Assembly: GCF_035474595.1 (NCBI RefSeq)
Contig: NZ_DATIND010000070.1
Location: 1 to 64,000 of the forward strand
Source of the DNA: Longimicrobium sp.
GTDB lineage: Bacteria > Gemmatimonadota > Gemmatimonadetes > Longimicrobiales > Longimicrobiaceae
DNA: 64,000 nucleotides
Reading direction: 5' to 3'
In this document: positions 1 to 64,000 of the stretch, one piece after another
How positions within the stretch are numbered: the first letter of the stretch is position 1
How the letters are laid out: every line of letters begins with the position of its first letter
Translations under genes and position numbers: made by a program
The notes under the pieces: generated by a model
What the model saw: only the letters and a program-made list of their open reading frames with translations
The model's database searches: none
What the model was told of the DNA's origin: nothing

Positions 1-2
1 CG

Positions 3-581
3 GCGGCCCAGCTCCACGTCCACCCCAACACGGTCGACTACCGCCTCCGCCGCGTCCGCGACCTCACCGGCATCGACCCCCTCCACCCGGCCGGCCTCCC
101 CCGCATCATCGCGGCCTCGGCCGCCCGCCGCGCCGCCCTCCCCCGCCCCGCCACACCGTGGCGGTGGAGATCGCCGGGGAAAAGCACGTGCTGCGCAGCG
201 ACGTGCCGCCCGAGTACACGCGTGCCGTGGCCGCCCACGTGGACGCCACCATCCGCGCGCTTCCCGGCTTCCAGACGCTGGAGCCGTTCCGCGCGGCCAC
301 GCTGGCCGCGCTCTCCATCACCGACGAGCTGTTCCGCGCACGCGAGGAGATCCGCCGCCTGCGCGACGACGCGGAGCGCCGCACCGGCGAGCTGGCCGAC
401 ATCCTCGAGGCCGCCGAAGCCGCCGCGGCCGAGAAGCGCCCCGTCCGCCGCCCCGCGCAGGGGTCGTCCGCATCTACCCCCACGTGGACCACGGATGCGT
501 CGGAAGATGCGAAGCCGGCGGACGCCTCACCGCCCCGCGCGTCCGAGCCAGCCACGCCGTCCCCTGCGGCGGACGAGGTGA
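3..581 (+). CDS. C-terminal end of a PucR-type helix-turn-helix regulator (5' end outside window)
   Basis: The first ~50 codons in this frame read as the C-terminal HTH of PucR/CdaR-family regulators: an AAQLHVHPNTVDYRLRRVRD segment followed by LTGIDPL, matching the family pattern of a 'VH.NTV.YRL.RI..LTG' recognition helix. The frame stays open to a stop at 579-581, but after about residue 53 the translation is Pro/Arg-rich low-complexity sequence lying antiphase inside zapA. The true gene therefore probably ends near 160, where no stop is visible in this frame. The reading suggests either a 424-bp out-of-frame overlap with zapA or a lost or frameshifted stop. The HTH is seen directly; the end point is unresolved. 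Confidence 0.55.
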   Translation, partial: AAQLHVHPNTVDYRLRRVRDLTGIDPLHPAGLPRIIAASAARRAALPRPATPWRWRSPGKSTCCAATCRPSTRVPWPPTWTPPSARFPASRRWSRSARPRWPRSPSPTSCSAHARRSAACATTRSAAPASWPTSSRPPKPPRPRSAPSAAPRRGRPHLPPRGPRMRRKMRSRRTPHRPARPSQPRRPLRRTR

Positions 582-754
582 ACCCGTCTCCATCCGCGCC
601 CCCCGAGCCACTTCCCGCGTGGATCGAGGATGCGGTCCAGCGCACCCCGCCCCGTCCCCATGCGGGCGACGACGAGCCCGAGCTGATGCTGCCTCCGCCT
701 GCGGAGCATCAGCATCACCCCGGGGGCGGGGACGGGCCGGACGGGGAGGATTGA
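158..754 (+). CDS. zapA: Cell division protein ZapA-like
   Basis: Predicted cytoplasmic FtsZ-ring-associated protein. The N-terminal ~90 residues (GTG start; MAVEIAGEKHVLRSDVPPEY, then a helix ending in an ITDELFRAREEIRRL coiled coil) match the ZapA globular head plus coiled-coil stalk. The remaining ~100 residues are Pro/Ala/Glu-rich and look disordered, so the protein is 198 aa against the roughly 100 aa usual for ZapA. The start at 158 is chosen because the conserved head begins there; no good ribosome-binding site precedes it. It lies upstream of rny, a plausible housekeeping context. Confidence 0.8.
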   Translation: MAVEIAGEKHVLRSDVPPEYTRAVAAHVDATIRALPGFQTLEPFRAATLAALSITDELFRAREEIRRLRDDAERRTGELADILEAAEAAAAEKRPVRRPAQGSSASTPTWTTDASEDAKPADASPPRASEPATPSPAADEVNPSPSAPPEPLPAWIEDAVQRTPPRPHAGDDEPELMLPPPAEHQHHPGGGDGPDGED

Positions 755-800
755 TCGGGATCTCCATCCCCATCGTCGATTCGAAACTGCCCCCAAGATT

Positions 801-860
801 CACGCAGAGAAGCAGAGAAACAGGGGGAAATCTCCCTCTGCTCCTCTGCTTCTCCGCGTC
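801..860. repeat. Imperfect palindromic intergenic repeat (CACGCAGAG...CTCCGCGT type)
   Basis: The left arm CACGCAGAGAAGCAGAG pairs with the right arm CTCTGCTTCTCCGCGT around an AAATCTCC centre. It belongs to the same dispersed family as the elements at 17565, 24599, 40422 and 56731. It lies directly 3' of the minus-strand precursor peptide at 897-1061 and could serve as its transcript end. Confidence 0.7.
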
Positions 861-896
861 AGGCCTGTCTTTTCCCGAGCGCGTGGCGCGGGGAGA

Positions 897-1061
897 TCAG
901 AAGCAGCGCGGCTGCGCCGTCAGGCACTGGAGGATGCAGGTGGTCCCCGAGCACACCGGCGTGGCCTCGGCCCCGCGCGCGACGGCGGTTCCGTGCCCGG
1001 CCGGCCCGGTGGGGAACGACACCACGCGCACGGCCTCGATGTCCAGCTTGATCTTCTTCAT
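897..1061 (-). CDS. Pinensin-type RiPP (lanthipeptide-like) precursor, 54 aa, orphan
   Basis: A short minus-strand ORF starting MKKIKLDIEAVRVVSFPT, which reproduces the leader signature (K-K-x-x-L-D-x-E-x-x-x-V-x-S-F) of the peptide array at 12.97-14.87 kb. A GTAVARGAEA segment corresponds to the second conserved leader box, and the core carries Cys at 37, 42, 46 and 53 among Ser/Thr. The upstream sequence on this strand contains a purine-rich GGAGAT before the ATG. It sits alone between zapA and rny, transcribed against both. Leader and Cys/Thr/Ser core are seen; RiPP processing is inferred. No modification enzyme is nearby. Confidence 0.8.
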   Translation of the reverse strand: MKKIKLDIEAVRVVSFPTGPAGHGTAVARGAEATPVCSGTTCILQCLTAQPRCF

Positions 1062-1316
1062 GCCGATCTCCCGGATTGGGGTTCATTCGAGGCTGGCCAG
1101 CGCCTCGCCGCGGCCGGAATGCGCCTGCAAATGTCGTTCTGCAGCCGGTGGCGGTTTCGTGCCGCGGAGACGCACCGCGGGCTCCGTCGCCGCCGTTCTC
1201 CTTGCGGCGCGAAGTTCTGGCGCGACACGGATGTAACGGGGTTGCGTCGAACGCGCGTTCGGAGGTATTTTCCAGTTGCGGCCCTCTGCCGCGGGCGCTT
1301 CGCGCGCACCCAGCGC

Positions 1317-1353
1317 GGTGGCAGTGAGTTCAGCCCTGCCACCGTTTCGTTTT
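1317..1353 (+). terminator. Rho-independent terminator-like hairpin upstream of rny
   Basis: GGTGGCAG and CTGCCACC form an 8-bp stem followed by GTTTCGTTTT. Together with a second small hairpin (GCGGG...CCCGC near 1362-1378) it fills the end of the 1062-1397 gap. The rest of that gap is GC-rich sequence in which I see no gene. Confidence 0.55.
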
Positions 1354-1397
1354 GATACCGACGCGGGTTCACAGCCCGCGCCGACATAAATCCGATA

Positions 1398-2963
1398 ATG
1401 AACACGATCCTGATCGCCGTCGTCGTGGCCGTGGTGGCCGCGATTGCCGGCTTTGCCGCGGGCCGCGCGGCGGTCGAGGCGCGCCTGAAGAAGGCGCGCG
1501 CCTCGGCCGAAGACGAGGCCACGCGCATCCGCTCGGGGGCGCAGGAAGAGGCCGACCGCCTGCGCAAGGCCGAGATCCTGAAGGGCCGCGAGGAGGCCAT
1601 CCGCGCCCGCGAGGAGTGGGAGCGCGAGGAAAGCCGCCGCCGCGACGACGTGGAGCGCGTGGAGCGCCGCCTGCAGGAGCGCGAGGAGTCGCTGGACCGC
1701 AAGTTCCACCTGCTGGACGAAAAGCAGGACCAGGTGGAGCAGCGCGGCCAGCAGCTGGTGCGCCGCGAGAAGCAGATCGAGGCGCGCGACGCCGAGCTGG
1801 GGCAGCGCATCGCCGAGGTGCAGCACCGGCTGGAGTCGCTCGCGGGGCTCAGCGCCGACGAGGCGAGGCGCCAGCTCATCCACGACATGGAAGAGGCGGC
1901 GCGCGCCGAGGCCGGGCAGCGCATCCGCGAGATCAAGGAGGAGGCGCGCCGCGACGCCGACCGCGAGGCCAAGAAGATCATCTCCCTGGCCATCCAGCGC
2001 ATCGCCGCCGACCACACCGCCGAGACCACCGTCTCCGTCGTCGCCCTCCCGTCGGACGAGATGAAGGGGCGCATCATCGGCCGCGAGGGGCGGAACATCC
2101 GCGCCTTCGAGCAGGCCACGGGGATCGACGTCATCATCGACGACACCCCCGAGGCGGTGGTGCTCTCCGGCTTCGACCCCATCCGCCGCGAGACGGCGCG
2201 CCTGGCGCTGGAGAAGCTGGTGGCCGACGGCCGCATCCACCCCGGGCGCATCGACGAGGTGGTGGCCAAGAGCCGCAAGGAGGTGGAGAACTCCATGCGC
2301 GAGGCCGCCGAGCAGATCCTCTACGAGCTCGGCATCCACGGGGTGCACCCCGAGGTGGTGAAGGTGCTGGGGCGGCTGAAGTTCCGCACCAGCTACGGCC
2401 AGAACCAGCTGATGCACAGCAAGGAGGTGGCGATCCTGGCCGGGAACATGGCGGGCGAGATGGGCTTCGACGCCACGCTGGCCAAGCGCATGGGGCTGCT
2501 GCACGACGTGGGGAAGGGGATGACCCACGAGCACGAGGGGACGCACGTGGAGCTGGGGTGGAACCTGGCCAAGAAGTTCGGCGAGCCGGCCCAGGTGCTG
2601 AACGCCATCAAGGCGCACCACGACGAGGAGCCGCACCTCTTCCCCGAGAGCTTCCTGGTGACCGCCGCCGACGCGATCAGCGGCAGCCGCCCGGGCGCGC
2701 GGCGCGAGATGTTCGAGACGTACGTGCGCCGGCTGGAGAAGCTGGAGGAGATCGCCACCAGCTTCCCCGGCGTGGAGCGCTGCTTCGCCATCCAGGCCGG
2801 CCGCGAGCTGCGGATGATGGTGATCCCCGAGCAGATCAGCGACGAGGACATGGCCCGCCTGAGCGACGAGACGGCGCGCCGCATCGAGGGCGAGCTGCAG
2901 TATCCGGGGCAGATCAAGGTGGTGGTGATCCGCGAGACCCGCGCGGTGGACTTCGCGCGGTAA
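1398..2963 (+). CDS. rny: Ribonuclease Y
   Basis: Membrane-anchored endoribonuclease initiating mRNA decay. Residues ~3-22 form one transmembrane helix (TILIAVVVAVVAAIAGFAAG). Residues ~25-200 are a long charged coiled coil (EAR/EEAD/REEW repeats). A KH RNA-binding domain follows (KGRIIGREGRNIRAFE, ~221-236), then an HD phosphohydrolase domain with LLHDVGKG (~370) and a C-terminal KVVVIRETRAVDFAR tail. The length, 521 aa, is normal for RNase Y. The ATG fits the membrane anchor. The neighbouring ymdB gene repeats the rny-ymdB linkage known from Firmicutes. Confidence 0.97.
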   Translation: MNTILIAVVVAVVAAIAGFAAGRAAVEARLKKARASAEDEATRIRSGAQEEADRLRKAEILKGREEAIRAREEWEREESRRRDDVERVERRLQEREESLDRKFHLLDEKQDQVEQRGQQLVRREKQIEARDAELGQRIAEVQHRLESLAGLSADEARRQLIHDMEEAARAEAGQRIREIKEEARRDADREAKKIISLAIQRIAADHTAETTVSVVALPSDEMKGRIIGREGRNIRAFEQATGIDVIIDDTPEAVVLSGFDPIRRETARLALEKLVADGRIHPGRIDEVVAKSRKEVENSMREAAEQILYELGIHGVHPEVVKVLGRLKFRTSYGQNQLMHSKEVAILAGNMAGEMGFDATLAKRMGLLHDVGKGMTHEHEGTHVELGWNLAKKFGEPAQVLNAIKAHHDEEPHLFPESFLVTAADAISGSRPGARREMFETYVRRLEKLEEIATSFPGVERCFAIQAGRELRMMVIPEQISDEDMARLSDETARRIEGELQYPGQIKVVVIRETRAVDFAR

Positions 2964-2993
2964 CCGCGGCCCGGCATCATCCCCGCAGGAAGA

Positions 2994-3036
2994 CGAACCC
3001 TCTCCCCGCATCGGCGCTGCGATCGGAGAGGGTTCG
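2994..3036 (+). terminator. Hairpin after rny
   Basis: CGAACCCTCTCC and GGAGAGGGTTCG form a 12-bp stem around a loop that itself contains CGCATCG/CGATCG. It lies 30 bp after the rny stop. There is no T-run, so its role as a terminator is tentative. Confidence 0.5.
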
Positions 3037-3076
3037 TGCGTGCGGGGGATCGTCTCCGCTGTCTGGTGCGGGAAGG

Positions 3077-3145
3077 CGAATGGAATTCGCGGCAACAACT
3101 GCCCGAAGTCCGCCTTCGCGGACTCGCGGCCGAAGCATCGGTGCC
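3077..3145. repeat. Dispersed repeat, copy 1 (CGAATGGAATTCGCGGCAACAAC)
   Basis: CGAATGGAATTCGCGGCAAC, AAC, then AAGTCCGCC..CGCGGACTCGCGGCCGAAGCAT. The same string with few changes recurs at 5783-5850. It contains two small inverted repeats (CGAATGGAATTCG; AGTCCGC...GCGGACT). Confidence 0.65.
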
Positions 3146-3177
3146 GTGCTCGGAATCCAGCTTTTATTCGGGGTTTG

Positions 3178-3672
3178 ATGGAACCGACACCCGTGTACAT
3201 CTACCGCGTTTCGGTGGATGGCGAGATGCGCGACTATGTGAGCGTGCTGGCGCCTGGGGTGGTGCAGCGGGCGGGGCTGCCGGCGGCGTCGATCGTGGGC
3301 GGCTTCACCGAGCGCACGGTGGAGGGCGAGCCGGTGCCGGCGAGCTTCGCCGGCAACCCCGCGTTCGTGGAGGTGCTGAGCCGCGTCGTCGCCCGGCACG
3401 GGCCGGACGAGCCGGCGCTACGCGACGAGGCGCGGCGGGTGGGGAGCGGATACGTCTACGTGATCGACGGGCGCACGCCGGATCCGAGTGCGCCGATGCA
3501 GGCGGAGGACGTGATCGGCGCCTTCCAGGTGCGCGGCGGCGGGGTCGTGCGCGAGCCGTATCTCCCGAATCCCAAACACCAGCTCTTTACCGACAACGGC
3601 TTCTTCCGCCTGAGCGACGAGCTGCACCGGCGGCTGGTGGAGGAGATCGCGAAAGCCGGCGGCAACGCTTGA
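3178..3672 (+). CDS. Hypothetical protein, 164 aa
   Basis: I do not recognise this family. The protein starts MEPTPVYIYRVSVDGEMRDY and is soluble and acidic, with no signal peptide, transmembrane segment or obvious motif. It has normal high-GC codon use and a continuous β/α-looking composition, ending KAGGNA. It lies between rny and ymdB in the same direction, flanked by a hairpin after rny and a heptamer repeat downstream, so it may be transcribed on its own. The ATG at 3178 is the first after the dispersed repeat. Confidence 0.7.
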   Translation: MEPTPVYIYRVSVDGEMRDYVSVLAPGVVQRAGLPAASIVGGFTERTVEGEPVPASFAGNPAFVEVLSRVVARHGPDEPALRDEARRVGSGYVYVIDGRTPDPSAPMQAEDVIGAFQVRGGGVVREPYLPNPKHQLFTDNGFFRLSDELHRRLVEEIAKAGGNA

Positions 3673-3676
3673 ACGG

Positions 3677-3761
3677 ATGGTGCGAAAGTGCGAGAGTGCG
3701 AAGGTGCGAGAGTGAACAGCGGTAACTTGGGACTTGGGACTTGGGACTTGGGACTTTGAAG
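3677..3761. repeat. Nonamer (GTGCGARAG) array followed by heptamer (ACTTGGG) array
   Basis: 3677-3715 holds four degenerate copies of a 9-10-bp unit (GTGCGAAAG/GTGCGAGAG/GTGCGAAGG). 3725-3757 holds tandem ACTTGGG heptamers. The complement of ACTTGGG is CCCAAGT, the same C-(C/T)-(A/G)-A-G-T-(C/G) heptamer class found at 5.7, 19.3 and 30.6 kb. Confidence 0.8.
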
Positions 3762-3916
3762 TTTCGAGGGGCGGCGGGATTGCGGGGGAGAGGCTATATT
3801 GTGCGGCAGAAAGCAGAACGGGGCGGCGCGTGCGTCGCCCTTTCGCGTCCACGGCGGCGGAGGGCGATGAACGGGAGCGGGGGTGCGCGGGCGGTGCGGG
3901 GGCGGGAGGTGCGCCC

Positions 3917-4756
3917 GTGAGGGTGCTGTTCATCGCCGACGTCATCGGCAGCCCGGGGCGGCGCGTGCTGGGCCAGCTGGTGCGGCTGGTGCGCGCCGAC
4001 ACCCGCGCCGACGCCGTGATCGTGAACGGCGAGAACAGCGCGGGCGGGTTCGGCATCACCCCCGAGATCGTGAAGGAGATCTTCGAGCTGGGCGTGGCCG
4101 TGATCACCACCGGCAACCATGTCTGGGACAAGAAGGAGATCCTTCCCATGCTGGACAGCGAGCCGCGCCTGCTGCGCCCGGCCAACTATCCCTCGGGCCC
4201 GCCGCCGTCCGGCAACCCCGGCCACGGCTCGGTGGTGGTGCAGGTGGGCGACGCGCGGCTGGCGGTGCTCAACCTGCAGGGGCGCACCTTCATGGCCCCC
4301 ATCGACGACCCCTTTCGCGAGGCCGACGCGCTGCTGAAGGAGCTGAAGTCGCTGGAGCCGCCGCCCGACGCGATCGTGGTGGACTTCCACGCCGAGGCCA
4401 CCAGCGAGAAGCAGGCGTTCGCGCGCTACCTGGACGGGCGGGTGGCCGCGGTCGTCGGCACGCACACGCACGTGCAGACGGCCGACGAGCGGCGCCTGCC
4501 CAAGGGGACGGCGTACATCACCGACCTGGGGATGACGGGCGGCCTGGGCGGGATCATCGGGATGAAGTGGGAGATCTCGCTGGAGCGCCAGCTCACGCAG
4601 ACGCGCGGCGAGCGGATGCAGCCGGCGGACGAGGATCTCCATCTCCAGGGCGTGGTGGTGGACATCGACGTGAAGACGGGGCTTTCGAGGTCGATCGAGC
4701 GCGTTTCGGTGGGGATGGAGCGCGTGCTCACGGAAAAGTTCGGGAAGAAGCTCTGA
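3917..4756 (+). CDS. ymdB: YmdB-family metallophosphoesterase (2',3'-cyclic-nucleotide phosphodiesterase-like)
   Basis: Cytoplasmic calcineurin-like phosphoesterase of the TIGR00282/YmdB type, which hydrolyses cyclic phosphodiesters. Metal-ligand motifs are visible: VLFIADVIGSPGR at the N-terminus, VNGENSAGG (~37), TTGNHVWDK (~63), DFHAEATSEK (~155) and GTHTHVQTADE (~180). Length is 279 aa. GTG at 3917 is chosen over the longer open frame because the family begins exactly at the (M/V)RVLFIAD strand and GGGAGG lies 8 bp upstream. It is followed two bases later by folD. Proximity to rny is a known linkage. Confidence 0.93.
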   Translation: MRVLFIADVIGSPGRRVLGQLVRLVRADTRADAVIVNGENSAGGFGITPEIVKEIFELGVAVITTGNHVWDKKEILPMLDSEPRLLRPANYPSGPPPSGNPGHGSVVVQVGDARLAVLNLQGRTFMAPIDDPFREADALLKELKSLEPPPDAIVVDFHAEATSEKQAFARYLDGRVAAVVGTHTHVQTADERRLPKGTAYITDLGMTGGLGGIIGMKWEISLERQLTQTRGERMQPADEDLHLQGVVVDIDVKTGLSRSIERVSVGMERVLTEKFGKKL

Positions 4757-4758
4757 CC

Positions 4759-5673
4759 GTGGCTGCGAAGATCATCGACGGGGCGGCGTGCGGCCGCGAG
4801 ATCCGGGCCGAGGTGGCGGCCGAGACGGCGCGGCTGGCGGCGGAGGGAACGACGCCCGGCCTGGCCGTGATCCTGGTGGGCGCCGACCCCGCCAGCGAGG
4901 TGTACGTGCGCTCCAAGACGCGCGCCTGCCACGAGGCGGGGATGCACGACCGGCTCATCCAGCTCCCCGGGTCGGTCACGCAGGACGAGCTCTTCGGCGC
5001 CATCGACGGGCTGAACGCGGACCCCGAGATCCACGGCATCCTGGTCCAGCTCCCGCTCCCCCCGCACATCCACCCCAAGGCGGTGCTGGAGCGCGTCCAC
5101 CCGTCCAAGGACGTGGACGGCTTCCACCCGCTGAACGTGGGCCGCGCCTTCGTGGGCGATCCGCGCGGCTTCGTGCCCGCCACGCCGGCGGGGATCATGG
5201 AGCTGCTCCGCCACGAGCGGATCGAGACGCACGGCCGGCACGTGGTGATCGTGGGGCGCAGCCTGATCGTCTCCAAGCCGCTGGCGTCGCTGCTGATGGC
5301 GCCGGGCCCGAACGCCACGGTCACGCTCACGCACCGCCACACCGTCGACCTCGCCCAGCACACGCGCATGGCCGACATCCTGGTGGTCGCCGTCGGCAAG
5401 CCGGGCCTCATCACCGCCGACATGGTAAAGCCCGGCGCCGCGGTCTTCGACGTGGGCACCACGCGCGTCCCCGACGAGAAGCACGCCAAGGGCTACGTCA
5501 TCAAGGGCGACGTGGACTTCGACGCGGTCGCGGAGAAGGCGGGGTGGATCACCCCCGTCCCCGGCGGCGTGGGCCCCATGACCATCGCCATGCTCCTCCG
5601 CAACACCGTGGAGGCGGCGATGCGGGTGCACCACGCGAGGACGAAGGGCGAGCGGAGGCGGATGGGGGTTTGA
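4759..5673 (+). CDS. folD: Bifunctional methylenetetrahydrofolate dehydrogenase / cyclohydrolase
   Basis: Converts 5,10-methylene-THF to 10-formyl-THF with NADP+ in the one-carbon pathway. Family marks: YVRSKTRAC with the catalytic Lys (~52), QLPLPPHI (~95), KDVDGFHPLNVG (~115), GRSLIVSKPLA in the nucleotide-binding domain (~166) and TPVPGGVGPMT (~272). Length is 304 aa. The GTG start lies two bases after the ymdB stop, so the two genes are probably cotranscribed and translationally coupled. Confidence 0.96.
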   Translation: MAAKIIDGAACGREIRAEVAAETARLAAEGTTPGLAVILVGADPASEVYVRSKTRACHEAGMHDRLIQLPGSVTQDELFGAIDGLNADPEIHGILVQLPLPPHIHPKAVLERVHPSKDVDGFHPLNVGRAFVGDPRGFVPATPAGIMELLRHERIETHGRHVVIVGRSLIVSKPLASLLMAPGPNATVTLTHRHTVDLAQHTRMADILVVAVGKPGLITADMVKPGAAVFDVGTTRVPDEKHAKGYVIKGDVDFDAVAEKAGWITPVPGGVGPMTIAMLLRNTVEAAMRVHHARTKGERRRMGV

Positions 5674-5689
5674 GGTGTACGGAGGGGAA

Positions 5690-5773
5690 GTGCTGAGTGC
5701 TGAGTGCTGAGTGCTGAGTGCTGAGTGCTGAGTGCTGAGTACTGAGTGCTGAGTGCTGAGTGCTGAGTGCTGG
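5690..5773. repeat. Heptamer array (GTGCTGA)n
   Basis: About eleven tandem copies of GTGCTGA, one reading GTACTGA, directly after folD. Same class as 3725, 19251 and 30590. Confidence 0.9.
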
Positions 5774-5782
5774 CGGCGACCC

Positions 5783-5850
5783 CGAATGGAATTCGGGGGC
5801 AACAACGGCACAAAGTCCCTCCGGGACTGCAGACCGGGCATTCGGGTGAT
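5783..5850. repeat. Dispersed repeat, copy 2 (CGAATGGAATTCGGGGGCAACAAC)
   Basis: Second copy of the element at 3077-3145, with AAGTCCCTCCGGGACT as its second inverted repeat. Together with the heptamers on both sides it fills most of the 324-bp folD-xseA gap. Confidence 0.65.
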
Positions 5851-5949
5851 GCACTGAAGCCGGTGCGGCACTGAGTTCTCTCCCTCCCCCGCAGAGCGGG
5901 CGGAGGGGCAGGATGCCGGCTTCCAGCTCCGCCGCTTTTCCTCGAGCTG

Positions 5950-5985
5950 AGTACACTCGGCACTTGGGACTTGGCACTCAGGACT
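5950..5985. repeat. Short heptamer run before xseA
   Basis: Degenerate units CACTCGG/CACTTGG/GACTTGG/CACTCAG/GACTTC, ending 12 bp before the xseA start. They belong to the same heptamer class read on the opposite strand. Confidence 0.7.
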
Positions 5986-5997
5986 TCTTCTAATCCT

Positions 5998-7356
5998 ATG
6001 TGGGACCTTTTCACCTCGGCCGATTTCGACCGGCGCGAGCAGGAGCAGAAGGACGACGAGGCGCCCGCCGGCAAGGTGAAGCGCCCCGCCGCGAAGCGCG
6101 CCCGGAAGGCGGCCGAGCCGCCGGCGCCCATCGCGGCGGCGGCCGCGCTGTTCAGCGAGACGCGCAACGAGGACGTGGCGCGCGCCGTCGCCGCGCGCGA
6201 GGTGGAATCGGGCGGGCGGTCGATGATGCGCGTTCCCGCCGAGGGGATGCGCGTGGGCGAGGTGAACGCCGCCGCGCGCGAGCTGATCGAGGGCGTGTTC
6301 CCCCCGCTCTGGGTGCACGGCGAGATCGCGAACTTCACCAAGGCGCGGTCGGGGCACTGCTACTTCTCCCTCCGCGACGCCGACGCGCAGATCCGCTGCG
6401 TGATGTGGCGCGACGAGGCGCGGCGGCTGCCGACGACGCCGGCGGAGGGGATGCAGGTGCGCGCGCTGGGCCGGCTCACGCTGTACGAGCAGCGCGGCGA
6501 GTTCCAGCTGGTCTGCTTCGAGCTCGAGGCCAAGGGCGAGGGGCTGTACAAGCTGGCGATGGACCGCCTGCGCGCCACGCTCGACGCCGAGGGGCTGACC
6601 TCGCCCGCGCGCAAGCGCCCCATCCCCGCGCATCCGGCGTGCGTGGGCGTGGTCACTTCGTCCGCGGGCGCTGCGCTGCGCGACATCGTCACCGTCATTC
6701 GCCGCCGCGCGCCGTGGACGCGCATCGTGCTGGCCGCCGCACGCGTGCAGGGCGAGGGCGCCGCGGAGGAGATCGCCCGCGCCGTGCGGCTGATGGCGCG
6801 CGCCGGGTGCGCCGACGTGCTGATCGTGGGCCGCGGCGGCGGGTCGATCGAGGACCTGTGGGCGTTCAACGAGGAAGTGGTCGCCCGCGCCATCGCCGAC
6901 TCGCCCGTCCCCGTGATCTCGGCCGTGGGGCACGAGACCGATTTCACCATCGCCGACCTCGTGGCCGACCTGCGCGCGCCCACCCCGTCGGCCGCGGCCG
7001 AGGCGGCGGTGCCCGACGGATCGCACGTCCGCCGCGAGCTGGACGACCTGCGCGGCCGGATGGCGAGCTGCACCCGCGACCGCATCGCCGACGGCCGCGA
7101 GGCCGTCTTCAACGCGCGGCTGGACCTGCAGGCCGCCGCCGAGCGCGGCCTCCGCGCGCGGCGCGACACGCTTTCGATGACCGCGGCGCGGCTGCAGGCG
7201 CTCTCGCCGCTGAACGTGCTGGCGCGCGGCTACGCCGTCCCGCTGGGCGGCGGCGGGCGCGTGCTGCGCGGCGTGGCCGACTTCGCGGCGGGCGCGCGCT
7301 TCGACCTGCGCGTGGCCGACGGCGTGGTGCCGTGCCGGGTAGACCAGGAGAATTGA
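5998..7356 (+). CDS. xseA: Exodeoxyribonuclease VII large subunit
   Basis: Catalytic subunit of the single-strand-specific exonuclease ExoVII. Residues 1-70 are a charged, Lys/Ala-rich extension of no clear function. An OB-fold follows (LWVHGEIANFTKARSGHCYF...), then the catalytic domain with VGRGGGSIEDLWAFNEE (~277), GHETDFTIADLVADLRAPTP (~310) and PSAAAEAA. The 452-aa length is in the family range. The ATG at 5998 follows the repeat-filled leader; an in-frame upstream ATG at 5971 lies in repeat sequence. xseB follows 5 bp later. Confidence 0.95.
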   Translation: MWDLFTSADFDRREQEQKDDEAPAGKVKRPAAKRARKAAEPPAPIAAAAALFSETRNEDVARAVAAREVESGGRSMMRVPAEGMRVGEVNAAARELIEGVFPPLWVHGEIANFTKARSGHCYFSLRDADAQIRCVMWRDEARRLPTTPAEGMQVRALGRLTLYEQRGEFQLVCFELEAKGEGLYKLAMDRLRATLDAEGLTSPARKRPIPAHPACVGVVTSSAGAALRDIVTVIRRRAPWTRIVLAAARVQGEGAAEEIARAVRLMARAGCADVLIVGRGGGSIEDLWAFNEEVVARAIADSPVPVISAVGHETDFTIADLVADLRAPTPSAAAEAAVPDGSHVRRELDDLRGRMASCTRDRIADGREAVFNARLDLQAAAERGLRARRDTLSMTAARLQALSPLNVLARGYAVPLGGGGRVLRGVADFAAGARFDLRVADGVVPCRVDQEN

Positions 7357-7361
7357 CGGAG

Positions 7362-7607
7362 ATGACGGAGACCGCGCACGCCGAGCCGGAGTGGACCTTC
7401 GAGGCCGCGCTCGGCCGCCTGAACGAGATCGCCGAGGCGCTGGAGGGCGACGGGATGGAGCTGGACGATTCGCTCGCGCTCTTCGAGGAGGGCGTGCGCC
7501 TCCTCCGCTTCGCCGAGACCGTGCTGGCCGGCGCCGACCACCGCGTGCGCCAGCTGCTGGAAGAGGCCGGCGGCGTGCGCATGGACGACTTCCCCGACCC
7601 GCTGTGA
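7362..7607 (+). CDS. xseB: Exodeoxyribonuclease VII small subunit
   Basis: 81 aa. The motif core TFEAALGRLNEIAEALEGDG, then LDDSLALFEEGVRL, is the XseB helical hairpin that binds the large subunit. GACGGAG before the ATG serves as ribosome-binding site. Its stop overlaps the GTG of the next gene (GTGA at 7604-7607), giving an xseA-xseB-prenyl synthase operon, an arrangement common in bacteria. Confidence 0.96.
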   Translation: MTETAHAEPEWTFEAALGRLNEIAEALEGDGMELDDSLALFEEGVRLLRFAETVLAGADHRVRQLLEEAGGVRMDDFPDPL

Positions 7608-8527
7608 CCGCGTCGGCCGTGGCGGGGTTCCAGATCGAGGCGTTCCTGGCCCGCGAGCGCGACCGCGTGAACGCCGCGCTGGCGGAGGTGACGGAGGACG
7701 CCGTCGCCGGCGCGCCTCCCGCGCTCCGCGAGCCCATGCGGTACGCGCTCGCCACGCCGGGGAAGCGCCTGCGCCCCATCCTCTGCGCCGCCGCGTGGCG
7801 CGCGGTGCGGGGGGATGACGCGCCGGACGCCGTGTACCGTCTGGCCTGTGCGGTGGAGGTCGTGCACACCTACTCGCTGGTGCACGACGACCTGCCGTGC
7901 ATGGACGACGACGCGCTCCGCCGCGGCCGCCCCACCGTGCACACCGTCTACGGCAACACGCGCGCGATGCTGGCCGGCGCCGCGCTGATCCCCGCCGCCG
8001 CGCGCGTTCTGGACGTCGCCGCGCGCTCGTTGGGGCTGGATGCGGAGGTGCGGCGCGCGCTGGTGCTGGAGCTCTGCCGCGCCGGCGGCGCCGAAGGGAT
8101 GGTGGGCGGCCAGCTGATGGACCTGGCCGGCGAGGCGCGGCGGCTGGACGCCCGCGCGCTCGAGGACATCCACCGCCGCAAGACGGGCGCGCTGCTGGCG
8201 GCCTCGCTCTGCCTGGGCGGCCTGGCCGCGGGGGCGGACGAGGCGGCGCTCGCCGCGCTGTCGACGTACGGCGGCGACCTGGGCCTCGCCTTCCAGATCG
8301 TCGACGACGTGCTCGACGTCACCGGCGACGCGGCGGCGCTGGGGAAAACGGCGGGGAAGGACGAGTCCGCCGGGAAGACCACCTACCCGTCCCTTTTCGG
8401 CCTCACAGGCTCCAAATCTCTCGCCGCCGCGTTCATCTCCGACGCGATCGTGGCCCTCCACGCCGCCGGCATCCGCTCCGAGGAGCTGGAAGCGCTTGCG
8501 CGGTATGTAGTTGAGCGCACGCACTGA
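7604..8527 (+). CDS. ispA: Farnesyl/geranylgeranyl diphosphate synthase-type polyprenyl synthetase
   Basis: Condenses IPP with allylic diphosphates to make C15-C20 isoprenoid precursors. First Asp-rich motif HDDLPCMDDDALRRGRPT (~94-111) has the short spacing of FPP synthases. The second is FQIVDDVLDVTGD (~230). GKTAGKDESAGKTTYPSLFG near residue 248 is the flexible loop. Length is 307 aa. The GTG start overlaps the xseB stop by 4 bp. Product chain length cannot be read with certainty; the symbol reflects the usual xseB-ispA linkage. Confidence 0.92.
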   Translation: MTASAVAGFQIEAFLARERDRVNAALAEVTEDAVAGAPPALREPMRYALATPGKRLRPILCAAAWRAVRGDDAPDAVYRLACAVEVVHTYSLVHDDLPCMDDDALRRGRPTVHTVYGNTRAMLAGAALIPAAARVLDVAARSLGLDAEVRRALVLELCRAGGAEGMVGGQLMDLAGEARRLDARALEDIHRRKTGALLAASLCLGGLAAGADEAALAALSTYGGDLGLAFQIVDDVLDVTGDAAALGKTAGKDESAGKTTYPSLFGLTGSKSLAAAFISDAIVALHAAGIRSEELEALARYVVERTH

Positions 8528-8656
8528 ATCGCCCCGCCCCTCCCGATCTCCCATTTCCCACCCACGTAAAAGCGGCCACAGAAGCATCTTGAATGCTCAC
8601 TCCGTATCGATAAGCGTTCATGGCGAGAGGAATGCTGATCCTGTGCGGACGTGATC

Positions 8657-8875
8657 ATGTGGCGACGCAAGCAGCAGGAAGAGATTCCGGATGACTGGGT
8701 CTCAGAGCCGCTCGACGAGGAAACGATCGCCGCGCTCAAAGCGAGGGGTGCCCGCTTCCCGACTGGCGAGCCGCGGCTTGATGATTTCGAGCCTGTGAAG
8801 CAGCGCCCAGCATGGCTGGCATTTCTGCTGCGGCTGATTCGATACGAGAAATGGGAACCAGACGAGAGCGATTGA
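8657..8875 (+). CDS. Orphan paralogue of the adjacent antitoxin
   Basis: 72 aa from ATG 8657 (GTG at 8651 is also possible). Its C-terminal half is a clear relative of the next small protein: LKARGARFPTG...LDDFEPVKQRPAWLAFLLRLIR against MAARGVTVKTG...PRDFPLRKRPAWLAFLIRLTR. The shared RPAWLAFL-RL-R tail is a short amphipathic or hydrophobic helix. Antitoxin function is inferred only from this similarity and position; it has no toxin gene of its own, the next ORF starting 52 bp later being the second antitoxin. Confidence 0.7.
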   Translation: MWRRKQQEEIPDDWVSEPLDEETIAALKARGARFPTGEPRLDDFEPVKQRPAWLAFLLRLIRYEKWEPDESD

Positions 8876-8927
8876 GCAGTCGCTTTCGAAAGGAGTCGTC
8901 TTACGGGCACGAACTCAGGAGGTATGG

Positions 8928-9116
8928 ATGAGAACGCAGCTCGAGGAAGCGAAGCACGACGAGGAAGCCTTTGTGCCTGATCCCGAGATCGTAGCGGTAA
9001 TGGCGGCGCGGGGAGTGACGGTCAAGACCGGGGCGTTCAAACCGCGGGATTTTCCGCTGCGGAAGCGCCCTGCGTGGCTGGCATTCCTCATCCGCCTCAC
9101 CAGGCATCTGAGATGA
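8928..9116 (+). CDS. Putative antitoxin of a VapBC-like pair
   Basis: 62 aa, preceded by CAGGAGGTATGG, a strong ribosome-binding site. It overlaps the PIN-domain toxin by four bases (ATGA, 9113-9116), the coupling typical of type II toxin-antitoxin operons. No standard DNA-binding fold (AbrB, RHH, Phd) is recognisable. The C-terminal RKRPAWLAFLIRLTRHLR may be the toxin-binding helix. The antitoxin role is inferred from gene order. Confidence 0.78.
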   Translation: MRTQLEEAKHDEEAFVPDPEIVAVMAARGVTVKTGAFKPRDFPLRKRPAWLAFLIRLTRHLR

Positions 9117-9595
9117 TCTTTCTCGACGCCAGCGCCATGGTGAAGGTGTATGTCACGGAACAGGGATCCAGTACGCTCAAGGGCGTATTGGCGCGGATGC
9201 GGGGAAAGTTGTTCCTCTCACCGCACGTAATCATCGAGGTGCTCAGCACGTTCGCGAAGCAGCACCGGTCCGACGTCATCACGAAGACCCTTTATCGGAA
9301 GGCTCGGTCGGGCTTTCTCAACGACATCGGGGAGACGTACACGGTCATGGAAGTGGGCGCTCCGGTGTTCTGGTCCGCCTACGACCTGGTGGATCGGCAT
9401 CGCCAGTTCAGCGTGGGTGCGCTGGACGTTCTGCATGTGGCCTCTGCACTGAAGCTTCAGGCGTCGTTTCGGCGCAAGACCGTCGTCCTTGCGACGGCCG
9501 ACCGCGGATTGCTCAGCCTGGCGCGGGCTGCGGGGGTAAAAACGTTCAATCCCGTGCTCGATCCCCTCGCGGTGCTGCTCGCATCCGTGAACTGA
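9113..9595 (+). CDS. PIN-domain ribonuclease toxin (VapC-like)
   Basis: 160 aa with the acidic PIN active site: MIFLDASAMVKVYVTEQG (Asp5), an E in SPHVIIEVLS (~43), ALDVLHVASALKLQ (Asp ~104) and LATADRGLLSLARAAG (Asp ~129). VapC toxins cleave tRNA or rRNA. Here type II toxin identity follows from the PIN motifs plus the overlapping upstream antitoxin. The region has slightly lower GC than its neighbours, consistent with an acquired module. Confidence 0.9.
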   Translation: MIFLDASAMVKVYVTEQGSSTLKGVLARMRGKLFLSPHVIIEVLSTFAKQHRSDVITKTLYRKARSGFLNDIGETYTVMEVGAPVFWSAYDLVDRHRQFSVGALDVLHVASALKLQASFRRKTVVLATADRGLLSLARAAGVKTFNPVLDPLAVLLASVN

Positions 9596-9724
9596 CGCCC
9601 TCCGCCGCATTCGCCCTCACAGGGGTGCGGTTGCCAGCTTTGCCGCCGCGCGGGTAAATTTCGTCATCTCCATCGATCCATCTCCCATCCGTCCCACGCC
9701 CCGCGCGCGGTACTCTCCATATCC

Positions 9725-10609
9725 ATGACCCAAACCGAGATCGCGGGCACGGCGCTGCGCGTGACCTGCTGGGGGACGCGCGGCTCCATCCCCGCGCCCG
9801 GGCCGCAGACGGTGCGGTACGGCGGCAACACCAGCTGCGTGGAGATGCGCACCGCCGACGGCCGGCGCCTGATCTTCGACGCGGGAACGGGGATCCGCGC
9901 GCTCAGCCGCAGCCTGGCGCGGAACGGCGGGCCGCTGGAGGCGCATCTCTTCGTCACCCACTACCACTGGGACCACATCCAGGGGTTCCCCTTCTTCGCG
10001 CAGCTGTACGACCCCGACACCCGCATCTGCCTGCACGGTCCGCGGCAGGGCGACGTCTCGGTGGACCGCGCGATCGCGGGGCAGATGGCGCCGCTCTACT
10101 TCCCCATCCCGCTGGACGCGCTGGCGGCGACGATCGAGTTCGCGCCGGCCGACGGGACGCCGTGGCGCGACGGCGAGGTCGAGGTGCGCGCCTTCCGCGT
10201 CCGCCACCCTGGTGTGACCTACGGCTACCGTGTGACCGCGGGCGGCGCGTCGGCGGTGTACGTGCCCGACGACGAGATCGGCGACGACCCGGACCCGGCG
10301 TGGTACCGCGCGATGGTGGAGTTCGCCGCGGGCGCCGACCTGCTGCTTCACGACGCGATGTACGACGACCGCGACTACGAGCGCTTCCGCGCCTGGGGGC
10401 ACAGCACCTTCCGGCAGGCGGTGCGGCTGGCGGAGGACGCGGGCGTGCGCCGCCTGGGCCTCTTCCACCACGCGCCGGACCGGAGCGACGACGACCTGGA
10501 CCGCGTGGCCGCCGAGCTGCGCGAAGAGGTGGCGGCCCGGGGATCGGCGCTGGAGCTGTTCGTGGCCGCGGAGGGGGTGGAGATGGTGCTCGGCGGGGGC
10601 GCGGAATGA
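9725..10609 (+). CDS. Metallo-β-lactamase-fold hydrolase
   Basis: 294 aa with the Zn-binding HxHxDH motif THYHWDHIQGFPF (~78), an N-terminal CWGTRGSIPAPGPQTVRYGGNTSCVE stretch (first half CWGTRGSIPAPG) typical of the ribonuclease Z/PhnP-like branch, HDAMYDDRDY (~208) and GLFHHAPDRSDDDLD (~250). Substrate unknown. Its stop overlaps the start of the GAF/HD-GYP gene (ATGA), so the pair is coupled. Related MBL proteins often sit beside cyclic-nucleotide signalling proteins, but a direct link here is inference. Confidence 0.88.
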   Translation: MTQTEIAGTALRVTCWGTRGSIPAPGPQTVRYGGNTSCVEMRTADGRRLIFDAGTGIRALSRSLARNGGPLEAHLFVTHYHWDHIQGFPFFAQLYDPDTRICLHGPRQGDVSVDRAIAGQMAPLYFPIPLDALAATIEFAPADGTPWRDGEVEVRAFRVRHPGVTYGYRVTAGGASAVYVPDDEIGDDPDPAWYRAMVEFAAGADLLLHDAMYDDRDYERFRAWGHSTFRQAVRLAEDAGVRRLGLFHHAPDRSDDDLDRVAAELREEVAARGSALELFVAAEGVEMVLGGGAE

Positions 10610-12597
10610 AGGCGGAGATGGCGGAAAGCGCAGTGTCTTCCCCCCGCTTCGCGGCGCGGGGGGAGGCGCGGCCGGCGCTGCTGCACGGGCCGGGCGCGGA
10701 CCTGTCGCGGCTGGACGCGGTGCTGGCGGCGGACGGGATCGAGCGGCGCCCGGTGCGCTCGCTGGCGGAGATCGCCATCCCCGAAAGCGCGCCCGCGGTG
10801 CTGCTGCTGGACGACGCGCTGGCCGACGCCACGCCGGAGCTGGCCGACACGCTGCGGCACGTTCCCGAGGCGGTGACCATCGTCGCCGCGTCGCCGGCGG
10901 TGGAGCGGCGGGCGCGCGGGTGCGAGCGGGTGGTGGCCGTGCTGCCGAAGGATGCGGAGCCCGCCGCGGCCACGCTGCGCACCGCCTTCCGCCTTTCCGC
11001 CGCGCGGATGGGTGCGTCGCGGCTGGAGGCGGAGCTGGCGCGCACCCGCGGCGAGCTGCGCGAGCTGACGGCGGTGGGGATGGCGCTGATGACCGAGCGC
11101 GACCCCGACCGCCTGCTGGAGAAGATCGTCGCCAAGGCGCGCCAGCTCACCCGCAGCGACGCGGGAAGCCTGTACCTGGTGGAGCAGGGCGACGACGGCG
11201 CCGCCCGGCTGCGCTTCGCGCTGGCGCACAACGACACCATCCCCGGCCTGCCGTTCGCCACCTTCACCCTCCCGCTCGACACCACCTCGCTGGCCGGGTA
11301 CGCGGCCGTCACCGGCGAGACGCTGCGGGTGGACGACGCCTACGCGCTGCCGGCCGGCGCGCCGTACGCGCTGAACCGCTCGTTCGACCAGCGCACCGGA
11401 TACCGCACCAAGTCCATGCTGGTCGTCCCCATGATCGACCACACGGGGGCCACGGTGGGCGTGCTGCAGCTCATCAACCGCAAGGAGATCGCGGCGGCGC
11501 GGATCACGGACGAGGACGACGCGGCGCGCTGGGTGCTGCCGTACACCGACCGCGAGCTGGTGCTGGTGCAGGCGCTGGCGGGGCAGGCGGCGGTGAGCAT
11601 CGAGAACTCGCTGCTGTACCGGCAGATCGAGCGCATCTTCGAGAGCTTCGTGAAGGCCGCGGTGACGGCGGTGGACCAGCGCGACCCGACCACCAGCGGG
11701 CACAGCGTGCGCGTGGCCACGCTCACGTGCGACCTGGCCGAGGGGCTGGAGCGGCACGCGCCGCCGCCGTACCGCGGCATTCGCTTCACCCCCGAGCAGA
11801 TGCGCGAGCTGCGCTACGCCGCGCTGCTGCACGACTTCGGCAAGGTGGGGGTGCGCGAGGAGGTGCTGGTGAAGGCGAAGAAGCTGCCGCCGCTGCTGCA
11901 CGAGCGGGTGCTGGCGCGCTTCGACCTGATCCGGCGCACGCTCGAGGCCGAGTTCCACCGCGAGCGCGCCGACCTGCTGGAGCGCGGGCTTCGCCCCGGC
12001 GCGGAGCTGCAGGCGGGCTTCCGCGCGAAGCTGGACGAGCTGGAGCGGGTGCGCGCGGTGGTGATGGCGTCGAACGAGCCCACCATCCTTCCCGAGCGGG
12101 TGGCCGCGGCGCTGGACGAGGCCGGGCGGCTGACCTTCCGCGGGCCGGACGACCGGCCGGTGCCGTACGTGACCGAGGAGGAGCTGCGCTACCTGCACAT
12201 TCCCAAGGGAACGCTGGACGAAGAGGAGCGGCGGGAGATCGAGAGCCACGTGGAGCAGACGTACCGCTTCCTGGTGCAGATCCCGTGGACGGGCGACCTG
12301 CGGAACGTGGCCGAGATCGCGTACGGGCACCACGAGAAGCTGAACGGCTGCGGCTACCCGCGCGGCGTGACGGGAAGGGATATCCCGCTGCAGACGCGGA
12401 TGATGACGGTGGCCGACATCTTCGACGCGCTGACCGCGAGCGACCGCCCGTACAAGCGCGCGATCCCGCCCGAGCGCGCCCTCGACATCCTCACGGCCGA
12501 GGCGCGCGAGGGGCTGCTGGACGCCGCGATCGTGCAGATGCTGATCGAGAGCGGGGTGTACCGGAAGGTGCTGGAGGTGGACTGGAAGGAGCTGTAG
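10606..12597 (+). CDS. GAF domain / HD-GYP domain signalling protein
   Basis: 663 aa. Residues ~1-140 resemble a receiver-like α/β domain without a convincing phosphorylation site. ~160-345 is a GAF domain (LTRSDAGSLYLVEQG; KSMLVVPMIDHTGATVGVLQ). ~350-640 is an HD-GYP phosphodiesterase domain, with AALLHDFGKVGVREEVLVKA (~404) and GHHEKLNGCGYPRGVTG (~573). HD-GYP domains hydrolyse c-di-GMP. Between the HD half and the GYP half lies an extra ~150-residue helical segment. The ATG overlaps the MBL stop by 4 bp. Confidence 0.9.
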   Translation: MKAEMAESAVSSPRFAARGEARPALLHGPGADLSRLDAVLAADGIERRPVRSLAEIAIPESAPAVLLLDDALADATPELADTLRHVPEAVTIVAASPAVERRARGCERVVAVLPKDAEPAAATLRTAFRLSAARMGASRLEAELARTRGELRELTAVGMALMTERDPDRLLEKIVAKARQLTRSDAGSLYLVEQGDDGAARLRFALAHNDTIPGLPFATFTLPLDTTSLAGYAAVTGETLRVDDAYALPAGAPYALNRSFDQRTGYRTKSMLVVPMIDHTGATVGVLQLINRKEIAAARITDEDDAARWVLPYTDRELVLVQALAGQAAVSIENSLLYRQIERIFESFVKAAVTAVDQRDPTTSGHSVRVATLTCDLAEGLERHAPPPYRGIRFTPEQMRELRYAALLHDFGKVGVREEVLVKAKKLPPLLHERVLARFDLIRRTLEAEFHRERADLLERGLRPGAELQAGFRAKLDELERVRAVVMASNEPTILPERVAAALDEAGRLTFRGPDDRPVPYVTEEELRYLHIPKGTLDEEERREIESHVEQTYRFLVQIPWTGDLRNVAEIAYGHHEKLNGCGYPRGVTGRDIPLQTRMMTVADIFDALTASDRPYKRAIPPERALDILTAEAREGLLDAAIVQMLIESGVYRKVLEVDWKEL

Positions 12598-12654
12598 GGG
12601 ACTCGGCGCAGATGCGAGGGAAACTCAGCGCGGAGGGGTTTGCTTCGGTGCGCC

Positions 12655-12850
12655 GCCGCGGCATCGCGCCCTCTCCGGCCGGCCGAGGCCGTCCACCTCT
12701 CCCGTACCGGGAGAGGTAGCTCGCAGGCCTCTCCGGCACACGGAAGCATGGGTGCGACCAGAGGTTGCAGGGTGCGCCGATGCTGGATAGCCCCCTCGCC
12801 CGGTACGGGAGAGGGCGAGCGCTTTCAGGCGCGGGGAGAGGGCGGCGCGG
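12655..12850. repeat. Palindromic repeat cluster (CTCTCCCGTACCGGGAGAG type)
   Basis: Two related elements, GCCGTCCACCTCTCCCGTAC plus CGGGAGAGG and CCCTCGCCCGGTACGGGAGA plus GGGCGAG, each centred on GTAC. The same unit appears at 26437-26500. They occupy the 12598-12900 gap; I see no gene there. Confidence 0.65.
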
Positions 12851-12918
12851 ATGCCGCGGAAACGCACCTGCTCGGGAACGCGCTCGAACTCCGCGGTTGA
12901 AGATCGTTCGCCAACACG

Positions 12919-12954
12919 AAAACGGCCCGGGCGCTCGGAGCGTCCGGGCCGTTT
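12919..12954 (-). terminator. Terminator of the RiPP precursor array
   Basis: AAACGGCCCGG-CGC and GCG-CCGGGCCGTTT pair, with A and T tracts on both sides. On the minus strand it follows the last precursor stop (12966) by 11 bp and ends in TTTTCGTG, so it fits a terminator of the array transcript. Confidence 0.85.
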
Positions 12955-12965
12955 CATCGCCCCCG

Positions 12966-13106
12966 TCAGCAGGTGCAGTACGGCGGCTTGGGGCACGAGG
13001 TGACCGCGCTCATCTTCGCCTCGCCGGCGGTCGGCGCGGACGCCGCGGCCGTGGTGGCGAAGGTCTCGATCCGGAGCGCCTCGGGGTCCAGCGTCTTCTT
13101 CGGCAT
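12966..13106 (-). CDS. Pinensin-type precursor peptide, array member 8 (last), 46 aa
   Basis: Starts MPKKTLDPEALRIETFATTA, keeping the leader pattern (L-D-x-E-x-L-x-x-E-T-F). The core is short, with Cys only in SCPKPPYCTC. It is the most reduced member and lacks the GTVxAxE leader box clearly present in the other array members. Last gene before the array terminator. The RiPP call rests on leader similarity and position. Confidence 0.78.
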   Translation of the reverse strand: MPKKTLDPEALRIETFATTAAASAPTAGEAKMSAVTSCPKPPYCTC

Positions 13107-13126
13107 CGCGTCCTCCCTTGCGGTGA

Positions 13127-13372
13127 TCAGGCGGTGGGGCAGCAGACCGACGCCTTGGGGCACCCCGACGGCAGGCAGTCGCACCACGGCCCGCCCGCGC
13201 ACGAGGTGGCGCAGGTGTCGCACGGGTCGTACGTGGGGTGGCAGGTGACCGGGCCCGCCGAGCAGATCTCGGTGGCCCCGGCGCCGCGCACGGTGCCCGC
13301 CGCCGCCCGCGCGGGCGCGGTGGCGAACGACTCCACGCCCAGCGAATCGACGTCCAGCCTCAGCTTCTTCAT
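13127..13372 (-). CDS. Pinensin-type precursor peptide, array member 7, 81 aa
   Basis: Leader MKKLRLDVDSLGVESFATAP is followed by the RGTV-like box (AGTVRGAGATE). The core has ten Cys, including DTCATSCAGGPWCDC and a C-terminal ASVCCPTA. The TC-x-TSC-x4-C-x-C pattern recurs across the array, so the Thr/Ser-Cys spacing could support lanthionine rings or disulfides. Intergenic distance to member 8 is 20 bp, implying one transcript. Confidence 0.85.
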   Translation of the reverse strand: MKKLRLDVDSLGVESFATAPARAAAGTVRGAGATEICSAGPVTCHPTYDPCDTCATSCAGGPWCDCLPSGCPKASVCCPTA

Positions 13373-13412
13373 GCGGCCTCCACGTGGGTGGGGGGAAACG
13401 CCGGCTGCGGGC

Positions 13413-13658
13413 TCACCACCCCACGCAGCAGCCGGCGGCCGTGGCGTGGGACGGGTCGCAGAAGCACACCCCGCTCCCCGTGCACGACAGCTGGCAGGTG
13501 CGCGCCTCGGGCCCGGTGGGCTTGCAGAGGCTCGGATCCAGCGTGCAGTCCAGCTCGGTGGGCTCGGCCGCGCCGACGGTTCCCTCGTCGGGCGGCGGCG
13601 GCGCCGCGGCGAACGACTCCACGTCGAGCGAGTCCAGGTCCAGCTTCAGCTTCTTCAC
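13413..13658 (-). CDS. Pinensin-type precursor peptide, array member 6, 81 aa
   Basis: GTG start at 13658 with AAAGGAGG 6 bp upstream on the minus strand; the frame is open further upstream but that extension lies past this ribosome-binding site. Leader VKKLKLDLDSLDVESFAAAP, then EGTVGAAEPTE. Core DCTLDPSLCK..., TCQLSCTGSGVCFC and a terminal AAGCCVGW. It parallels member 7 in length and in its terminal CC pair, so the two look like a duplication. Confidence 0.85.
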   Translation of the reverse strand: MKKLKLDLDSLDVESFAAAPPPPDEGTVGAAEPTELDCTLDPSLCKPTGPEARTCQLSCTGSGVCFCDPSHATAAGCCVGW

Positions 13659-13695
13659 GGCAGCCTCCTTTGCCGGCCGGCCAGGGCCGCGGGGG

Positions 13696-13896
13696 TCACA
13701 GGATGGGGCAGGTGCAGTGGCCGCCCGCACCCGCGCACGAGGTGAAGCAGGTGGCGCCGCCACAGGTGGCGCAGTTGCCGCCGGTGTTGGTGGGCGCCCA
13801 GTTGGCGTGCACCGTGCCCTGCGACTCGGCCGGCCGCTCGCCGGTGGGGAAGCTTTCCACGGAAAGCCCGTCGACGTTCAGGCGCATCTTGTTCAT
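13696..13896 (-). CDS. Pinensin-type precursor peptide, array member 5, 66 aa
   Basis: Leader MNKMRLNVDGLSVESFPTGE, then QGTVHANW. Core NCATCGGATCFTSCAGAGGH ending CTCPIL. The CxxCxxxxCxxSC...CTCP pattern is shared with members 3 and 4. Thirty-seven bp separate it from member 6. Confidence 0.87.
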   Translation of the reverse strand: MNKMRLNVDGLSVESFPTGERPAESQGTVHANWAPTNTGGNCATCGGATCFTSCAGAGGHCTCPIL

Positions 13897-13925
13897 CGGT
13901 TCCTCACGCCTTGAAAAGGTGTGTC

Positions 13926-14138
13926 CTACGCGACCGGACAGGTGCAGCCGGGGCCGCCGGGGATGCACGAGGTGAAGCAGCTCACCCCCGCGCAGGTGTA
14001 CCCGCCGCAGCTTCCGCACTGGTCCGTCTTCACGGTGAACTCGGCGGCCTCGACCGTGCCCTTCACCTGCTCGTCCCGCACCGTGGTGGGGAACGACTCC
14101 ACGGACAGGTCGTCGATTTCCAGCGACAGCTTTCTCAT
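13926..14138 (-). CDS. Pinensin-type precursor peptide, array member 4, 70 aa
   Basis: Leader MRKLSLEIDDLSVESFPTTV, then KGTVEAAEFT. Core CGSCGGYTCAGVSCFTSCIP then GGPGCTCPVA. Nearly the same core as member 3 (CGSCGGETCGGVSCFTSCIP), a recent duplicate with diverged leader sequence. Confidence 0.88.
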   Translation of the reverse strand: MRKLSLEIDDLSVESFPTTVRDEQVKGTVEAAEFTVKTDQCGSCGGYTCAGVSCFTSCIPGGPGCTCPVA

Positions 14139-14176
14139 TCGCTCAACTCGGGTGATGGGTGGACCGGCCGGGCTGC

Positions 14177-14410
14177 TCACACGCAGCGGCTGGTATCCTC
14201 GCCGACGGGGCAGGTGCAGAGCGGGCTCCCCGGGATGCACGACGTGAAGCAGCTCACGCCGCCGCAGGTTTCGCCGCCGCAGCTGCCGCACTCGGCGGTG
14301 TTGAGCGTCTTCTCGGCCGCGTCGACGGTGCCCCGCGCGTCGCCATCGGCGGCCGAGGTGGGGAACGACTCCACGCCGAGCTGGTCGAGCTGCAGCGACA
14401 GCTTCTTCAT
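14177..14410 (-). CDS. Pinensin-type precursor peptide, array member 3, 77 aa
   Basis: Leader MKKLSLQLDQLGVESFPTSA, then RGTVDAAEKT. Core CGSCGGETCGGVSCFTSCIP, then GSPLCTCPVGEDTSRCV, adding a C-terminal Cys absent from member 4. A GGAGGCGAGCG ribosome-binding region precedes the ATG on the minus strand. Confidence 0.88.
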   Translation of the reverse strand: MKKLSLQLDQLGVESFPTSAADGDARGTVDAAEKTLNTAECGSCGGETCGGVSCFTSCIPGSPLCTCPVGEDTSRCV

Positions 14411-14447
14411 CGCTCGCCTCCGGGGTGATGGGGATCCGGCCGCCCGC

Positions 14448-14642
14448 TCAACCCGCCGGCGGCGGGCAGGTGCAGTTGCCGACGCGGCCGCACGAGGTGC
14501 GGCAGGTGTCGCCGTTGGTGCAGTACAGCTCGTGCGTGGCCATCTCCGCCGCGCGGACGGTGCCGCGGAAGTGCGGCACCCCGGGCGCCACGGGAAAGGA
14601 TTCGACGGACAGCGATTCGGGATCGAGCGTGAGCTTGCGCAT
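14448..14642 (-). CDS. Pinensin-type precursor peptide, array member 2, 64 aa
   Basis: Leader MRKLTLDPESLSVESFPVAP, then RGTVRAAEMA. Core YCTNGDTCRTSCGRVGNCTC ending PPPAG. GGAGGTCCGCG precedes the ATG. It has four ring-forming-type Cys with Thr/Ser partners and a proline tail. Confidence 0.87.
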   Translation of the reverse strand: MRKLTLDPESLSVESFPVAPGVPHFRGTVRAAEMATHELYCTNGDTCRTSCGRVGNCTCPPPAG

Positions 14643-14671
14643 CGCGGACCTCCTCGGGGTTCGGGGTTTGG

Positions 14672-14869
14672 CTACGCGCGCGGCTCGCGGGCCGGGATGC
14701 AGGTGCAGTGGCCGCCGCCGCCGCACGACGTCTGGCAGGTGGCGCCGCAGGAAAGCTGGCCAATCGCGGTCGCCTCGTTCGCGGCGACGGTTCCGCGCCC
14801 CGACGGCCCGGCGGCGGTGGGGAACGAGGTCACCGCGAGCGCCTCCGGATCCAGCCGCATCTTCTTCAT
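14672..14869 (-). CDS. Pinensin-type precursor peptide, array member 1 (first), 65 aa
   Basis: Leader MKKMRLDPEALAVTSFPTAA, then GRGTVAANEAT. Core LSCGATCQTSCGGGGHCTCI then PAREPRA. AAGGCAGATGGCG precedes the ATG. It is the first gene of the eight-gene array; the hairpin at 14910-14943 lies just upstream, so its promoter would be between 14870 and 14909 or the array is reached by readthrough. Confidence 0.87.
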   Translation of the reverse strand: MKKMRLDPEALAVTSFPTAAGPSGRGTVAANEATAIGQLSCGATCQTSCGGGGHCTCIPAREPRA

Positions 14870-14909
14870 CGCCATCTGCCTTGCTGTGCGTGGTTCGCGG
14901 AAACGACGC

Positions 14910-14943
14910 GGGGCGCCGGTGCCACGATCGGCACCGGCGCCCC
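14910..14943 (-). terminator. Perfect 14-bp hairpin after the Cys-rich small ORF
   Basis: GGGGCGCCGGTGCC - ACGAT - GGCACCGGCGCCCC (with one unpaired C). It starts two bases after the stop of the minus-strand ORF at 14946-15074 and precedes the RiPP array, so it may terminate the former or attenuate entry to the latter. No T-run follows. Confidence 0.65.
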
Positions 14944-14945
14944 GG

Positions 14946-15074
14946 TCAACGAATGCTCTCGTCCTCGCGCGCGGCCGGACAGCGGCGATCGCGCGGGGGG
15001 ACGCGACACGCGCAGGCGGGCCCGCACACCGTGCGCGCGCACCGTCCGCCGGTTCCCTCGCTCCGCTCCCGCAT
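14946..15074 (-). CDS. Leaderless Cys/Arg-rich small ORF, 42 aa, candidate peptide gene
   Basis: Below usual gene-calling length. The ATG at 15074 is preceded on the minus strand by GGGAGGAGCGCG, one of the strongest ribosome-binding sites in the region. The peptide (MRERSEGTGGRCARTVCGPA, then CACRVPPRDRRCPAARED) has five Cys in 42 residues and no pinensin leader. A perfect hairpin follows its stop by two bases. A strong RBS and immediate hairpin suggest a real gene; function unknown. It could be a short secreted or modified peptide, or a leader peptide for the array. No homologue was searched. Confidence 0.5.
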   Translation of the reverse strand: MRERSEGTGGRCARTVCGPACACRVPPRDRRCPAAREDESIR

Positions 15075-15427
15075 CGCGCTCCTCCCGATGCCGTCGCTCC
15101 GCCGCCCTCGCTTCCGACCTCACCGGAACCGGACGCTCTCTCCGAAGCTTGGAGATGGCGGTCCGTGGCGAGATCACGACAGCCGGGTGGCGATTCCTTC
15201 CGCGCCAATGCTGGATTACGCGGGTGGATCCCGGTCCGGCGTCTTCGATCGAGTGGTGGGCTCGGATGAACTAATGCGCAACTTTTCCGCCGCCGCAAGG
15301 CACGATGTGTTCACGTCGGGTGAAAAAGTGCGGGCGTGTGACGGTCACCGCTGGCGGCACAGGTGGCGGGAGGGCAGCCCCAGGCGCGACTTCGGGAAGC
15401 CGCTTTCGCCACCCGGCACGCGAGAAG
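15075..15427. other. Gap without recognisable gene; likely promoter region
   Basis: 353 bp. The 15270-15340 stretch is A/T-richer than the surroundings; on the minus strand TTGCGG-17 bp-ATTAGT is a weak promoter match feeding the small ORF and possibly the array. Nothing else is seen. Confidence 0.35.
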
Positions 15428-15811
15428 TCAGGCGCGCCGCACGCGCTTGCCCATGCCGCCGAGCCGGACCGGCTTGCGGGGGAGGAGCCAGAGGAGCGCC
15501 GCCAGCGCGTAGACGGGGCGGGAGATGCCGGCGACGACGGGCGCGACGAGGAGCGCGGCCCAGAGGAGGACGAGCAGGATGGCGCGCAGCCGTGCGCGGC
15601 GGGCGGCGCGGGCCTGCGCCTGCCGCTCGGCCATCCCGGTCAGGTCGCCGTGGCGGATGCTGACCTCCACCAGGCCGCCGGCGGAGGCGCTTTCCAGGGT
15701 GCTGAGCCCCAGCCGGAGCGCGGCGCGCGCCAGGCGGAAGACCAGCGCCACGCAGCCGAACACGGCCAGGAGCCCCACGACGGGGTGGGCGATCACGGAT
15801 TCGAGCGTCAC
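15428..15811 (-). CDS. Hypothetical membrane protein, 127 aa
   Basis: Residues ~11-33 (VVGLLAVFGCVALVFRLARA) and ~82-118 (LRAILLVLLWAALLVAPVVA plus YALAALLWLLP) form two to three transmembrane segments around an Arg/Ala-rich cytoplasmic loop. GTG start with GGTGGG upstream. Family unknown. The C-terminus is strongly basic (GMGKRVRRA). No operon partner is obvious; the next minus-strand gene upstream is 129 bp away. Confidence 0.6.
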   Translation of the reverse strand: MTLESVIAHPVVGLLAVFGCVALVFRLARAALRLGLSTLESASAGGLVEVSIRHGDLTGMAERQAQARAARRARLRAILLVLLWAALLVAPVVAGISRPVYALAALLWLLPRKPVRLGGMGKRVRRA

Positions 15812-15897
15812 CCCACCATCTTCGCCCGCCCGCCGCCGTGCCGCAACCGCCCGCGCAAACAGAAGGCGGGCCCGGCGCTGGTCGCCGGGCCCGCCTC

Positions 15898-15935
15898 GTA
15901 CTTCCGTACTCCCCGTACTCTCGTACTCCGCCGAA
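15898..15935. repeat. Nonamer-type array (CGTACTCCC)
   Basis: CGTACTTCCGTACTCCCCGT, then ACTCTCGTACTCC: four 8-9-bp units, with a TAC variant of the CACTCNCG class seen elsewhere. Sits between two minus-strand genes. Confidence 0.7.
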
Positions 15936-15940
15936 GGCGG

Positions 15941-16618
15941 CTAGATGCGCTTGCCGATGTCCAGCACCTCGGCAACCACGGGGTGGCGGCCCCACCGCTC
16001 GGCCTCGCGGCAGCTGTCCACGTACAGATCGATCTTGTTGCCGCGGATGGCGCCGCCGGTGTCCATGATCACGAAGATGCCGATCAGCTCGCCGCTCGGC
16101 CGGCTCACGCGCACCACGGAGCCCAGCGGCAGCACGCTCGGGTCGCCCGCCGCCATCCCGTCGCGGGTGCGGACGCCGGTGCGCATGCTCCCCTTCAGGC
16201 AGTACATCGTCGAGCTCATCTCCATCCGCTGGCGCACGGGGAACGCCTCGGCCGACGCGCGCTCCACCCGCCCCTGCATCTCCGCCGACACCTCTTCCGT
16301 GATCTGCTGCCGCATGCGGGCCACCAGCTGCTCGTCGAGCTGCGCCAGCGTGGTGGGCTGCTGCGTTGCCACCGTCGCGGCGGCGGGCTGCACGGCCGGC
16401 TGCTGCGGGGGCGCGGCCGGGACCATGGCGGCCTGCGCGGCGGAGACGAAGGAGCTGCCCGTGCGGGCGTCGGGGTCGGCGGTGCGGACGCGCGGCGCGC
16501 ATGCCCATTCGCCAATGGCGGCCGCGGAGACCAGCAGGATGACGGCGGGAGTGACCACCTTCGCGGGGTGCAGCCGTCGTCGCGGCGGCCCGGACTCGTA
16601 CGAGACGCGATCGATCAT
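15941..16618 (-). CDS. 3D-domain (MltA C-terminal-like) exported protein
   Basis: 225 aa. N-terminal hydrophobic anchor (~18-38, VVTPAVILLVSAAAIGEWAC), an Ala/Pro/Gln linker, and a C-terminal '3D' double-psi β-barrel domain (PSVLPLGSVVRVSRPSGELI, then DTGGAIRGNKIDLYVDSCRE) with the conserved Asp residues of lytic transglycosylase/RlpA-like folds. It is probably periplasmic and acts on or binds peptidoglycan. ATG 16618 is preceded by GGAGGGGAATGAC on the minus strand, which decides against the upstream in-frame ATG. Substrate and activity are inferred from the fold. Confidence 0.85.
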   Translation of the reverse strand: MIDRVSYESGPPRRRLHPAKVVTPAVILLVSAAAIGEWACAPRVRTADPDARTGSSFVSAAQAAMVPAAPPQQPAVQPAAATVATQQPTTLAQLDEQLVARMRQQITEEVSAEMQGRVERASAEAFPVRQRMEMSSTMYCLKGSMRTGVRTRDGMAAGDPSVLPLGSVVRVSRPSGELIGIFVIMDTGGAIRGNKIDLYVDSCREAERWGRHPVVAEVLDIGKRI

Positions 16619-16934
16619 GTCATTCCCCTCCGGGAACAGGGTTTCGGATCCACCCCACCGCGCCTCCGCCCGAAACGCACGGGCGGCGCGGCGCACCCCT
16701 CACCATGTCCAGACCGGCAACAATTCACCTCCGCGTCCGTCGTCGCGTCTGCCCGGGCGTGGAGGTGGAAAGCGGGCGCATATTACGGCGGCCCGGGTGC
16801 CCGACGCAATGCTTTCGGGTGCAAGTGGGGGATCTGCAACATCTTCCCGGAGCAGGCGAAAACATCTTGCGCACGGTTCCTGCACAGCGAACGGGGATCG
16901 GGAGATGGCCCGTAACCCCAACGGAGGCAACGAG
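16619..16934. other. Divergent promoter region
   Basis: 316 bp between divergent genes. A CATATTACG spot near 16779-16787 reads as a -10-like element on both strands. No ORF of note. Confidence 0.35.
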
Positions 16935-17156
16935 ATGTCGAAGCGGAGAAAGCTTCTGAACCTTGCGAAGCGCGCCGGCCTGACCTTCCTCATGGCCGAG
17001 GGGCTGCAGGCCGCCGCCGTGGCCGGGGCGACGCGCTGGGCGGGGAACAAGCTCCGCCAGAAGGACCGCCGCACGCTGCGGCTGACCGGGCAGGCGCTGA
17101 CCACCGCGGCCGCGCTGGTCCCCGTCGCCCGTTTCGCCCGCCGCCGCTTCGTCTGA
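16935..17156 (+). CDS. Small basic hypothetical protein, 73 aa
   Basis: MSKRRKLLNLAKRAGLTFLM start with GGAGGCAACGAG directly upstream, which selects this ATG over the in-frame one at 16905. Central Ala-rich helices (LQAAAVAGATRWAGNK, then QALTTAAALVPVARFARRRF) are amphipathic or weakly membrane-binding and strongly cationic. A stable hairpin at 17178-17220 closes the transcription unit. Unknown family. Confidence 0.65.
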   Translation: MSKRRKLLNLAKRAGLTFLMAEGLQAAAVAGATRWAGNKLRQKDRRTLRLTGQALTTAAALVPVARFARRRFV

Positions 17157-17177
17157 CGCGCGAGGGACGGATTCCGA

Positions 17178-17220
17178 CGACGAGCGGCGCCGGGTCGAAA
17201 TCTCCCGGCGCTGCTCGTCG
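17178..17220 (+). terminator. Terminator hairpin after the small basic protein
   Basis: CGACGAGCGGCGCCGGG pairs with CCCGGCGCTGCTCGTCG around TCGAAATCT, starting 21 bp after the stop. No clear T-run. Confidence 0.65.
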
Positions 17221-17406
17221 GTTCGGGCATCTCCGCTCCCGGCCAGCCGCCGGTACCGGCTTCCACCGCAGGGGGGTCACTTGGCGGCCGGGGCGATTCT
17301 CCCCATCATTGATGCGGCTTTGGAGCCATCGCGCGGTTCCGGATGGTCCGGACGTGCGTAACGGGAGCGCGGGTGCGCTCCGATCTTTCCCAACTGGAGG
17401 CGAGCC

Positions 17407-17550
17407 ATGAAGAAGCTGACGCTGGACCTCGACGCGCTGGCCGTGGAGACGTTCGCGACCCGGCCGGAGATCGAGGAAACCGCCTTCATCCAGGAGCTGA
17501 TCTCGCGGAAGAGCTGCATCGAGCAGTGCACCACGTCCTGCGTTCCCTGA
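17407..17550 (+). CDS. Pinensin-type precursor peptide, orphan, 47 aa, plus strand
   Basis: Leader MKKLTLDLDALAVETFATRP matches the array leaders. There is no GTVxAxE box; the core is ISRKSCIEQCTTSCVP, with three Cys and the shared TSC motif. CTGGAGGCGAGCC precedes the ATG. It is the only precursor on the plus strand. A palindromic repeat follows. Too short for most gene finders. Confidence 0.8.
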   Translation: MKKLTLDLDALAVETFATRPEIEETAFIQELISRKSCIEQCTTSCVP

Positions 17551-17564
17551 CCGGCCGAGCAGGA

Positions 17565-17632
17565 TCTCACGCAAAGAATGCGGAGGCCGCGGAGAACGTC
17601 TCGCTTCTCCGCGGCTTCCGCGCTCCTCCGGA
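17565..17632. repeat. Imperfect palindromic intergenic repeat
   Basis: TCTCACGCAAAGAATGCGGA then GGCCGCGGAGAACG / TCTCGCTTCTCCGCGGCTTCCGC. Same family as 801, 24599, 40422 and 56731. Confidence 0.6.
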
Positions 17633-17641
17633 GCCGGCTCG

Positions 17642-18190
17642 TTATTCCCCGGAGACCAGCTCGTCCACCAGCGCCTCGGCGGCGCGGACGTCGCCAGGGT
17701 GGCGGCCGGCGGTGGCGGCGGGGCGGTCGCCCAGAAGCAGGCCGGCGGCGATCTCCAGCACCTCGCGGGCGTTGTCGTAGCTGATGCTGGCGATGGCCTC
17801 GTGCAGCGGCAGCCACACGCACTCGGTGATCCCCTCCTCCAGCTGCGGGCAGGGCTCGCCCTCGGGCGATTCGATCAGGTAGAAGTGGCAGTACTTGTGG
17901 ATCAGGCGCCCGCGGAAGCGGAAGAACCAGTCGATGGTCCGCAGCTCCGGGCCCAGCCGCAGCTCGCTCAGCCCCGTTTCCTCCACCACCTCGCGGAGCG
18001 CCGCGTCGGCCGCGGTCTCCTCGCCCTCCAGGTGGCCCTTGGGAAAGCCCCAGTGCTGGTAGCGGTCGCGGATCAGGAGCACGTGCGCGGTGCCGCCGCT
18101 CCAGCGGTAGATGACCCCACCCGCGCTGGTCTCCACCACCGGCCGAACGGCGCCGCCGCGCCCGCCCCGTCCGCGCCGCCGCTTACCCAC
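17642..18190 (-). CDS. NUDIX hydrolase
   Basis: 182 aa. The Nudix box GX5EX7REUXEEXGU is complete (GHLEGEETAADAALREVVEE then TGL, ~51-73), inside a SAGGVIYRWSGGTAHVLLIRD scaffold resembling diadenosine-polyphosphate and Ap4A-type hydrolases (KGHLE, WFFRFRG). A ~40-residue C-terminal helical tail follows. It overlaps asd by 8 bp on the same strand, so the two are cotranscribed. Exact substrate not determinable. Confidence 0.9.
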   Translation of the reverse strand: MGKRRRGRGGRGGAVRPVVETSAGGVIYRWSGGTAHVLLIRDRYQHWGFPKGHLEGEETAADAALREVVEETGLSELRLGPELRTIDWFFRFRGRLIHKYCHFYLIESPEGEPCPQLEEGITECVWLPLHEAIASISYDNAREVLEIAAGLLLGDRPAATAGRHPGDVRAAEALVDELVSGE

Positions 18191-19190
18191 TGCCCAGCCG
18201 CTCCAGGATCTGCACGGCGTTGGTCGCCGCGCCCTTGCGCAGGTTGTCGGCCACCACCCAGAGGTGGAAGGTGCGCGGGATCTCCGGGTCGCTGCGGAGC
18301 CGGCCGACGAACACCTCGTTGCGCCCGGCGATCTCGTACGGGGTGGGAAAGGCCTCCGGGCCGCCCGCCATCAGGATTCCGGGGAAGACGACGAGCGCGC
18401 GCCGCAGCGAGTCCAGCGTCAGCTCCTTCTCCGTCTCCGCCGTCACCTGCACGCTGTGGCCCACGTCGACGGGAACGCGGACGCAGGTGGCGACCACGGG
18501 AAGGTCGGGGAGGTCGAGGATCTTGCGCGTCTCGCCGATCATCTTCCGCTCCTCGCCCGTCCATCCCTCGTCGTCGAAGTCGCCGATCTGCGGCACCACG
18601 TTCCCGGCGATGCGGCGCGAGAAGGGCGATCCGTCGGCCGGCGCGCCCAGCTTCAGCGCCTGCAGCCCCTCGCCCCCCAGCTCGCGGCGGAGCGCGTCGC
18701 GTCCCGTCTCCCCCGCGCCGCTCACCGACTGGAACGTGGTCGCGATCACCCGCGTGAGCCCCGCCGCGCGCCGCATCGCCTGCAGCGCCACCACCATCTG
18801 GATGGTGGAGCAGTTGGGGTTGGCGATGATCCCCTTCGGCCGGTTCTCGGCCGCGCGCATGTTCACCTCGGGGACCACGAGGGGAACGTCGGGATCCATC
18901 CGCCACGCCGACGAGTTGTCGATCACCACCGCGCCCTCGTCCGCCGCGCGCGGACCCCACTCCTTGGAGCGGTCGCCGCCGGCGGAGAAGAGGGCCACGT
19001 CCACGCCGCGGAAGATCCCCGGGCGCGGCACCTCGACGGGGATCTCGCGTCCGGCGAAGCGCACCGTCTTCCCGGCGGAGCGCTCCGACGCCAGCGCCGT
19101 GATGCGGTCGACCTTGATCCGCCGCTCGGCCAGGACGTCGAGCATGGTCCGCCCCACCGCCCCCGTGGCCCCCAGAACCGCGACGTGCAT
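18183..19190 (-). CDS. asd: Aspartate-semialdehyde dehydrogenase
   Basis: Reduces aspartyl phosphate to aspartate semialdehyde with NADPH in the lysine/threonine/methionine/DAP pathway. Rossmann start HVAVLGATGAVGRTMLDVL; catalytic Cys127 in ANPNCSTIQM; SGAGETGRDALRREL and a GVRVPVDVGHSV-like region (CVRVPVDVGHSVQV) complete the family marks. 335 aa. The lysC gene lies upstream on the same strand, separated by a heptamer array, so the first two steps of the pathway are adjacent. Confidence 0.96.
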   Translation of the reverse strand: MHVAVLGATGAVGRTMLDVLAERRIKVDRITALASERSAGKTVRFAGREIPVEVPRPGIFRGVDVALFSAGGDRSKEWGPRAADEGAVVIDNSSAWRMDPDVPLVVPEVNMRAAENRPKGIIANPNCSTIQMVVALQAMRRAAGLTRVIATTFQSVSGAGETGRDALRRELGGEGLQALKLGAPADGSPFSRRIAGNVVPQIGDFDDEGWTGEERKMIGETRKILDLPDLPVVATCVRVPVDVGHSVQVTAETEKELTLDSLRRALVVFPGILMAGGPEAFPTPYEIAGRNEVFVGRLRSDPEIPRTFHLWVVADNLRKGAATNAVQILERLGSG

Positions 19191-19250
19191 GGTTGTTCCG
19201 TCTCCTCAGCCCGTTCAGTCCGTGCTCAACAGTTCTGTCGAGTTCCCGGA

Positions 19251-19433
19251 GTCCCAAGTGCTAAGTCCTAAGTCCTAAGTCCTAAGTCCTGAGTCCTGAG
19301 TGCTGAGTGCTGAGTGCTGAGTGCTGAGTGCTGAGTGCTGAGTGCTGAGTGCTGAGTGCTGAGTGCTGAGTGCTGAGTGCCGAGAGCAGCGATCTAAAGA
19401 ACTTAGGACTTGGGACTCAGGACTTAGGACTTC
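19251..19433. repeat. Longest heptamer array: (AAGTCCT)n then (GAGTGCT)n
   Basis: CCAAGTG, then CTAAGTC x4-5, CTGAGTC x2, CTGAGTG x ~14, with a degenerate tail ACTTAGGACTTGGGACTCAG on the other strand. The transition between unit types is gradual, showing they are one evolving heptamer class. Lies between lysC and asd. Confidence 0.92.
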
Positions 19434-19438
19434 TTCAC

Positions 19439-20719
19439 TTAGCGTTCGGCGACCCCGTCGGCCGCCCCGGTTTGCTCCAGCCTGAACGCGCCGTGCAGCG
19501 CCTGCACGGCCTCGGTCTCCCGCTCCGCCGGGACCAGCACGGTGATGGAGATGGACGAGGTCGACACCCCCTGCACCTCCACCCCCGCGTCCAGCAGCGC
19601 GCGGTACGCCTTCGCGTACACCCCGGGCCGCCCCGTCATCCCGTTCCCCACCAGCGCGATGCGCGAAAGCCCCGTTTGCGCGGCGATCTCGCCGCCGCCC
19701 AGCGGCTCCAGCGCGGCGCGCAGCACCTCCTCGGCTCGGCTCGCGGCCTCTTCGGGGACGGTAAGCTGGATCTGCATCCGCCCGTCGCCGCCGAAGCTCT
19801 CGTTCACCATGTCCACGCTGACGCCGTTCTCCGCCAGCGCCTCCAGCAGCACCGTCTGCGTGCGCATGCCCGGGGCCAGCCCGCGCAGGACCAGCTTCGC
19901 CTGGCCTCCCTTGGGCGCCACGCCGGTCAGCACCAGCTCTTCCATCGCCTGCGTCCTGTGGGTGATGAGGGTACCGCGCGGGGCGCCTTCGTCCGCCGCG
20001 TCGTCGTCCACGAAGCTGGAAAGCACGCGGATGTCCACGCCGAAGCGGTCGCCGATGTCCACCGCGCGGCCATGCATGACCTGCGCCCCGTTGGCCGCCA
20101 TCTCCATCATCTCCGCGTGGGTCAGCGTGCGGATCACCCGCGCGCCGGGGACGCGCCGCGGGTCGGCCGTGTACACGCCGTCCACGTCGGTGTAGATCTC
20201 GCACGCGTCCGCCTTCAGCGCGGCGGCCAGGGCCACCGCGGTGGTGTCCGATCCGCCGCGCCCCAGCGTGGTGATCTCCCGCTCCGTCGACACCCCCTGG
20301 AAGCCGGCCACGATGGCGATGCAGCCGTCGTCCAGCGCCTCGCGCACGCGCCCGGCCTTCACCTCGCGGATGCGCGCCGCGGTGTGGTTCGTGTCGGTGA
20401 TGATGGCGGCCTGGCTCCCGGTGAACGAGCGCGCCTCGAACCCCTGCTCGCGGATGGCCATGGTCAGCAGCGCCGCGGCGATGCGCTCGCCCGCCGTCAG
20501 CAGCATGTCCATCTCGCGGGGATGCTCGTCCTGCGGCCGCTCGCGCCCGGTGACGAGGGAGGCCAGCGTCGTCAGGTCGTCCGTCGTGTCCCCCATCGCC
20601 GACACCACGACCACGAGGTCGTGCCCGCGCCGCCGAGCATTGGCCACGCGCTTCGCCACCGCCCGGATGCGCTCGGGCGAGCCGACCGAGGAGCCGCCGT
20701 ACTTCTGGACCAGGAGCAT
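19439..20719 (-). CDS. lysC: Aspartate kinase
   Basis: Phosphorylates aspartate; entry to lysine/threonine/methionine/DAP synthesis. [20 protein letters not shown] (residues 6-25), [46 protein letters not shown] and [20 protein letters not shown] are the kinase motifs. Two ACT domains follow (~270-345, ~350-420; [25 protein letters not shown]), so feedback regulation by an amino acid is expected. 426 aa. The ATG at 20719 matches the family start; upstream in-frame sequence is repeat. Confidence 0.96.
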
Positions 20720-20741
20720 GGAGATCAGGCTCGGGTTGAGG

Positions 20742-20873
20742 GTGCGAAAGCGCGAGAGTGCGAAGGTGCGAAAGTGGGCCGGTTCACCCGCCGGCCCACC
20801 GCGCCCAGGATCGACCCTCCGACGCACTCCCGCACTCACGCACTCACGCACTTCCGTTACTCTCGCACTCCCT
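20742..20873. repeat. Two nonamer arrays flanking a spacer (GTGCGARAG; CACTCACG)
   Basis: 20742-20776: GTGCGAAAGCGCGAGAGTGC then GAAGGTGCGAAAGTG. 20824-20873: GCACTCCCGCACTCACGCAC then TCACGCACTTCCG...CTCGCACTC. The two arms are complementary in type, so together they could fold into a long hairpin between mlaD and lysC. Confidence 0.8.
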
Positions 20874-21969
20874 AGAACACCTGCAGCTGCCCGATGTACT
20901 TCCCCGGGTTCTGCTGGATGTCGGCCAGCAGCCGCTGCAGCGTGGCGATGGCGCGCTGCGTTTCCTCGTACAGCGCCGGGTCGGCGATCAGGCGGCCCAG
21001 CGAGCCGTTCCCCTCGTTGATCTTCTGGATCGCCTGGTTCAGCGTGGTCATGGCCTGCTGCGCCTGCTGCAGCGTGGGGGCGACCTGCGCGAGGCCGGGC
21101 TGCATCCCCTGGATCGTGGTGTTCAGCGTGGTCGCCGTCTGCCCGAATGCCGCGATGGTCGTGTCCGTCCGCGCCACCAGGCCGGGGACGCCGGAGGCGG
21201 CCGTGTTCAGCTGCGCGCTGAAGGCGGCCAGGTTCGCGCTGGCCTGCCGCGCGTTCCCCAGGATCTGCTGCACGTCGCCCGAGTTGAAGTTGCTGCGCAC
21301 GTCGCGCGCGGTCAGCGTGAACTCGTTCGTGGCCGTGCGGATGTTCCCCGTGGCGTCCAGCACGTTCTGCCCGACCTGCCCGTAGAGGCGCGTCTGCTGG
21401 TCGATGAAGCCCTTCAGCTGCCCGGAGATGTCCTCCACGTTGCCAACGGTGCGGCGGATGTCCAGCGCCGTCTGCTCGGTGAACGCCAGCCCGATGCGGT
21501 CGGAGAGGATCTGCAGGTTGCCGGCGATGTCGGCGGCCACCGCGGTCAGCTGCGTGATGTCGGGCATGGTGGCGCCGGGAAGCGCGCGCACCCCCGGCAT
21601 CTGCACGAAGTCCAGCGTCTTCCACGTCGCGCGCGACACGATGGCCGCCTGCCAGTCGCCGAAGAACGACTCGGGCATCACCACCACGCCGGCGTCGCGC
21701 GGCAGCACCACGTCGTCGTCCACGTTCAGCGTCACCAGCACGCCGTCGCCGCGCGGGGCCAGGTCGATCTTGGTGACCTTCCCCACCTTCACCCCGCGGT
21801 ACTTCACGGGGCTGCCCTCGGCCAGCACCCCCACCTCGCTGAACACCGCGGTCAGCTCGCGGTGCGGCGCGCCGAAGGTGGCGCCCGACAGCCAGATGGA
21901 CCCCACCAGCGCCACCAGGATGCCGGCCAGCACCACCATCCCCACCAGCGCCTCGTTCTTCATCTTCAT
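20872..21969 (-). CDS. mlaD: MlaD/MCE-domain lipid transport protein
   Basis: 365 aa. N-terminal transmembrane anchor (~8-28), MCE domain (~35-115: [20 protein letters not shown]), then a long Gln/Thr/Ala-rich helical region (~130-350) as in MCE proteins that build periplasmic tunnels. Binds and carries phospholipids between inner and outer membrane. ATG overlaps the mlaF stop (ATGA). Gene order on the minus strand is mlaE-mlaF-mlaD. Confidence 0.92.
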
Positions 21970-22757
21970 CGGTTCCTCCCGTGCGGCCCGCCGTCGTCGG
22001 GAAGCGGGGTCTCGGCGTCGTGCGCCAGGTCCGGGCGCCCCTCCACGAAGCTGCGGACCACCTCGTTGTCGCTGGCGCGGATCTCCTCCGGCGTGCCCAC
22101 CTCCACCACCCGTCCCTCGTACAGCATGGCGATGCGGTCGCTGATCGAGTACGCGCTCTTCATGTCGTGGGTGATCACCAGGCTGGTGACCCCCAGCTCC
22201 GCCTTCATCCGCATGATCAGCCGGTCGATGACCGTGGTGGTCACCGGGTCCAGCCCGCTCGTCGGCTCGTCGTACAGCAGGTACTTGGGGCGGTAGGCGA
22301 TGGCCCGCGCCAGCCCCGCGCGCTTCCGCTGCCCGCCGCTGAGCTCCGCGGGAAAGCGGTTCTCGAACCCGTTCAGGTCCACCAGCGCCAGGCTCTCGGA
22401 GATGCGCTCCTTCATCTGCCCCGCCGTCAGCCCGCCCTTCTTCACCAGCCCCATGGCGATGTTCTCGGACACCGTCATGCTGTCGAAGAGCGCCGCGAAC
22501 TGGAACACATAGCCGATGTTCAGCCGCAGCTCGTACAGCCGGTCGCGCGGCAGCCGCGGCACCTCCAGCCCGTCCACGAACACCGTGCCCTGGTCGGGGC
22601 GCAGCAGGCCGTTGATGTGCTTCAGCGTCACCGACTTGCCGGCGCCGCTGAAGCCCACCAGCGAAACCGTCTCTCCCTCCTCCACGTCCAGCGTCAGCCC
22701 CCGCAAAATCCGCTTGGGGCCGAACGCCTTGTGGATGTCGCGGATCTCGATGCTCAC
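21966..22757 (-). CDS. mlaF: MlaF-type ABC transporter ATPase
   Basis: 263 aa, cytoplasmic. Walker [16 protein letters not shown]-loop [16 protein letters not shown], signature [15 protein letters not shown], Walker [16 protein letters not shown], switch [18 protein letters not shown]. The FDSMTV stretch after the Q-loop is characteristic of Mla/Ttg2A ATPases. The GTG start overlaps the mlaE stop (GTGA). Confidence 0.94.
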
Positions 22758-23536
22758 TGTTTCAGGATCGTGGCGGCCCAGAAGGCGTCGAGCACCAGGA
22801 TCAGCATCCCCGCGATCACCACGGCGCGGGTGGTGGCGATCCCCACGCCCTCGGCGCCGCCGCGCGTGTTGAACCCCTGGTAGCAGCCGATGATGGTGAT
22901 CACCAGCCCGAACGAGAACCCCTTGATGATCGAGTAGATCAGGTCGAAGTGCCGGTAGAAGAGCCGCGCGCCGCGCAGGAACGTCTGCGGGCTCATGTGC
23001 AGCAGCAGCACGCTGGTGACCAGGCCGAAGAAGATGGCCACCACGTTGGCGAAGATCACGATGACGGGAAACATCAGGAACCCGGCCAGCACGCGCGGCA
23101 CCACCAGGTACGCCACCGGGTCGTACGCCATGGTTTCCAGCGCGTCGATCTGCTCCGACACGCGCATCGTTCCCAGCTCGGCCGCGATGTTGGCGCCGAT
23201 GCGGCCGGAGAGCGCCAGCCCCGTGAGCACCGGGCCCAGCTCCAGCACCATCGTCTTCTCCACCAGCGTTCCCACGAAGTACAGGGGGATGGCGCCGGTG
23301 AAGGTGTAGCTGGCCTGCAGCGCCAGCACGATACCGGTGAACGCCGCCAGGAACAGGGCGATGGGAAGCGAGTCCACCCCCAGCCGCCGCATCTGTCCGA
23401 TCAGCAGCGGCCCCCAGGTGGCCACGTTCGGCAGCGCCTTGAAGCTCTCGGCGCTGAAGCGGCTGAATTGGCCCAGGCCGCCGAACGCACGCAGCGTCGC
23501 GGCGCCCAGGCTGGTGAGGCTGCGGTTCAGGTCCAT
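22754..23536 (-). CDS. mlaE: MlaE-type ABC transporter permease
   Basis: 260 aa, five or six transmembrane helices. Family motifs: ALFLAAFTGIVLALQASYTF, LVEKTMVLELGPVLTGLALS, AELGTMRVSEQIDALETMAY, PRVLAGFLMFPVIVIFANVV. ATG 23536 matches the N-terminal amphipathic helix of the family; the longer open frame upstream is Pro/Arg-rich and rejected. First gene of the mlaEFD operon. Confidence 0.94.
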   Translation of the reverse strand: MDLNRSLTSLGAATLRAFGGLGQFSRFSAESFKALPNVATWGPLLIGQMRRLGVDSLPIALFLAAFTGIVLALQASYTFTGAIPLYFVGTLVEKTMVLELGPVLTGLALSGRIGANIAAELGTMRVSEQIDALETMAYDPVAYLVVPRVLAGFLMFPVIVIFANVVAIFFGLVTSVLLLHMSPQTFLRGARLFYRHFDLIYSIIKGFSFGLVITIIGCYQGFNTRGGAEGVGIATTRAVVIAGMLILVLDAFWAATILKQ

Positions 23537-23678
23537 GCGCGCAATGTACGGGTCGGCCGGAGGGGCACGCCAGAACGGGCCCGTGCGGGGCGGAGAGCGG
23601 CGCCGGGTGCAGCAACGCCCGAGCCCCACCGGGCCCGGGCGTCGAAAGTCCGTCCGGGAGAGCGCCCTCGGCCCGGCA

Positions 23679-24479
23679 TCAGGCCGCGCCGAGCATGGCG
23701 CCCCACTCCCGGGGAGCAAATCGGATGCCGGTGAAGAAACGTCCGAATTCGCCGTACACGGCGCTGGCCTCGTCGTAGCGCATCTCGGTGACGATGCGCT
23801 TGAAGTCCAGCGGGTCGCGGGCGAAGAGGGTCACGCCCCATTCCCAGTCGTCCAGCCCCACGCTGCCGGTGATCACCTGGAAGATGCGCCCGGCGTAGCG
23901 CCGCCCCGTCATCCCGTGCTCGCGCATCAATCGGCTGCGCTCGCGCACGTCCAGCGCGTACCAGTTCTGCTCCACCGCGCGGCGCTTGGTCATGGGGTAG
24001 AACGACACGTAGCGCATCCCCTCCGGCACCTCGGGGTACAGCCGGCTCCGCACGTGCGCCGACGCGGCTTCCGCGGCCGACGCCTCGGCGATCTTGGCGC
24101 GGAACTCCTCCGAGCCCGGGTCGGCCGCCTTCGCCGCCTCGGCGGTGGCGTGGTACAGCCCCGCCTCGGTAACGGAGAGGTACTCGAAGGTGAGCGTCAT
24201 CGCCCTTCCCACCTCCGACGTGGCGATGGTGCGCTGCACCTCGGCCAGCTCCTCGAGCGTGGGGCGGAAGTGGATGAACATGAAGTCTGCGCCGCCGGCC
24301 CCCACCAGGCGGACGGCCTCGCTCCACCCGCCCGAGGCGGCGGCAGTCAGCTGCTCGAACAGCTCGGCGGCCTGCTCCGCGAAGCCCCCGGCGCGGGAGC
24401 CCATCGGCCAGTCGATGGAGAACATCTGGTGCAACGCGTACCACCCTTCCAGCGTGGCCGGCGCGATCTGGGACGGCAT
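23679..24479 (-). CDS. hemQ: Chlorite-dismutase-fold coproheme decarboxylase
   Basis: Final step of the coproporphyrin-dependent heme pathway. MFSIDWPMG, FMFIHFRPTLEELAEVQ, SFYPMTKRR with the catalytic Tyr (~158), REHGMTGRRYAGRIFQVITG with the proximal His (~186), GLDDWEWGVTLFARDPLDFK and EMRYDEASAVYGEFGRFFTG are all present. 266 aa. True chlorite dismutases carry an Arg in the distal pocket where HemQ has Gln; the FQVITGS stretch supports HemQ. Monocistronic. Confidence 0.92.
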   Translation of the reverse strand: MPSQIAPATLEGWYALHQMFSIDWPMGSRAGGFAEQAAELFEQLTAAASGGWSEAVRLVGAGGADFMFIHFRPTLEELAEVQRTIATSEVGRAMTLTFEYLSVTEAGLYHATAEAAKAADPGSEEFRAKIAEASAAEAASAHVRSRLYPEVPEGMRYVSFYPMTKRRAVEQNWYALDVRERSRLMREHGMTGRRYAGRIFQVITGSVGLDDWEWGVTLFARDPLDFKRIVTEMRYDEASAVYGEFGRFFTGIRFAPREWGAMLGAA

Positions 24480-24598
24480 CGTAGGGGTCGATCAAGGGGG
24501 ATTTTCGGCTCATCTCGCGAGCCTGAGCGAAGATACGGCGCCGCGGGTGCCGCAGCAACGCACATCGTCGTCCGCGTGGGGATGCAACGGCCGGAATG

Positions 24599-24660
24599 TC
24601 ACGCGGAGGGAGCCGGGAAAGCGGAGACCTCCTCCGCTTCCTCCGTTCCCTCCGCGTGAT
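24599..24660. repeat. Imperfect palindromic intergenic repeat
   Basis: TCACGCGGAGGGAGCCGGGA...TCCTCCGTTCCCTCCGCGTGA, the most symmetric member of the family. Lies between two minus-strand genes. Confidence 0.75.
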
Positions 24661-24693
24661 CCACCTTCTTTTTCGCGGCCGCGGACGAGCGAG

Positions 24694-24990
24694 CTACTTG
24701 CCGCGGATCGCCCGGATCAGCTCTTCCTTGTCCATCTTGCTGCGCCCGGGGATGTCCTTCTCCTTGGCGATGTTGTACAGCTCGTCGCGGCTGCGGGCCT
24801 CGTAGCCCTCGGTGGGGCTGCCGGTGCCCTGCGTGCGCTTGTTGGGCGTACGGCCTTCCTCGCGCCGCGTCTTGTTCACCGTACGCGCGGCGATCTCCTC
24901 CGCGCGGTCCATGTCCAGGCCGCGGTCGAGCTCGCGCTCCTTGATGTGGTCGTACATCCGCTCGTCCTTGGCGCTCCAGCCTCGCGGCAT
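24694..24990 (-). CDS. Rho N-terminal-domain small protein
   Basis: 98 aa. Residues ~66-98 (SRDELYNIAKEKDIPGRSKM then DKEELIRAIRGK) are a Rho-N/SAP-like helix-extended-helix nucleic-acid-binding domain. The N-terminal part (MPRGWSAKDERMYDHIKERE; EEIAARTVNKTRREEGRTPN) is the 'plasmid stabilization protein'-like segment often fused to it. GGGAGGCCACG precedes the ATG. Probably a small DNA- or RNA-binding protein; role unknown. Confidence 0.8.
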   Translation of the reverse strand: MPRGWSAKDERMYDHIKERELDRGLDMDRAEEIAARTVNKTRREEGRTPNKRTQGTGSPTEGYEARSRDELYNIAKEKDIPGRSKMDKEELIRAIRGK

Positions 24991-25274
24991 CGTGGCCTCC
25001 CGTTGGTGTGTCCGAGCCGTTCCCGCACTCCTGTAATCTCCGTCATCGCGTCCGGTTCTGCCAGCACCATGCCACACACGCGGCCGATCTCCCTCTCCGC
25101 GGCCCGTGTGGACCGGGGGAATCCGCCGCCCGCGTGTCCCCTTCCGCATGGCGATCGTTGGCCGGTGGCGGGCGATGCATTAGCTTTCCCCCGCGGCTCC
25201 GGCGGTCCCACCGCGCTCCCCGCGCGCCCACGTCCGAGACGAACCTGGACCGGTTCTCCGTACGCTTCCCAACG

Positions 25275-26261
25275 ATGAACGGCATCTCCCCGCTGCGCGG
25301 CCCCGGGCGCGCGGTGCTCGCGTTCGTGCTGGCGCTGGCCGCCGCGCCCGCCCCGGCGCAGGTGCGCGCCACCCGGCTGGCGCTGGACAACGACGCGTAC
25401 GACTTCTGGATCCCCGCCGCCACGCGGCCGGACTGGGACTACACCAACGGCATCGAGATGTCGGTGGAGCTCGCGGGCGGGCCGCTCTGGGCGCGCAGGG
25501 TGGCCCCGCACGCCCCGCGCTGCGCCGGCGCCGGGCCGCCCGACACGGCGTGCGCCGCCACGACCCTCGCCTTCGGCCAGAAGCTCTATACCCCGCGCCA
25601 GGACGGCCCCGACCCGGTCCCCGGCGAGCGCCCGTACGCGGGCTGGCTCTACCTCTCGGCGACGGGCCGCGTCGCCACGACGGCGAGGCAGCGGTCGATC
25701 GGGGTGGAGGTGGGCGTCACCGGCCCACCGTCGCTCGGCAAGGCCGTCCACATGGGATGGCACCGCATCGCCGGGTTCCGCCCGCCGCAGGGGTGGGACA
25801 ACCAGCTCCGCTTCGAGCCCGGCGTCATCCTCCGCTACGACGAGAGCCTCCTCGCCGCCTTGCGCGCGGGCGATGTCCGCGTGGCCACGCTGGAGCCGGA
25901 GTGGGGCGCGGACGCGGGGAACGTGCACGTGGGCGCGCACGCGGGCGTGGCGCTGCGCGCGGGGTACGCGGTGCCGCACCCGTGGAGCCGCGCGGCCGAT
26001 GCCGGAGCGGGCCCGGTCTCCATCTACGCCCTTGCCGGCGTGCGCGAGGACGCCGTGGCCCGCGACCTGTTCCTGGACGGCCACGGCGGCAGCCCCCGCG
26101 TGCGGCGCGAGCCGTTCGTCTGGCAGCGCGAGCTGGGAGCAGGCGCGCACGTGGCCGGCGTCACGCTGGAGTACCGCGCCACCACGCAGGCCCGCCAGTA
26201 CCGCACCGCCTCCGGCCCCCACACCTGGAGCAGCTTCGAGCTGACCTACCGGGTGCGGTAG
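25275..26261 (+). CDS. LpxR-family lipid A deacylase-like outer membrane protein
   Basis: 328 aa with signal peptide (~12-30, GRAVLAFVLALAAAPAPAQ). Family marks: LALDNDAYDFW near the mature N-terminus, DWDYTNGIEMSVEL, GERPYAGWLYLSATGRV, HMGWHRIAGFRPPQGWDNQL. The C-terminal β-strand ends FELTYRVR. LpxR removes the 3'-acyloxyacyl group of lipid A; related proteins are widespread and mostly untested. Its presence implies an LPS-type outer membrane. The 24991-25274 leader is GC-rich with no gene seen. Confidence 0.82.
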   Translation: MNGISPLRGPGRAVLAFVLALAAAPAPAQVRATRLALDNDAYDFWIPAATRPDWDYTNGIEMSVELAGGPLWARRVAPHAPRCAGAGPPDTACAATTLAFGQKLYTPRQDGPDPVPGERPYAGWLYLSATGRVATTARQRSIGVEVGVTGPPSLGKAVHMGWHRIAGFRPPQGWDNQLRFEPGVILRYDESLLAALRAGDVRVATLEPEWGADAGNVHVGAHAGVALRAGYAVPHPWSRAADAGAGPVSIYALAGVREDAVARDLFLDGHGGSPRVRREPFVWQRELGAGAHVAGVTLEYRATTQARQYRTASGPHTWSSFELTYRVR

Positions 26262-26327
26262 ACCGGCTGGACGAGCGGGATCCCCCAGGCAGGTGCGCGT
26301 CCGCCCCCTCGCGCGGCCCTCACCCTG

Positions 26328-26500
26328 CGCCGGAGGGCGCGACCCTCTCCCGTCCCGGGAGAGGGTGGCTCTCCACCATCTTCGCGATTCTGCCAACTCC
26401 TTCACACGCAATCGCTTGTGGTCTGCGCCAATGCAGTCAGGCTACCTCTCCCGGTACGGGAGAGGTGGACGGCCTGAGCCGGCCGGAGAGGGCGCGATGT
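26328..26500. repeat. CTCTCCCG palindromic repeats, two copies
   Basis: 26333-26372 (GCGCGACCCTCTCCCGTCCC then GGGAGAGGGTGG) and 26437-26500 (TCTCCCGGTACGGGAGAGGT then GGACGGCCTGAGCCGGCCGG). The second is the same element as at 12655-12720 in inverted orientation. Confidence 0.65.
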
Positions 26501-26552
26501 CGCGGACGAGCCGAATCATCTCCCCGCGCTGAGTTCTCTCGCGCAAAAGCAT

Positions 26553-26593
26553 GGGGCGGGCGCCGAACCCGGCGCCCGCCCCCTCGCATTTTT
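26553..26593. terminator. Bidirectional terminator between lpxR-like and V4R-like genes
   Basis: GGGGCGGGCGCC-gaaccc-GGCGCCCGCCCC followed by CTCGCATTTTTG on the plus strand and ATGCTTTTG on the minus strand. Placed between convergent genes. Confidence 0.85.
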
Positions 26594-26632
26594 GTACTTC
26601 CGCACTCACGACTCACGCACTTCCGCACTATC
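26590..26632. repeat. Short nonamer array
   Basis: GTACTTCCGCACTCACGACT then CACGCACTTCCGCACTATC, reaching the stop of the minus-strand gene. Confidence 0.65.
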
Positions 26633-27170
26633 AGGCGAGCGGCACCACCACGTGATGCGTGCACGTCGCCGCGCCGTCGTTCTTGCAGCCGTTCTGGTCG
26701 TGCTGCACGGTCACGCGCGTGCCCAGCAGCACCTGGAAGAACCCCTGGATCACCCCGCGGTCGAACTCGCACGGATACGGCGTGCCGGTGGTGATGTCGG
26801 CCGAGCGCTCGCTCTTCAGGTCGTAGGTGATGGCCCGGGGCGGCACCCCGCGGTGGTTCATGTCGAAGGCGATCCCGAACGAGGCCAGCACCTTCTCGAA
26901 GGTGTCCAGCCCCGGCGGCAGCGGCACGTGGTGGGGGATCTGCTTGCCGATCTGCAGCAGCGTGTTGGGCCCCATCTTCTCGCCGATCGTGCGCAGCGCC
27001 GCCACGTACGCGGGAAGCGGATACCACTTCTCCACGTCCACCTGCGGGATCCCGTGCTCGTCCAGGATCTGCTCGCCGCGCTTCCGGAACGGCCCCATGG
27101 CCGCCAGCATGGAAAGGATGTTGCCCCCGCTCACCGTGGCGTCGGGGGACACGGGCTGTGCGTTGCTCAA
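26631..27170 (-). CDS. V4R-like (hydrocarbon-binding fold) sensor-type protein
   Basis: 179 aa from TTG 27170. C-terminal part (GVIQGFFQVLLGTRVTVQHD, then NGCKNDGAATCTHHVVV) has the Cys-x3-Gly-x3-Cys ending typical of V4R-like ligand-binding domains; the middle (LRTIGEKMGPNTLLQIGKQI) is helical. Ligand unknown; identification is tentative. The frame is open to an ATG at 27368, but a good promoter at 27331-27359 starts transcription downstream of that codon, and the intervening Pro/Arg-rich translation looks non-coding. The start may also be GTG a few codons further in. Confidence 0.65.
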   Translation of the reverse strand: MSNAQPVSPDATVSGGNILSMLAAMGPFRKRGEQILDEHGIPQVDVEKWYPLPAYVAALRTIGEKMGPNTLLQIGKQIPHHVPLPPGLDTFEKVLASFGIAFDMNHRGVPPRAITYDLKSERSADITTGTPYPCEFDRGVIQGFFQVLLGTRVTVQHDQNGCKNDGAATCTHHVVVPLA

Positions 27171-27330
27171 GTCCTGTGCGTCCTGGTCTGAAGGTCCGGC
27201 TCCCGGCGGGATTCCGGGCCCCGGGCGGCGCCCTGCGACGGGTCCGGGCGCGCGGGTGGTGGGGCGGCGGGATGGGGCCGGGGAGGCGCCGCAAGCTCCG
27301 GCGCTACCCGATGTCGCGGATAGAGCGAGC

Positions 27331-27359
27331 AATATGCCGGACGGTGCTGATACCGTCAA
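27331..27359 (-). promoter_or_regulatory. σ70-type promoter for the V4R-like gene
   Basis: On the minus strand TTGACG (27359-27354), a 17-bp spacer and CATATT (27336-27331), in one of the few A/T-rich pockets here. Predicted transcription starts near 27324, giving a leader of about 150 nt. Confidence 0.7.
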
Positions 27360-27489
27360 GTGTAACACATTGCAAGGGTACCATTTAGTCGCGAATCGGG
27401 CACATAAGGAGCGTTGGCGCCAAAGCGACGGATTCAGGACCTCACGCGGAGCGCGCCTCCCGGCCCGTGAAAGAACAGGAGTAAACGCG

Positions 27490-27525
27490 CGGGCGCCGCG
27501 GCCGGATCTCCGGCCGCGGCGCCCG
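27490..27525 (-). terminator. Terminator of the GRAS gene
   Basis: CGGGCGCCGCGGCCGG-atct-CCGGCCGCGGCGCCCG, a perfect 16-bp stem 24 bp past the GRAS stop on the minus strand, followed by GCGTTTACTCC. Confidence 0.8.
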
Positions 27526-27548
27526 TTCCTGTCTCCTGCGGGCCCGCG

Positions 27549-28697
27549 TCAGCCGCCCACGGCCTGCAGTCCGGCGAACCGGCGCACGCGGCGCGGGCGG
27601 TTGGCGGCGGGCACGCCCGAGGTGGCGCAGATCACCGCCACCAGCGTCTCGTCGGCGTAGTCCAGCCCCACGTACCCCTCGTGCGCCGCCACGCGCACCA
27701 GGTCGTGCCGCGTCTCGCGCGCGAACCCGAAGTCGGCGTACGGGGTGAAGCCGGCCCGGCGCAGCCGCGCCACCCAGCTCTCCACCGGCTCGTGGCGCTC
27801 GCAGCGCGTCTGCTCGCCGTTCGCCACGATGTCCTCGATCTCGCGGGCGAAGAACATCTTCATGGCCCCGGCCTCCTCGGGCGTCACGTCCAGCTGGTCG
27901 ATCAGCTTGAAGGTGATTCCGAAGTGGTGCCACGCCGCGTTGAAGCGCTCCACGAAGTCGGCGGCGTGGTGGTTGGAGCTGGGCTCGGCCAGCACCACCG
28001 CATCGGGGTCCAGCTCGCGGAGGCGCGCGAAGATGCGGTCGCGCAGGGTGTCGCCCTCGGTGCACTGGATGTGGTGCGCGGCGAACGAGGCGTTCACCAC
28101 CAGCGGGCACTCGAACGCCGACACCTCGCTCCAGTCGGCTTCGCTCATGTCCTCCACCACCTTGTGCATCGGCACGAACTCCAGCTCGATCCCCAGCTCC
28201 ACCGACACCTCGAACAGCGCCATCTGCGCCTCGATCAGGCTTCCCGCGTCGGGCTCGATGGCGATCACGTTCAGCCGCTTCGGCAGGCGGCCCTGTTGGC
28301 CCAGACGGCGGAGCATGGCCACCTCCTGGTGCCCCGAGCCGATGCCGATGTCCAGCAGCGTGACCTCGTCGTGGCCGCCCACGAAGCGCGCCAGCAGCTC
28401 GTTGGCCAGCGGCGCCGTGAGCGCCACCGTGGGCAGGTGCCGCGCGAGCAGGTTGAACAGCGAGATCTGCGTATCCTGGAACTGGCGGAGGTACAGGTTG
28501 ATCTCCTCCGCCAGCCCCGAAGCCAGCCGCCTGGTCAGCGCGCGGGCGAACAGGTAGAAGTGCAGGTCCTCCGCGCGGGCGCCCGCCTCCAGGTGGTCGC
28601 CGATGGCGCGGTCCAGCAGCGCGCGGGCGTTTCCGTCGCGGCCTGCGGCGCTCTCCTGGACGACCGCGAGCAGGGTGGCGTACTTGCGAGGATCCAT
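27549..28697 (-). CDS. Bacterial GRAS-family protein (Rossmann methyltransferase fold)
   Basis: 382 aa. Matches bacterial GRAS proteins related to plant GRAS regulators: N-terminal helical cap (LHFYLFARALTRRLASGLAE), a VHIID-like strand TLLDIGIGSGHQEVAMLRRL (~112), FVPMHKVVEDM, an NASFAAHHI segment equivalent to the PFYRE region, and a SAW-like end (RHEPVESWVARLRRAGFTPY, ~293). The family is thought to bind SAM or a small molecule; substrate unknown. AAGGAGGAACGG precedes ATG 28697. Single gene between its own promoter region and terminator. Confidence 0.85.
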   Translation of the reverse strand: MDPRKYATLLAVVQESAAGRDGNARALLDRAIGDHLEAGARAEDLHFYLFARALTRRLASGLAEEINLYLRQFQDTQISLFNLLARHLPTVALTAPLANELLARFVGGHDEVTLLDIGIGSGHQEVAMLRRLGQQGRLPKRLNVIAIEPDAGSLIEAQMALFEVSVELGIELEFVPMHKVVEDMSEADWSEVSAFECPLVVNASFAAHHIQCTEGDTLRDRIFARLRELDPDAVVLAEPSSNHHAADFVERFNAAWHHFGITFKLIDQLDVTPEEAGAMKMFFAREIEDIVANGEQTRCERHEPVESWVARLRRAGFTPYADFGFARETRHDLVRVAAHEGYVGLDYADETLVAVICATSGVPAANRPRRVRRFAGLQAVGG

Positions 28698-28891
28698 CCG
28701 TTCCTCCTTCAGAAGCGGAGCGTTCGCGTGGTCCGCACCGCGCGGGAGGGGCCCCGGCGAGCGCGGATAAGAGCCTTCGTTGCAACAGGGATTGGTGTGG
28801 CAGCAGCGCGGTAGGACCAGCTGGCCGGCACGGAACCCGGAAGTGCGGGCTGGGGTGCAAGCGCACCCATTCAGCCGCAACATCTGCGTAA

Positions 28892-28920
28892 ACAATAAAG
28901 ACAATGTACAAATTCCGCAA
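28892..28920 (-). promoter_or_regulatory. Candidate promoter of the GRAS gene
   Basis: On the minus strand TTGCGG-17 bp-TATTGT inside the A/T-rich stretch 28870-29130. The rest of the 28698-29226 gap contains no ORF I would support; the unusual A/T content suggests regulatory sequence or a remnant. Confidence 0.5.
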
Positions 28921-29173
28921 GTGTGTCTGTAACTGATTGTCAGAGCAAGCAGTGCGCTTTTTCTCCGGCCGCTGTGTATAACTATCGGACAGTGCCGTAG
29001 ATAGATCGATGGGTGCACCGGTTTACGAAACTGCTATTCTGCTACGAGTCGCGCTGCCTACTTCTACGTGCAACCATTTTTCACGACGATAAATGTTGAA
29101 TGATGGAAATCCTTCGCTACATGGTGATCCGGCGCTGGCGTAATGGGAGCGGTGGGGTGGCGGGACGCGGAAA

Positions 29174-29202
29174 GGCCCGGCGGAAAGCACTTCCGCCGGG
29201 CC
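29174..29202 (-). terminator. Terminator of the paa operon
   Basis: GGCCCGGCGGAA-agcac-TTCCGCCGGGCC, followed on the minus strand by TTTCC. It lies 25 bp after the last paa cistron. Confidence 0.8.
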
Positions 29203-29226
29203 CGTAACGATTTACGACAGTTTACA

Positions 29227-29421
29227 TCAGGACTCGGAATCTCCTTCGTCGTCCTCCCACTTGATGTACTCGAACCCCGTGCGGCACCGGTTGCACCAGT
29301 ACTGTGCCATCGACAGCTGCCCGCCGAACGGGTTGATCAACTTCGTGTCGGTGCCCTCGCAGAAGGGGCAGGGCGCGTGCTCCGGCGGCGTGCCGGCCTC
29401 GCGCGGGTGCGGCTCCGCCAT
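29227..29421 (-). CDS. Stand-alone zinc-ribbon protein homologous to the PaaD C-terminus
   Basis: 64 aa with CPFC (18-21) and CNRC (43-46), and TKLINPFGGQLSMAQYWC leading into the second knuckle, as in the C-terminal zinc domain of E. coli PaaD (CPxC...FGS...CxxC...F.Y.K). In this operon the PaaD N-terminal MIP18 domain is encoded separately at 30679-31086. The ATG overlaps the paaC stop (TGATG). It probably works with PaaD in metal-centre assembly of the epoxidase; that is inference. Confidence 0.82.
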   Translation of the reverse strand: MAEPHPREAGTPPEHAPCPFCEGTDTKLINPFGGQLSMAQYWCNRCRTGFEYIKWEDDEGDSES

Positions 29422-30272
29422 CAGTCCATCAGCAGCGCGCGGTTCTTGTCCCCGCGCGCGCGGGCAGCCGTCACCTCGTCCAGCGAGCCGCCGGCGCGGC
29501 GCGTGGCGTCGTCCCACCCCGCCCAGTCCAGCCGACCGGTGTACGTCCACTCCCCCGCGTCGCGGCTCACGCCCAGCGGGTCCGCCAGGCCGATCTCCTC
29601 CAGCACGGGGGCCACGCGCGCCAGGAAGCGCGCGCGCCGGTCCGAGGGCAGGTCGCGGACCACGCCCTCGTCCACCATCCGCCGCGCGCCCGGCGCCTCG
29701 TCGCGCCCCAGCCACTGCAGCGCCTGCGGCAGCGCCCGCTCCAGCGCGGCCGCCAGCCCGGCGCGCAGCTCCGGCACCTGCGCGATGCGGCGCGCCCAGC
29801 TGGCGGCGTACTGGAAGTGGAACTTCTCCTCGTCCAGCAGCTTCTGCACGCGGTTGCGCAGCGGCGTGTAGCGGCTCTCGGCCAGCGCCGCGTACTGCGC
29901 GGTCAGCGCCATGTCCAGCAGCAGCCCGGCGGCCGTCATCCCGTGCCACCCGTCCAGCTCCGCGTCCAGCGCGTTCATGCTGCGGTACTCGGCGGCGTCG
30001 CGCTCGTGCTCCAGCGCCTTGGGGTCGTCGCCGAAGTCGCCCAGCAGCGCGTAGGTCAGCCGCGCGTGCCCCCACTCGTCCTGCGCCATCGACGAGGCGG
30101 CGATCCCCGCCTCGAGGGTGGGCGAGCCCAGCATGCGGTCGCTGTAGCGCAGTCCCAGGACGCGCTTGCTGTCGGCCAGCGCCAGGATCAGCTCGCGCAG
30201 CGGCGCGCGGACGTCGTCGGGAAGCTGGTCGGCCTTCTCGTACGCGGCGGCGGTGGCCAGCGTGTCGGTCAT
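29421..30272 (-). CDS. paaC: Phenylacetyl-CoA epoxidase structural subunit PaaC
   Basis: 283 aa, ferritin-like helical protein. Two remnant diiron-type motifs, SMAQDEWGHARLTYALLGD (~61) and LDEEKFHFQYAASWARRI (~145), match PaaC, which forms the heterodimer with PaaA. AAGGAGGGGAG precedes the ATG, and the start overlaps the paaB stop by 4 bp. Confidence 0.93.
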   Translation of the reverse strand: MTDTLATAAAYEKADQLPDDVRAPLRELILALADSKRVLGLRYSDRMLGSPTLEAGIAASSMAQDEWGHARLTYALLGDFGDDPKALEHERDAAEYRSMNALDAELDGWHGMTAAGLLLDMALTAQYAALAESRYTPLRNRVQKLLDEEKFHFQYAASWARRIAQVPELRAGLAAALERALPQALQWLGRDEAPGARRMVDEGVVRDLPSDRRARFLARVAPVLEEIGLADPLGVSRDAGEWTYTGRLDWAGWDDATRRAGGSLDEVTAARARGDKNRALLMD

Positions 30273-30565
30273 CTCCCCTCCTTCACGGCCACGTCGGCGC
30301 CGCCGTAGCTGCCGGTGCCGCGGCTGTGCACGATCTCGTCCTCGTGGTCGTCGCGGGCGGCGGTCACGAACTGGCTCTCGCCCGGGTCCACCGGAATGAT
30401 GGCGGAGCGGGGGATGACGCACATCTCCGCCCAGTTCTGCTCGTCGTAGGTCTTCCACGCGTACACGCGGGCCAGGTCGCCGTCCATGGCGTTCACCCAG
30501 CCGATGTGCCGCAGCGGCTCCTCGCGCGACTTGCGCGCGAACACTTCGTAGACTGGCTCTTTCAT
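30269..30565 (-). CDS. paaB: Phenylacetyl-CoA epoxidase subunit PaaB
   Basis: 98 aa. MKEPVYEVFARKSREEPLRH, IGWVNAMDGDLARVYAWKTY and WAEMCVIPRSAIIPV are the PaaB signature; PaaB bridges PaaAC dimers. No clear Shine-Dalgarno precedes ATG 30565; the heptamer repeat lies just upstream. Stop overlaps paaC. Confidence 0.93.
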   Translation of the reverse strand: MKEPVYEVFARKSREEPLRHIGWVNAMDGDLARVYAWKTYDEQNWAEMCVIPRSAIIPVDPGESQFVTAARDDHEDEIVHSRGTGSYGGADVAVKEGR

Positions 30566-30589
30566 CGGAGCGGAGTTCGAGAGTTTAGT

Positions 30590-30672
30590 CCTGAGTCCCA
30601 AGTCCCAAGTCCTGAGTGCCGAGTCCCTGAGCAGATCTCACTCACTTGGGACTCAGGACTCAGGACTTCAGT
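30590..30672. repeat. Heptamer array inside the paa operon
   Basis: CCTGAGTCCCAAGTCCCAAG then TCCTGAGTGCCGAG, and the reverse type CACTTGGGACTCAGGACTCA, giving two inverted arms around CAGATCTCACT. It sits between paaD and paaB, i.e. within the transcribed operon. Confidence 0.8.
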
Positions 30673-30678
30673 TTTTCC

Positions 30679-31086
30679 TCACATCGATACGCCGAAGGTG
30701 CGCAGCGTAGCGCGGCCCTCCGGGGTGATGCGCGCCTTGGTCCACGCCGGGGTCCAGACCTCGTTCACCGTCACCTCGTCGACCCCCGGCACCTGCTGCA
30801 GGCGGTCCTGGATGTCGAAGTGGATGAAGGCCATGCACGGGCACGCCGTCGCGGTGAAGGTGAGATCGACCTCGACCGACGTTCCCTCCTGGCGCACGTC
30901 GTAGATTAGGCCCAGGTCGACGAGGGAGATGGGGATCTCGGGGTCCATCACCTCGCGCAGCGCGTCCCACAGCGGGCCGGTGCGCTCGCCGAAGGGGACG
31001 GGATGGGCGGACGGCGCCTCCAGCAGCGCGGTCCCCCCCTCCGCGTCCGCCCCGAAGCGCGCCGGTGCCGAAGCGCAGGCGGCCAT
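30679..31086 (-). CDS. paaD: PaaD N-terminal (MIP18/DUF59) domain protein
   Basis: 135 aa. LWDALREVMDPEIPISLVDL, GLIYDVRQEG, FTATACPCMAFIHFDIQDRL and EVWTPAWTKARITPEGRATL are the DUF59 domain of PaaD/SufT-type iron-sulfur or metal-maturation factors. Canonical PaaD has a C-terminal zinc ribbon, missing here and encoded at the operon end. ATG overlaps the paaA stop (TGATG). Confidence 0.9.
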   Translation of the reverse strand: MAACASAPARFGADAEGGTALLEAPSAHPVPFGERTGPLWDALREVMDPEIPISLVDLGLIYDVRQEGTSVEVDLTFTATACPCMAFIHFDIQDRLQQVPGVDEVTVNEVWTPAWTKARITPEGRATLRTFGVSM

Positions 31087-32030
31087 CAGGCGGCCATCTC
31101 CAGCTGGTGCCGGAAGCCGCGGCCCTCCTGGATGGCCTCGACGAACTTCTTGTTCGCCGGCCCGCGTCCCTTCCAGCGCTCGAAGACCTTGCTCCAGCTG
31201 ATCTCGCCCTCGTCGAAGAGCCAGCGCTTCTCGTCCTCGTCGTACTCGCAGGGGAACGGGTAGTCGAGCACGAACTTCTGCTCGTCGTCGCTCCAGTGCG
31301 CGGGCACGCTCACGCCGATCCCCTCGCAGAGCGGCACCGTGGACTTCATCCACGTCTGGCGCAGCTCGTCGTTGGTCATCCCCTTCAGCTTGTACTCCAG
31401 CTGGCCGGAATGGCGCTTCATGTCGTCGGGCAGCCCGAACCACTCGACCGCCATGGGGAACATCCAGTCCACCGCGCGCTGGATCTGCGCCTTGGCCTCG
31501 CCGCCGGCCTTGGCGAGGCGCTTCATCCACATCTCGCCGTGGCGCAGATGGAAGGTCTCTTCCTGGTCCACCTTCACCAGCGCGCGCTTCAGCGGGCCGT
31601 AGCTGGTGTTCTTGAACACGTCGCCCAGCAGGGTGATGCCGGCGCGGTCGTACAGGCCGTTGGCCACCACCAGCTCCGCCCAGTTGTCCAGCGGATGGTC
31701 GAAGCCGTAGGGGTGCTTGAACTCGTGCGGCTCGCGGCCGTACACGAGCTGCTCCTTGTCCAGCCCCAGGTCTTCCAGCAGCCGGTAGGCGATGTTGGCG
31801 TGCGCCAGCTCGTCCTGGATGATGGCGGTGGCCGAGACCATCGTGTTCGTCGACGGCGCGTCCTTCGCGGCGCCGAAGTAGGCCGGGGCCGAGATGAGCT
31901 CGGTGTCGGCCTGCACCAGCAGCTGCACGATCAGCGCGCTCTTGTATCCCTCGGTCATCTCGTCGGGGTATTCGACGATGAAGCCGTTGTGGACCTTTTC
32001 CTTCAGCTCTTCATCGGTGTAGCGGGCCAT
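31086..32030 (-). CDS. paaA: Phenylacetyl-CoA epoxidase catalytic subunit PaaA
   Basis: 314 aa diiron monooxygenase subunit that epoxidises phenylacetyl-CoA. Diiron ligands are visible in ATAIIQDELAHANIAYRLLE (~65) and KVDQEETFHLRHGEMWMKRL (~153), with EYPDEMTEGYKSALIVQLLV near the N-terminus. CGGAGACGAGCGG precedes ATG 32030. First gene of paaA-paaD-paaB-paaC-zinc ribbon, a compact operon with overlapping cistrons. No PaaE reductase, PaaG/Z or PaaK is in the window. Confidence 0.95.
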   Translation of the reverse strand: MARYTDEELKEKVHNGFIVEYPDEMTEGYKSALIVQLLVQADTELISAPAYFGAAKDAPSTNTMVSATAIIQDELAHANIAYRLLEDLGLDKEQLVYGREPHEFKHPYGFDHPLDNWAELVVANGLYDRAGITLLGDVFKNTSYGPLKRALVKVDQEETFHLRHGEMWMKRLAKAGGEAKAQIQRAVDWMFPMAVEWFGLPDDMKRHSGQLEYKLKGMTNDELRQTWMKSTVPLCEGIGVSVPAHWSDDEQKFVLDYPFPCEYDEDEKRWLFDEGEISWSKVFERWKGRGPANKKFVEAIQEGRGFRHQLEMAA

Positions 32031-32179
32031 CCGCTCGTCTCCGTCGGGGTGGATGGATTGCTCGGAACCAGGAACGATCTCACGCCCCGCGCGTCGATCG
32101 GCGCGGCGGGGAAACAGCGGACGCGGGCAACCCGCGAAGGCCGTGCCCGCGCCCAGTACCCTCGAAACGCCCTCCCGTT

Positions 32180-32193
32180 CGAACGCTCGTTCG
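32180..32193. promoter_or_regulatory. PaaR-type operator upstream of paaA
   Basis: CGAACGCTCGTTCG, a perfect inverted repeat except the 2-bp centre, 150 bp upstream of paaA. As I recall it, the TetR-family repressor PaaR of Thermus binds C-N-AACG-NN-CGTT-N-G at paa promoters; this site fits at every specified position. Flanks extend the symmetry weakly. No repressor gene is in the window. Confidence 0.65.
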
Positions 32194-32409
32194 AGGCGGG
32201 AAGCTATGCCGCGCCCGCAGGGGTGTCAAGCCGCCCGGCAGCGGGCGCGAGCGGGGTACCGAAGCTCCGCCGCGCGCCGCATCAACCTATCCTCCGGACA
32301 CCGGGCGCGCACGCGCTCGCGAGCTGACCTCATCTTCCCCTCATCGCGGACGGCACGTCTCGCGCGCGGTGAGCACGACGGCGCGAAAGACGCGAGGCCG
32401 GAAAACATC

Positions 32410-32441
32410 ACGAGGGGACGCCGCGGCCGGCGTCCCCTCGT
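32410..32441 (-). terminator. Terminator of the orphan RiPP precursor at 32.5-32.8 kb
   Basis: ACGAGGGGACGCC-gcggcc-GGCGTCCCCTCGT, 28 bp beyond the stop on the minus strand. The remainder of the 32031-32469 gap holds the PaaR-type operator and no gene. Confidence 0.75.
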
Positions 32442-32469
32442 CCCCTCGCTTCGTGGGTGCCCGGTTACG

Positions 32470-32790
32470 TCACCCGACCTGGCATTTCACCGCGCTGTCG
32501 TCGATCCAGCAGACGTCGCCGCAGCTGTTGATGCGGGGATCGCACGTGTTGCGCGTGCAGCCGTACGTACAGTCCAGGTACTCGGTGTCCTTGCAGATGT
32601 TTATGCTCTCGCAGTTGTACTGCGACAGCGGCACGCAGACCATACACTCCGAAACGCCGGTGCCGGGTCCGATGATGGTGGTGCCCGGTGCCGCCTCGGC
32701 GCGGCCTGCCACGGTGCCGCGGACGCCCAGCGCGGAATGGGTGGTGGCGAACGACTCGACCTGCAGCGACTCCAGCTTGAGCTTGGGCAT
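32470..32790 (-). CDS. Pinensin-type precursor peptide, orphan, 106 aa (long core)
   Basis: Leader MPKLKLESLQVESFATTHSA (one residue shorter before the L-x-V-x-S-F box), then RGTVAGRAEA. The core is the longest here: eleven Cys, e.g. SECMVCVPLSQYNCESINIC, DCTYGCTRNTCDP, NSCGDVCWIDDSAVKCQVG. Composition differs from the array cores (Tyr, Asn, Ile-rich). An A/T-rich stretch with TTGCAT and TAATAT (32855-32880) upstream looks like its promoter. It has its own terminator, so it is an independent unit. Confidence 0.82.
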   Translation of the reverse strand: MPKLKLESLQVESFATTHSALGVRGTVAGRAEAAPGTTIIGPGTGVSECMVCVPLSQYNCESINICKDTEYLDCTYGCTRNTCDPRINSCGDVCWIDDSAVKCQVG

Positions 32791-33016
32791 GGTGAGGCTC
32801 CGTATGGACGTCAGTGCTCCCCCGCGTCCGCGGGCGATGCGCGTGATCGTTAGCATATTATGTCTGGAGATGCAAGTATTCCGATGCGGGGCGAGTGGCG
32901 GCCGATCCTCCCTCCGCGGATCTCCGCGTCTCCGTGAAACGATGCGGGCGCGCGGGTCGTACGCCTGCCGGCCCACGCAAGCGGGGGCGCACTCACTTCC
33001 TTTCGGATCAGTGGCG

Positions 33017-33553
33017 ATGAATCCCCAGCCCGCGCTTCTCGTCCTCACCGGCGCCTCGGGCGCGGGGAAGACGACGCTCGTCCACGCGCTGGAGGAGCTC
33101 CATCTCCCTGGCGTGGGGTGCTACTACTTCGACTCGATCGGCGTGCCGTCGCCGGAGGAGATGACGCGCGATTTCGGCGGGCGCGAACGGTGGCAGGCCG
33201 CGGCCACCGAGCAGTGGATCCTGCGGCTGATGCGCAACGACGACGACGTGCGCGTGGCGGTGCTCGACGGTCAGGTCCGTCCCAGCGCCCTGCGCGCCGA
33301 CCTGGAGCGGCTGGGCGCGCGGCGGTGGCGGATCGCGCTGGCGGACTGCGGCCACGACGAGCGCAACGCGCGCCTTCACGGCCCGCGCGCCCAGCCCGAG
33401 CTGGCCACGCGCGACATGGACTGCTGGGCCGCCTACCTCCGCGGCCAGGCCGACGCGCTGGGATATCCCGTGATCGACACCTCGCGCCCGCTGGAGGCCT
33501 GCGTGGCGGAACTGGAGGACATGACGAGGGAGATGGGGGTGCCGGAGGAGTGA
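33017..33553 (+). CDS. P-loop nucleotide kinase-like protein
   Basis: 178 aa. Walker A LLVLTGASGAGKTTLVHALE (residues 7-26), then YYFDSIGVPS, VAVLDGQVRP and RWRIALADCGHDERNARLHG (Arg-rich lid) resemble small ATP-dependent kinases of the uridine kinase/shikimate kinase class. DMDCWAAYLRGQADALGYPV follows. Specific substrate unknown. ATG chosen because the P-loop follows at the usual distance. Confidence 0.78.
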   Translation: MNPQPALLVLTGASGAGKTTLVHALEELHLPGVGCYYFDSIGVPSPEEMTRDFGGRERWQAAATEQWILRLMRNDDDVRVAVLDGQVRPSALRADLERLGARRWRIALADCGHDERNARLHGPRAQPELATRDMDCWAAYLRGQADALGYPVIDTSRPLEACVAELEDMTREMGVPEE

Positions 33554-33587
33554 TTCAGATTCGAGTAGCGGCGGGCGAGCTCTTACT

Positions 33588-34595
33588 CTACGTGGCACCG
33601 TAACCCATGTCTTCGAGAACCAGTTCCTGAAACGCGGCGATCAGCGGGATTCGAGAGTAATGAGCCGACCTGAATGCCATTCGTACAAAATCCTCCTGAG
33701 CGACTCCCAGGTATTCAGGCACCTCCAATCGCCCAGCCTGCTCGAACTTTCGTTGGCGCTCATAGATTAATCGCACCAATTCCCGGCCACGTGAGGTAAG
33801 TGGTGCAATTGTCGTAGGTTGCTTTTCGCGTTCATGCCAATCGACCAAGCAGTTTGAGATGTCGACATCAGCCAGGTGCTGCTCGACCAGCAAACGGAGA
33901 TACCCAAAGAGGAAATCGTGCTCGTCTGACCCAAAAGTTATCCAGTTCTCACCTTCTGGTAGCCGCGCTTCCACCACCTCCATCACGAGATCCATCCCGT
34001 AATACACGGAGTTCGCGTTATTTGTCAGGCCATTCGCGAACAGATCGAAATAGCTTATCGGGAAGGATCTGGAATGGGTCGAAGTGGCGCACAGCAGCTT
34101 CAGCACATCTGGGATTCCCAGGAAATCGCGGCCGCCTCCACCTGCTGTGTAGAACAGGTCTGATGCGCTTGCGCGCTGAAGTACGTTAGTTCGCGGAACC
34201 GCTATAGGTCTGGAATCCCTTAACTTCGAACTGCGTAGGCTTTGACGTGCATCGACCCAGTAGGTGAGTCCGTCCAGCGGTGAGTGCAGCATCAGGAGCA
34301 CAGGGACGGGAAATACCTCCCAGTAGAAACGATGCTTTTCATCAGGAGAAAACAGCCAATCATCCTCGCTGCTTCTCAGAAGATACGAAGCGCCGCTCTT
34401 CACCTGGACGGCGACGATCCTGCCGGTCGCACGGCCTTGGTCATCGACCATCTCGATTTGCCCATCGATTCCCACATCGGGGGACGGTTGCTCTCGCCAG
34501 ATCAAGCCGAGCCGATTCACCTCGGCGGCAACACTGATTATACCGGCGCGCTCGATCCAGAGCGTCGCTGGGACATTGGGTATACCCGGACGCAT
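33588..34595 (-). CDS. DUF4365-domain protein (predicted nuclease fold)
   Basis: 335 aa. N-terminal domain RLGLIWREQPSPDVGIDGQI, then GRIVAVQVKSGASYL and YWVDARQSL, is DUF4365, a PD-(D/E)XK-like fold: Asp in PDVGIDGQ and Q-x-K in VQVKS are the likely catalytic core. The C-terminal half is unknown. Such proteins occur with defence and mobile-element genes. GC is clearly lower than in all neighbours and codon use is less biased, so horizontal acquisition is likely. ATG 34595 has no good ribosome-binding site; ATG 34664 is possible. Confidence 0.75.
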   Translation of the reverse strand: MRPGIPNVPATLWIERAGIISVAAEVNRLGLIWREQPSPDVGIDGQIEMVDDQGRATGRIVAVQVKSGASYLLRSSEDDWLFSPDEKHRFYWEVFPVPVLLMLHSPLDGLTYWVDARQSLRSSKLRDSRPIAVPRTNVLQRASASDLFYTAGGGGRDFLGIPDVLKLLCATSTHSRSFPISYFDLFANGLTNNANSVYYGMDLVMEVVEARLPEGENWITFGSDEHDFLFGYLRLLVEQHLADVDISNCLVDWHEREKQPTTIAPLTSRGRELVRLIYERQRKFEQAGRLEVPEYLGVAQEDFVRMAFRSAHYSRIPLIAAFQELVLEDMGYGAT

Positions 34596-34623
34596 GAAGT
34601 TAGGAAGGCTGGGGGAATAATAT

Positions 34624-35406
34624 CTAAACCTTGCTGTAATCCGTCTCGATCGTGTCGATGCCATCCGGACTTGGAACCAACCTCATGTCACCAAAGATGT
34701 TTGGCGCTTCCTGATGGAGCGTACGCAGGACGGCACCTGCCAGTCGGCGGATCTCCAGGTCCGCATTGCCGGCGCCGCGCATCTCGCAGAAGTGACGCAG
34801 TGCCCGCGCGTTCCCAGTCGCCACGATTTTCGTTTCGGCTGAGTTCGGGAGAACGGATCTCGCCGCCTGCCGAGCCCGCTTCTTCCGCATTGTCGCGGGT
34901 CCCGCCTCGCCCACTTTCTCCGTGACCTCCGCCAGCAACTCGCGATACGACGTCAGCGAGTTCTCGCACGCCTGACGCCACGTCTCGAACTCGGTCGTGC
35001 CCTCCTCGATCTCCGGCGGGAGCACGAAGCCGATCGCAGACTCATCGACATACCTCTGACTTAGCTGGCTGTATCCCATGCCGGCTCTGTGGCGGATGAG
35101 CTCGTGGGTAAGCGAGCGGCTGACCCCTTCAAACAGGAAGCTCCACACGGCGTGCTCCAGCACCGAGCCGTGCTTCGTGTTGAGGATGTTCGCGAGATAG
35201 GCCTGGTTCGTGGTGCGGCCGGGAATCGTCTTGTGGCCGCCCTCCAGCCCCGCGTTCTCGCCGAAGCTGAGGTAGCACAGGCGGCCCGCGAACTCGGCCA
35301 GCGCCTCGCCGGCCACGTCGCTGTCGCTCTGCCAGCTGATGTGCGGCGGCGGGGTGAACTGCTGGCGGGCGATGACGGTGACGCGCGGCTGGCGGATGAT
35401 CTGCAT
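34624..35406 (-). CDS. thyX: FAD-dependent thymidylate synthase
   Basis: 260 aa. Makes dTMP from dUMP with FADH2 and methylene-THF. The motif region reads LIRHRAGMGYSQLSQRYVDE (~103): RHR and S-x-RY of the ThyX motif are kept, but the loop between them is one residue longer than the RHRxxSxNxxSxRY form I recall. LEHAVWSFLFEGVSRSLTHE and ARQAARSVLPNSAETKIVAT support the call. Codon bias weakens toward the 3' end, next to the lower-GC DUF4365 gene. Confidence 0.9.
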   Translation of the reverse strand: MQIIRQPRVTVIARQQFTPPPHISWQSDSDVAGEALAEFAGRLCYLSFGENAGLEGGHKTIPGRTTNQAYLANILNTKHGSVLEHAVWSFLFEGVSRSLTHELIRHRAGMGYSQLSQRYVDESAIGFVLPPEIEEGTTEFETWRQACENSLTSYRELLAEVTEKVGEAGPATMRKKRARQAARSVLPNSAETKIVATGNARALRHFCEMRGAGNADLEIRRLAGAVLRTLHQEAPNIFGDMRLVPSPDGIDTIETDYSKV

Positions 35407-35577
35407 CGGGGTCGGCTCCGGGAAGGTCGGTCGGGTGGCGCGGAAACTAGGCCGCCGCCGCGGCGCGGACAACCATCGCCGCGCCGGCCGCGACGAGAAG
35501 CTTTGCTCCACGCGCCTGCGGGGGCATCTTCGTTCCGATCCGGATCTCCCGCCTCTACCCTCGCTTCCCTCCCCGCC

Positions 35578-36334
35578 ATGAGCACGAGCTCTCCCCCCAC
35601 GCCGCGGGCGGACGCTCCGGCGCGCGCCGACTACGGCATCGACGCGCCGGTGGTGATCCGCAACCTGCTGCTCGGCGCGACCCTCGCCGCGGCCGTGGCG
35701 GTGGCGTGCAGCGCCGGCATCGTACGCGCGCCGGCGTTGCGTGGGGACGGCCATCGTGATGGCCGCCGTCTGCCTGGTCGAGGCGGGGTGGATGGTGTGG
35801 GGGAGCCGCGTGGGGAAGCTGCGGCTGCGCGACCGCGTGCTCGACGCGCTGGCGCTGCGGGGCGGCGAGGCGGTGCTGGACGTGGGGTGCGGGCGCGGGC
35901 TGCTGCTGGTCGGCGCGGCGCGGCGGCTGCCAAGCGGGCGGGCGGTGGGCGTGGACCTGTGGCAGGCCAAGGACCTGAGCGGCAACGCGGCGGAGCGGAC
36001 GCTGGCGAACGCGCGCGCCGAGGGCGTGGCCGACCGCGTGGAGGTGCACACCGGCGACATGCGGATGATGCCGTTCGCCGATGCCAGCTTCAACGCGGCG
36101 GTGTCGAACCTCGCGATCCACAACATCTCCGGCGCGGAAGGGCGCGCGGCGGCGGTCGCCGAGATCGCGCGCGTGGTGAAGCCCGGCGGCCGCGTGGCGA
36201 TCTCCGACTTCGCGGGGACGGCGCTGTACGCGCGGACGCTGCGGCGGCTCGGCTGGAGCGAGGTGCGCCGCTCGGCGCCGAGCCCCCTCATCTTCCCGCC
36301 CGTCCGCATCGTCACGGCACGGAAGCCGGGGTGA
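35578..36334 (+). pseudogene. Class I SAM-dependent methyltransferase with apparent frameshift
   Basis: Frame 1 from ATG 35578 gives an N-terminus (ARADYGIDAPVVIRNLLLGA plus a transmembrane stretch to IVRAPALR). Near 35737-35741 the coherent protein continues in frame 2 (GTAIVMAAVCLVEAGWMVWG, then GGEAVLDVGCGRGLLLVGAA, VSNLAIHNISG, VKPGGRVAISDFAG). The joined product is a membrane-anchored methyltransferase with intact motif I. One extra base around ALR-C-GTG would explain the shift. Alternatives: a sequencing error, or a real shorter protein from GTG 35741 (197 aa). Confidence 0.65.
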
Positions 36335-36477
36335 CGCGGCGGACCGTCCGCGGCACCGGGCGAGGCATCTCCATCCCCCCCATCCGTGATCTTCATCCCC
36401 CGCGCCAGCTTGCCCATCCCCGCGCGGCGACGCAGGTTGTGGCGCGGAACCACGCCTGGCATCGGGGGGATGGAGCA

Positions 36478-37386
36478 TTGCGGATCGCGTCGCTGCTGTC
36501 GAGCGCAACGGAGATCGTGTACGAGCTGGGGCTCGAGGACCGCCTGGTGGCCATCTCGCACGAGTGCGACTGGCCGCCGGAGGCGCTCGGCCTGCCGCGC
36601 CTCAGCCGCGTGCGCTTCGACCCGGCGGGACTCACCAGCGGCGAGATCGACGCCGAGGTGCGGCGGTGCATGCTGGAGTTCGGCAGCGTGTACGAGATCG
36701 ACGCGCGCGCCCTGGCCGATTCGCGCCCGGACCTGATCCTCACTCAGGCGGTCTGCGAGGTGTGCGCCGTCCCCACGCCGTCGGTGCACGAGGCGGTGGC
36801 GCGGCTGAGCGATCCGCCGCGCGTCCTTTCGCTCGACGCGCACACGCTGGAGGAGATCGTCGCCTCGGTCGCGCAGGTGGCGGACGCGGCCGGCGAGCCC
36901 GCGCGGGGGGAGGAGACGACGGCCCGCCTCCGCGCCCGCATCTCCCGCGTCCGCGAGGCCGTCGCGGATCGCCCGCGGCCGCGCGTGCTGGCGCTGGAGT
37001 GGCTGGAGCCGCCGTTCGCGCCGGGCCACTGGATCCCCGAGATGATAGAGGCCGCCGGCGGCGAGTCGCTCATCGGCGCAGCCGGCGGCCACTCCGTCGA
37101 GATCCCGTGGGCGGACGTCGAGGGGATGGATCCCGATCGTCTTCTCCTGGTCCCCTGCGGCTACGCGCTGGAGCAGGCGCGCGAGGACGCGGACCGCGCG
37201 CGCGGCCGCCTGCACGCGCTCGCCCCGCGCGCCGTCGCGGGCGGGGACGCGGCGGTCGGCCACAGCGCGTACTTCAGCCGCTCCGGCCCGCGCGTGGTGG
37301 CCGGGATCGAGGCGCTGGCCGCCTGGCTGCACCCGGACGCCTTCCCCGGCGGCGCGGACGAAGCCATCCTCGCGCGCTGGAGCTGA
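36478..37386 (+). CDS. Cobalamin-binding / BtuF-like helical-backbone metal receptor
   Basis: 302 aa from TTG 36478, preceded by GGGGGGATGGAGCA. LRIASLLSSATEIVYELGLE, LVAISHECDWPPEA, DLILTQAVCEVCAVP, ALEWLEPPFAPGHWIPEMIE and AGGESLIGAAGGHSVEIPWA match cobalamin-binding proteins related to BtuF. No signal peptide is visible, as in many stand-alone members. No permease gene is adjacent. Ligand not proven. Confidence 0.82.
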   Translation: MRIASLLSSATEIVYELGLEDRLVAISHECDWPPEALGLPRLSRVRFDPAGLTSGEIDAEVRRCMLEFGSVYEIDARALADSRPDLILTQAVCEVCAVPTPSVHEAVARLSDPPRVLSLDAHTLEEIVASVAQVADAAGEPARGEETTARLRARISRVREAVADRPRPRVLALEWLEPPFAPGHWIPEMIEAAGGESLIGAAGGHSVEIPWADVEGMDPDRLLLVPCGYALEQAREDADRARGRLHALAPRAVAGGDAAVGHSAYFSRSGPRVVAGIEALAAWLHPDAFPGGADEAILARWS

Positions 37387-37397
37387 GGCCGCGCGGG

Positions 37398-37431
37398 AAC
37401 GCACTCCCGCACTTCCGCACTCACGCACTTT
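37398..37431. repeat. Short nonamer array
   Basis: ACGCACTCCCGCACTTCCGC then ACTCACGCACTT, between the BtuF-like gene and the SPW gene. Confidence 0.7.
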
Positions 37432-37508
37432 CCGCCAAGGGCGCGTCCCTTGCAAGCGCGGCGGGGAAAACACGCGAAATCCATCTCCCCAACGGAGCCG
37501 AATCCCCC

Positions 37509-37868
37509 ATGCGTCTTCCCACACGCACCCATGGCGTGCTGGACTACACGGTGGGCGCGCTGATGATCGCGCTGCCGTTCATCCTGCGCTTCGGGCCCGG
37601 CCCGCAGACGTGGATCTTCGTGGCGCTGGGCGGCGCGGCCATCGCCTACTCGCTCTTCACCGACTACGAGCTGGGCGCGGTGAAGCGGCTGCAGATGCCG
37701 GTGCACCTGTGGCTCGACGGCATCTCGGGGGTGCTGCTGGCGGTGAGCCCCTGGCTGCTGGGCTTCGATACCGAGGTGTGGATTCCGCACGTGGCGCTGG
37801 GCGCGCTGGAGATCGCCGTGGCCGTGATCACCGACACCGTACCGGGCTATGACCGACGCAGAGCCTGA
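37509..37868 (+). CDS. SPW-repeat membrane protein
   Basis: 119 aa. Four transmembrane helices, with the SPW motif in VSPWLLGFDTEVWIPHVALG (~81) and a paired half (LDYTVGALMIALPFILRFGP) typical of the SPW family (PF03779). Function unknown. It overlaps corA by 20 bp in another frame, which suggests translational coupling. Confidence 0.85.
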   Translation: MRLPTRTHGVLDYTVGALMIALPFILRFGPGPQTWIFVALGGAAIAYSLFTDYELGAVKRLQMPVHLWLDGISGVLLAVSPWLLGFDTEVWIPHVALGALEIAVAVITDTVPGYDRRRA

Positions 37869-38967
37869 CTTCGGCGGCGGCGAGGCGCTGGACCTGGACC
37901 CCGGCCCCGCCGGGCCGCCGCTGGACCGCCACTTCCAGGCGCAGGAGCTGACCGAGGCCGACGCGCCGGCGAAGTCGCGCACGGTGTGCTACGCCGAGAA
38001 CGGCAAGGGCGTGCACGCCATCCCGCTCGACGCGGGGCTGAAGCTGTTCGACCGCTGCCGCGAGGCGCAGAGCCCCACCGAGGCCGAGGCGCCGCTGGTG
38101 TGGATCGACATCGCCTGCCCGGGGCGCGCGGAAGAGGATCTGCTGCGCAACCGCCTGCACTTTCACCCGCTGGCGGTGGAGGACTGCGTGCGCGGGCGGC
38201 AGCGCCCCAAGCTGGACCGGTATCCCGGCTACTACTTCCTGGTCCTGTACTCGGCCGCGTTCAACCCCCGGCGCGAGCGGATGGCGCTGCACGAGGTGCA
38301 CATCTTCCTGGGCCACCGCTACCTGGTGACGGTGCACGACCACAAGGTGGCCGAGTTCGGCGAGGTGCTGGCCCGCTGGCGCGCGAACCCCGCGGCGTTC
38401 AATAGCGTGGGAGTGCTGGGGCACGCCATCATGGACAGCATCGTGGACCACTACTTTCCCGTGGTGGACCACTTCGCCGACCGGGTGGAGGAGATGGAGG
38501 CGCAGATCTTCGAGGGCACCGACCAGGGCGGGCTGGAGCGGCTGCTGAACGTGCGCCGGGAGATGACGCTCTTCCGCAAGGTGCTGGGCCCCGAGCGCGA
38601 CCTCCTGTCCACCCTGCTCCGGCGCGACCTCCCCTTCCTCTCCGCCGACATGCTCCTGTACTTCCAGGACGTGTACGACCACCTCCTGCGCGTGGTGGAG
38701 GAGCTGGACACGCTGCGCGACCTGCTGACGGGGGCGATGGAGGCGCAGCTCTCGGTGGTCTCCAACCAGCTGAACATCACCATGCGGCTGATGGCGGCGT
38801 GGTCCATCATCCTGATGGCGGTCACGCTGGTGGCGGGGATCTACGGGATGAACTTCCACCTCATGCCCGAGCTTTCGTGGCGCCTGGGGTACCCCCTGGC
38901 CCTGGGGCTGATGGTGACGATCGGCGTGGGGCTGTACTACTACTTCCGCCGCCTGAAGTGGATCTGA
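37849..38967 (+). CDS. corA: CorA-family Mg2+/divalent cation channel
   Basis: 372 aa. Long cytoplasmic N-terminal domain (VWIDIACPGRAEEDLLRNRL, HPLAVEDCVRGRQRPKLDRY), helical stalk, and two C-terminal transmembrane helices with the selectivity signature YGMNF (~330) followed by YYYFRRLKW. The N-terminal 45 residues are an acidic extension. It overlaps the SPW gene; 99 bp separate it from mgtE. Confidence 0.92.
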   Translation: MTDAEPDFGGGEALDLDPGPAGPPLDRHFQAQELTEADAPAKSRTVCYAENGKGVHAIPLDAGLKLFDRCREAQSPTEAEAPLVWIDIACPGRAEEDLLRNRLHFHPLAVEDCVRGRQRPKLDRYPGYYFLVLYSAAFNPRRERMALHEVHIFLGHRYLVTVHDHKVAEFGEVLARWRANPAAFNSVGVLGHAIMDSIVDHYFPVVDHFADRVEEMEAQIFEGTDQGGLERLLNVRREMTLFRKVLGPERDLLSTLLRRDLPFLSADMLLYFQDVYDHLLRVVEELDTLRDLLTGAMEAQLSVVSNQLNITMRLMAAWSIILMAVTLVAGIYGMNFHLMPELSWRLGYPLALGLMVTIGVGLYYYFRRLKWI

Positions 38968-39066
38968 CGCCCCGGCCCACGAAACGCTGGTGCGCCTGCC
39001 GCCCGGCGGGTAGGATTCCCCCCGCCGCGCCGCGCCCCTGATCCACGAAACGACCCCGCGATCCGG

Positions 39067-40386
39067 ATGACCACGTCCCCCGAGGCGCTGACCGCCGATG
39101 AGCTGCAGGACGTGTGGCCGATCCTGTCGCGCGACGAGCGCGCGGAGGGGTTCACCTTCCTCCCGGCCGACGACGCCGACGACTTCTTCCTCTCGCTCAG
39201 CACGCGCGACCAGGCCGAGCTGCTGATGGAGCTGCGCGAGGGGGCCCGCCGCCGCTGGGTGCGCCTTCTCCCGCCCGACGACGCGGCCGACCTGGTGCAG
39301 GAGATGGAGCCGGAAGACCGCGTGGCCGTGGTCGACCTGCTGGACCCCGTCACCCGGCGCGAGGTCAGCGCGCTGCTGGCGTACGAGGAGGACGAGGCGG
39401 GCGGATTGATGAGCCCCCGCTTCGCCCGGGTGCGTCGCGAGATGACGGTGGACGAGGCCATCACCTACCTGCGCCGCCAGGCCCGCCGCCGGCTGGAGAC
39501 CATCTACTACGCCTACGTGCTCGACGCCGAGCAGCGGCTGCAGGGCGTGGTCTCGTTCCGCGAGCTCTTCGCGGCTCCCGGCGACCGGCCGATCCACGAG
39601 GTGATGGAGACGGAGCTGGTGACCGTCCCCGAGCACATGGACCAGGAGGCGCTCTCGCTGATCCTGGCCGAAATGGACCTGCTCGCCCTTCCCGTGCTGG
39701 ACGCGCAGGGGCGGATGAAAGGGATCGTCACGATCGACGACGTGGTGGACGTGGTGCAGGAGGAGGCCACCGAGGACATCCAGAAGGCCGGCGGGATGGA
39801 GGCGCTGGACGCGCCCTACTTCGACGTGGGCCTGGCGGACATGGTGCGGAAGCGCGGCGTGTGGCTGGTCGTCCTCTTCATCAGCGAGATGCTGACGGCC
39901 ACGGCGATGGCGCACTTCCAGGACGAGATCGCGCGCGCCGTGGTGCTGGCCACCTTCGTTCCGCTGATGATCTCGTCCGGCGGCAACACCGGGAGCCAGG
40001 CCAGCACGCTGGTGATCCGCGCGATGGCGCTGGGCGAGGTGCGGCTGCGCGACTGGTGGCGGGTGGTGCGGCGCGAGTTCGCCACCGGGCTGGCGCTGGG
40101 GATCATCCTGGCCGTGATCGGCTTCGTGCGCATTCTGGTCTGGCAGATGGTCGGCCACATGTACGGCCCGCACTACATGCTCGTCGCCATCGTGGTCGCG
40201 CTCAGCCTGGTCGGCATCGTGCTCTGGGGCACGGTGACCGGGTCGATGCTCCCGCTCGTCCTCCGGCGCCTGGGGCTGGACCCCGCGAATTCCTCGGCCC
40301 CTTTCGTGGCCACGCTGGTGGACGTCACCGGGCTGGTGATCTACTTCTCCATCGCCCGCATGCTCCTGGGCGGCACCCTGCTCTGA
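39067..40386 (+). CDS. mgtE: MgtE-type Mg2+ transporter
   Basis: 439 aa. N-domain superhelix (RWVRLLPPDDAADLVQEMEP, LLAYEEDEAGGLMSPRFARV), a CBS pair (VDEAITYLRRQA; PVLDAQGRMKGIVTIDDVVD), then five transmembrane helices with VPLMISSGGNTGSQASTLVI, the Mg2+ pore segment. Two unrelated Mg2+ importers, CorA and MgtE, are thus adjacent. Confidence 0.95.
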   Translation: MTTSPEALTADELQDVWPILSRDERAEGFTFLPADDADDFFLSLSTRDQAELLMELREGARRRWVRLLPPDDAADLVQEMEPEDRVAVVDLLDPVTRREVSALLAYEEDEAGGLMSPRFARVRREMTVDEAITYLRRQARRRLETIYYAYVLDAEQRLQGVVSFRELFAAPGDRPIHEVMETELVTVPEHMDQEALSLILAEMDLLALPVLDAQGRMKGIVTIDDVVDVVQEEATEDIQKAGGMEALDAPYFDVGLADMVRKRGVWLVVLFISEMLTATAMAHFQDEIARAVVLATFVPLMISSGGNTGSQASTLVIRAMALGEVRLRDWWRVVRREFATGLALGIILAVIGFVRILVWQMVGHMYGPHYMLVAIVVALSLVGIVLWGTVTGSMLPLVLRRLGLDPANSSAPFVATLVDVTGLVIYFSIARMLLGGTLL

Positions 40387-40421
40387 CGAACCGTTGGTCC
40401 CGTTCCTCCCGGATCGGCTGG

Positions 40422-40484
40422 TCTCACGCGGAGCCGCGGAGGTGTATCCCAGCCACCTCCGCGCCTCCGCGTCTCCGCGTGAGA
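40422..40484. repeat. Imperfect palindromic intergenic repeat
   Basis: TCTCACGCGGAGCCGCGGAG...CTCCGCGTCTCCGCGTGAGA between convergent mgtE and the M13 peptidase; may work as a terminator for both. Confidence 0.75.
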
Positions 40485-40592
40485 TCCAGCGATGCCTGGG
40501 GCGCGGCACTGAAAGTCGAAGGACGGAAAAATGGATCGAGGCGGCGGAGATGCTTCTCCACCGCCTCGATGCCATCTACCGAAAACCCAAGC

Positions 40593-42626
40593 TTACCAGA
40601 TCGTCACGCGGACGGAGTCGGCGCGCACCATCTCGTCGCCCTGCTTGCAGCCGAACGCGCGGGCGAACTCGGGCATGTTGCTGAGCGGCCCGTTCACGCG
40701 CCACCGGCTGGGCGAGTGCGGGTCGATGGTCACCAGCATCCGCGAGTACTCGGGGCGGCGCAGCTCCCGCCAGACGCGCGCCCACCCCAGGAAGAAGCGC
40801 TGCTCGGGGGTGAAGCCGTTGATGACGGTGCGCGGCTTTCCTTCCAGCGCCTTCTGCATGGCCGCGTAGGCGATGGTCAGCCCGCCCAGGTCGGCGATGT
40901 TCTCGCCGGCGGTGAGCTTGCCGTTCAGGTGCAGCGTGTCGACCGCGGTGTAGCCGCTGAACTGCGCCACGATGCGCTCGGCCTGCGCGTTGTAGCGCGC
41001 CGCGTCCTCGGCGGTCCACCAGTCGCGCAGGTTGCCGGCCGCGTCGTACTGCCGCCCCTCGTCGTCGAAGCCGTGCGTGGCCTCGTGCCCGATCACCGCG
41101 CCCATCGCCCCGTAGTTGGTGGCGTCGTCGGCGTTGGGGTCGAAGAACGGCGGCTGCAGGATCCCCGCGGGGAACACGATCTCGTTGTACGTGGGGTTGT
41201 AGTACGCGTTCACCGTGGGCGGCGTCATCCCCCATTCGCCGCGGTCCACCGGCCGCCCGATCTTCCCCAGCTCGCGCGAGTACTCGAAGGTGGTGGCGGC
41301 CATGGCGTTGGCCGCGAACGGCCCGTTCCGCACCTCGAGCGACGAGTAGTCGCGCCAGCGCTGCGGGTAGCCGATCTTCTGCTGGAATGCCGTGAGCTTG
41401 GACAGCGCCTGCTGCTTGGTGGCCTCGGACATCCACGACAGCTGGCGGATGCGCTCGCCCAGCGCCGCGCGCAGGTTGTTCACCATCTCGTCGGCGCGCG
41501 CCTTGGACTGCGGGGTGAAGGCGCGCTCCACGTACGCCTGCCCCAGCATCTCGCCCAGCCCGGCGTCGGCCTCGGCCAGGCACCGCTTCCAGCGCGGCTG
41601 CTGCTCGGTGGCGCCGGTGAAGCGCTTGCCGAACTCGAAGCTCTCGTTCACGAACGCCGACGACAGCCGCGACGCGTACGAATCGGCCAGCCGCCAGCGG
41701 TAGTACGCCTGCAGGTCGGCCACCGGCGTGCCCTGCACCACGCGCCCCGCGGCGGTGATGAAGTCGGGCTGGCGCACCAGCGCGCTGTCGACCGCGGGGA
41801 TGGCGGCCTCGCGCAGGTAGCCGGCCCAGTCGAAGCCGGGCGCCAGCGCGCGCACCTGCGCCATCGACAGCTTGTGGTAGATGGCGTTGGGGTCGCGCAT
41901 CTGCACCCGCTGCATGGACGCCTGCGCCAGCGCGGTCTCGATCGCCAGCACCTTGCGCGCGTCGGCCTGCGCCTGCGCCGGGCTCTCGCCCAGCAGCGCC
42001 AGCGTGCGCCCCACGTGCGCCACGTACTCGTTGCGCAGCGCCACCGAGGCCGAGTCGGTCTTCAGGTAGTAGTCGCGGTCCGGGAGCCCCAGCCCGCCCT
42101 GCCCCAGCTGCAGCACCACCCGGGTGGCGGCCTTGTCGTCGGGCCCGGCGCCCACCGAGAAGAGCGCGCCGGCACCCATGCGGCGCATGCGCCCGGCCTC
42201 GGCCGCCAGCGCGGCCGGCGTGCTCGCGGCGGCGATGCGCGCCAGCTCGGGGCGCAGCGGTGCCGTTCCCGCGGCCTCGATCGCCGCCGAGTCCATGCAG
42301 GTGGCGTAGTAGGTTCCCAGCTTGGCGTACGGGCTGGAGGCGTCGGCGCGGCGCGCGGCGGCGTCCTCGATCACCGTCTTCAGCACGCCCTCGTTGTGCT
42401 CCTGCAGCTCGTAGAAGCTTCCCCACGCGGGGTAGATAGAGGGGATCTGCGTGCTGTCCAGCCAGCGCTGGTTGGCGAAGGCGAAGAAGTCGCGGCACGC
42501 CAGGCCGGTGGTGTCGGCGCACATGACGTCGGACGCGCGGGCCACGGCGGGGGCGCGCACCGCCGCGGTGGTCGCGGCCGCTGCGGCGACCATCGCGGTC
42601 GCCAGCCCGAATCGGGTTCGGCTCAT
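40593..42626 (-). CDS. M13-family (neprilysin-like) metallopeptidase
   Basis: 677 aa, exported (N-terminal ~30 residues LATAMVAAAAATTAAVRAPA). Zinc motif GHEATHGFDDEGRQY (HExxH, ~512) and third ligand in GENIADLGGLTIAY (~572), with VNAYYNPTYNEIVFPAGILQ, the NAYY substrate-binding motif. C-terminal GCKQGDEMVRADSVRVTIW ends the catalytic domain. Likely periplasmic or extracellular oligopeptidase. The start is placed at the signal peptide; a longer open frame upstream is less likely. Confidence 0.93.
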   Translation of the reverse strand: MSRTRFGLATAMVAAAAATTAAVRAPAVARASDVMCADTTGLACRDFFAFANQRWLDSTQIPSIYPAWGSFYELQEHNEGVLKTVIEDAAARRADASSPYAKLGTYYATCMDSAAIEAAGTAPLRPELARIAAASTPAALAAEAGRMRRMGAGALFSVGAGPDDKAATRVVLQLGQGGLGLPDRDYYLKTDSASVALRNEYVAHVGRTLALLGESPAQAQADARKVLAIETALAQASMQRVQMRDPNAIYHKLSMAQVRALAPGFDWAGYLREAAIPAVDSALVRQPDFITAAGRVVQGTPVADLQAYYRWRLADSYASRLSSAFVNESFEFGKRFTGATEQQPRWKRCLAEADAGLGEMLGQAYVERAFTPQSKARADEMVNNLRAALGERIRQLSWMSEATKQQALSKLTAFQQKIGYPQRWRDYSSLEVRNGPFAANAMAATTFEYSRELGKIGRPVDRGEWGMTPPTVNAYYNPTYNEIVFPAGILQPPFFDPNADDATNYGAMGAVIGHEATHGFDDEGRQYDAAGNLRDWWTAEDAARYNAQAERIVAQFSGYTAVDTLHLNGKLTAGENIADLGGLTIAYAAMQKALEGKPRTVINGFTPEQRFFLGWARVWRELRRPEYSRMLVTIDPHSPSRWRVNGPLSNMPEFARAFGCKQGDEMVRADSVRVTIW

Positions 42627-42807
42627 CGTGAGATACTGGTTTAGGGGTCCGGAGGAATCCTGGTTCCCGTGTACATAGCGCGAGCCACGGAGTTCCGCCA
42701 GATGCGAATCTCCATACGCGTTTTGCTGTGCCGGACACAGCTGCATCCGGATGCTGTTATTGTTCAACATACGCGAGACGGGGCGAACCTCTTCCGCATG
42801 GAGCAAG

Positions 42808-43017
42808 ATGGACGATCTTCCGATGAACAATCACCCTGCCGTGAGCGAAGGAGATCCGATTCCCGTGCCCTTCGCAGGCCTGCAACGCGCGCTGGAGGAG
42901 GGACGTTTCGGTCTTGCTCCAGACACGGTTCGCATCCGGCGCTTCGTCCCCGGATGGCGCGCGAATGGCCCGCCAGCCGAGATACGCAAGGCGTTGATAC
43001 GTTATTTCGCCGAATAG
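42808..43017 (+). CDS. Small hypothetical protein, 69 aa
   Basis: MDDLPMNNHPAVSEGDPIPV, then LQRALEEGRFGLAPDTVRIR. Unknown family, soluble. Evidence that it is real: its TAG is the first base run of a perfect 18-bp hairpin (43017-43053), and the reading frame has normal GC3. No clear ribosome-binding site. The open frame continues upstream to 42751. Confidence 0.45.
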   Translation: MDDLPMNNHPAVSEGDPIPVPFAGLQRALEEGRFGLAPDTVRIRRFVPGWRANGPPAEIRKALIRYFAE

Positions 43018-43053
43018 AAGAGGCGGCGAGTGAATTTCACTCGCCGCCTCTTC
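43017..43053. terminator. Perfect 18-bp bidirectional terminator
   Basis: GAAGAGGCGGCGAGTGAA-t-TTCACTCGCCGCCTCTTC followed by TCATCATCTC. It separates the convergent small ORF and the M28 peptidase gene (stop at 43076). Confidence 0.8.
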
Positions 43054-43075
43054 TCATCATCTCTCCCGCTGACGA

Positions 43076-45178
43076 TCACCCGCCCAGCGCCCGCGTCGCC
43101 TCCCGCAGCGCGGCGGTGGCGGCGGCGAAGCGGCGCGCCAGGTCGGCCAGCTCGCTCTCGGCGAGCGGACGGTCGCCGTGGCGCGCGGCGTTGGCCACGC
43201 CGGGGAACACCATGTCGGAGTAGCCGTTGTCGGGGTCCGAGGCGTAGATCAGGTTGCGGAACCACTCGCGGTCCTTCAGCCCCTCCGGCCGCGTGAGCGC
43301 GCGCTCCACGCCCAGCAGCGCGCGGTTCGCCGCGTCGCGTCGCGCGGGGGCCAGCGCGCCGCCCGCCAGCGCCCGGTCGCGCGCCGTGGCAAAGTCGCGC
43401 GCCGCGGCCTCCATCGCGTCGACGGACGCGCGGAGCGGGGCGGTGCCGGCCGTGTCCCACCCCTTCGCCTTCAGCGCCTGCTCCAGGTCGGGAAGGTAGC
43501 CGCGCATGGTGCGCGCGTACTCGGCGTAGTCGTACGGCAGCACCTCGGCGTTGGCCAGGCGCAGCAGCAGGGCCGCGCCCACCGACGCCGCGGCCGCGTG
43601 GTAGCGGAAGCCGGGGTCGCCGAAGCGGCTCATCCACGCGTACGAGTCGTACTGCGAGTGGTACACGCCGCCCGGCCCGCCGAAGCCCCACTCGGCGATC
43701 GGAATCCCCAGGTGGTTGTAGAAGCCGGCGAAGTCCGACCCGCCGCCCGGGTTCCCCATCGCCACCTCGGCGGAATCGGGGAGATTGGTCCGCTTCCGCC
43801 ACACCTGGTACACGCTCCCGCCGCCGGACGGGTCGGGGACAAGGCCGGCCACGTCGCGCAGCAGCGCCCGCAGCGAGGGCGAGCCGCCGCCGTCGAACGC
43901 GCGTCCCTGCGCCGCCACGTCCTGGTTCAGGTAGGCCACGGCGCCGCGCATCAGCCGCGCCGAGTCCTCCTCCACGTACTCGGTCGAGCCCACCAGCCCC
44001 CACTCCTCCGCGTCCCATGTGGCGAAGACGATGGTGCGGCGCGGGCGGTTCCCGGCGCGCACCTGCTCCATCACCGCGCGGGCGGACTCCAGCACGCTGG
44101 TGGTGCCGCTCACGTTGTCGGCGGCGCCGGGGCCCCAGGCGTCGCGGTGGCCGCCCACCATCACGATCTCGTCGGGGAGCTCGCTTCCGCGGATGACGCC
44201 GAAGGTGTCCCAGATGTCCTTCATCGGCGATGTCCGCTCGTCCGTCTCCACCGCGATGCGGGCGACCACGGGGCCGGGGCCCACGTGGTAGCGGAAGGGA
44301 AGCCCGCCCTGCCACGCCTGCGGGACGGCGGTCCCCCGCACCCCGCGCAGCAGCTCCGCCGCGTTCGCGTACGACACGGGGATCACGGGGATGCGGGGGA
44401 TGTCCATCTCCGCGGGCGACAGGCGCCGGGCGTTGTCGGTGGACGGGTATCCGGGGGTGGACGGGTCGCCGTCGGAGTTCAGGATGCTGCCGCGCTGCAC
44501 CCCGCGCTCGGGGCGCATGGGCCCCTCGGGGTACACGTCGCCGCGCGCGAAGCCGTCGTCGGCCGGGTCGCTGTAGATGACCAGCCCCACCGCGCCGTGC
44601 CGCTCCGCCTCGCGCGCCTTGATCCCCCGGAAGCTCCGCCCGTAGCGCGCGACGGCGATCTTGCCGCGCACCGACACGCCGAGCGAGTCCAGCCGCGCGT
44701 AGTCCTCCACCAGCCCGTAGTTCACGTACACCACCTCGCCGCGAACGTCGCCCTGCGCGCTGGTGCCGTTCACCGTGGGGTACTGCGCGAGCACCGAGGT
44801 GCTGTCGCCGGGCACGGGCGGCTCGGCCAGCGCCAGCTCGCGCGCGTCGGGGGAGATGCGCCAGAGGTGGACGGCGGTGGCGTGCGGCAGCCACACGCGG
44901 TAGTGGCGCACCTCCGTCTCCAGCCCCATCCGCCGCATTTCGCCGATCACGTAGTCGCGGGTGCGCGCCTGCGCGGGGGTGCCCGCCACGTGCGTCTCGG
45001 CCGAGAGCGCGCGCGAGTGCGCCGACGCCCGCTCCGGCGAGGTGGCGGCGATGGCGGCGGCCTCCACCCGGCGCTCGCGGGCGGCCGCGTCGGCCGAGTA
45101 GCCCGGCATCGCCTGCTGGGCATGGAGAAGGGAGACGGACGCCAGCAGCGCCGCCGGAACGACCAGGCGAACGAGCAC
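43076..45178 (-). CDS. M28-family peptidase, PSMA/glutamate carboxypeptidase II-like
   Basis: ~700 aa, exported. Signal peptide LVRLVVPAALLASVSLLHAQ. A PA domain (~130-300; SVRGKIAVARYGRSFRGIKA) is inserted before the M28 catalytic core: GGHRDAWGPGAADNVSGTTS (His/Asp ligands, ~343), TWDAEEWGLVGSTEYVEE (Glu base and ligand, ~385), VYHSQYDSYAWMSRFGDPGF. C-terminal helical dimerisation domain follows (~570-700). GTG 45178 is preferred because it puts the signal peptide at the terminus; ATG 45226 is in frame 16 codons upstream. Confidence 0.92.
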   Translation of the reverse strand: MLVRLVVPAALLASVSLLHAQQAMPGYSADAAARERRVEAAAIAATSPERASAHSRALSAETHVAGTPAQARTRDYVIGEMRRMGLETEVRHYRVWLPHATAVHLWRISPDARELALAEPPVPGDSTSVLAQYPTVNGTSAQGDVRGEVVYVNYGLVEDYARLDSLGVSVRGKIAVARYGRSFRGIKAREAERHGAVGLVIYSDPADDGFARGDVYPEGPMRPERGVQRGSILNSDGDPSTPGYPSTDNARRLSPAEMDIPRIPVIPVSYANAAELLRGVRGTAVPQAWQGGLPFRYHVGPGPVVARIAVETDERTSPMKDIWDTFGVIRGSELPDEIVMVGGHRDAWGPGAADNVSGTTSVLESARAVMEQVRAGNRPRRTIVFATWDAEEWGLVGSTEYVEEDSARLMRGAVAYLNQDVAAQGRAFDGGGSPSLRALLRDVAGLVPDPSGGGSVYQVWRKRTNLPDSAEVAMGNPGGGSDFAGFYNHLGIPIAEWGFGGPGGVYHSQYDSYAWMSRFGDPGFRYHAAAASVGAALLLRLANAEVLPYDYAEYARTMRGYLPDLEQALKAKGWDTAGTAPLRASVDAMEAAARDFATARDRALAGGALAPARRDAANRALLGVERALTRPEGLKDREWFRNLIYASDPDNGYSDMVFPGVANAARHGDRPLAESELADLARRFAAATAALREATRALGG

Positions 45179-45286
45179 GGGCAACCCTCGCGTTTCGGGG
45201 GAGATGATGATGGGACTGGCGGGCAAACTACGCGTCGCACGACGAGCGGACCAGCGGGGGAGGGAATCGGAGGAGCGACGATCGAT

Positions 45287-45853
45287 TCAGCCGCGGGCGC
45301 GGCGGGACTGCACGGCCTCCCAGACGTGGGCGAGGCCGTGCCGTTCGGCGAGCGACCGGATCCGGGCCTCGTCTATTTCCTGGAGTGGCGAGTCCAGCAT
45401 TCCCGAGATGTCGCGAAGGTGCTTTTCCGTCCAGGCGAAGGAGTAGTACTTCATCTTCATCAGGATCAGCTCTTCCGGGGGAGAGACCATCACCATGCCC
45501 CCGAAGGCGGTTTCCATCCTGCGCGCATTGTCCACCTGCAGGCGAGAGATCGCGTCGCCGGCGATGAAGATGTCGGCCTTCAGCCCGGTTTCGTTGTCGA
45601 TGATGTTGAACTGGCTGCCGGTGCGGATGGCCTCCAGCGCCGCGTGCTCGTCCCGGTAGTACCGCGGATGCGGAAAGCGCGCGAGGAGCCGCGGAACGTC
45701 CTGCGGCCGCAGGTGCACGACGACGTCGATATCGGTGGTCAGCCGCAGCTCGCCATACATCATCGCCGCCAGCGACCCGCCGACCGCGTACGGGATCCCG
45801 AGCTCCTCGCACGCGCGCGCGACGATGTCGAGCAGATCAAACGCGCTTTTCAA
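45287..45853 (-). CDS. Nucleotidyltransferase-fold protein (AbiEii/MNT-like)
   Basis: 188 aa. GGSLAAMMYGELRLTTDIDV, then VV (~25-46), carries the GG-S and D-x-D signature of minimal nucleotidyltransferases, followed by KADIFIAGDAISR and EELILMKMKYYSFAWTEKHL. Such proteins act as toxins or modifiers in paired systems. The partner ORF 45837-46097 overlaps its start by 17 bp. Role in a toxin-antitoxin-like module is inferred from pairing. Confidence 0.8.
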   Translation of the reverse strand: MKSAFDLLDIVARACEELGIPYAVGGSLAAMMYGELRLTTDIDVVVHLRPQDVPRLLARFPHPRYYRDEHAALEAIRTGSQFNIIDNETGLKADIFIAGDAISRLQVDNARRMETAFGGMVMVSPPEELILMKMKYYSFAWTEKHLRDISGMLDSPLQEIDEARIRSLAERHGLAHVWEAVQSRRARG

Positions 45854-46097
45854 GAAACCTCCGGGCGACCTCGCGGTTGATCTCCTCCTCGGTCCACTCC
45901 GGATGCCGCGATCTCAGCCGCAGCGCGAGCGTCTCCCGAGCCACCATGGCGATCTCGGCCGCCGCGCGAAGGCGCTGCGCCGAACTCCAGCGGCTCCAGA
46001 CGGCGAGCTGCCGGCGGTCGGCGAGCTCCACCACGATCTCGCGCGTCTCCCCGTCGATCGTGTGAAAGAACCCGGTGCGGTTGTCGTCGCTGTCCAT
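45837..46097 (-). CDS. Partner protein of the nucleotidyltransferase, 86 aa
   Basis: Small basic helical protein (MDSDDNRTGFFHTIDGETRE; SSAQRLRAAAEIAMVARETL; RSRHPEWTEEEINREVARRF). The HPEWTEEEI-REVARR tail recurs in small proteins encoded beside nucleotidyltransferases. It overlaps the downstream gene by 17 bp. Possibly an antitoxin or modified partner; I cannot assign a family. Confidence 0.65.
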   Translation of the reverse strand: MDSDDNRTGFFHTIDGETREIVVELADRRQLAVWSRWSSAQRLRAAAEIAMVARETLALRLRSRHPEWTEEEINREVARRFLEKRV

Positions 46098-46270
46098 CGC
46101 TTCGCTTTTCCCGTGCTCAAGGCGTGAGGAATGTAATACCCGGCGTGTCCACCGCGAAGACTCGTTCGGCTGCTACGCCCTTACAGCGGCGGGGGGAGGG
46201 ACTTTCGCGGCAAGTTGATGGAGTGTACGTTGCTCGCCCCTTTTCCTACTCCGTCCACTTGTGTCCACGA

Positions 46271-46927
46271 ATGCCGCGAATCAGCATCATGGCCGACGAG
46301 AGCGGGAATTTCGATTTCTCGCGCAGGAGCGGCGCGTCGCGCTACTTCATCCTCACCACCGTCACCTGTACGGACTTCACCGTGGGCGACGAGCTGCTGG
46401 CGTTGCGCCGCGACATGGTGTGGCGCGGCCTGGCGGTGGAATCGGAGTTCCACGCCACCGACGACTCGCTCGAGGTGCGGACCGAAGTGTTCGATCTGCT
46501 CCGCCGCCACGACTTCCGCGTCGACGCCACGATCCTGGAGAAGGCGAAGGCGCAGCCGCAGACCCGCGCCTCGGAAGAGACGTTCTACCGATACGCGTGG
46601 GACTATCACCTGAAGCACCTCGCGCCGAAGGTCGTGTAGGAGGATGACGAGCTGCTGGTGGTGGGCGCGTCGCTCGGGACCAGGAAGAAGCGGAGACTGA
46701 TGCACGACGCCGTGAAGGACGTGGTGAGGCAGGTGACGCCCACGGTCCACTACCACACCGCGTCGTGGAGCGCGCAGAGCGAGCCGTGCCTGCAGGTCGC
46801 GGACTACTGCTGCTGGGCGATCGCGCGGAAATGGGAGCGGGGCGACTGCTCCGCGTACGACCTTGTCCGCGACAAGGTCCAGTCGGAGTTCGATGTGTGG
46901 AGGCGGGGTACGATGCTGTACTACTGA
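46271..46927 (+). pseudogene. DUF3800-domain protein interrupted by an in-frame amber codon
   Basis: MPRISIMADESGNFDFSRRS has the DESG motif of DUF3800 (RNase H-like fold). The frame stops at TAG 46637-46639 after LKHLAPKVV and continues in the same frame: EDDELLVVGASLGTRKKRRL, QVADYCCWAIARKWERGDCS, ending GTMLYY at 46927. QVADY is the conserved C-terminal DUF3800 motif. Joined, the product is ~218 aa, full family length. Either a nonsense mutation, readthrough, or two separate chains (restart GTG 46658). Confidence 0.78.
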
Positions 46928-46943
46928 GCGGGGCAAAAAAATC

Positions 46944-46999
46944 GCGGCTGACTAGCCAGGTAAACCTGGCAGAGCCCGGGGGCTCTTGTCGTCAGCCGC
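46944..46999. ncRNA. Three-way-junction RNA candidate downstream of DUF3800
   Basis: P1: GCGGCTGAC (46944-46952) with GTCAGCCGC (46991-46999). P2: GCCAGG-taaa-CCTGGC (46955-46970). P3: AGAGCC-cggg-GGCTCT (46971-46986). All three stems are perfect, with A-rich sequence just before (CAAAAAAATC). It begins 17 bp after the DUF3800 stop. I recall Rfam families of small structured RNAs found beside DUF3800 genes (DUF3800-I and following); placement and size fit, identity untested. Strand is not decidable from symmetry; plus is likely from the adjacent gene. Confidence 0.65.
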
Positions 47000-47073
47000 A
47001 TATACCAACTTGTGTTGCAAGAATAATACAGACATTCCGTTCCTTCGTCAAGCCAGCACGAATTGTCGCTCGC

Positions 47074-47118
47074 GACGAAACGCCGCGTTCCCGGCTTTGG
47101 GGACGCGGCGTCTTCGTC
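47074..47118 (-). terminator. Terminator of the lpd-small ORF unit
   Basis: GACGAAACGCCGCGTTCCC pairs with GGGGACGCGGCGTCTTCGTC around GGCTTT, 21 bp past the minus-strand stop at 47139. Confidence 0.75.
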
Positions 47119-47138
47119 CGTTGATGCTGCGGGACTGC

Positions 47139-47318
47139 TCAGGAGCTGCCGAGCTGCTCCATGAGCGCGTTCAGGCGGTGCTGCTTTCCGTGCAGCGTCT
47201 CGCGCAGGTCGTAGTTGTCGGTGTGCGCGATCTCGCTGTGGAGCTCGCTCAGGTAGTGGGCGATGACCTCGCGGAGGAGGCCCGCGTCTTCCTGGGTCAG
47301 ATGGAGACTGGTTTCCAT
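47139..47318 (-). CDS. Small conserved hypothetical protein, 59 aa
   Basis: METSLHLTQEDAGLLREVIA, then HYLSELHSEIAHTDNYDLRE and a C-terminal helix LHGKQHRLNALMEQLGSS. A two-helix acidic protein of a type often seen in Acidobacteria and related phyla; function unknown. It follows lpd on the same strand and has its own terminator. Confidence 0.7.
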   Translation of the reverse strand: METSLHLTQEDAGLLREVIAHYLSELHSEIAHTDNYDLRETLHGKQHRLNALMEQLGSS

Positions 47319-47464
47319 GTTCGGGATGTCGGGGTCGTCGATTTCAGGCGATGGGGAGGTTCCCCTGCGCAGGGTCGCTTCCGCAATCGAGCGGCGGCGC
47401 CATGCGATCCCGGTCGGAATCCCACCCACCGGGCAGGAAAACCTCCTCGCCTGTGCTGCGGCGG

Positions 47465-48859
47465 CTAAATGTGGATGGCGCGCCCCGCCACCGCCAGCGC
47501 CGCCTCCTTCACCGCCTCGGGAAGCGTGGGGTGCGCGTGCACCGTCCGCGCCACGTCCTCGGCCGAGCCCTGGAACTCCACCGCCAGCGCCGCCTCGGCA
47601 ATCATGTCCGACGCGCGCGGCCCCAGCAGGTGCATCCCCAGGATGCGGTCCGTCTTCGCGTCGGCGATCACCTTCACGAAGCCGTCCTGCTCCGCCATCG
47701 CCTTGGCGCGCCCGTTCGCGGAAAAGGGGAACTTGCCCACCTTGTACTCGTGCCCGGCGGCCTTCGCCTCTTCCTCGCTCATCCCCACCGAGGCGATCTC
47801 CGGCCAGGTGTAGACGACGTTGGCGACCGCGTCGTAGTTCACGTGCCCGTGCTTGCCGGCCGCGAACTCGACGGCGGCAACGCCCTCCTCCTCGGCCTTG
47901 TGCGCCAGCATCCGCCCGCCGATCGCGTCGCCGATGGCGTAGATGTTCGCGACGCCGGTGTGGTAGCGCTCGTCCACCTGGATGACGCCGCGCTCCATCC
48001 GGATTCCCTGCTCCTCGAATCCCATCCCCTCGGTGTACGCGCGCCGGCCGACGGCCACGAGCAGGTAGTCGCACTCGATGGGCTCCGCGCCCTCGACCGA
48101 GACCACGACCTTGTCGCCCTTCCGCTCGGCGCCGGAGACGCGCCGGCCGGTGCGGATGTCGAAGCCCTGCTTGCGCAGGATGCGGTCGGCGGTCTTCACC
48201 ACCTCGCCGTCCATCCCCGGGAGGATGCTGGGCATGGCCTCGAGCACCGTCACCTTCGCGCCCAGCCGCAGCCACACGCTCCCCAGCTCCAGCCCGATCA
48301 CTCCGCCGCCCACGACCACCAGGTGGCCGGGGACCTGGGGGATGGAGAGCGCGCCGGTGGAGTCGATGATCCGCTCGTGGTCGAACTTCAGGAAGGGCAG
48401 CTCCACCGGAACGGAGCCCGGAGCCAGGACGATGTTCTTCGCCCGGACCGTCGTCGCCGCGCCATCGGCCGAGGTCACCTCGATCGTCTCGGGTGAGGTG
48501 AGGCGGCCGAAGCCGCGGATCCACTCGATCCTGTTCTTCTTGAACAGGTACGCCACGCCGTCGGTGAGCCCCTTCACCACGCCGTCCTTGCGCTTGTGCA
48601 GCGCGGGGACGTCAATGGCGGGCTCGGCCACCTGGATCCCGTGGTCCTTTGCCTTGTGGCGGATCTGCTCGAACAGCTCGGAGCTGTCCAGCAGGGCCTT
48701 GCTGGGAATGCAGCCGATGCGCAGGCAGGTGCCGCCCAGCGCCGGCTCCTTCTCGATGCACGCCGTCTTGAACCCCAGCTGCGCCGCGCGGATCGCCGCG
48801 ACGTAGCCGCCGGGCCCCGAGCCCAGCACCACCAGGTCGAACGTCTTCTCGTCAGCCAT
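47465..48859 (-). CDS. lpdA: Dihydrolipoyl dehydrogenase (E3)
   Basis: 464 aa FAD enzyme reoxidising lipoamide in 2-oxoacid dehydrogenase complexes. Active disulfide GGTCLRIGCIPSKALLDSSE (Cys45, Cys50), FAD motif DLVVLGSGPGGYVAAIRAAQ, NAD motif VVVGGGVIGLELGSVWLRLG, YAIGDAIGGRMLAHKAEEEG, and active-site VHAHPTLPEAVKEA. Serves sucA/sucB encoded 1-6 kb upstream on the same strand, though a membrane-protein gene intervenes. Confidence 0.97.
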   Translation of the reverse strand: MADEKTFDLVVLGSGPGGYVAAIRAAQLGFKTACIEKEPALGGTCLRIGCIPSKALLDSSELFEQIRHKAKDHGIQVAEPAIDVPALHKRKDGVVKGLTDGVAYLFKKNRIEWIRGFGRLTSPETIEVTSADGAATTVRAKNIVLAPGSVPVELPFLKFDHERIIDSTGALSIPQVPGHLVVVGGGVIGLELGSVWLRLGAKVTVLEAMPSILPGMDGEVVKTADRILRKQGFDIRTGRRVSGAERKGDKVVVSVEGAEPIECDYLLVAVGRRAYTEGMGFEEQGIRMERGVIQVDERYHTGVANIYAIGDAIGGRMLAHKAEEEGVAAVEFAAGKHGHVNYDAVANVVYTWPEIASVGMSEEEAKAAGHEYKVGKFPFSANGRAKAMAEQDGFVKVIADAKTDRILGMHLLGPRASDMIAEAALAVEFQGSAEDVARTVHAHPTLPEAVKEAALAVAGRAIHI

Positions 48860-48907
48860 CTATCTTCAATCCCTCGATCGAGTTCTCAGGAACCTGCCCA
48901 ACCGCCA

Positions 48908-49531
48908 TCAGCCGGCGCCGGCGTCGTCACCCGGGGCGGGAAGCCGCGGGTGCGACGAGAACCGCGGAACCATCCGCTTCAGGTCCCCACCCGGCACCAG
49001 CGCGATCCCGCCAAACACCATCCCGCCCAGGAAGAAGGCAATCCGTTCGAAGAGCTGCAGATCGTTGATCGGAATCATCGCCGGCAGCATGAAGACCAGC
49101 GCGACCACCGCCGACATCACCCGGAACGGCAGCCGGACGGGGCTTCGATCGGCTTCCGCGCGGATCGACGGGACGCGCGTGATCCACGTATCGCCGGAGT
49201 CCGACTGGATCGTCGTGGCTCGCTTCAGGCGCTTGGGAACCAGCTGGTCGAGCACCTTGGCGGGAACCATCCAGACCACCAGGTACAGGAGTGCGGACTC
49301 CACAATCCCGGGCTCCTGCGCGACCACGAAAACGAACCAGGCCAGGAACAACACCAGCCGCGTCGATCCCACCTCGGGATCGACCGCACGGGAAACGACC
49401 TGCGTCGGTGGCGGCGTCCGCGCGGGCATCGGCGGCTCACTGTCCCGCGTGGACGGCAGCCGCGGATTCAGGGACCCGATCAGGCCCGGCACGATTTCGT
49501 CAGCTGGCTCGTCGCGATCCGGCAAGAGCAT
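48908..49531 (-). CDS. Hypothetical membrane protein, 207 aa
   Basis: Cytoplasmic Pro-rich N-terminus (~1-55), two adjacent hydrophobic segments (LVLFLAWFVFVVAQEPGIVE; SALLYLVVWMVPAKVLDQLV) and a second pair (PFRVMSAVVALVFMLPAMIP; RIAFFLGGMVFGGIALVPGG), hence about four transmembrane helices. Unknown family. It lies 48 bp upstream of lpdA on the same strand. Confidence 0.65.
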   Translation of the reverse strand: MLLPDRDEPADEIVPGLIGSLNPRLPSTRDSEPPMPARTPPPTQVVSRAVDPEVGSTRLVLFLAWFVFVVAQEPGIVESALLYLVVWMVPAKVLDQLVPKRLKRATTIQSDSGDTWITRVPSIRAEADRSPVRLPFRVMSAVVALVFMLPAMIPINDLQLFERIAFFLGGMVFGGIALVPGGDLKRMVPRFSSHPRLPAPGDDAGAG

Positions 49532-49859
49532 CGATCCCTCCGGTTCCCCTTTCCTAGCTCACGGAAGTCCGCGTGAGCGCGCCCGCGTCGTTTCTCCCAC
49601 CCGTCCGGCACGCGCCCGTCACGGCCATGTACAGCAGCGCGATCGCCGCCCGCATACCCACCCTGTGGTGTTCAGGAACTCCGCCGCCATCCTGCCCACG
49701 CCGAACACCGCGTAGAGCAGGCGGAGCGCGCCCGGAACCCGGCCTGCATCGCCCGCGTTCCGATCAGCCATTCGTCCGGACTTGCTTTCGGGTCGATGCG
49801 GAGAAGTGCGGGCGTGCAAGCGGCACTCCCGCACTTCGTCAAGCCATCCGAAACCCGCC
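49532..49859. other. Gap without recognisable gene
   Basis: 328 bp between the membrane-protein gene and sucB. Short minus-strand frames exist (one reading GALRLLYAVFGVGRMAAEFL) that could be the remnant of a small membrane protein, but none has a start with a ribosome-binding site. A degenerate nonamer stretch lies at 49800-49840. Confidence 0.4.
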
Positions 49860-51179
49860 TCACCCCTCGATCAGCATGTTGATCGGGTCTTCCAGCAGCT
49901 GCTTCACCGTGACCAGGAAGCGCACCGCCTCGCTGCCGTCCACGATGCGGTGGTCGTAGGTGAGGGCCACGAACATGATGGGGCGGATCGTGATCTCGCC
50001 GTTCACCACCACCGGGCGCTCCACGATGTTGTGCATCCCCAGGATGCCCACCTGCGGCGGGTTCAGGATCGGCGTGGAGAGCATGGAGCCGAAGGTGCCG
50101 CCGTTGGTGATGGTGAAGGTGCCGCCCTGCAGCTCGTCGAGCGTCAGCTTCCCCTCGCGCGCCTTCTTCCCCAGCTCGCCGATCTCCTTCTCCAGCTCCG
50201 CGAAGCTCCTGCGGTCGGCGTTGCGGATGACGGGAACGACGAGCCCTTCCTCCGCGCCTACCGCGATGCCGATGTCGTAGTAGTGCTTGAGGACGATCTC
50301 GTCGCCCTGGATCTCGGCGTTCAGCCGCGGGAAGGTTTTCAGCGCGCCGATCACCGCCCTGGTGAAGAACGACATGAAGCCCAGCTTCACCCCGTGCTTC
50401 TTCACGAACTCGTCCTGCCGCCGCTTCCGCAGCTCCATCACCTGCTGCAGGTCGATCTCGTTGAACGTCGTCAGGCTGGCCGTGGAGTGCTGCGCGTCCA
50501 GCAGCCGCCGTGCGATGGTCTGCCGCCGGCGCGACATCCGCTGGCGCTCCTCCGGCCGGTCGCCGTTCACCGACGGGGCCGGCGTCGCCGCGGCGGGCTG
50601 CGCGGGAGTCGCCGGCTTGGCCGTGGGCGCGGCGGGCTGCGCGGGGGCAGACTCGCGCTGCGGCGCGCCGGCGGCCGTGCGGCCGTCCTCGATGCGCTTC
50701 AGCACATCTTCCTTGGTCACCCGGCCGTTCGGCCCCGAGCCGCGCACCGACGCCAGGTCGATCCCGTGCTCCGCGGCGATCGCGCGCGCCGCGGGCGAGG
50801 TCGGCGCGTCGGCCGAGCCGGCCTCGGCGGTGGCGGTGGCGGTTGCCGCCGGGGCGGATTCGGCCGGAGCGGCGGCGCCCGCCTTCTCCTCGTAGCGGAC
50901 GCTGGCCACGTGGCCCTCTTCCGCGGCGGCGGGGGCGGCGGCGCCGGCCTCCATCTCGGCCAGCAGCTCGTTCACGCCCACGGTGTCGCCCTCGTTCTTG
51001 CGGATCGCGCCCAGCGTTCCGTCGGCGGGGGCGGCCACCTCGACCGTGATCTTGTCGGTCTCGAGCTCCACCAGCACGTCGTCCTTCTTCACGGCGTCGC
51101 CCTGCTGCTTGCTCCAGCGGCCGACGGTGGCCTCTACGACGGACTCGCCCAGCGGCGGAACGCGGATCTCAACCGGCAT
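49860..51179 (-). CDS. sucB: 2-oxoglutarate dehydrogenase E2, dihydrolipoyl succinyltransferase
   Basis: 439 aa. Lipoyl domain with lysine in LVELETDKITVEVAAPADG (~43), Ala/Pro linker, E3-binding domain (SPAARAIAAEHGIDLASVRG, ~128), second linker, catalytic domain (LTTFNEIDLQQVMELRKRRQ; FTITNGGTFGSMLSTPILNP; ALTYDHRIVDGSEAVRFL with the catalytic His/Asp). Follows sucA after a 220-bp repeat-containing gap. Confidence 0.97.
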   Translation of the reverse strand: MPVEIRVPPLGESVVEATVGRWSKQQGDAVKKDDVLVELETDKITVEVAAPADGTLGAIRKNEGDTVGVNELLAEMEAGAAAPAAAEEGHVASVRYEEKAGAAAPAESAPAATATATAEAGSADAPTSPAARAIAAEHGIDLASVRGSGPNGRVTKEDVLKRIEDGRTAAGAPQRESAPAQPAAPTAKPATPAQPAAATPAPSVNGDRPEERQRMSRRRQTIARRLLDAQHSTASLTTFNEIDLQQVMELRKRRQDEFVKKHGVKLGFMSFFTRAVIGALKTFPRLNAEIQGDEIVLKHYYDIGIAVGAEEGLVVPVIRNADRRSFAELEKEIGELGKKAREGKLTLDELQGGTFTITNGGTFGSMLSTPILNPPQVGILGMHNIVERPVVVNGEITIRPIMFVALTYDHRIVDGSEAVRFLVTVKQLLEDPINMLIEG

Positions 51180-51182
51180 CTC

Positions 51183-51405
51183 TAGAACCCAGGGTACAGG
51201 GGACAGGGAACAGGGACAGCACGAACTCATCGCGCGGGACGCCCCGACCCTTCATCTCACTTCGCTGCAGCGACGCGATTCTCACGCGCCGATCCTCATC
51301 ATCCTTCAGAGGACTCGCCGGAACAGGACAGGGAAGGGGGATGGAGATGGAAATGCCATCGCGTCTCGCGACGCCGTCCCTATCCCCTGTCCCCTGTCCC
51401 TATCT
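51183..51405. repeat. Heptamer repeats (ACAGGGG/CCCTGTC) in inverted arms between sucA and sucB
   Basis: GGGTACAGGGGACAGGGAAC then AGGGACAG at 51190-51217, and CCCTATCCCCTGTCCCCTGT then CCCTATCTC at 51378-51407. The arms are complementary, so the intergenic mRNA could fold into a long hairpin. The right arm runs into the sucA stop region. Confidence 0.75.
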
Positions 51406-54243
51406 CTTCGCTTCTTCCAGCCGCGGCGCGCCCGACAGCGCGGCGCGCACGATGCGCGTCTGCTCGGCGGCGTGGCGGTGCGCGTACCCTTCCGCGGGGC
51501 TGGCGCGCTCGGCCCGGCCCTCGTAGCGCAGCGGAAGCTCGCCCAGCACCTCGCGCAGGCGCGGCTCCACGAAGGTCCACGCGCCCATGTTGCGCGGCTC
51601 CTCCTGCACCCACACCACCTCGCGCACGCCGGGGAAGCGCGCCAGCACCTCGCCGATCTCCTCGGCGGGGAAGGGATACAGCTCCTCCACGCGGGCCACG
51701 GCCACGCGGTCCACCCCCTCGATCGACAGCCGGTCCGCGCGCTGCTCGTCGCCCGTGCCGACCAGGTCCACGTACACCTTGCCGCTGCAGAGGACCAGGC
51801 GCGTCACCTCTTCGCCGCTGCCGCCGAACGGCTGGTCCACCAGCACCGGGTTGAAGGTGCCGGACGCGAGCTGCTCCAGCGTGGACGCGGCGTACGGGTG
51901 GCGGAGCAGGCTCTTGGGGCTCATCACCACCAGCGGGCGCGGCTCGCTTCCCAGGAACGCCGCCTGTCGCCGCAGCAGGTGGAAGAATTGCGCGCTGGTG
52001 GTGGGGTAGACCACGCGCATGTTGTCCTGCGCGCAGAGCTGGAGGTAGCGCTCCAGCCGCGCGCTGGAATGCTCCGGCCCCTGCCCTTCGTAGCCGTGGG
52101 GGAGGAGGAGCGTGAGCCCCGACGTCTGCCCCCACTTCTGGTAGCTGGCGGCCAGGTACTGGTCCACCATCACCTGCGCGCCGTTGGCGAAGTCGCCGAA
52201 CTGCGCCTCCCACAGCACCAGCGCCTGCGGGTCGCGCACCGAGTAGCCGTACTCGAAGCCCACCACCGCCATCTCCGAGAGCGGCGAGTTGTGGATCTCG
52301 AAGCTGGCCGTGGCCTGCGGCAGCGTCTGCAGGGGGTTCAGCCTGGCCCCCGTCTTCGCGTCGTGCAGCACCGCGTGGCGGTGGCTGAAGGTGCCCCGCT
52401 CCGCGTCCTGCCCGGTCAGCCGGATCGGCACGCCCTCGCTGACCAGCGAGGCGAACGCCAGCGCCTCGGCGTGCCCCCAGTCGATGGCCGGCTGGGCGGC
52501 GTCCAGCGCGTCGCGGCGCTTCTGCAGCACGTTCTTGTCGAGTCGCGCGTTGGGCGCGAAGCCCTCCGGCCGCTGCAGCAGCGCCTCGTTCAGCTCGCGC
52601 AGGCGTTCGGCGGCCACGCCGGTCTGCAGCGGGTCGCGGCGGTGCCCCTCGCGCGAATGCTCGTCGTCTTCCTCGTGGTGCGGCGCGCCGCCGCCCAGCG
52701 ACTCCAGCGCGCGGGCCAGCTCGTCGGCCACCGCCTTCGCCATCGCCTCGGCCTCGTCCGCGCTCACCACCCCCTCGTCCACCAGCCGCCTGGCGTACAC
52801 CTCGCGCGCGGTGGGGTGGGTGCGGATGGCCTCGTACATCACCGGCTGGGTGAAGAGCGGCTCGTCGCCCTCGTTGTGCCCCCAGCGCCGGTAGCCCACC
52901 AGGTCGATGACGAAGTCCTTGCCGAAGGTCTCGCGGTAGGCGAAGGCCAGGCGGGTGACGGCCAGGCACGCCTCCACGTCGTCGGCGTTCACGTGCACGA
53001 TGGGGATCTCGAATCCCTTGGCCAGGTCGCTGGCCCAGCGCGTGGAGCGGTCTTCTTCGGGGTCGGTGGTGAAGCCGATCTGGTTGTTGGCGATCACGTG
53101 CAGCGTGCCGCCCACGGCGTAGCCGCGCAGCCCGCTCATGTTCAGCGTCTCGGCCACCGTTCCCTGCCCGGGGAAGGCCGCGTCGCCGTGGATCAGCACC
53201 GCGATGGCCGCGTCGTGGTCCAGCGTGGGCGGGCCCGGGTGCGTGGTGTCGTCCTGCGAGGCGCGCGTCATCCCCACCACCACCGGGTTCACGAACTCCA
53301 GGTGGCTGGGGTTCGGAGACAGGGTGACGCGGATCGGGCGGCCGTCCACCTCGGTCTCCGAATCCCACCCCATGTGGTACTTCACGTCGCCCGACGGCTC
53401 GTCGGTGTTCTGCTGGTCCTCGGCGCCGGGGGCCAGCTGCGCGCTCTGGAAGCCGGCCAGCATCATCGCGTACGGCTTGCCCAGGACGTGGGTGAGCACG
53501 TTCAGGCGGCCGCGGTGCGCCATCCCGATCAGCACCTCGCGCCCGCCCTTTCCGGCGGCCTCGCGCACCACCTCGTCGAGCATGGGAACCATGGCGTCGG
53601 TCCCCTCGATGCTGAAGCGCTTCTGCCCGAAGAAGGTGCGGTGCAGGTAGCGCTCGAAGCCGTCCACCTGGCTCAGCCGGCGGAGGATGTCCTTCCTGCG
53701 CCCGGCCGGCAGCGGCTGGGCGAAGCGGGCCGACTCGATGGCCTCGCGCAGCCAGGCGCGCTCTTCCGCGTTGGGGATGTGGTGGTAGTCGTAGCCCACG
53801 CTCCCGCTGTAGATCTGCCGGAGGCGGCGGACCTCGGCCAGCAGGTTGGGCGAGCGGGGATCGTGGCCCAGCACGACCGCCGCGGGGAGCGACTCCAGCT
53901 CCGCCTCGGTCAGGCCGTAGCTCTCCAGCGCCAGTGCCGGGTCGGGGCGCGGCTCGGAGCCCAGCGGGTCCAGCCGCGCGGCGGTCAGCCCGCGCGTGCG
54001 GATGGTGCGCGACATCTCGCGCGCCGCCACCAGCTTGCGCACGTCGATCCCCGGCGCGGCCGCGCGCGGAGCGGCGCCGGCGGCGGGGGACGAGGAGGCC
54101 GCGGCCTCGAGGTCGGCCGGCGTGAAGCCGCGGAAATATGCCTGCCACTGCGCGTCCACCGACTGCGGATCGCGCAGGTACCGCTCGTACTGCTCCAGCA
54201 CGTAGCCCGCGTTGGGGCCGTGGAACTCGCGGAGATCTGCCAT
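51400..54243 (-). CDS. sucA: 2-oxoglutarate dehydrogenase E1
   Basis: 947 aa, ThDP-dependent TCA-cycle enzyme. N-terminal MADLREFHGPNAGYVLEQYE with DAQWQAYFRGF; central DYHHIPNAEERAWLREAIE; VLIGMAHRGRLNVLTHVLGK; ThDP fold GDAAFPGQGTVAETLNMSGL and NADDVEACLAVTRLA; VDLVGYRRWGHNEGDEPLFT. C-terminal domain VWVQEEPRNMGAWTFVEPRL. ATG 54243 matches the family start. Confidence 0.97.
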   Translation of the reverse strand: MADLREFHGPNAGYVLEQYERYLRDPQSVDAQWQAYFRGFTPADLEAAASSSPAAGAAPRAAAPGIDVRKLVAAREMSRTIRTRGLTAARLDPLGSEPRPDPALALESYGLTEAELESLPAAVVLGHDPRSPNLLAEVRRLRQIYSGSVGYDYHHIPNAEERAWLREAIESARFAQPLPAGRRKDILRRLSQVDGFERYLHRTFFGQKRFSIEGTDAMVPMLDEVVREAAGKGGREVLIGMAHRGRLNVLTHVLGKPYAMMLAGFQSAQLAPGAEDQQNTDEPSGDVKYHMGWDSETEVDGRPIRVTLSPNPSHLEFVNPVVVGMTRASQDDTTHPGPPTLDHDAAIAVLIHGDAAFPGQGTVAETLNMSGLRGYAVGGTLHVIANNQIGFTTDPEEDRSTRWASDLAKGFEIPIVHVNADDVEACLAVTRLAFAYRETFGKDFVIDLVGYRRWGHNEGDEPLFTQPVMYEAIRTHPTAREVYARRLVDEGVVSADEAEAMAKAVADELARALESLGGGAPHHEEDDEHSREGHRRDPLQTGVAAERLRELNEALLQRPEGFAPNARLDKNVLQKRRDALDAAQPAIDWGHAEALAFASLVSEGVPIRLTGQDAERGTFSHRHAVLHDAKTGARLNPLQTLPQATASFEIHNSPLSEMAVVGFEYGYSVRDPQALVLWEAQFGDFANGAQVMVDQYLAASYQKWGQTSGLTLLLPHGYEGQGPEHSSARLERYLQLCAQDNMRVVYPTTSAQFFHLLRRQAAFLGSEPRPLVVMSPKSLLRHPYAASTLEQLASGTFNPVLVDQPFGGSGEEVTRLVLCSGKVYVDLVGTGDEQRADRLSIEGVDRVAVARVEELYPFPAEEIGEVLARFPGVREVVWVQEEPRNMGAWTFVEPRLREVLGELPLRYEGRAERASPAEGYAHRHAAEQTRIVRAALSGAPRLEEAKR

Positions 54244-54483
54244 GGGACGGTTAACCCCTCGTGCGGACGCGCCCTTGCGGGCGCGCCTGAACGCCCGCCT
54301 TCCGACTGCGTTTTCGCGGCGGAAGGCGGACAAAACGCCGTAACTTAATCCGCGCCCGTGCCGCCCGCCACCACGCATCGCAGGCGCGGATGCAACAACC
54401 GGACGCGGGGAGAAGGCACGGACCGGGGGTTGATACACCACTCGGGCGCGGCGGGTCGGGACGCGGATCGGGATGAGGGATAC

Positions 54484-54811
54484 AAAAAGAGAGCGGCGCC
54501 GCGTCTTTCGACGGGCGCCGCCCCACTGGTTCGGTGGTTCCTCTCGAAGGTCTGGTCCTTCGGGCTTCTGGAGAGGCTGTCGCTTCGGGCTTCCGCCCGA
54601 CCCCCGGGTTCACCACCCGGCTCCTCTGGGCCCCGTTCGGCCGGCTTTCGCCCGCCGACGCGGCGCAACAGCAACGTCCTGGGTTTCAGCCCTCCGGTCG
54701 GTCCCACCGACCAGGCGCAGCATCTCCGGCCTTTTCCGCGTGACCCGGCTCTCCTTTCGGTTCGCCGGCGCGGCTCCCGGGCGTCCCCGGAATGACCGTC
54801 GCGCTGCACTG
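54484..54811 (-). ncRNA. Structured non-coding RNA gene, ~328 nt, unclassified
   Basis: On the minus strand a consensus-like promoter (54818-54846) is followed by ~330 nt dense in hairpins with GNRA-type or compact loops (GGTCGGTGGGACCGACC; CGGGCGAAAGCCGG; CCGGGTGGTGAACCCGG; GGGCGGAAGCCC; CTCTC...GAAGG ACCAGA CCTTC GAGAG) and ends in GCGGCGCCCGTCGAAAGACG then CGGCGCCGC with TCTCTTTTTG, a textbook intrinsic terminator (54484-54522). No reading frame fits between. I checked it by eye against RNase P, tmRNA, SRP and 6S RNA signatures and found none. Confidence 0.75.
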
Positions 54812-54817
54812 AAGGCA

Positions 54818-54846
54818 AGGATAGCCACGCCGGCGGAGCCGGTCAA
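54818..54846 (-). promoter_or_regulatory. σ70-type promoter of the structured RNA
   Basis: TTGACC (54846-54841) - 17 bp - TATCCT (54823-54818) on the minus strand; predicted start near 54811. It is among the best promoter matches in the window. Confidence 0.75.
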
Positions 54847-55164
54847 GAGTTTTCTTTCGGGAAGATTTTCACAAGCGTAAGTGCTTGGTATTCCTATCTT
54901 TCGGTTTATCTCGGGTACGGCGGGAATTCGGGATTCTTTGCACCCGCGGTGGCGCATTCCTGCCGCCCGGTTCTCCATCTCCATCACCCCGCCGGAGTTG
55001 CGGAATTCGTACGCGCCGGACGTAGTTCGGCCCGTCCATCCCATCGCTGAAAAATGGATCTTGGGGGAGTGCGCGGCTGCGTCGGAACCGCCCGGATGTA
55101 GACGGACGGGACCCGACTGGTGGCGTAAATCGTGAAGATTGGTTAAATTACGAGGTTTGCATTC

Positions 55165-55176
55165 CGGAACGTTCCG
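55165..55176. promoter_or_regulatory. Perfect 12-bp palindrome in the helicase leader
   Basis: CGGAACGTTCCG, flanked by TTC/GAA (TTCCGGAACGTTCCGAA), ~180 bp upstream of the helicase ATG and next to an A/T-rich promoter-like stretch (GATTGGTTAAATTACG, 55139-55152). It could be a repressor operator. The 54847-55355 gap otherwise contains no gene; its A/T content is above average. Confidence 0.4.
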
Positions 55177-55355
55177 AACCGATGCAGAGCGACCTGCCCG
55201 CAGGAGGGAGAGGCCGCACCGCGGACGCCGGATGCAGGCAGTGCAAGACGCGATTTTCCAATCCAAGGGCGCGAGCATACGCGAAAGGGCGGATCGGCCG
55301 CCGCGCGCCAACCACAGGGACCCGGAAATGTGAGCCCGGGCACACAAGGAACAGA

Positions 55356-56618
55356 ATGCGATTCGATGAGCTGAACCTCGCACCCGAGCTGGTGCGAAAC
55401 GTGGCCGAGCTCGGCTACGTGATCCCCACCCCCATCCAGCAGCAGGCGATTCCCGCCGCCCTCGAAGGACGCGACGTGCTGGGCCGGGCCCCCACGGGCA
55501 CCGGCAAGACGGCCGCCTTCATGCTCCCCACGCTGAACCGGCTGCGCGGCAAGGAAGGCCTCCGCGCGCTGATCGTGTGCCCCACCCGCGAGCTGGCCAT
55601 CCAGGTGGCCGAGAGCGCCAAGGACTACGCGCGCAACACCGAGCTGTTCGTGAGCGTGGTCTACGGCGGCGTGCCGCTGGAGAAGGAGCTGCGCGACCTG
55701 CGCGCCGGCATCGAGATCCTGGTGGCCACCCCCGGGCGGCTGATCGACCACATCGAGCGCGCCAACATCGACCTCAGCGAGATCGAGGTGCTGGTGCTGG
55801 ACGAGGCCGACCGCATGCTGGACATGGGCTTCAAGCCGCAGATCGACCAGATCCTGCGCCGCGTGCCCGTGCAGCGGCAGACGCTGTTCTTCTCGGCCAC
55901 CATGCCGAACTCGGTGAAGTCGCTGGCGTACGAGATGCTGCGCGACCCCGTCACCGTCGAGGCGGCGCCGAAGGTGACCACCGCCGAGGGCGTGGAGCAG
56001 TTCGTCTACCCGGTCGAGGGCCGCGAAAAGCCGGAGCTGCTGAAGCGCATCCTGAAGCAGGAAGAGGTGGAGAGCGCGCTGGTGTTCGTGCGCACCAAGT
56101 TCGGCGCCGACCGGCTGGCCACCCAGCTGACCCGCGAGGGGCTGCAGGTGGAGGTGATGCACAGCGACCGGAACATGGCGCAGCGCGTCCGCGCGCTGGA
56201 GTCGTTCCGCGAGCGCAGCGTGAAGGTGCTGATCGCCACCGACGTGGCGCAGCGCGGGATCGACGTGGAGGGGATCAGCCACGTGATCAACTTCGACGCG
56301 CCCAAGGACCCCGAGGGGTACGTGCACCGCGTGGGCCGCACGGCGCGAGCGGGCGAGAAGGGCGTGGCCATCACCTTCATGTCGGGCGGCGAGATCGGCG
56401 ACGTGGCGGCGGTGGAGCACCTGCTCGGGTACCGCATCGCCCGCGTGCACGTTCCCGGCTTCAGCTTTCACGCGCCGGAGACCGAGGGGCAGGAGTCGGT
56501 GGTGGAGCTGCCGCCGACCATCCAGGAGCAGAAGGCCAGCCGCGGACGCCGCATGGGCGCCCGCGCCGGCAAGGAGCTCTCCCCCGAGGAGCTGGCCAAG
56601 CTGCTCAAGGTGGGGTGA
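55356..56618 (+). CDS. DEAD-box ATP-dependent RNA helicase
   Basis: 420 aa. Q-motif FDELNLAPELVRNVAELGYV...PTPIQQQAIP, motif I RAPTGTGKTAAF, Ia PTRELAIQ, II VLDEADRM, III FFSATMP, IV LVFVRTK, V IATDVAQRGID, VI HRVGRTARAG. A short C-terminal extension (ELPPTIQEQKASRGRRMGAR) is basic. RhlE/DeaD-type, likely in ribosome assembly, RNA decay or cold adaptation. AAGGAACAGA precedes the ATG. A ~500-bp leader and the divergently oriented ncRNA gene lie upstream. Confidence 0.96.
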   Translation: MRFDELNLAPELVRNVAELGYVIPTPIQQQAIPAALEGRDVLGRAPTGTGKTAAFMLPTLNRLRGKEGLRALIVCPTRELAIQVAESAKDYARNTELFVSVVYGGVPLEKELRDLRAGIEILVATPGRLIDHIERANIDLSEIEVLVLDEADRMLDMGFKPQIDQILRRVPVQRQTLFFSATMPNSVKSLAYEMLRDPVTVEAAPKVTTAEGVEQFVYPVEGREKPELLKRILKQEEVESALVFVRTKFGADRLATQLTREGLQVEVMHSDRNMAQRVRALESFRERSVKVLIATDVAQRGIDVEGISHVINFDAPKDPEGYVHRVGRTARAGEKGVAITFMSGGEIGDVAAVEHLLGYRIARVHVPGFSFHAPETEGQESVVELPPTIQEQKASRGRRMGARAGKELSPEELAKLLKVG

Positions 56619-56669
56619 TCCCCCATCTCCCGTGGACAGCTGGTGTCCGCCGGGGATAACGGATAGATG

Positions 56670-56705
56670 AAGGGCGGCCTCCGCGACTCTGCGGAGGCCG
56701 CCCTT
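56670..56705 (+). terminator. Terminator of the helicase gene
   Basis: AAGGGCGGCCTCCGC-gactct-GCGGAGGCCGCCCTT, perfect 15-bp stem, 52 bp after the stop. Confidence 0.85.
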
Positions 56706-56730
56706 CGTGCGTTCGGGAGATCCGGAAAAT

Positions 56731-56802
56731 CTCACACGGAGGGAATGGAGGGAACGGAGGACCGCGATGAGCTCTCCGTTTCCTCCGTTCCCTCCGTGTG
56801 AT
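56731..56802. repeat. Imperfect palindromic intergenic repeat
   Basis: CTCACACGGAGGGAATGGAG...CCTCCGTTCCCTCCGTGTGA. Largest member of the family. The rest of the 56619-57096 gap contains the helicase terminator and a GC-rich leader of tamA with no gene seen. Confidence 0.75.
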
Positions 56803-57096
56803 TCTTCATCTTTTCATATGCAGGGGGATGGGACGCTCGCGTGTCTGGAGATCGGAAGGAATGGGCGGATCGCCGTCCCCGAAAGCGGTCTGGATCGAGG
56901 AGATGGGTGACGCCGTGAAGGCGCCGCGCGTCGGGCCGGATGCGCTTGGCACGGCGGATGCGCGGTGGTCCGTGCGTTTAAAGCCGCGGGGCGATTTGAT
57001 CCGCCGCCGCACCGGTGTAGATTCCCCGCCCGCTGTTCCGCCGGTCTGCCCGGCGGAGGCAACGCGGCTTTGCCCCGAAAACCCGAGCCACGCCAG

Positions 57097-59373
57097 ATGC
57101 TCGCACGCCCCGCGCGCGGCACCCCACTCCCGACGGCCTGCTTCCGCGCGGCGGCGCTGCTGTGCGCGCTCTTCGCGCTGGCCGCCTGCGCCACCGGCGG
57201 CGCCCGCGCCGGGAGCCCGTTTCCCGGGCTGCAGCAGTACCAGGGGCGCGAGATCCGCAAGGTCACCCTGCAGGGCGACCTGAAGGAGGTCCCGCGCGAC
57301 TCGCTGCTGCGCGTGATCGCCACGCGCCCCAGCCGCTGCCGCACGCTGGGGCTCCTTCCCGTGTGCCTCCCCGTCATCGGCCGCCGCGAGAAGCACCGCC
57401 TGGACATGGCGGTGCTGGCGCGCGACGTGGTGCGCATCGACCTGGTCTTCCGCGACGATGGCTACTACGGCACCCGCGTGGTGCCCACCGTGGACGAGGC
57501 GCCGGACGACCAGGTGGACGTGCGCCTGAACGTGTTCCCCGGCGACCGCGTGACGCTGCGCTCGCTGGACGTGACGGGGATCGAGGGCGTGCTGGCGCAC
57601 GACTCGCTGATCGCGAAGCTGCCGCTGAAGGTGGACCAGCCCTTCCGCCGCAACGCCTTCCTGGCCACGGTCGACAGCGTGCGCAACGCGCTGCTGGACG
57701 CGGGGCACCCCTACGCGCAGGTGCTGCGCAACTACCAGATCGACACCATCGCCGACGTGGCCGACGTGAACCTGCAGGCCGCGCCCGGGCCGGTGGTGAC
57801 CGTCGACACGGTGCTGTTCGACGGGCTGGACCGCGTGAGCGAGCGCACGGCCCGCCACCAGATCACCTTCCACGAGGGGCAGCGGCTGCGCTCGCGCGAG
57901 CTGCTGCGCAGCCAGCGCAACCTGTACGACCTGGAGCTGGTGCGCTACGCCACGGTGGAGGTGGCGCCCGAGTCGCTGCAGGTGACGCCGGACTCGGCCG
58001 AGCTGGCGCGCGACAGCATCGGCAGCACGGTGCTGGTGCGCGTGGCCGAGGCGCCGCGCTACGCGGTGGACGCGTCGGCCGGCTACGGCACGCTGGACTG
58101 CTTCCGCACCGGGGTGCAGCACACCGACCGCAACTTCCTGGGCGGCGCGCGGCGGCTGACGCTCACCGGCTCGCTCTCCAAGATCGGCGTGGGGCGCGGG
58201 CTGGACGCGGGGCTGGAGAAATCGATCCTCTGCCGCGCCTTCGAGCTCGACACGCTGTCCGACGCCGTCGACACGGCGATCGCGGGGGCGCTGAACTACC
58301 GGCTGGCCGCGGACTTCCTGCAGCCGCGGCTGTTCGGCACGCGCAACAGCGTGGCACTGACCGCGTATGCCGAGCAGATCTCCGAGCTGGGGCTGTACGT
58401 GCGCCGCGACCGGGGCGGGCAGCTGGGCGTGGTGCGCGACCTGGGGCCGGGAACCATCTTCTCCACCACCTACACGGTCGAGCGCGGGAGCACCAACGCG
58501 CACGACATCTTCTTCTGCGTGGTGTACGAGGTGTGCACGCGCGAGGAGATCGACACGCTGAAGCACGCGCGCTGGTCCAACAACATCTCCACCGGCGTGG
58601 TGCGCACCCGGGTGCGGCTGGACCCGTTCCCCGTGGGCGGATACCAGTTCCGCGTGGGAAGCGACCTGGCCGGCACGGTCCTGGGCTCCCAGGACAAGTA
58701 CCTGCGCTTCCTGGGCGACGGGACCGTCTACCGCCCGCTGGGGAGCGGCGGGCTGGTGTTGCAGCTGCGGCTGATGGCGGGATCGTTCTTCGAGGGCCTG
58801 CTGGACAGCAGCCAGGGCTTCATCCCCCCGCAGAAGCTGTTCTACGGCGGCGGCGCCACCACGGTGAGGGGGTTCCGGAGAAACGAGCTGGGCCCCGTGG
58901 TCTACACCGAGCGGGAGCGGTCGGATTCCACCACGATCGCGATCCGCGACGCGGGGGGGATGGTGATCGATTCCGTGCGCGTGGCCAAGTCCGACACCGT
59001 CCTTTCCGCGGTGGGCGGGCGCAAGATCGTGGTGGGCACGGTGGAGGTGACCGCGCCCTTCCGCGTGTCGACGTACAACCTGCGCGCCGCGGTGTGGGTG
59101 GACGGCGGCCGCGTGTGGGACCCCGTGGACCCCACGCTGGTGAGCCCGCAGTTCCGCTTCACGCCGGGGGTGGGGGTGCGCGCGGCCACGCCGGTGGGGC
59201 CCATCCGCTTCGACGTGGGCTACAACCCGTACCGGCAGCCGCGCGGGCCGCTGTACCGCATCAACGAGAAGGGCGACATCGTGGAAAAAGTCAGCGACGA
59301 CTTCCGGCCCATCACCGGAAAGTCGCTGTGGAGCCGGCTGACGGTGCACATCTCCATCGGACAGACCTTCTAG
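57097..59373 (+). CDS. TamA/BamA-family outer membrane assembly protein
   Basis: 758 aa Omp85 protein. Signal with lipobox-like LLCALFALAACATGG (Cys ~31), POTRA domains (~45-330; IRKVTLQGDLKEVPRDSLLR, VTLRSLDVTGIEGVLAHDSL, VTVDTVLFDGLDRVSERTAR) and a C-terminal 16-strand barrel (~350-758; FYGGGATTVRGFRRNELGPV, the conserved VRG-F motif; GPIRFDVGYNP). With tamB beginning two bases after its stop it forms a tamAB pair for outer membrane insertion or lipid transfer. A possible lipid-modified N-terminus is unusual. Confidence 0.88.
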   Translation: MLARPARGTPLPTACFRAAALLCALFALAACATGGARAGSPFPGLQQYQGREIRKVTLQGDLKEVPRDSLLRVIATRPSRCRTLGLLPVCLPVIGRREKHRLDMAVLARDVVRIDLVFRDDGYYGTRVVPTVDEAPDDQVDVRLNVFPGDRVTLRSLDVTGIEGVLAHDSLIAKLPLKVDQPFRRNAFLATVDSVRNALLDAGHPYAQVLRNYQIDTIADVADVNLQAAPGPVVTVDTVLFDGLDRVSERTARHQITFHEGQRLRSRELLRSQRNLYDLELVRYATVEVAPESLQVTPDSAELARDSIGSTVLVRVAEAPRYAVDASAGYGTLDCFRTGVQHTDRNFLGGARRLTLTGSLSKIGVGRGLDAGLEKSILCRAFELDTLSDAVDTAIAGALNYRLAADFLQPRLFGTRNSVALTAYAEQISELGLYVRRDRGGQLGVVRDLGPGTIFSTTYTVERGSTNAHDIFFCVVYEVCTREEIDTLKHARWSNNISTGVVRTRVRLDPFPVGGYQFRVGSDLAGTVLGSQDKYLRFLGDGTVYRPLGSGGLVLQLRLMAGSFFEGLLDSSQGFIPPQKLFYGGGATTVRGFRRNELGPVVYTERERSDSTTIAIRDAGGMVIDSVRVAKSDTVLSAVGGRKIVVGTVEVTAPFRVSTYNLRAAVWVDGGRVWDPVDPTLVSPQFRFTPGVGVRAATPVGPIRFDVGYNPYRQPRGPLYRINEKGDIVEKVSDDFRPITGKSLWSRLTVHISIGQTF

Positions 59374-59374
59374 G

Positions 59375-62300
59375 ATGGCACGGCGCCGCCGCTTCCGCCT
59401 GGACCGCGTAGGCCTCCTCGTGCTGGGGACGCTCGTGGGGTTCGTGCTGTCGGCGCTGTTCGTGTACACCTGGGTGAACCGCGCCCGCAACCGCGTGGTC
59501 GAGGAGCGGCTGCGCATCGCGCTGGGGCTTCCCGAGCAGGCGTTCGAGCTGGAGCGGGTGGAGCCCGACGGGACGCTGCGCATCGCGCTGCGGCGGGTGG
59601 CGTTCCTGGACCGCAACCGCGACACCATCCTTTCCGCGCCGCTGGCCCGGGCGCGGCTCATCACCAGCACGCTGGGTGGCACCGGCGCCATCGTCTTCGA
59701 CCAGGGCGAGATCGTCCGCCCCTACCTGCGCCTGTCGCAGGACGCGAAGGGGGAGTGGAACGCGCTGCAGATCTTCGCGGTGGAGGCCGGGGGGCAGCCG
59801 GTGCGTGGGGTGGCGGGGCAGGAGGCGCAGAAGGGGCGCACCTTCGACTTCCGCGGCATCCGCCTGGTGGACGGCCGCGCGCGCATCACCACGCCCACCA
59901 CGGCGCCCCCGCCGGGCCCGCAGCCGAAGTACGTTGCCGGACGGCCGCCGGAGCGGGTGCGCTACGCCGGGCGCTGGCTGGCCGTGCACACGCTGGAGAA
60001 CCTGGACGGCAACCTGGCCCTGGTGCGCGTGAAGGGCGAGGGGGGATGGCGGGTGGAGGTGGGGTCGCTCTCGGCCGCCGTGACCAACCCCGACACGCGC
60101 ATCGAGGCGCTGGCGGGGTGGTTCGACCAGGACACGCGGCAGAACCTGCGCTTCGCCATCCGCGAGTTCCGCACGCCGCACTCGGCCTTCGACGGCGCGG
60201 GGACGGTGAACCTGGCGGGCGCGAACCCGCGCTACGACCTGCGCCTGCACGCGCACCCGCTGGACCTGCGCGACCTGGCGGGGATGGGCTTCGCCGTTCC
60301 CCGCGAGGGCGTGGCGCGCTTCGGGCTGGCGATCGAGACGCTCGCCGACAACCGCACGCGGTGGACGGTGACCGACGCGCAGGTGGCGGTGCTGGACTCG
60401 CGCGCGTCGGGGCACCTGACGGCCATCACCGCGCCGGGGCAGGAGCCGGTGTTCAGCGACACGCGGCTGACGCTGGAGCCGCTGCGCCTGGTCGACCTGG
60501 AGACGCTGGGGTTCGTGGAGCACACCCCGTTCGCGGGCGAGGTGCGCGGGACCGTGACCAGCGTGGACGAGCTTTCCGGCCGCGGCGGCGGGGCGCTGCG
60601 CATCGACCTGGCGTCCACGCTCGTCCCGCGCACCTCGGCGGACGCGCCGGCATCCTCCATCACCGCGCGCGGGCTGGTGCGCGTGGGCGGTACGGCGGGG
60701 CTGCGCTTCGACGGCGTGCGGGTGGACGCGAACCCGCTGGACCTGGCCACCCTGCGCGCCATCTACCCCCAGAACACCATGCTGCGCGGGGTGATCCGCG
60801 GCGGGGCGACGGTGACGGGGACGATGCGCCAGTTCCGCATCGAGGGCGGCGACCTGGCGTACACCGTGGGCACGGCGCCGGAGACGCGGCTGCGCGGGAT
60901 CTCGGCGACGGTGTCGATGGATCCGAAGCTCCGCTTCTCGCTGGACGCGCGCGCCGACCCGCTGGCGCTGGCCACGCTGACGCAGCTCTTCCCCAGCCTC
61001 CCCTTCCGCTCGGCCACGCTCTTCGGCCCGATCCACGTGGCGGGGACGGCGGAACAGCTGGCTTTCGACGTGGACCTGAACGGGAGCGCGGGCGGCCTGG
61101 CCGCGCGGGGAACGCTGGGGCTGGGCGGCGCCGTGCCCACCTTCGACGTCTCGGGCCGGGTGGCGGCCTTCCGCCCCGGCGCGCTGGTGGCCGGCGCGCC
61201 CGAGGCGGCCGACTCGGTGAGCGGCACCTTCTCGGCGCGGGGGAGCACCGAGAGCTTCCGCTTCGCCGTCGACCTCTCGCAGGCGGCCGGGCACTTCAAC
61301 CTCGCGGGGAACATCCGCCGGCCGGGCGGCGGGCCCATGCAGTTCGACGTGGCGGGCCGGGTGGACAACTTCCAGCTCGGCGTCCTCCTCGGGAAGCCGG
61401 CGCTGCTCCCGGGCGCGGTCAGCGGCCCCATTCGCCTCTCGGGCGGGGGGCGCCAGCCGTACCGCTTCGACGTGAACCTGCGCGGGCCGCAGGGGGTGTT
61501 CGCGCTGAACGGCTGGTACCAGCCGGGGACCGTCGCCTCGTACTCCATCCGCGGCGAGGTGGCCGGGCTGGACCTGAGCGCGCTTCCCGGGCTGGCCGCC
61601 TTCCCGCGCACGCGGCTGACGGGAACGCTGGTGCTGGACGGGCGGGGGACCACGCCGGAGACCTTCAACGGGCGCGTGTTCTTCAACGCCGCGCCCGGCT
61701 CCACGGTGGGGAACATCGCCCTGACGGCGGGGACGATCAACCTCACGGCGGGGGACGGAATCCTGCGCGTGGACTCGCTCCTCTTCGCCGGGCGCGGCTT
61801 CCGCGCGCAGGCGCGGGGAACGCTGGGGCTCACGCGCAACGCCGGGCCGCTCACCTTCTCGCTGACCGCGCCCAACCTGGCGCTGCTGCGCCCGCTTCTC
61901 CCCGGCGCCGACACCCTTCCCGAGATGGCGGGGGCGGTGGCGATGAACGGCTCGGTGAGCGGCACGGTGCGCAACCCGTCGGTCGGCGCGGCGGGGCAGG
62001 CGCGCGGCTTCCGCTACGGGACGTACGCGGCCGGGAACCTCACCTTCACCTTCGCGGGGGCGAAGGGGCCGCAGGGGTGGACGGGAACCACGCGGCTGGA
62101 GGGAACGGGGCTGGAGGCGGGGTCGCTGCAGCTGCAGGCGCTGACGCTGGAGGCCAACCTGACGCCCGGCCGCGCCTCGTTCGGCTTCTCGGCGCGGCGC
62201 GACCCGCAGACCGACCTGACCGCGTCGGGGACGCTGGAGATGGATGGGCTGGCGGTGCGCGGCGCGGTGCTCGACAACCTGGGGCTGCGCATCGCGGGCA

Positions 62301-64000
62301 CCGACTGGCGGCTGGCGCAGCGCGCGCGGGTGGCCTGGAACCCCGACCAGGGGCTGGTGGTGGAGAACCTCCTCCTCCGCCGCACCGGCCCGGGCGTGGG
62401 CGGGCAGATCGCCGCCGACGGAACGCTGCCGCCGCGCGGGAACGCCGACTTCCGGCTGCACATGGAGGGGATCGACCTGGCCGAGGCGCGCCGCGTCTTC
62501 CCCTCGTTCCCCGACGCGCAGGGCACGCTGTCGCTGGACGCCGAGATCCACGGGCAGGTGAGCGACCCGCGGCTGACGGTGAACGCCCGGGTCGATTCCC
62601 TGGTCTACGGCGGCGTGCGGTCCGACTCGCTGCAGATCAACGCCAGCTACGCCCCCAACCGGATGGCGGTGAACGCCGGCGTGCGGGTGGCGGGGCGCGA
62701 GGTGGTGAGCGCCACGGCCAGCATCCCCATGCGCCTTTCGCTGGGCGGGATCGTTCCCGGCTTCGAGGTGCTGCGCGACCAGCCGCTCACGGCCACCATC
62801 AACGCCGACTCGGTGCCGCTGGGGCTGGTGACGCAGAGCCTGCCGGCGTACGTGAAGAACGGCTCGGGAACGATGCGGGCGCGGGTGGTGGTGGGCGGCA
62901 CCCCCGCGCACCCCACCGTGGGCGGCGACGCGGCGGTGGAGAACGGCGCCTTCACGCTGGTGCAGCTGGGGGCGCGCTGGGACCAGGTGAACGGCCGCCT
63001 GTCGCTGCACGGCGACACCATCCGCGTGGACTCGCTGACCGCGCACACCGGGCGCGACGGGCGGGCGTTCGTGAACGGCACCGTGCTGCTGGACGACGGC
63101 GCGCACCCGCGGGTGGACCTGGCGCTCTGGATGGACGACTTCCAGGTGGCCGACAACCCCGACCTGGCCGAGATCCAGGCCAACGCCCGGGTGCGCCTCT
63201 CGGGCCGCATCCCCGCGGTGGTGGTCACCGGAACGCTGCGGGTGGAAGACGGGACCATCTACATCCCCTCCATCAGCACGCCGGGCGAGCTGGCCATCGA
63301 GAACGCCGACGTGGGCGCGCTGGGCGGCGACACCCTCACCGCGCCCACCACGGGGCAGATGATCCTGGCGGGGCTCATCCCCCAGGGGCTGCAGGTGACG
63401 GTGGGCGAGAGCGTGTGGCTGCAGTCGCCCGACGCGCGCATCCAGATCCGCGGGCAGCTGGTGATCGACCGGCCGGCGGGGAGCGCCACCAACCTGATCT
63501 ACGGCGAGCTGGACGCGGTGCGCGGGAGCTACACGCTGGTGGTGGGCCCCATCCGCCGTCAGTTCGACATCCAGCAGGGGGTGGTGCGCTTCTTCGGCAC
63601 CCCCGAGATCAACCCGTCGCTTGACGTGACGGCGGCGTACCAGGTGCGCGGCGGGACGGCCGAGCAGCCCATCACCGTGCTGGTGCACCTGGCGGGAACG
63701 CTGCAGGAGCCGCGGGTGGAGCTCTCCACCAGCAACCGCCAGCCGCTGTCGCAGAGCGAGCTCATCTCCCTCCTCCTGCTGGGCCGCACCGGCGACCAGG
63801 CGGGCGCCAACCCCGAGGAGCTGCTGAGCGGGCTGGTGCTGCAGGAGGCGGCGGCCAACTACCTGGCCGCGCAGCTCGAGAACGCGCTGGTGAGCACCGG
63901 CGCGGTGGACTACGTGCGGGTGCGCACCCGGGCGGCCACGGGCGTGGCGGCCACCGGCGCGGGAGGCGGCGCTTTCGGGCTGGACTTCCTGAGCCAGCTG
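59375..64000 (+). CDS. TamB-like translocation/assembly protein (3' end outside window)
   Basis: At least 1542 residues, open to the end of the window. MARRRRFRLDRVGLLVLGTL starts an N-terminal inner-membrane anchor (~11-32). The remainder is a long run of β-rich AsmA/TamB repeats (e.g. VRGTVTSVDELSGRGGGALR, GTLGLGGAVPTFDVSGRVAA), then the C-terminal TamB (DUF490) domain: EDGTIYIPSISTPGELAIEN, ELDAVRGSYTLVVGPIRRQF, FFGTPEINPSLDVTAAYQVR, ISLLLLGRTGDQAG. It spans the periplasm with TamA and belongs to the bridge-like lipid transfer proteins. The start lies 1 bp after the tamA stop. Confidence 0.9.
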   Translation, partial: MARRRRFRLDRVGLLVLGTLVGFVLSALFVYTWVNRARNRVVEERLRIALGLPEQAFELERVEPDGTLRIALRRVAFLDRNRDTILSAPLARARLITSTLGGTGAIVFDQGEIVRPYLRLSQDAKGEWNALQIFAVEAGGQPVRGVAGQEAQKGRTFDFRGIRLVDGRARITTPTTAPPPGPQPKYVAGRPPERVRYAGRWLAVHTLENLDGNLALVRVKGEGGWRVEVGSLSAAVTNPDTRIEALAGWFDQDTRQNLRFAIREFRTPHSAFDGAGTVNLAGANPRYDLRLHAHPLDLRDLAGMGFAVPREGVARFGLAIETLADNRTRWTVTDAQVAVLDSRASGHLTAITAPGQEPVFSDTRLTLEPLRLVDLETLGFVEHTPFAGEVRGTVTSVDELSGRGGGALRIDLASTLVPRTSADAPASSITARGLVRVGGTAGLRFDGVRVDANPLDLATLRAIYPQNTMLRGVIRGGATVTGTMRQFRIEGGDLAYTVGTAPETRLRGISATVSMDPKLRFSLDARADPLALATLTQLFPSLPFRSATLFGPIHVAGTAEQLAFDVDLNGSAGGLAARGTLGLGGAVPTFDVSGRVAAFRPGALVAGAPEAADSVSGTFSARGSTESFRFAVDLSQAAGHFNLAGNIRRPGGGPMQFDVAGRVDNFQLGVLLGKPALLPGAVSGPIRLSGGGRQPYRFDVNLRGPQGVFALNGWYQPGTVASYSIRGEVAGLDLSALPGLAAFPRTRLTGTLVLDGRGTTPETFNGRVFFNAAPGSTVGNIALTAGTINLTAGDGILRVDSLLFAGRGFRAQARGTLGLTRNAGPLTFSLTAPNLALLRPLLPGADTLPEMAGAVAMNGSVSGTVRNPSVGAAGQARGFRYGTYAAGNLTFTFAGAKGPQGWTGTTRLEGTGLEAGSLQLQALTLEANLTPGRASFGFSARRDPQTDLTASGTLEMDGLAVRGAVLDNLGLRIAGTDWRLAQRARVAWNPDQGLVVENLLLRRTGPGVGGQIAADGTLPPRGNADFRLHMEGIDLAEARRVFPSFPDAQGTLSLDAEIHGQVSDPRLTVNARVDSLVYGGVRSDSLQINASYAPNRMAVNAGVRVAGREVVSATASIPMRLSLGGIVPGFEVLRDQPLTATINADSVPLGLVTQSLPAYVKNGSGTMRARVVVGGTPAHPTVGGDAAVENGAFTLVQLGARWDQVNGRLSLHGDTIRVDSLTAHTGRDGRAFVNGTVLLDDGAHPRVDLALWMDDFQVADNPDLAEIQANARVRLSGRIPAVVVTGTLRVEDGTIYIPSISTPGELAIENADVGALGGDTLTAPTTGQMILAGLIPQGLQVTVGESVWLQSPDARIQIRGQLVIDRPAGSATNLIYGELDAVRGSYTLVVGPIRRQFDIQQGVVRFFGTPEINPSLDVTAAYQVRGGTAEQPITVLVHLAGTLQEPRVELSTSNRQPLSQSELISLLLLGRTGDQAGANPEELLSGLVLQEAAANYLAAQLENALVSTGAVDYVRVRTRAATGVAATGAGGGAFGLDFLSQL

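Follow-up and report, generated by a model that had tools for sequence, protein, structure and literature searches.

Pinensins, the class I lanthipeptides of Chitinophaga pinensis, carry a leader with a GTV box and are matured by a LanC and by a split LanB, in which glutamylation and elimination reside on separate proteins (PMC7268733). The pinensin product is two-component (PMC13060382) and contains two methyllanthionine rings. The partner to which LanC links a Cys is usually a dehydrated residue on its N-terminal side, pinensins included (PMC13060382). LanB and LanC also occur with a non-FxLD leader, LxLxKx5L, in Bacteroidota (PMC7268733); these leaders often end in Gly-Gly and are accompanied by a C39 protease encoded in the cluster. 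In the prochlorosins and synechococsins of marine picocyanobacteria, scattered precursors with one conserved leader and diverse cores are served by one promiscuous enzyme set (PMC10783134), composed of a class II LanM that acts with a Nif11-type leader. ProcM has 29 substrates and SyncM has 79 putative substrates (PMC10783134); enzymes of the ProcM clade form rings in either direction (PMC13060382). For Longimicrobium terrae (6.9 Mb, 69.4% GC), three lanthipeptide clusters have been reported (PMC7291104). Our literature searches found no paper joining class I lanthipeptides with Gemmatimonadota, and, among the papers listed, no report of an expansion such as the one described below.

Here we analysed one stretch of 64,000 nucleotides from a Longimicrobium genome (the window), which contains an array of eight small genes. 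Like pinensins, the array members have a leader pattern with a GTV box, the genome encodes a split LanB and a LanC, and the core sequences suggest that Cys would be joined to N-terminal residues. Different from pinensins, the precursor genes are mostly far from the enzymes, and the array members score under the curated leader cut-off; instead of one two-component product there are at least 150 precursors, with up to 17 Cys per core. Scattered precursors that far outnumber the enzymes, a conserved leader and diverse cores are shared with the prochlorosins, as is, probably, the single promiscuous enzyme set. However, prochlorosins have fewer precursors and far fewer Cys per core, their enzyme is a LanM whereas here it would be a class I split LanB with LanC, their leader is unrelated, and Cys pairing here would be upstream-only. 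The non-FxLD leader resembles the Bacteroidota systems in being found with LanB and LanC, but it has no Gly-Gly end, and the ABC transporter encoded beside the enzymes shows no C39 domain. In our reading, with a probability of about 85%, the array encodes class I lanthipeptide precursors that a single promiscuous set of split LanB and LanC would process in trans; we hold it with this confidence because the genomic lines of evidence are independent in kind and concordant.

RESULTS

Organization of the array

The array occupies positions 12966-14869 of the window and consists of eight consecutive small genes on the minus strand, which encode 46–81 aa, as an earlier note on this DNA had described, and are separated by gaps of 20–40 bp. 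The GC3 of all eight ORFs is 0.91–0.98 (the GC of the genome is 70%), and a Shine-Dalgarno-like GGAGG or GAGG precedes most of them. Three additional single members of the same family are located elsewhere in the window. The predicted features are as follows; orthologues are given by related genome and contig (for example, G008:C20).

14672..14869, minus strand: precursor m1, 65 aa; leader, GTV box and core with 5 Cys and 6 Ser/Thr; orthologue at G008:C20 8597-8782
14448..14642, minus strand: precursor m2, 64 aa, 5 core Cys; orthologue at G008:C20 8818-9012, core identity 85%
14177..14410, minus strand: precursor m3, 77 aa, 8 core Cys; NF038180 17.5 bits
13926..14138, minus strand: precursor m4, 70 aa, 7 core Cys; NF038180 17.6 bits; orthologue at G008:C20 9695-9907, core identity 90%, leader identity 57%
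13696..13896, minus strand: precursor m5, 66 aa, 6 core Cys; orthologue at G008:C20 9045-9254, core identity 81%
13413..13658, minus strand: precursor m6, 81 aa, GTG start, 8 core Cys
13127..13372, minus strand: precursor m7, 81 aa, 10 core Cys; orthologue at G008:C20 9911-10156, core identity 87%
12966..13106, minus strand: precursor m8, 46 aa, short core TSCPKPPYCTC, without GTV box
12920..12954, minus strand: 3' hairpin that probably acts as the intrinsic terminator; arms of 11 bp, an inner stem of 4 bp and a short T run
897..1061, minus strand: additional single family precursor, 54 aa
17407..17550, plus strand: additional single family precursor, 47 aa, without GTV box
32470..32790, minus strand: additional single family precursor, 106 aa; its leader passes the NF038180 cut-off with 24.7 bits at 32707-32784

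The hairpin that follows the array (arms 12954-12944 and 12930-12920, then the T run; folding z −2.87) agrees with the terminator proposed in the earlier note. It is not among the calls of a simple terminator scan of the window because its loop exceeds the length allowed by the scan. A promoter scan over the array found no promoter, and an Rfam search gave no match. The arrangement is best explained as one transcription unit of eight precursors, which is presumably expressed. Genes of the short m8 type are also found at three places in G008:C20 (9517, 10171 and 10349) and at one in G001:C75, so m8 is a conserved subtype rather than a decayed gene or fragment. The array is adjoined by an HD-GYP gene, the orthologues of which in G008, G015 and G002 have no neighbouring array; synteny stops there on both sides.

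Leader family and its size

The leader of the array members is ∼28 residues in length and follows the pattern MKKLxLDxxxLxVESF ... RGTV. Alignment of the eight members gave nine invariant columns, including Leu6, Leu11 and Phe16 of the leader and the last Cys-x-Cys. A second box, GTVxAxE, had been assigned to all members but m8; GTV is indeed present in seven of the eight, but the complete box in only five (m5 has GTVHANW and m7 GTVRGAG).

A Pfam search of the eight members matched no family. In a search against 18,950 models, m3 and m4 hit NF038180, the curated NCBIfam model of the pinensin leader, with an E-value of 0.003; the match runs through the GTV box, and the model was built independently of the array of this genome. 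The scores are 17.6 bits for m4, 17.5 for m3 and 10.4 for m6, and the other five gave no match. All eight are below the curated cut-off of 24 bits, and the formal label of pinensin family member was rejected for the array on this ground. Because the members miss the cut-off, ‘pinensin-type’, as the earlier note called these putative precursors, stands only for the resemblance of leader and enzyme layout. The leader type itself is already known, as the NCBI model shows.

Outside the array the same leader is abundant. A profile built from the eight members matched all 150 scored candidates, out of 427 candidates, in the 6.6 Mb genome, which therefore contains at least 150 members; the leader model likewise gave at least 150 matches at E ≤ 1e-4, and 151 distinct members were read in all own-genome DNA examined. 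In 746 kb of own-genome DNA the leader model found 133 members, compared to none in the reversed-sequence decoy. A sample of 40 stretches, selected beforehand by contig number and totalling 598 kb, contained 24 members, which gives an estimate of ∼264 members per genome with a bootstrap range of 86–500. The members are dispersed over at least 53 loci, 25 of which are single genes and the others arrays of 2–9. The earlier note had suggested a search with the pinensin leader model and homologues with the same leader elsewhere; NF038180 hit 99 places of the genome at E ≤ 1, 19 of them over the cut-off, whereas none was over the cut-off in 14 control genomes, and same-leader homologues occur in nine relatives. 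The decoy, NF038180 and a collinear orthologous array in G008 agree, which confirmed that the leader family is real and not a product of chance.

It had also been claimed that cores diverge much faster than leaders. Genome-wide this is the case, with mean identities of 0.35 for cores (Cys left out) and 0.52 for leaders. Within the array the values are close to each other (0.50 for cores versus 0.56 for leaders), and between orthologues core conservation equals leader conservation.

Composition of the cores

Cys makes up 14.2% of the cores but 0.1% of the leaders. The core Cys numbers of m1–m7 are 5, 5, 8, 7, 6, 8 and 10, so even and odd numbers both occur, and across the family the number reaches 17. 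Ser plus Thr equals or exceeds Cys in all 136 cores, compared to a mean of 101 and a maximum of 112 in pooled shuffles. To each Cys we assigned its own Ser/Thr, with a minimum spacing of 3 residues. Upstream partners were available for 831 of the 856 Cys (97.1%); the corresponding numbers were 653 (sd 14) after shuffling within cores and 699 (sd 9, maximum 725) when doublets were preserved. Pairing with downstream Ser/Thr reached 624 Cys, fewer than in the corresponding shuffles. The contrasts were replicated in 132 cores from relatives, an independent set with 95.3% upstream pairing. When more than 300 residue sets of similar frequency were compared, none but supersets of Ser/Thr scored higher than Ser/Thr itself.

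We considered that the signal might be an artefact of TC dipeptides or of a Cys-free spacer after the leader, and rejected this, since the signal persists in the doublet-preserving shuffles; it also stays with gap 3, with cores trimmed of the spacer before the first Cys, and with other residue sets. In the array, all Cys are matched upstream in six of the seven GTV-bearing members, and nine of ten in m7. A Ser/Thr on the N-terminal side of each Cys, as expected for class I lanthipeptides, is thus the pattern of the array and of the genome-wide set. The core pattern fits LanC chemistry; the evidence is directional and specific, but indirect.

Class I enzymes encoded outside the window

As the earlier note had reported for the window, domain searches of the contigs of this genome found no LanB or LanC on the contig of the window (C70). 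Its statement that no protease is present in the 64 kb does not hold: M13 and M28 peptidases are encoded at 40.6–45.2 kb, although they look unrelated to the array. The partners that it had expected in trans were found on contig C23, which encodes in one direction LanB_N (PF04738), LanB_C (PF14028), LanC (PF05147), six precursors with the same leader, one ABC transporter and HlyD. PF04738 is located on ORF 17704-16214, where this glutamylation domain is cut by the contig end, and PF14028 on the separate ORF 16233-15193; the split LanB characteristic of pinensins is therefore present, in trans to the array. In the LanC, the metal-site motifs WCHG and LCHG are intact, as is YAHG. A C39 or PCAT exporter, for which the earlier note had suggested a search, is not what C23 encodes, as no C39 domain was found in its ABC transporter. 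Precursors beside the enzymes, as in pinensins, are the six on C23 and not those of the array.

Contig C4 ends in a second LanB glutamylation piece; over 163 aa it shares 86% identity with that of C23. The two pieces group with the same G008 gene, so they represent either a single gene that appears twice in the assembly or a pair of close copies. Since the LanB genes run off the contig ends of C4 and C23, the enzyme set is incomplete in this assembly; it is whole in G008:C103. The genome encodes one LanB elimination domain (PF14028) and one stand-alone LanC, and therefore both components of a class I system. The remaining LanC domains, three in number, are parts of two LanM proteins and one RamC-like LanKC; one LanM is on contig C25, with a precursor ∼4.5 kb after it. 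No dedicated leader protease was found.

The order LanB_N-LanB_C-LanC recurs in relatives, with same-leader precursors adjoining. Precursors beside LanB/LanC are also present in G008:C103, G015:C200, G014:C234, G009:C6 and G006:C30, so that same-leader precursors adjoin split LanB/LanC in six genomes; the LanB_C scan of named genomes gave four loci only. No enzyme family recurs beside the orphan arrays, the recurrent neighbours of which are generic genes or families (ABC transporter, for example) or shared contig stretches.

Co-occurrence of precursors and LanB

Among 41 genomes, precursors were found in 10, which are exactly the 10 with LanB_N over the cut-off, and in none of the 31 without LanB_N. 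The precursor counts in the ten are ≥150, ≥143, 12, 1, 16, ≥150, 78, 67, 47 and 5. If relatedness is ignored, a match as exact as this would arise by chance once in 1.1 billion cases (1/C(41,10)), and once in 352,716 within the 21 genomes of the taxonomic family, again with relatedness ignored. Within these 21 genomes, LanB_C (PF14028) is present in the same ten as the precursors. No precursors were found in G003, G004 and G005, which are of the same genus and have a LanC domain but no LanB, or in several genomes of the same order that encode LanC-domain proteins but no LanB. The same-genus genomes indicate that LanM-type enzymes are not the partner: the precursors track LanB rather than LanM-type LanC domains, and a ProcM-like LanM with a Nif11-type leader is not what is found here.

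The main LanB clade comprises eight genomes, seven of which have at least 16 precursors and the eighth 12. G006 and G020, which have divergent LanB only, contain 1 and 5 precursors, respectively; G020 is 61% complete. The sole precursor found in G006 adjoins its LanB, and this genome looks like the unexpanded state. Precursor numbers vary widely among species of one genus, the extremes being 1 and at least 150.

Evolution of leaders and cores

Orthologues of the array are found in nearly the same order in G008:C20, inside a run of 24 members that also holds orthologues of the array on contig C80 of the present genome; part of the array subfamily is found in G001. From 52 reciprocal pairs we obtained dN/dS values of 0.53 for leaders and 0.51 for cores; the latter value is from unfiltered pairs, and pairs filtered by core identity gave 0.40, which is biased. 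Between orthologues, 96% of core Cys are conserved, compared to 63% of other core residues. Orthologous cores are under purifying selection. The wide divergence of paralogues, set beside the conservation of orthologues, favours a large number of different products that are each maintained, rather than a reserve in decay.

DISCUSSION

On the reading that we prefer, the LanB dehydratase would read the ∼28-residue leader, and the split LanB (on C23, part also on C4) would dehydrate Ser/Thr of the core. The C23 LanC would then join each Cys to a dehydrated upstream residue, some protease would remove the leader, and the C23 ABC/HlyD exporter probably exports the products. All of the at least 150 dispersed precursors would share this one enzyme set, yielding a library of multi-ring peptides, which would most likely be used in competition with other microbes.

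Several other explanations have to be weighed against this one. The array could encode RiPP precursors that are modified in trans by another enzyme, which might be a LanM or LanKC encoded in this genome, a radical-SAM enzyme or a YcaO enzyme. The two LanM and the RamC-like LanKC may be able to modify some members, and the precursor after the C25 LanM would suit this. However, genomes with LanC domains but no LanB (G003, G004, G005 and several of the same order) are devoid of precursors, same-leader precursors adjoin split LanB/LanC in six genomes, no alternative neighbour recurs near the orphan arrays, and the upstream-only Ser/Thr pairing suits LanC; we regard such an enzyme as very improbable. 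A related question is whether thioether bridges are formed at all. Secreted Cys-rich peptides that form disulfides or bind metal, with the leader as an export or chaperone signal, would account for 14% Cys in the cores and for the exporter genes of the C23 cluster, but not for the strict tie to LanB across genomes, nor for each Cys having its own upstream Ser/Thr; disulfides favour even Cys numbers, whereas those of the array are even and odd. We find this idea hardly credible.

The array and most dispersed copies might also be a silent or decaying reserve that arose by runaway duplication, with few members expressed or modified. The very high copy number, the single genes at half of the sampled loci, the variation in gene number within one genus (1 in some species, at least 150 in others) and the lack of a call in the promoter scan over the array are in line with this. 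They are set against dN/dS values of ∼0.5 in both leader and core, the 96% of core Cys kept between species, and intact frames with the GC3 of real genes, ribosome sites and a collinear array in G008; such a reserve is therefore very improbable.

Beyond the array, we think it rather probable, with less confidence than for maturation of the array in trans, that one split class I set matures at least 150, perhaps ∼260, precursors per cell. No natural family of lanthipeptide substrates would then be larger, and a combinatorial system of the prochlorosin kind would for the first time be seen to rely on class I enzymes; its arrays reach 24 genes and its cores 17 Cys, with the upstream Ser/Thr rule throughout. 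The precursor set would be the largest known for enzymes of this class. If true, several hundred multi-ring peptides form a natural library in a lineage of Gemmatimonadota, all produced by one class I set, and the extreme substrate tolerance of the class II enzymes ProcM and SyncM arose independently in LanB/LanC. The cores would then be a large natural data set on the sequences accepted by LanB/LanC, and a source of candidate peptides. Because most genes of the family are far from any enzyme, mining based on clusters would miss them.

Related precursors and lanthionine synthetases

The features considered here are listed below, with coordinates within each stretch of DNA (L).

L217 1388-11453, run of 24 family precursors, G008 contig C20
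L041 11237-11398, cluster-adjacent precursor, own genome C23
L041 11440-11592, cluster-adjacent precursor, own genome C23
L146 9654-10094, precursor beside LanB, G008
L151 13003-13335, precursor beside LanB, G006
L097 7240-10371, lanthionine synthetase gene, own genome C25
L098 300-3545, lanthionine synthetase gene, own genome C136
L099 5598-8408, lanthionine synthetase gene, own genome C87
L100 4887-11283, C39-peptidase ABC transporter locus, own genome C11

The run of about 10 kb in the related genome G008 unites orthologues of two own-genome arrays, one on contig C70 and the other on contig C80 of the own genome. The two C23 precursors listed carry the family leader and lack the GTV box; their cores are very short (MPKQKLNLDTLAVESF... 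and MPTQKLNIEALTVETF...), and one of them has an orthologue on the G008 contig with the LanB/LanC set (C103). The LanB-adjacent precursors of G008 and G006 have cores of long C-x-x-C repeats (CSNCSGCTGCSNC...), different from those of the dispersed members.

The synthetases on C25, C136 and C87 comprise two of LanM type and one of RamC/LanKC type, thus three lanthipeptide classes coexist in the own genome. The C11 locus, which also encodes six small peptides in tandem, is a peptide export system apart from the array's family: their common leader is of Gly-Gly type (MSRLESLSSDxFQPL...GG), different from the family leader, and Cys is almost absent from the peptides.

Other genes in the window

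M13 and M28 family peptidases lie side by side (40596-45226, minus strand); nothing was seen tying either to the precursor array. A VapC-like PIN-domain protein is encoded at 8928-9592 (plus strand), and the small ORF immediately upstream could be its antitoxin. The GRAS family is best known for plant transcription factors; the window's bacterial copy (PF03514, E 4e-38; 27552-29018, minus strand) adjoins PaaA/PaaC-like genes.

What the first reader, a model, noticed from the sequence alone, without database searches (positions are those of the whole stretch)
46271..46999. Compact three-way-junction RNA directly downstream of a DUF3800 gene
Within 56 bp three perfect stems (9, 6 and 6 bp) close a three-way junction, starting 17 bp after a DUF3800 gene. 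Comparative work has described multiple structured RNA motifs linked to DUF3800 genes, with unknown function; an RNase H-fold protein next to a small RNA suggests a processing or toxin-antitoxin-like pair. Position and size fit, sequence identity unknown.
Basis: partly seen in the sequence, partly recalled or inferred. Interest (0 to 1): 0.75.

Follow-up and report, generated by a model that had tools for sequence, protein, structure and literature searches.

The report
Small RNA partnered with DUF3800 nuclease
Next to a gene for an unstudied RNase-H-like enzyme (DUF3800) lies a tiny, independently transcribed three-armed RNA, read from the opposite strand; the same gene-plus-RNA pair recurs in at least a dozen bacterial phyla, and the RNA may act as a brake on the enzyme.

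Summary
The three-way junction is real and conserved, but on the strand opposite to the one implied. In the window the RNA is on the minus strand, about 47016 to 46935. It has its own sigma70-type promoter (TTGACG-17-TATTAT), and the closing stem P1 plus U7 forms a terminator. It converges on DUF3800 gene 46271-46927 (+), which carries an in-frame TAG.

The RNA recurs beside the relatives of this DUF3800 subfamily: 71 of 77 evaluable loci from at least 14 phylum-level groups and viral contigs. Twenty of 22 base pairs covary, and G-U versus A-C counts (122:12) fix the strand. Orientation relative to the gene varies, so it is neither a 3'UTR nor only a terminator. No Rfam family matches, including its DUF3800 motifs; DUF3800-VI is a different, smaller three-way junction placed upstream of its gene.

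The protein is modelled with an RNase HII-like fold (Z about 12). The RNA has almost no single-stranded segment that could serve as a guide. Two genomes keep the RNA without the gene, at 97% identity while adjoining spacer is 59-65% identical. This favours a protein-binding RNA, most likely antitoxin-like as for AbiF/RCd22. Function is untested. It is a new family of a known kind (DUF3800-associated RNAs).

The parts
46271..46927 (+). DUF3800 (PF12686) gene, 218 codons, interrupted by an in-frame TAG; predicted RNase HII-like nuclease
   Evidence: (30.1 bits, cut-off 21), (64-68% identical intact homologues; fold of homologue)
46637..46639 (+). in-frame TAG, codon 123, in a poorly conserved position of the protein; gene broken or assembly error
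47046..47051 (-). -35 element TTGACG of the RNA promoter
   Evidence: score 18.4; genomic control mean 3.2, 95th percentile 9.2
47023..47028 (-). -10 element TATTAT, 17-nt spacer
46935..47016 (-). predicted sRNA transcript, about 82 nt (start inferred from -10, end from U-run)
   Evidence: inference
46991..46999 (-). P1, 5' strand GCGGCUGAC
46987..46990 (-). junction GACA, nearly invariant (G96, A100, C65, A100 %)
46971..46986 (-). P2 hairpin AGAGCC-CCCG-GGCUCU, conserved in sequence
46955..46970 (-). P3 hairpin GCCAGG-UUUA-CCUGGC, sequence free, structure kept
46953..46954 (-). junction UA, invariant
46944..46952 (-). P1, 3' strand GUCAGCCGC
46935..46941 (-). U7 run after P1: P1 doubles as intrinsic terminator

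Best explanation
The locus is a two-component module: an RNase HII-fold DUF3800 nuclease and its dedicated, independently transcribed sRNA of about 65-90 nt, folded into a three-way junction. Shown by sequence: the RNA family, its strand, promoter, terminator, conserved core and linkage to this DUF3800 subfamily. Inferred: the conserved P2 hairpin and the GACA/UA junction are the protein-binding face, and P1 and P3 are scaffold. Inferred, most likely mechanism: the constitutively made sRNA binds DUF3800 and holds its nuclease in check, like an RNA antitoxin (as RCd22 does for AbiF). Loss or titration of the RNA, for example during phage takeover, would free the nuclease. In the window the nuclease gene appears broken, so here the RNA may be a retained antitoxin. 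My confidence that the RNA is a genuine cognate sRNA of DUF3800 is about 0.95; the figure given in this field is for the full antitoxin-like mechanism.
For: Covariation: 20 of 22 pairs with double changes, 94% of cells paired, 401 double-change cells against 125 +/- 11 shuffled and at most 109 when slid; also on a structure-blind alignment of 11 close RNAs. Strand: G-U/U-G 122 against A-C/C-A 12. Promoter on the RNA strand: mean score 11.0 against 3.2 control, 70% above the 95th percentile. U-run of 4 or more after P1: 54% sense, 14% antisense, 3% control. Linkage: 71 of 77 evaluable DUF3800 loci; RNA-first search of 298 genomes gives 16 RNAs, 13 beside a DUF3800 gene or remnant; in 26 genomes all 28 RNAs fall at the known loci. 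Against a guide role: the -10 element usually ends 8-11 nt before the modelled RNA, leaving a very short 5' tail. For antitoxin-like: autonomous promoter; no conserved third gene; tandem RNA copies beside one gene; module in viral contigs, tRNA genes close upstream in 7 of 60 loci and some defence-type neighbours; RNA kept where the gene is broken or lost (G000, G004, G007, G015, G003, G006); orphan RNA 97% identical between G003 and G006 against 59-65% in the adjoining spacer, no DUF3800 hit in either genome. Fold: RNase HII, Foldseek E 4e-7, VIA Z 12. Precedent: PMC12373285.
Against: No expression, binding or toxicity data. Two intact relatives (L095, L137) show no detectable RNA. Known type III systems have the antitoxin first in one operon, tandem repeats and ToxN-type toxins (PMC5086642); none applies here. 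RNA persistence without the gene could also mean a function independent of DUF3800. Broken genes in metagenome-derived assemblies may be errors. Conserved D9, E10 and D178 suggest catalysis, but activity and substrate are unknown.
Confidence: 0.45

Rival explanations
1. The RNA is an obligate working subunit: it activates or targets the DUF3800 nuclease in a ribonucleoprotein, as omega RNAs and crRNAs do for RuvC-type nucleases.
For: Tight linkage and conserved protein-facing core; RNase H fold with Argonaute PIWI and Cas9 chains also among the VIA rows; DUF3800 proteins are CRISPR accessories in some V-A2 and VI-F loci (PMC12669027, PMC10910872).
Against: No unpaired variable segment that could be a guide: the transcript runs almost from P1 to P1. 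RNA is maintained where the protein is absent, and two intact proteins lack a detectable RNA.
Confidence: 0.27
2. The RNA regulates DUF3800 expression in cis (antisense, transcription collision or bidirectional terminator) and does not act on the protein.
For: Mostly convergent, median 15 nt between stop and modelled RNA; a fraction have U-runs on both sides (antisense 14% with 4 or more).
Against: Orientation is not fixed: same-strand downstream in G002 and G014, same-strand upstream in L096, L108, L128, L139; P2 and junctions are conserved in sequence; retained without the gene.
Confidence: 0.13
3. The RNA is a substrate or an independent sRNA whose link to DUF3800 reflects joint mobility only.
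For: Orphan RNAs under constraint and one beside a tyrosine-recombinase-like ORF.
Against: Linkage spans deep protein divergence (about 30% identity) and at least 14 phylum-level groups, without other constant neighbours.
Confidence: 0.12
4. A chance palindrome or plain terminator pair.
For: P1 plus U-run is terminator-like in the window.
Against: Covariation, conserved junction and promoter.
Confidence: 0.02

Closest known systems
DUF3800-associated RNA motifs of Rfam (DUF3800-VI RF02915 examined; DUF3800-I RF02969 and DUF3800-IX RF02968 named in PMC11701678)
   Same: Compact structured RNA beside DUF3800 genes; DUF3800-VI is also a three-way junction.
   Different: No Rfam family matches this RNA at gathering score or E<=10. 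DUF3800-VI is 52 nt, with different junctions and sequence, and is same-strand upstream in the examples where a gene was located (typed Cis-reg). This RNA is an autonomous unit, usually convergent and downstream.
AbiF / RCd22 (abiF RNA motif RF03085)
   Same: Small structured RNA with own promoter and terminator next to a toxic protein gene; the RNA neutralises the protein by direct binding (PMC12373285).
   Different: AbiF is an Abi_2/Cas13-ancestor-type protein; RCd22 lies upstream and is co-transcribed by read-through; carries two abiF motifs, not this junction.
Type III toxin-antitoxin (ToxIN, CptIN, TenpIN)
   Same: Works-like candidate: nuclease plus small structured RNA in a two-part module.
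   Different: Bicistronic order with RNA first, tandem repeats and pseudoknots (PMC5086642) are absent here, and the protein fold is RNase HII-like.
RNase HII / RNase H2
   Same: Fold (Z about 12) and an N-terminal Asp-Glu pair on strand 1 (DESGN here; DE-x-G-R-G in RNase HII, from general knowledge).
   Different: 6-15% identity in the structural alignments; invariant H61, R70, K91, Q175 and the DYC motif are particular to this subfamily.

Membership tests
DUF3800 protein family (PF12686) | profile match above curated cut-off | tested here: met
   30.1 bits for the window gene against 21; homologues 36-49 bits
Rfam DUF3800 RNA families | covariance-model match of the RNA | tested here: not met
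   none in window, none in 19 loci at gathering or 13 loci at E<=10
DUF3800-associated structured RNAs as a broad kind | conserved structured RNA recurrently adjacent to DUF3800 | tested here: met
Type III toxin-antitoxin | RNA of tandem repeats upstream of toxin in one operon with intervening terminator | tested here: not met
   convergent or separately promoted, single unit in most loci
Type III toxin-antitoxin | RNA neutralises a toxic nuclease by direct binding | not testable with these tools
   needs expression and binding assays
RNase HII | type 2 RNase H fold | tested here: met
   (pLDDT 92.8); model of a homologue with 67% identity
RNase HII | full catalytic DEDD set and ribonucleotide-recognition G-R-G motif | tested here: inconclusive
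   D9, E10 over 90% and D178 invariant; motif is DESGN/DEAGN, not GRG; D85 varies; active-site superposition not available
RNA-guided nuclease (omega/crRNA-like) | variable unpaired guide segment in the RNA | tested here: not met
   inferred transcript is almost all P1-P2-P3; short 5' tail; transcript ends are predicted, not measured

The most novel reading that the evidence does not exclude
DUF3800 nucleases of RNase HII fold, each with a private three-way-junction sRNA, form a widespread class of protein-RNA toxin-antitoxin or abortive-infection modules, outside the ToxIN/CptIN/TenpIN families, in which some genomes keep only the RNA as immunity.
Probability: 0.4. Interest if true: 0.82.

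Novelty: new member of a known kind. Interest (0 to 1): 0.62.

Why it matters
RNAs linked to DUF3800 genes have been catalogued without a function. This family has clear predicted ends, a fixed strand, a promoter, a conserved protein-facing core and intact small partner genes, so the open question of what DUF3800 and its RNAs do becomes directly testable with one gene and one 80-nt RNA. The RNase HII-like fold and the constrained orphan RNAs lead to specific, opposing predictions (inhibitor or cofactor).

Tried and rejected
Plus-strand reading as a 3'UTR element: rejected by G-U counts, promoters and variable orientation. Known Rfam family: none. Genome-wide repeat (REP-like): only one copy in the own genome. 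Conserved third gene: none found. Plasmid and phage records: only distant DUF3800 relatives, 24-31% identity. Solved-structure sequence search: no credible match. The paper that first described the DUF3800 motifs is not held, so its figures were not compared. PADLOC gives a weak DUF3800_VII match of unclear meaning.

Full report
Observation. The window holds, at 46944-46999, three perfect stems of 9, 6 and 6 bp closing a three-way junction, starting 17 nt after the stop of a DUF3800 gene. The fold is far more stable than shuffles (z -5.1). The gene (46271-46927) passes the PF12686 cut-off but carries an in-frame TAG at codon 123, where close homologues are open.

Strand. Because the element is nearly palindromic it folds on both strands. 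Four lines put the transcript on the minus strand. First, aligned relatives show 122 G-U/U-G cells but 12 A-C/C-A cells when read on that strand; the alignment was fitted to a model of this strand, which may inflate the contrast somewhat. Second, a sigma70-type promoter precedes P1 there: TTGACG-17-TATTAT at 47051-47023 in the window; mean score 11.0 over 76 RNAs against 3.2 for random stretches of the same loci. Third, a U-run follows P1: U7 in the window; 54% of RNAs against 14% on the other strand and 3% of controls. Fourth, in G002 and G014 the motif is inverted relative to the gene, and a promoter-like sequence moves with the RNA. The inferred RNA is about 82 nt, 47016 to 46935, and P1 doubles as its terminator.

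Conservation. A DNA search of related genomes found the junction directly beside close homologues of this gene. A covariance model from 11 of these RNAs searched over 82 DUF3800 loci fetched by protein similarity found the RNA in most of them. After a filters-off pass with a second model, 66 loci have it convergent and downstream (64 counted plus L124 and L135, whose modelled RNA starts at the stop codon), 4 just upstream on the same strand, 1 at 1.7 kb, 6 not at all, and 5 end at a contig edge. Hosts span at least 14 phylum-level groups by record title, plus viral contigs.

Structure. In 79 RNAs 94.2% of cells pair and 20 of 22 pairs show double changes; shuffles and slid versions fall far short. 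That alignment was fitted to the model, so the structure-blind alignment of 11 sequences was counted too: 12 pairs with double changes, shuffles 5.5 +/- 1.5. The core GA(C)A between P1 and P2 and UA between P3 and P1 is nearly invariant, the P2 hairpin AGAGCCC..GGGCUCU is conserved in sequence, and P1 and P3 are free in sequence. This is the pattern expected of a protein-binding RNA.

Independence test. Starting from the RNA, 298 genomes of the phylum gave 16 RNAs. Twelve lie beside a DUF3800 gene including the window and one beside a C-terminal remnant; three (G006, G187, G096) have no recognisable gene. In 26 genomes that hold the loci, all 28 RNAs are at the known loci. The window genome has a single copy.

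RNA without protein. G003, G004 and G006 share similar sequence around the RNA, after a HAD-type hydrolase ORF. In G004 the DUF3800 gene is split between two contigs; in G003 and G006 none is found. Between G003 and G006 the RNA is 97% identical while the adjoining spacer on one side is 59-65% and on the other 67-87%: the RNA appears to be under selection without a local DUF3800 (G003 is 86% and G006 96% complete). Broken or partial genes with intact RNA also occur in G000 (TAG), G015 (frameshift) and G007 (fragments). Assembly error cannot be excluded for single cases.

Protein. The homologue from G011 (67% identical) was modelled at pLDDT 92.8. Best solved matches are type 2 RNases H: 1eke, Foldseek E 4e-7, Z 12.0 over 170 residues. 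Asp9-Glu10 on the first strand and Asp178 in the last long helix are kept. PMC10910872 reports, from an AlphaFold model, an RNase H fold with a catalytic rearrangement for DUF3800; the present result narrows the nearest solved relatives of this subfamily to RNase HII/HIII.

Context. Neighbours vary and include a few Fic, McrBC, type I restriction and transposase or recombinase genes. Seven of 60 loci have a tRNA gene within about 450 nt upstream, in the gene's direction, as expected of integrating elements; I did not run a matched control. The protein tree mixes phyla, with Pseudomonadota, Chloroflexota and Acidobacteriota in several places, compatible with transfer but not proof of it.

Mechanism. 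Shown by sequence analysis: a dedicated autonomous sRNA and its linkage. Inferred: binding to DUF3800. Inferred with less certainty: inhibition of the nuclease, as for RCd22 and AbiF (PMC12373285). A guide role is disfavoured by the lack of unpaired variable sequence; a pure cis role by variable orientation and by persistence of the RNA without the gene.

Comparison. Rfam DUF3800-VI, met in a relative, is a different 52-nt three-way junction, same-strand upstream of its gene where a gene could be located. The present RNA therefore belongs to the known kind 'DUF3800-associated structured RNA' but to no Rfam family. The original description of those motifs could not be read here, so identity with a motif outside Rfam is not excluded.

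Noticed in passing
window 45287-46097 (-): Divergently upstream of DUF3800 lies a likely toxin-antitoxin pair: Rv0078B-related antitoxin (PF18993) and a nucleotidyltransferase-like ORF (DUF2204, just under cut-off).
   Followed up: partly
window 46637-46639: In-frame TAG in DUF3800, followed by GGAGG and a GTG-started ORF for the C-terminal part (46658-46927).
   Followed up: partly
window 47079-47110: Hairpin ACGCCGCG...CGCGGCGT between minus-strand ORFs ending at 47139 and the sRNA promoter; possibly a terminator insulating the sRNA.
   Followed up: no
L092, L093, L109, L130: Two RNA copies in tandem beside a single DUF3800 gene.
   Followed up: partly
L133: Two DUF3800 ORFs (1522-1890, partial; 3902-4615), each followed by its own RNA (1939-2005, 4645-4711).
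   Followed up: no
L157 1501-1565: Orphan RNA close to a tyrosine-recombinase-like ORF (1690-3063, -).
   Followed up: no
L003 898-950 and L199-L210: Rfam DUF3800-VI RNAs in the same phylum, on the same strand upstream of other DUF3800 genes where these could be located.
   Followed up: partly
L067 / L070 (G004): DUF3800 split at one point onto two contig ends, suggesting an inserted repeat element in the gene while the RNA stays intact.
   Followed up: partly

Follow-up and report, generated by a model that had tools for sequence, protein, structure and literature searches.

The window, a 64,000-nucleotide stretch of Longimicrobium DNA, contains a 1.1-kb gap that extends from the start of sucA (54243, minus strand) to the start of a gene encoding a DEAD-box helicase (55356, plus strand), the size given in a preliminary description of this locus. 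Within the sucA-helicase gap lies a 327-nt unit on the minus strand (54809-54483). The preliminary description placed the unit opposite the helicase, which is accurate in that the two are divergent; the unit is not antisense to the helicase gene. The unit and its parts, where "carriers" are the three genomes that have it (the window's genome, G008 and G001), are as follows.

54898-54907, minus strand: AAACCGAAAG element, 52-61 nt upstream of the -35 hexamer, kept in 3/3 carriers
54846-54818, minus strand: sigma-70-type promoter, matched by scan in the window and G008 and by alignment in G001
54809-54483, minus strand: predicted structured non-coding RNA, 327 nt (homologues in G008 and G001, consensus fold z of -9.0, strand asymmetry)
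54809-54715, minus strand: 5' domain, with a closing stem and two inner hairpin arms (covariance model R2, consensus fold)
54714-54526, minus strand: central domain, with a long-range closing helix, a multi-way junction and a GNRA-capped hairpin (single folds, covariance model R1)
54524-54483, minus strand: intrinsic terminator, a GC-rich hairpin followed by TCTTTTTG (pairing probability 0.99-1.0 in three carriers)

The promoter, TTGACC-N17-TATCCT, has a predicted transcription start at 54810-54811 and is the sole promoter-like site found in a scan of the 1.1-kb gap, for which 0.2 sites are expected in shuffled sequence. At the other end of the unit, the terminator hairpin of the window has a mean pairing probability of 0.99 by partition function. 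A simple terminator scan did not flag this hairpin, we think because of a 1-nt bulge in its stem. The claim that the RNA has a promoter and terminator of its own is thus borne out by the promoter scan, by the pairing probability and by conservation of both signals in the carriers. The AAACCGAAAG element is a possible regulator site, a role suggested by its retention in the carriers; most of the upstream DNA around it is not conserved among the three. For genome searches we built two covariance models: R2 represents the 5' domain and spans 54711-54809, and R1 represents the multi-way junction of the central domain and spans 54561-54679.

Conservation and fold of the unit

BLAST searches of 61 related genomes and 10 of the genus identified near-full-length homologues in G008 (85% identity) and G001 (78-79%). 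In the three-carrier alignment, conservation sets in sharply at GTGCAGCG and stops at the T tail. The flanks of the unit have diverged between carriers, and the promoter spacing, the fold and the terminator are kept. Both promoter hexamers are retained in all three carriers at a distance of exactly 17 bases, and the spacer sequence itself has diverged. The G001 promoter, TTGACG-N17-TATACC, was read from the alignment; the promoter scan did not flag it. The G001 terminator is only 46% identical to that of the window, yet it forms a 16-pair hairpin followed by GTTTTG. Between species, the RNA body is 77-87% identical, compared with 70-76% at fourfold sites of the helicase gene. Within the RNA, conservation is 84-90% at paired positions and 64-81% at unpaired ones.

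The stretch 54830-54480 (minus strand) has a folding energy of -191.9 kcal/mol; 100 dinucleotide shuffles average -163.6 ± 5.5 (z of -5.2; 0/100 as good), and the homologous stretches in the two relatives have folding z values of -5.3 and -4.0. A consensus structure computed on a hand-corrected three-way alignment contains 108 pairs, 93 of which hold in all three sequences. Standard pairs occupy 95% of pair cells, a share that falls to 33-44% once the partners are displaced by 1-3 columns. The energy of the consensus is -153.3, against -101.0 ± 5.8 for 200 column shuffles (z of -9.0), all of which it surpasses. As to covariation, one of the checks named in the preliminary description, double-sided changes occur at 10 pairs, within the range of shuffles that were each given their own best fold (5.5 ± 2.1, maximum 12). 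Given these counts and an alignment of three sequences only, covariation is weak on its own and we claim no significance for it.

Individual elements of the fold are also shared. When the three sequences are folded singly, the long-range helix that closes the central domain (54714-54704 with 54537-54526) forms with a probability of ~1.0 in every one, and the GNRA loop of one junction hairpin is kept as GAAA, GAAA and GCAA. The minimum-energy fold of a longer stretch contains an alternative local hairpin, GGUCGGU/ACCGACC, as might be expected of a switch. We dropped this hypothesis because the long-range helix wins, again at ~1.0 in all three sequences, when the RNA is folded with its own ends. 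The fold is specific to one strand: the sense fold of the body contains 28 G-U cells and no A-C cells, whereas the antisense consensus reaches an energy of only -113.1, compared with -153.3 for the sense strand, and holds 12 A-C cells.

Open frames overlap the unit on both strands and GC-rich DNA folds readily, which leaves room for a reading in which there is no RNA gene, only a conserved DNA element or a small protein whose sequence folds merely through GC-richness. We consider this reading very unlikely. Indels of 1-2 nt separate all three pairs of carrier sequences, which argues against a conserved protein or reading frame, and none of the three overlapping minus-strand frames that we tested has a Pfam match. 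The strand asymmetry and the shuffle controls also speak against this reading. The unit is more than a chance fold of GC-rich sequence, and the hairpin-dense structured RNA of the preliminary description is upheld by the shuffles, the consensus fold and the asymmetry between strands. The locus thus has what characterizes an independently transcribed structured ncRNA, namely a conserved promoter, a strand-specific fold and a terminator, with no conserved reading frame. Comparison between the carriers shows a structured unit that is non-coding, strand-specific and conserved, as are its promoter spacing and its terminator; we infer that the unit is transcribed, acts in trans and has a protein partner. 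We conclude that 54809-54483 (minus strand) is very probably a real structured RNA gene.

Distribution and relation to known RNAs

The carriers make up 3/10 congeneric species, in a set that includes incomplete genomes (G007, 76%; G003 and G004, 86%). R1 and R2 both match strongly in the same three of 21 family genomes. Among 395 phylum genomes R1 matches these three alone, and among 154 order genomes R2 matches them and gives one further match of 31.7 bits (L020); model runs on more than 40 genomes used stricter filters, by which weak homologues could be missed. In the seven non-carriers, the sequence upstream of the helicase gene (~0.6-0.9 kb on the contig in G003 and G005) holds nothing similar, and with filters off neither R1 nor R2 exceeded 16 bits in the same regions. 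BLAST found no match to the unit in plasmids and phages, and pattern scans of viral contigs gave 0 and 0 matches. The RNA is therefore confined far more narrowly than the phylum-specific ncRNA envisaged in the preliminary description. In a tree of the helicase protein from the 10 congeners, the three carriers group weakly (67/54), which is compatible with a single recent gain as well as with repeated loss.

Several weak matches were rejected. A pattern scan of GTDB contigs, from which records near the window's own genome were possibly excluded, yielded four matches, none backed by R1 or R2. We judged to be chance the BLAST matches of 34-42 nt in L004 and L005, the short BLAST matches in G000 (the window's genome), G003 and G007, an R1 match of 24 bits in G010 with no adjacent R2 match above 13 bits, and R2 matches of 24-32 bits in G011, G012 and G018 with no adjacent R1 match above 11 bits. 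An opposite-strand frame of 177 aa overlaps L020, the best of these weak matches, which was also judged to be chance.

At gathering scores, none of the 4227 models of Rfam 15 matches the window. At E<=10 there are five matches in the gap, to unrelated families and with scores well short of the cut-off, and the homologous loci in G008 and G001 have only nine sub-threshold matches, again to unrelated families. The 327-nt RNA is similar in length to RNase P RNA and tmRNA and, like them, is multi-domain. It differs in that neither model matches the unit, even at E<=10, and in that the genome has its own copies elsewhere: RNase P RNA (RF00010) at G000:C25 (265 bits) and tmRNA (RF00023) at G000:C145. 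ARAGORN detected no tmRNA in the window. The models for SRP RNA (RF00169, RF01854) and 6S RNA (RF00013) likewise have no match at the unit at E<=10. The earlier statement that RNase P, tmRNA, SRP, 6S and riboswitch signatures are absent agrees with these searches.

The preliminary description also raised a divergent housekeeping RNA. SRP RNA and 6S RNA are the candidates, and what speaks for them is that the Rfam models found neither elsewhere in the genome. This absence is weak evidence because the models missed some of 14 control genomes; the 6S model recovered 5/14, and the SRP models also missed some. A housekeeping RNA that is 78-85% conserved among carriers would not be expected to be missing from 7/10 congeners, and the RNA region has no SRP or 6S match even at the permissive threshold. 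With RNase P RNA and tmRNA located elsewhere, we regard a housekeeping identity as extremely unlikely. SRP and 6S RNA are unaccounted for in this genome, which does not point to the 327-nt RNA.

As a separate observation on G000, which is 96.9% complete, searches with both bacterial SRP RNA models (small and large) and with the 6S model gave no match. The copies may be divergent or lie in assembly gaps, or the search may have reached its limits.

Like OLE, ROOL, GOLLD and the raiA motif, the last of which we take to be a stand-alone structured ncRNA of poorly understood function, the 327-nt RNA is free-standing and highly structured, with no obvious reading frame. It differs from these RNAs in having no Rfam match, in being single copy and in its occurrence in three species of one genus, whereas they are widespread or phage-borne. 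It is also shorter than ROOL (659 nt) and GOLLD (>800 nt) as described in an account that calls the functions of OLE, ROOL and GOLLD poorly understood (PMC12286853). A full-text literature search returned no description of the 327-nt RNA in the titles and abstract openings among the matches listed. The RNA is very probably an undescribed, genus-restricted structured RNA gene.

Neighbouring genes and possible modes of action

The preliminary description held that the unit is not upstream of a same-strand gene. This does not stand: in the window, sucA lies ~240 nt downstream of the terminator on the same strand, followed by sucB and lpd, and sucA is downstream of the unit in G008 as well. In G001, the downstream gene encodes a Big_2-domain protein, and the 19.5 kb that we read do not include sucA. 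The helicase gene, present in 10/10 congeners, is 2.4 kb from the unit in G001 in the same divergent orientation, with two frames between them, one of which encodes a beta-lactamase-family protein. The unit is oriented away from the helicase gene in 3/3 carriers. In four congeners without the RNA, sucA adjoins the helicase gene.

One possibility is that the RNA acts in cis on the sucA-sucB-lpd operon, as its leader or attenuator. Its promoter, structured body and terminator, with a same-strand gene beyond them in the window and G008, resemble riboswitch and attenuator leaders. The differences are that the downstream gene is not conserved and that neither antiterminator pairing nor an Rfam riboswitch match was found: the 5' arm of the terminator pairs with the body at 0.01, 0.20 and 0.09 in the three carriers, not above shuffled arms. 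Because another gene lies downstream in G001, the unit has been retained there independently of sucA. A TAAGTT block near sucA is common to the window, G008 and the four RNA-less congeners; because species without the RNA share it, sucA probably has a promoter of its own. A cis role is disfavoured, and a leader or attenuator of this operon seems to us quite improbable.

The intergenic DNA of the window and its relatives has other features. Immediately ahead of sucA (54243-54345), the window and G008 share a conserved strong hairpin, CCGCCTTCCG...CGGAAGGCGG, which is a possible sucA leader element. In the four RNA-less congeners (loci L040, L064, L065 and L066), the DNA that immediately precedes the helicase gene is conserved and hairpin-rich; it may be a control element in the helicase 5' UTR. 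The sucA-helicase gap of G006 (L065) contains an apparent inserted frame that, by sequence reading, resembles a HigA-type antitoxin. Closely spaced inverted repeats with purine-rich arms like TCACGCGGAGG...CGGAG occur in the window at 56732-56801, 24599-24659, 802-859 and 40397-40509, and G004 and G008 have similar repeats between sucA and the helicase gene; together they resemble a family of palindromes dispersed through intergenic DNA.

We propose that transcription would begin at the sigma-70-type promoter near 54810 on the minus strand and stop at the intrinsic terminator ahead of sucA. The resulting 327-nt RNA would fold into a 5' domain and a central multi-way-junction domain closed by the long-range helix. 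Most likely it would then act in trans through its shape, either as a structured decoy or within a ribonucleoprotein, whose RNA component it would be; the RNA would most likely bind protein and would not serve as a leader for the gene that follows. Two findings suggest action in trans via the fold: conservation is higher at paired than at unpaired positions, and the unit persists in G001, where a different gene lies downstream. We give about an even chance to a stand-alone ncRNA, with its own promoter and terminator, that acts in trans through its folded shape, likely as a ribonucleoprotein or decoy.

Alternatively, and this is the main rival, the RNA may regulate targets in trans by base pairing. 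The 16-nt stretch CCUCUCCAGAAGCCCG is invariant in the three species, and its AGAAGC part is mostly unpaired in the folds of the three sequences, which makes it a candidate seed; its CUCUCC part resembles, in our reading, an anti-Shine-Dalgarno sequence. The partly single-stranded CCUCUCCAGAAGCCCG could thus pair with the ribosome-binding sites of targets, and the remainder of the RNA would be a stabilising scaffold. Unpaired positions overall are, however, less conserved than paired ones, unlike those of a seed-type sRNA, and we consider base pairing rather unlikely. We place very little credence in a third scheme, a CsrA/RsmA sponge whose loops would present GGA motifs. The three sequences contain 12, 11 and 14 GGA motifs, but their composition predicts ~9.4-10.0 ± 2.5, no more than 4-5 in each sequence are accessible, and the fold is a multi-way junction and not a row of short hairpins.

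The RNA may represent a young class of large RNAs that depend on their shape, a ribonucleoprotein core or even a ribozyme with a GNRA-capped multi-way junction, that arose inside a single genus. This idea is possible though doubtful. It would mean 327 nt of structured RNA that has its own promoter and terminator and lacks any detectable ancestor elsewhere.

The sharp borders of the unit make it directly testable. Comparative RNA pipelines are reported to favour low-GC genomes (PMC11109978), and the 327-nt RNA points to GC-rich groups, which such pipelines have examined less. Large structured ncRNAs are usually found through being widespread. An RNA of this kind that is limited to a few species of one genus would show that the gain or loss of complex RNA genes can be rapid.
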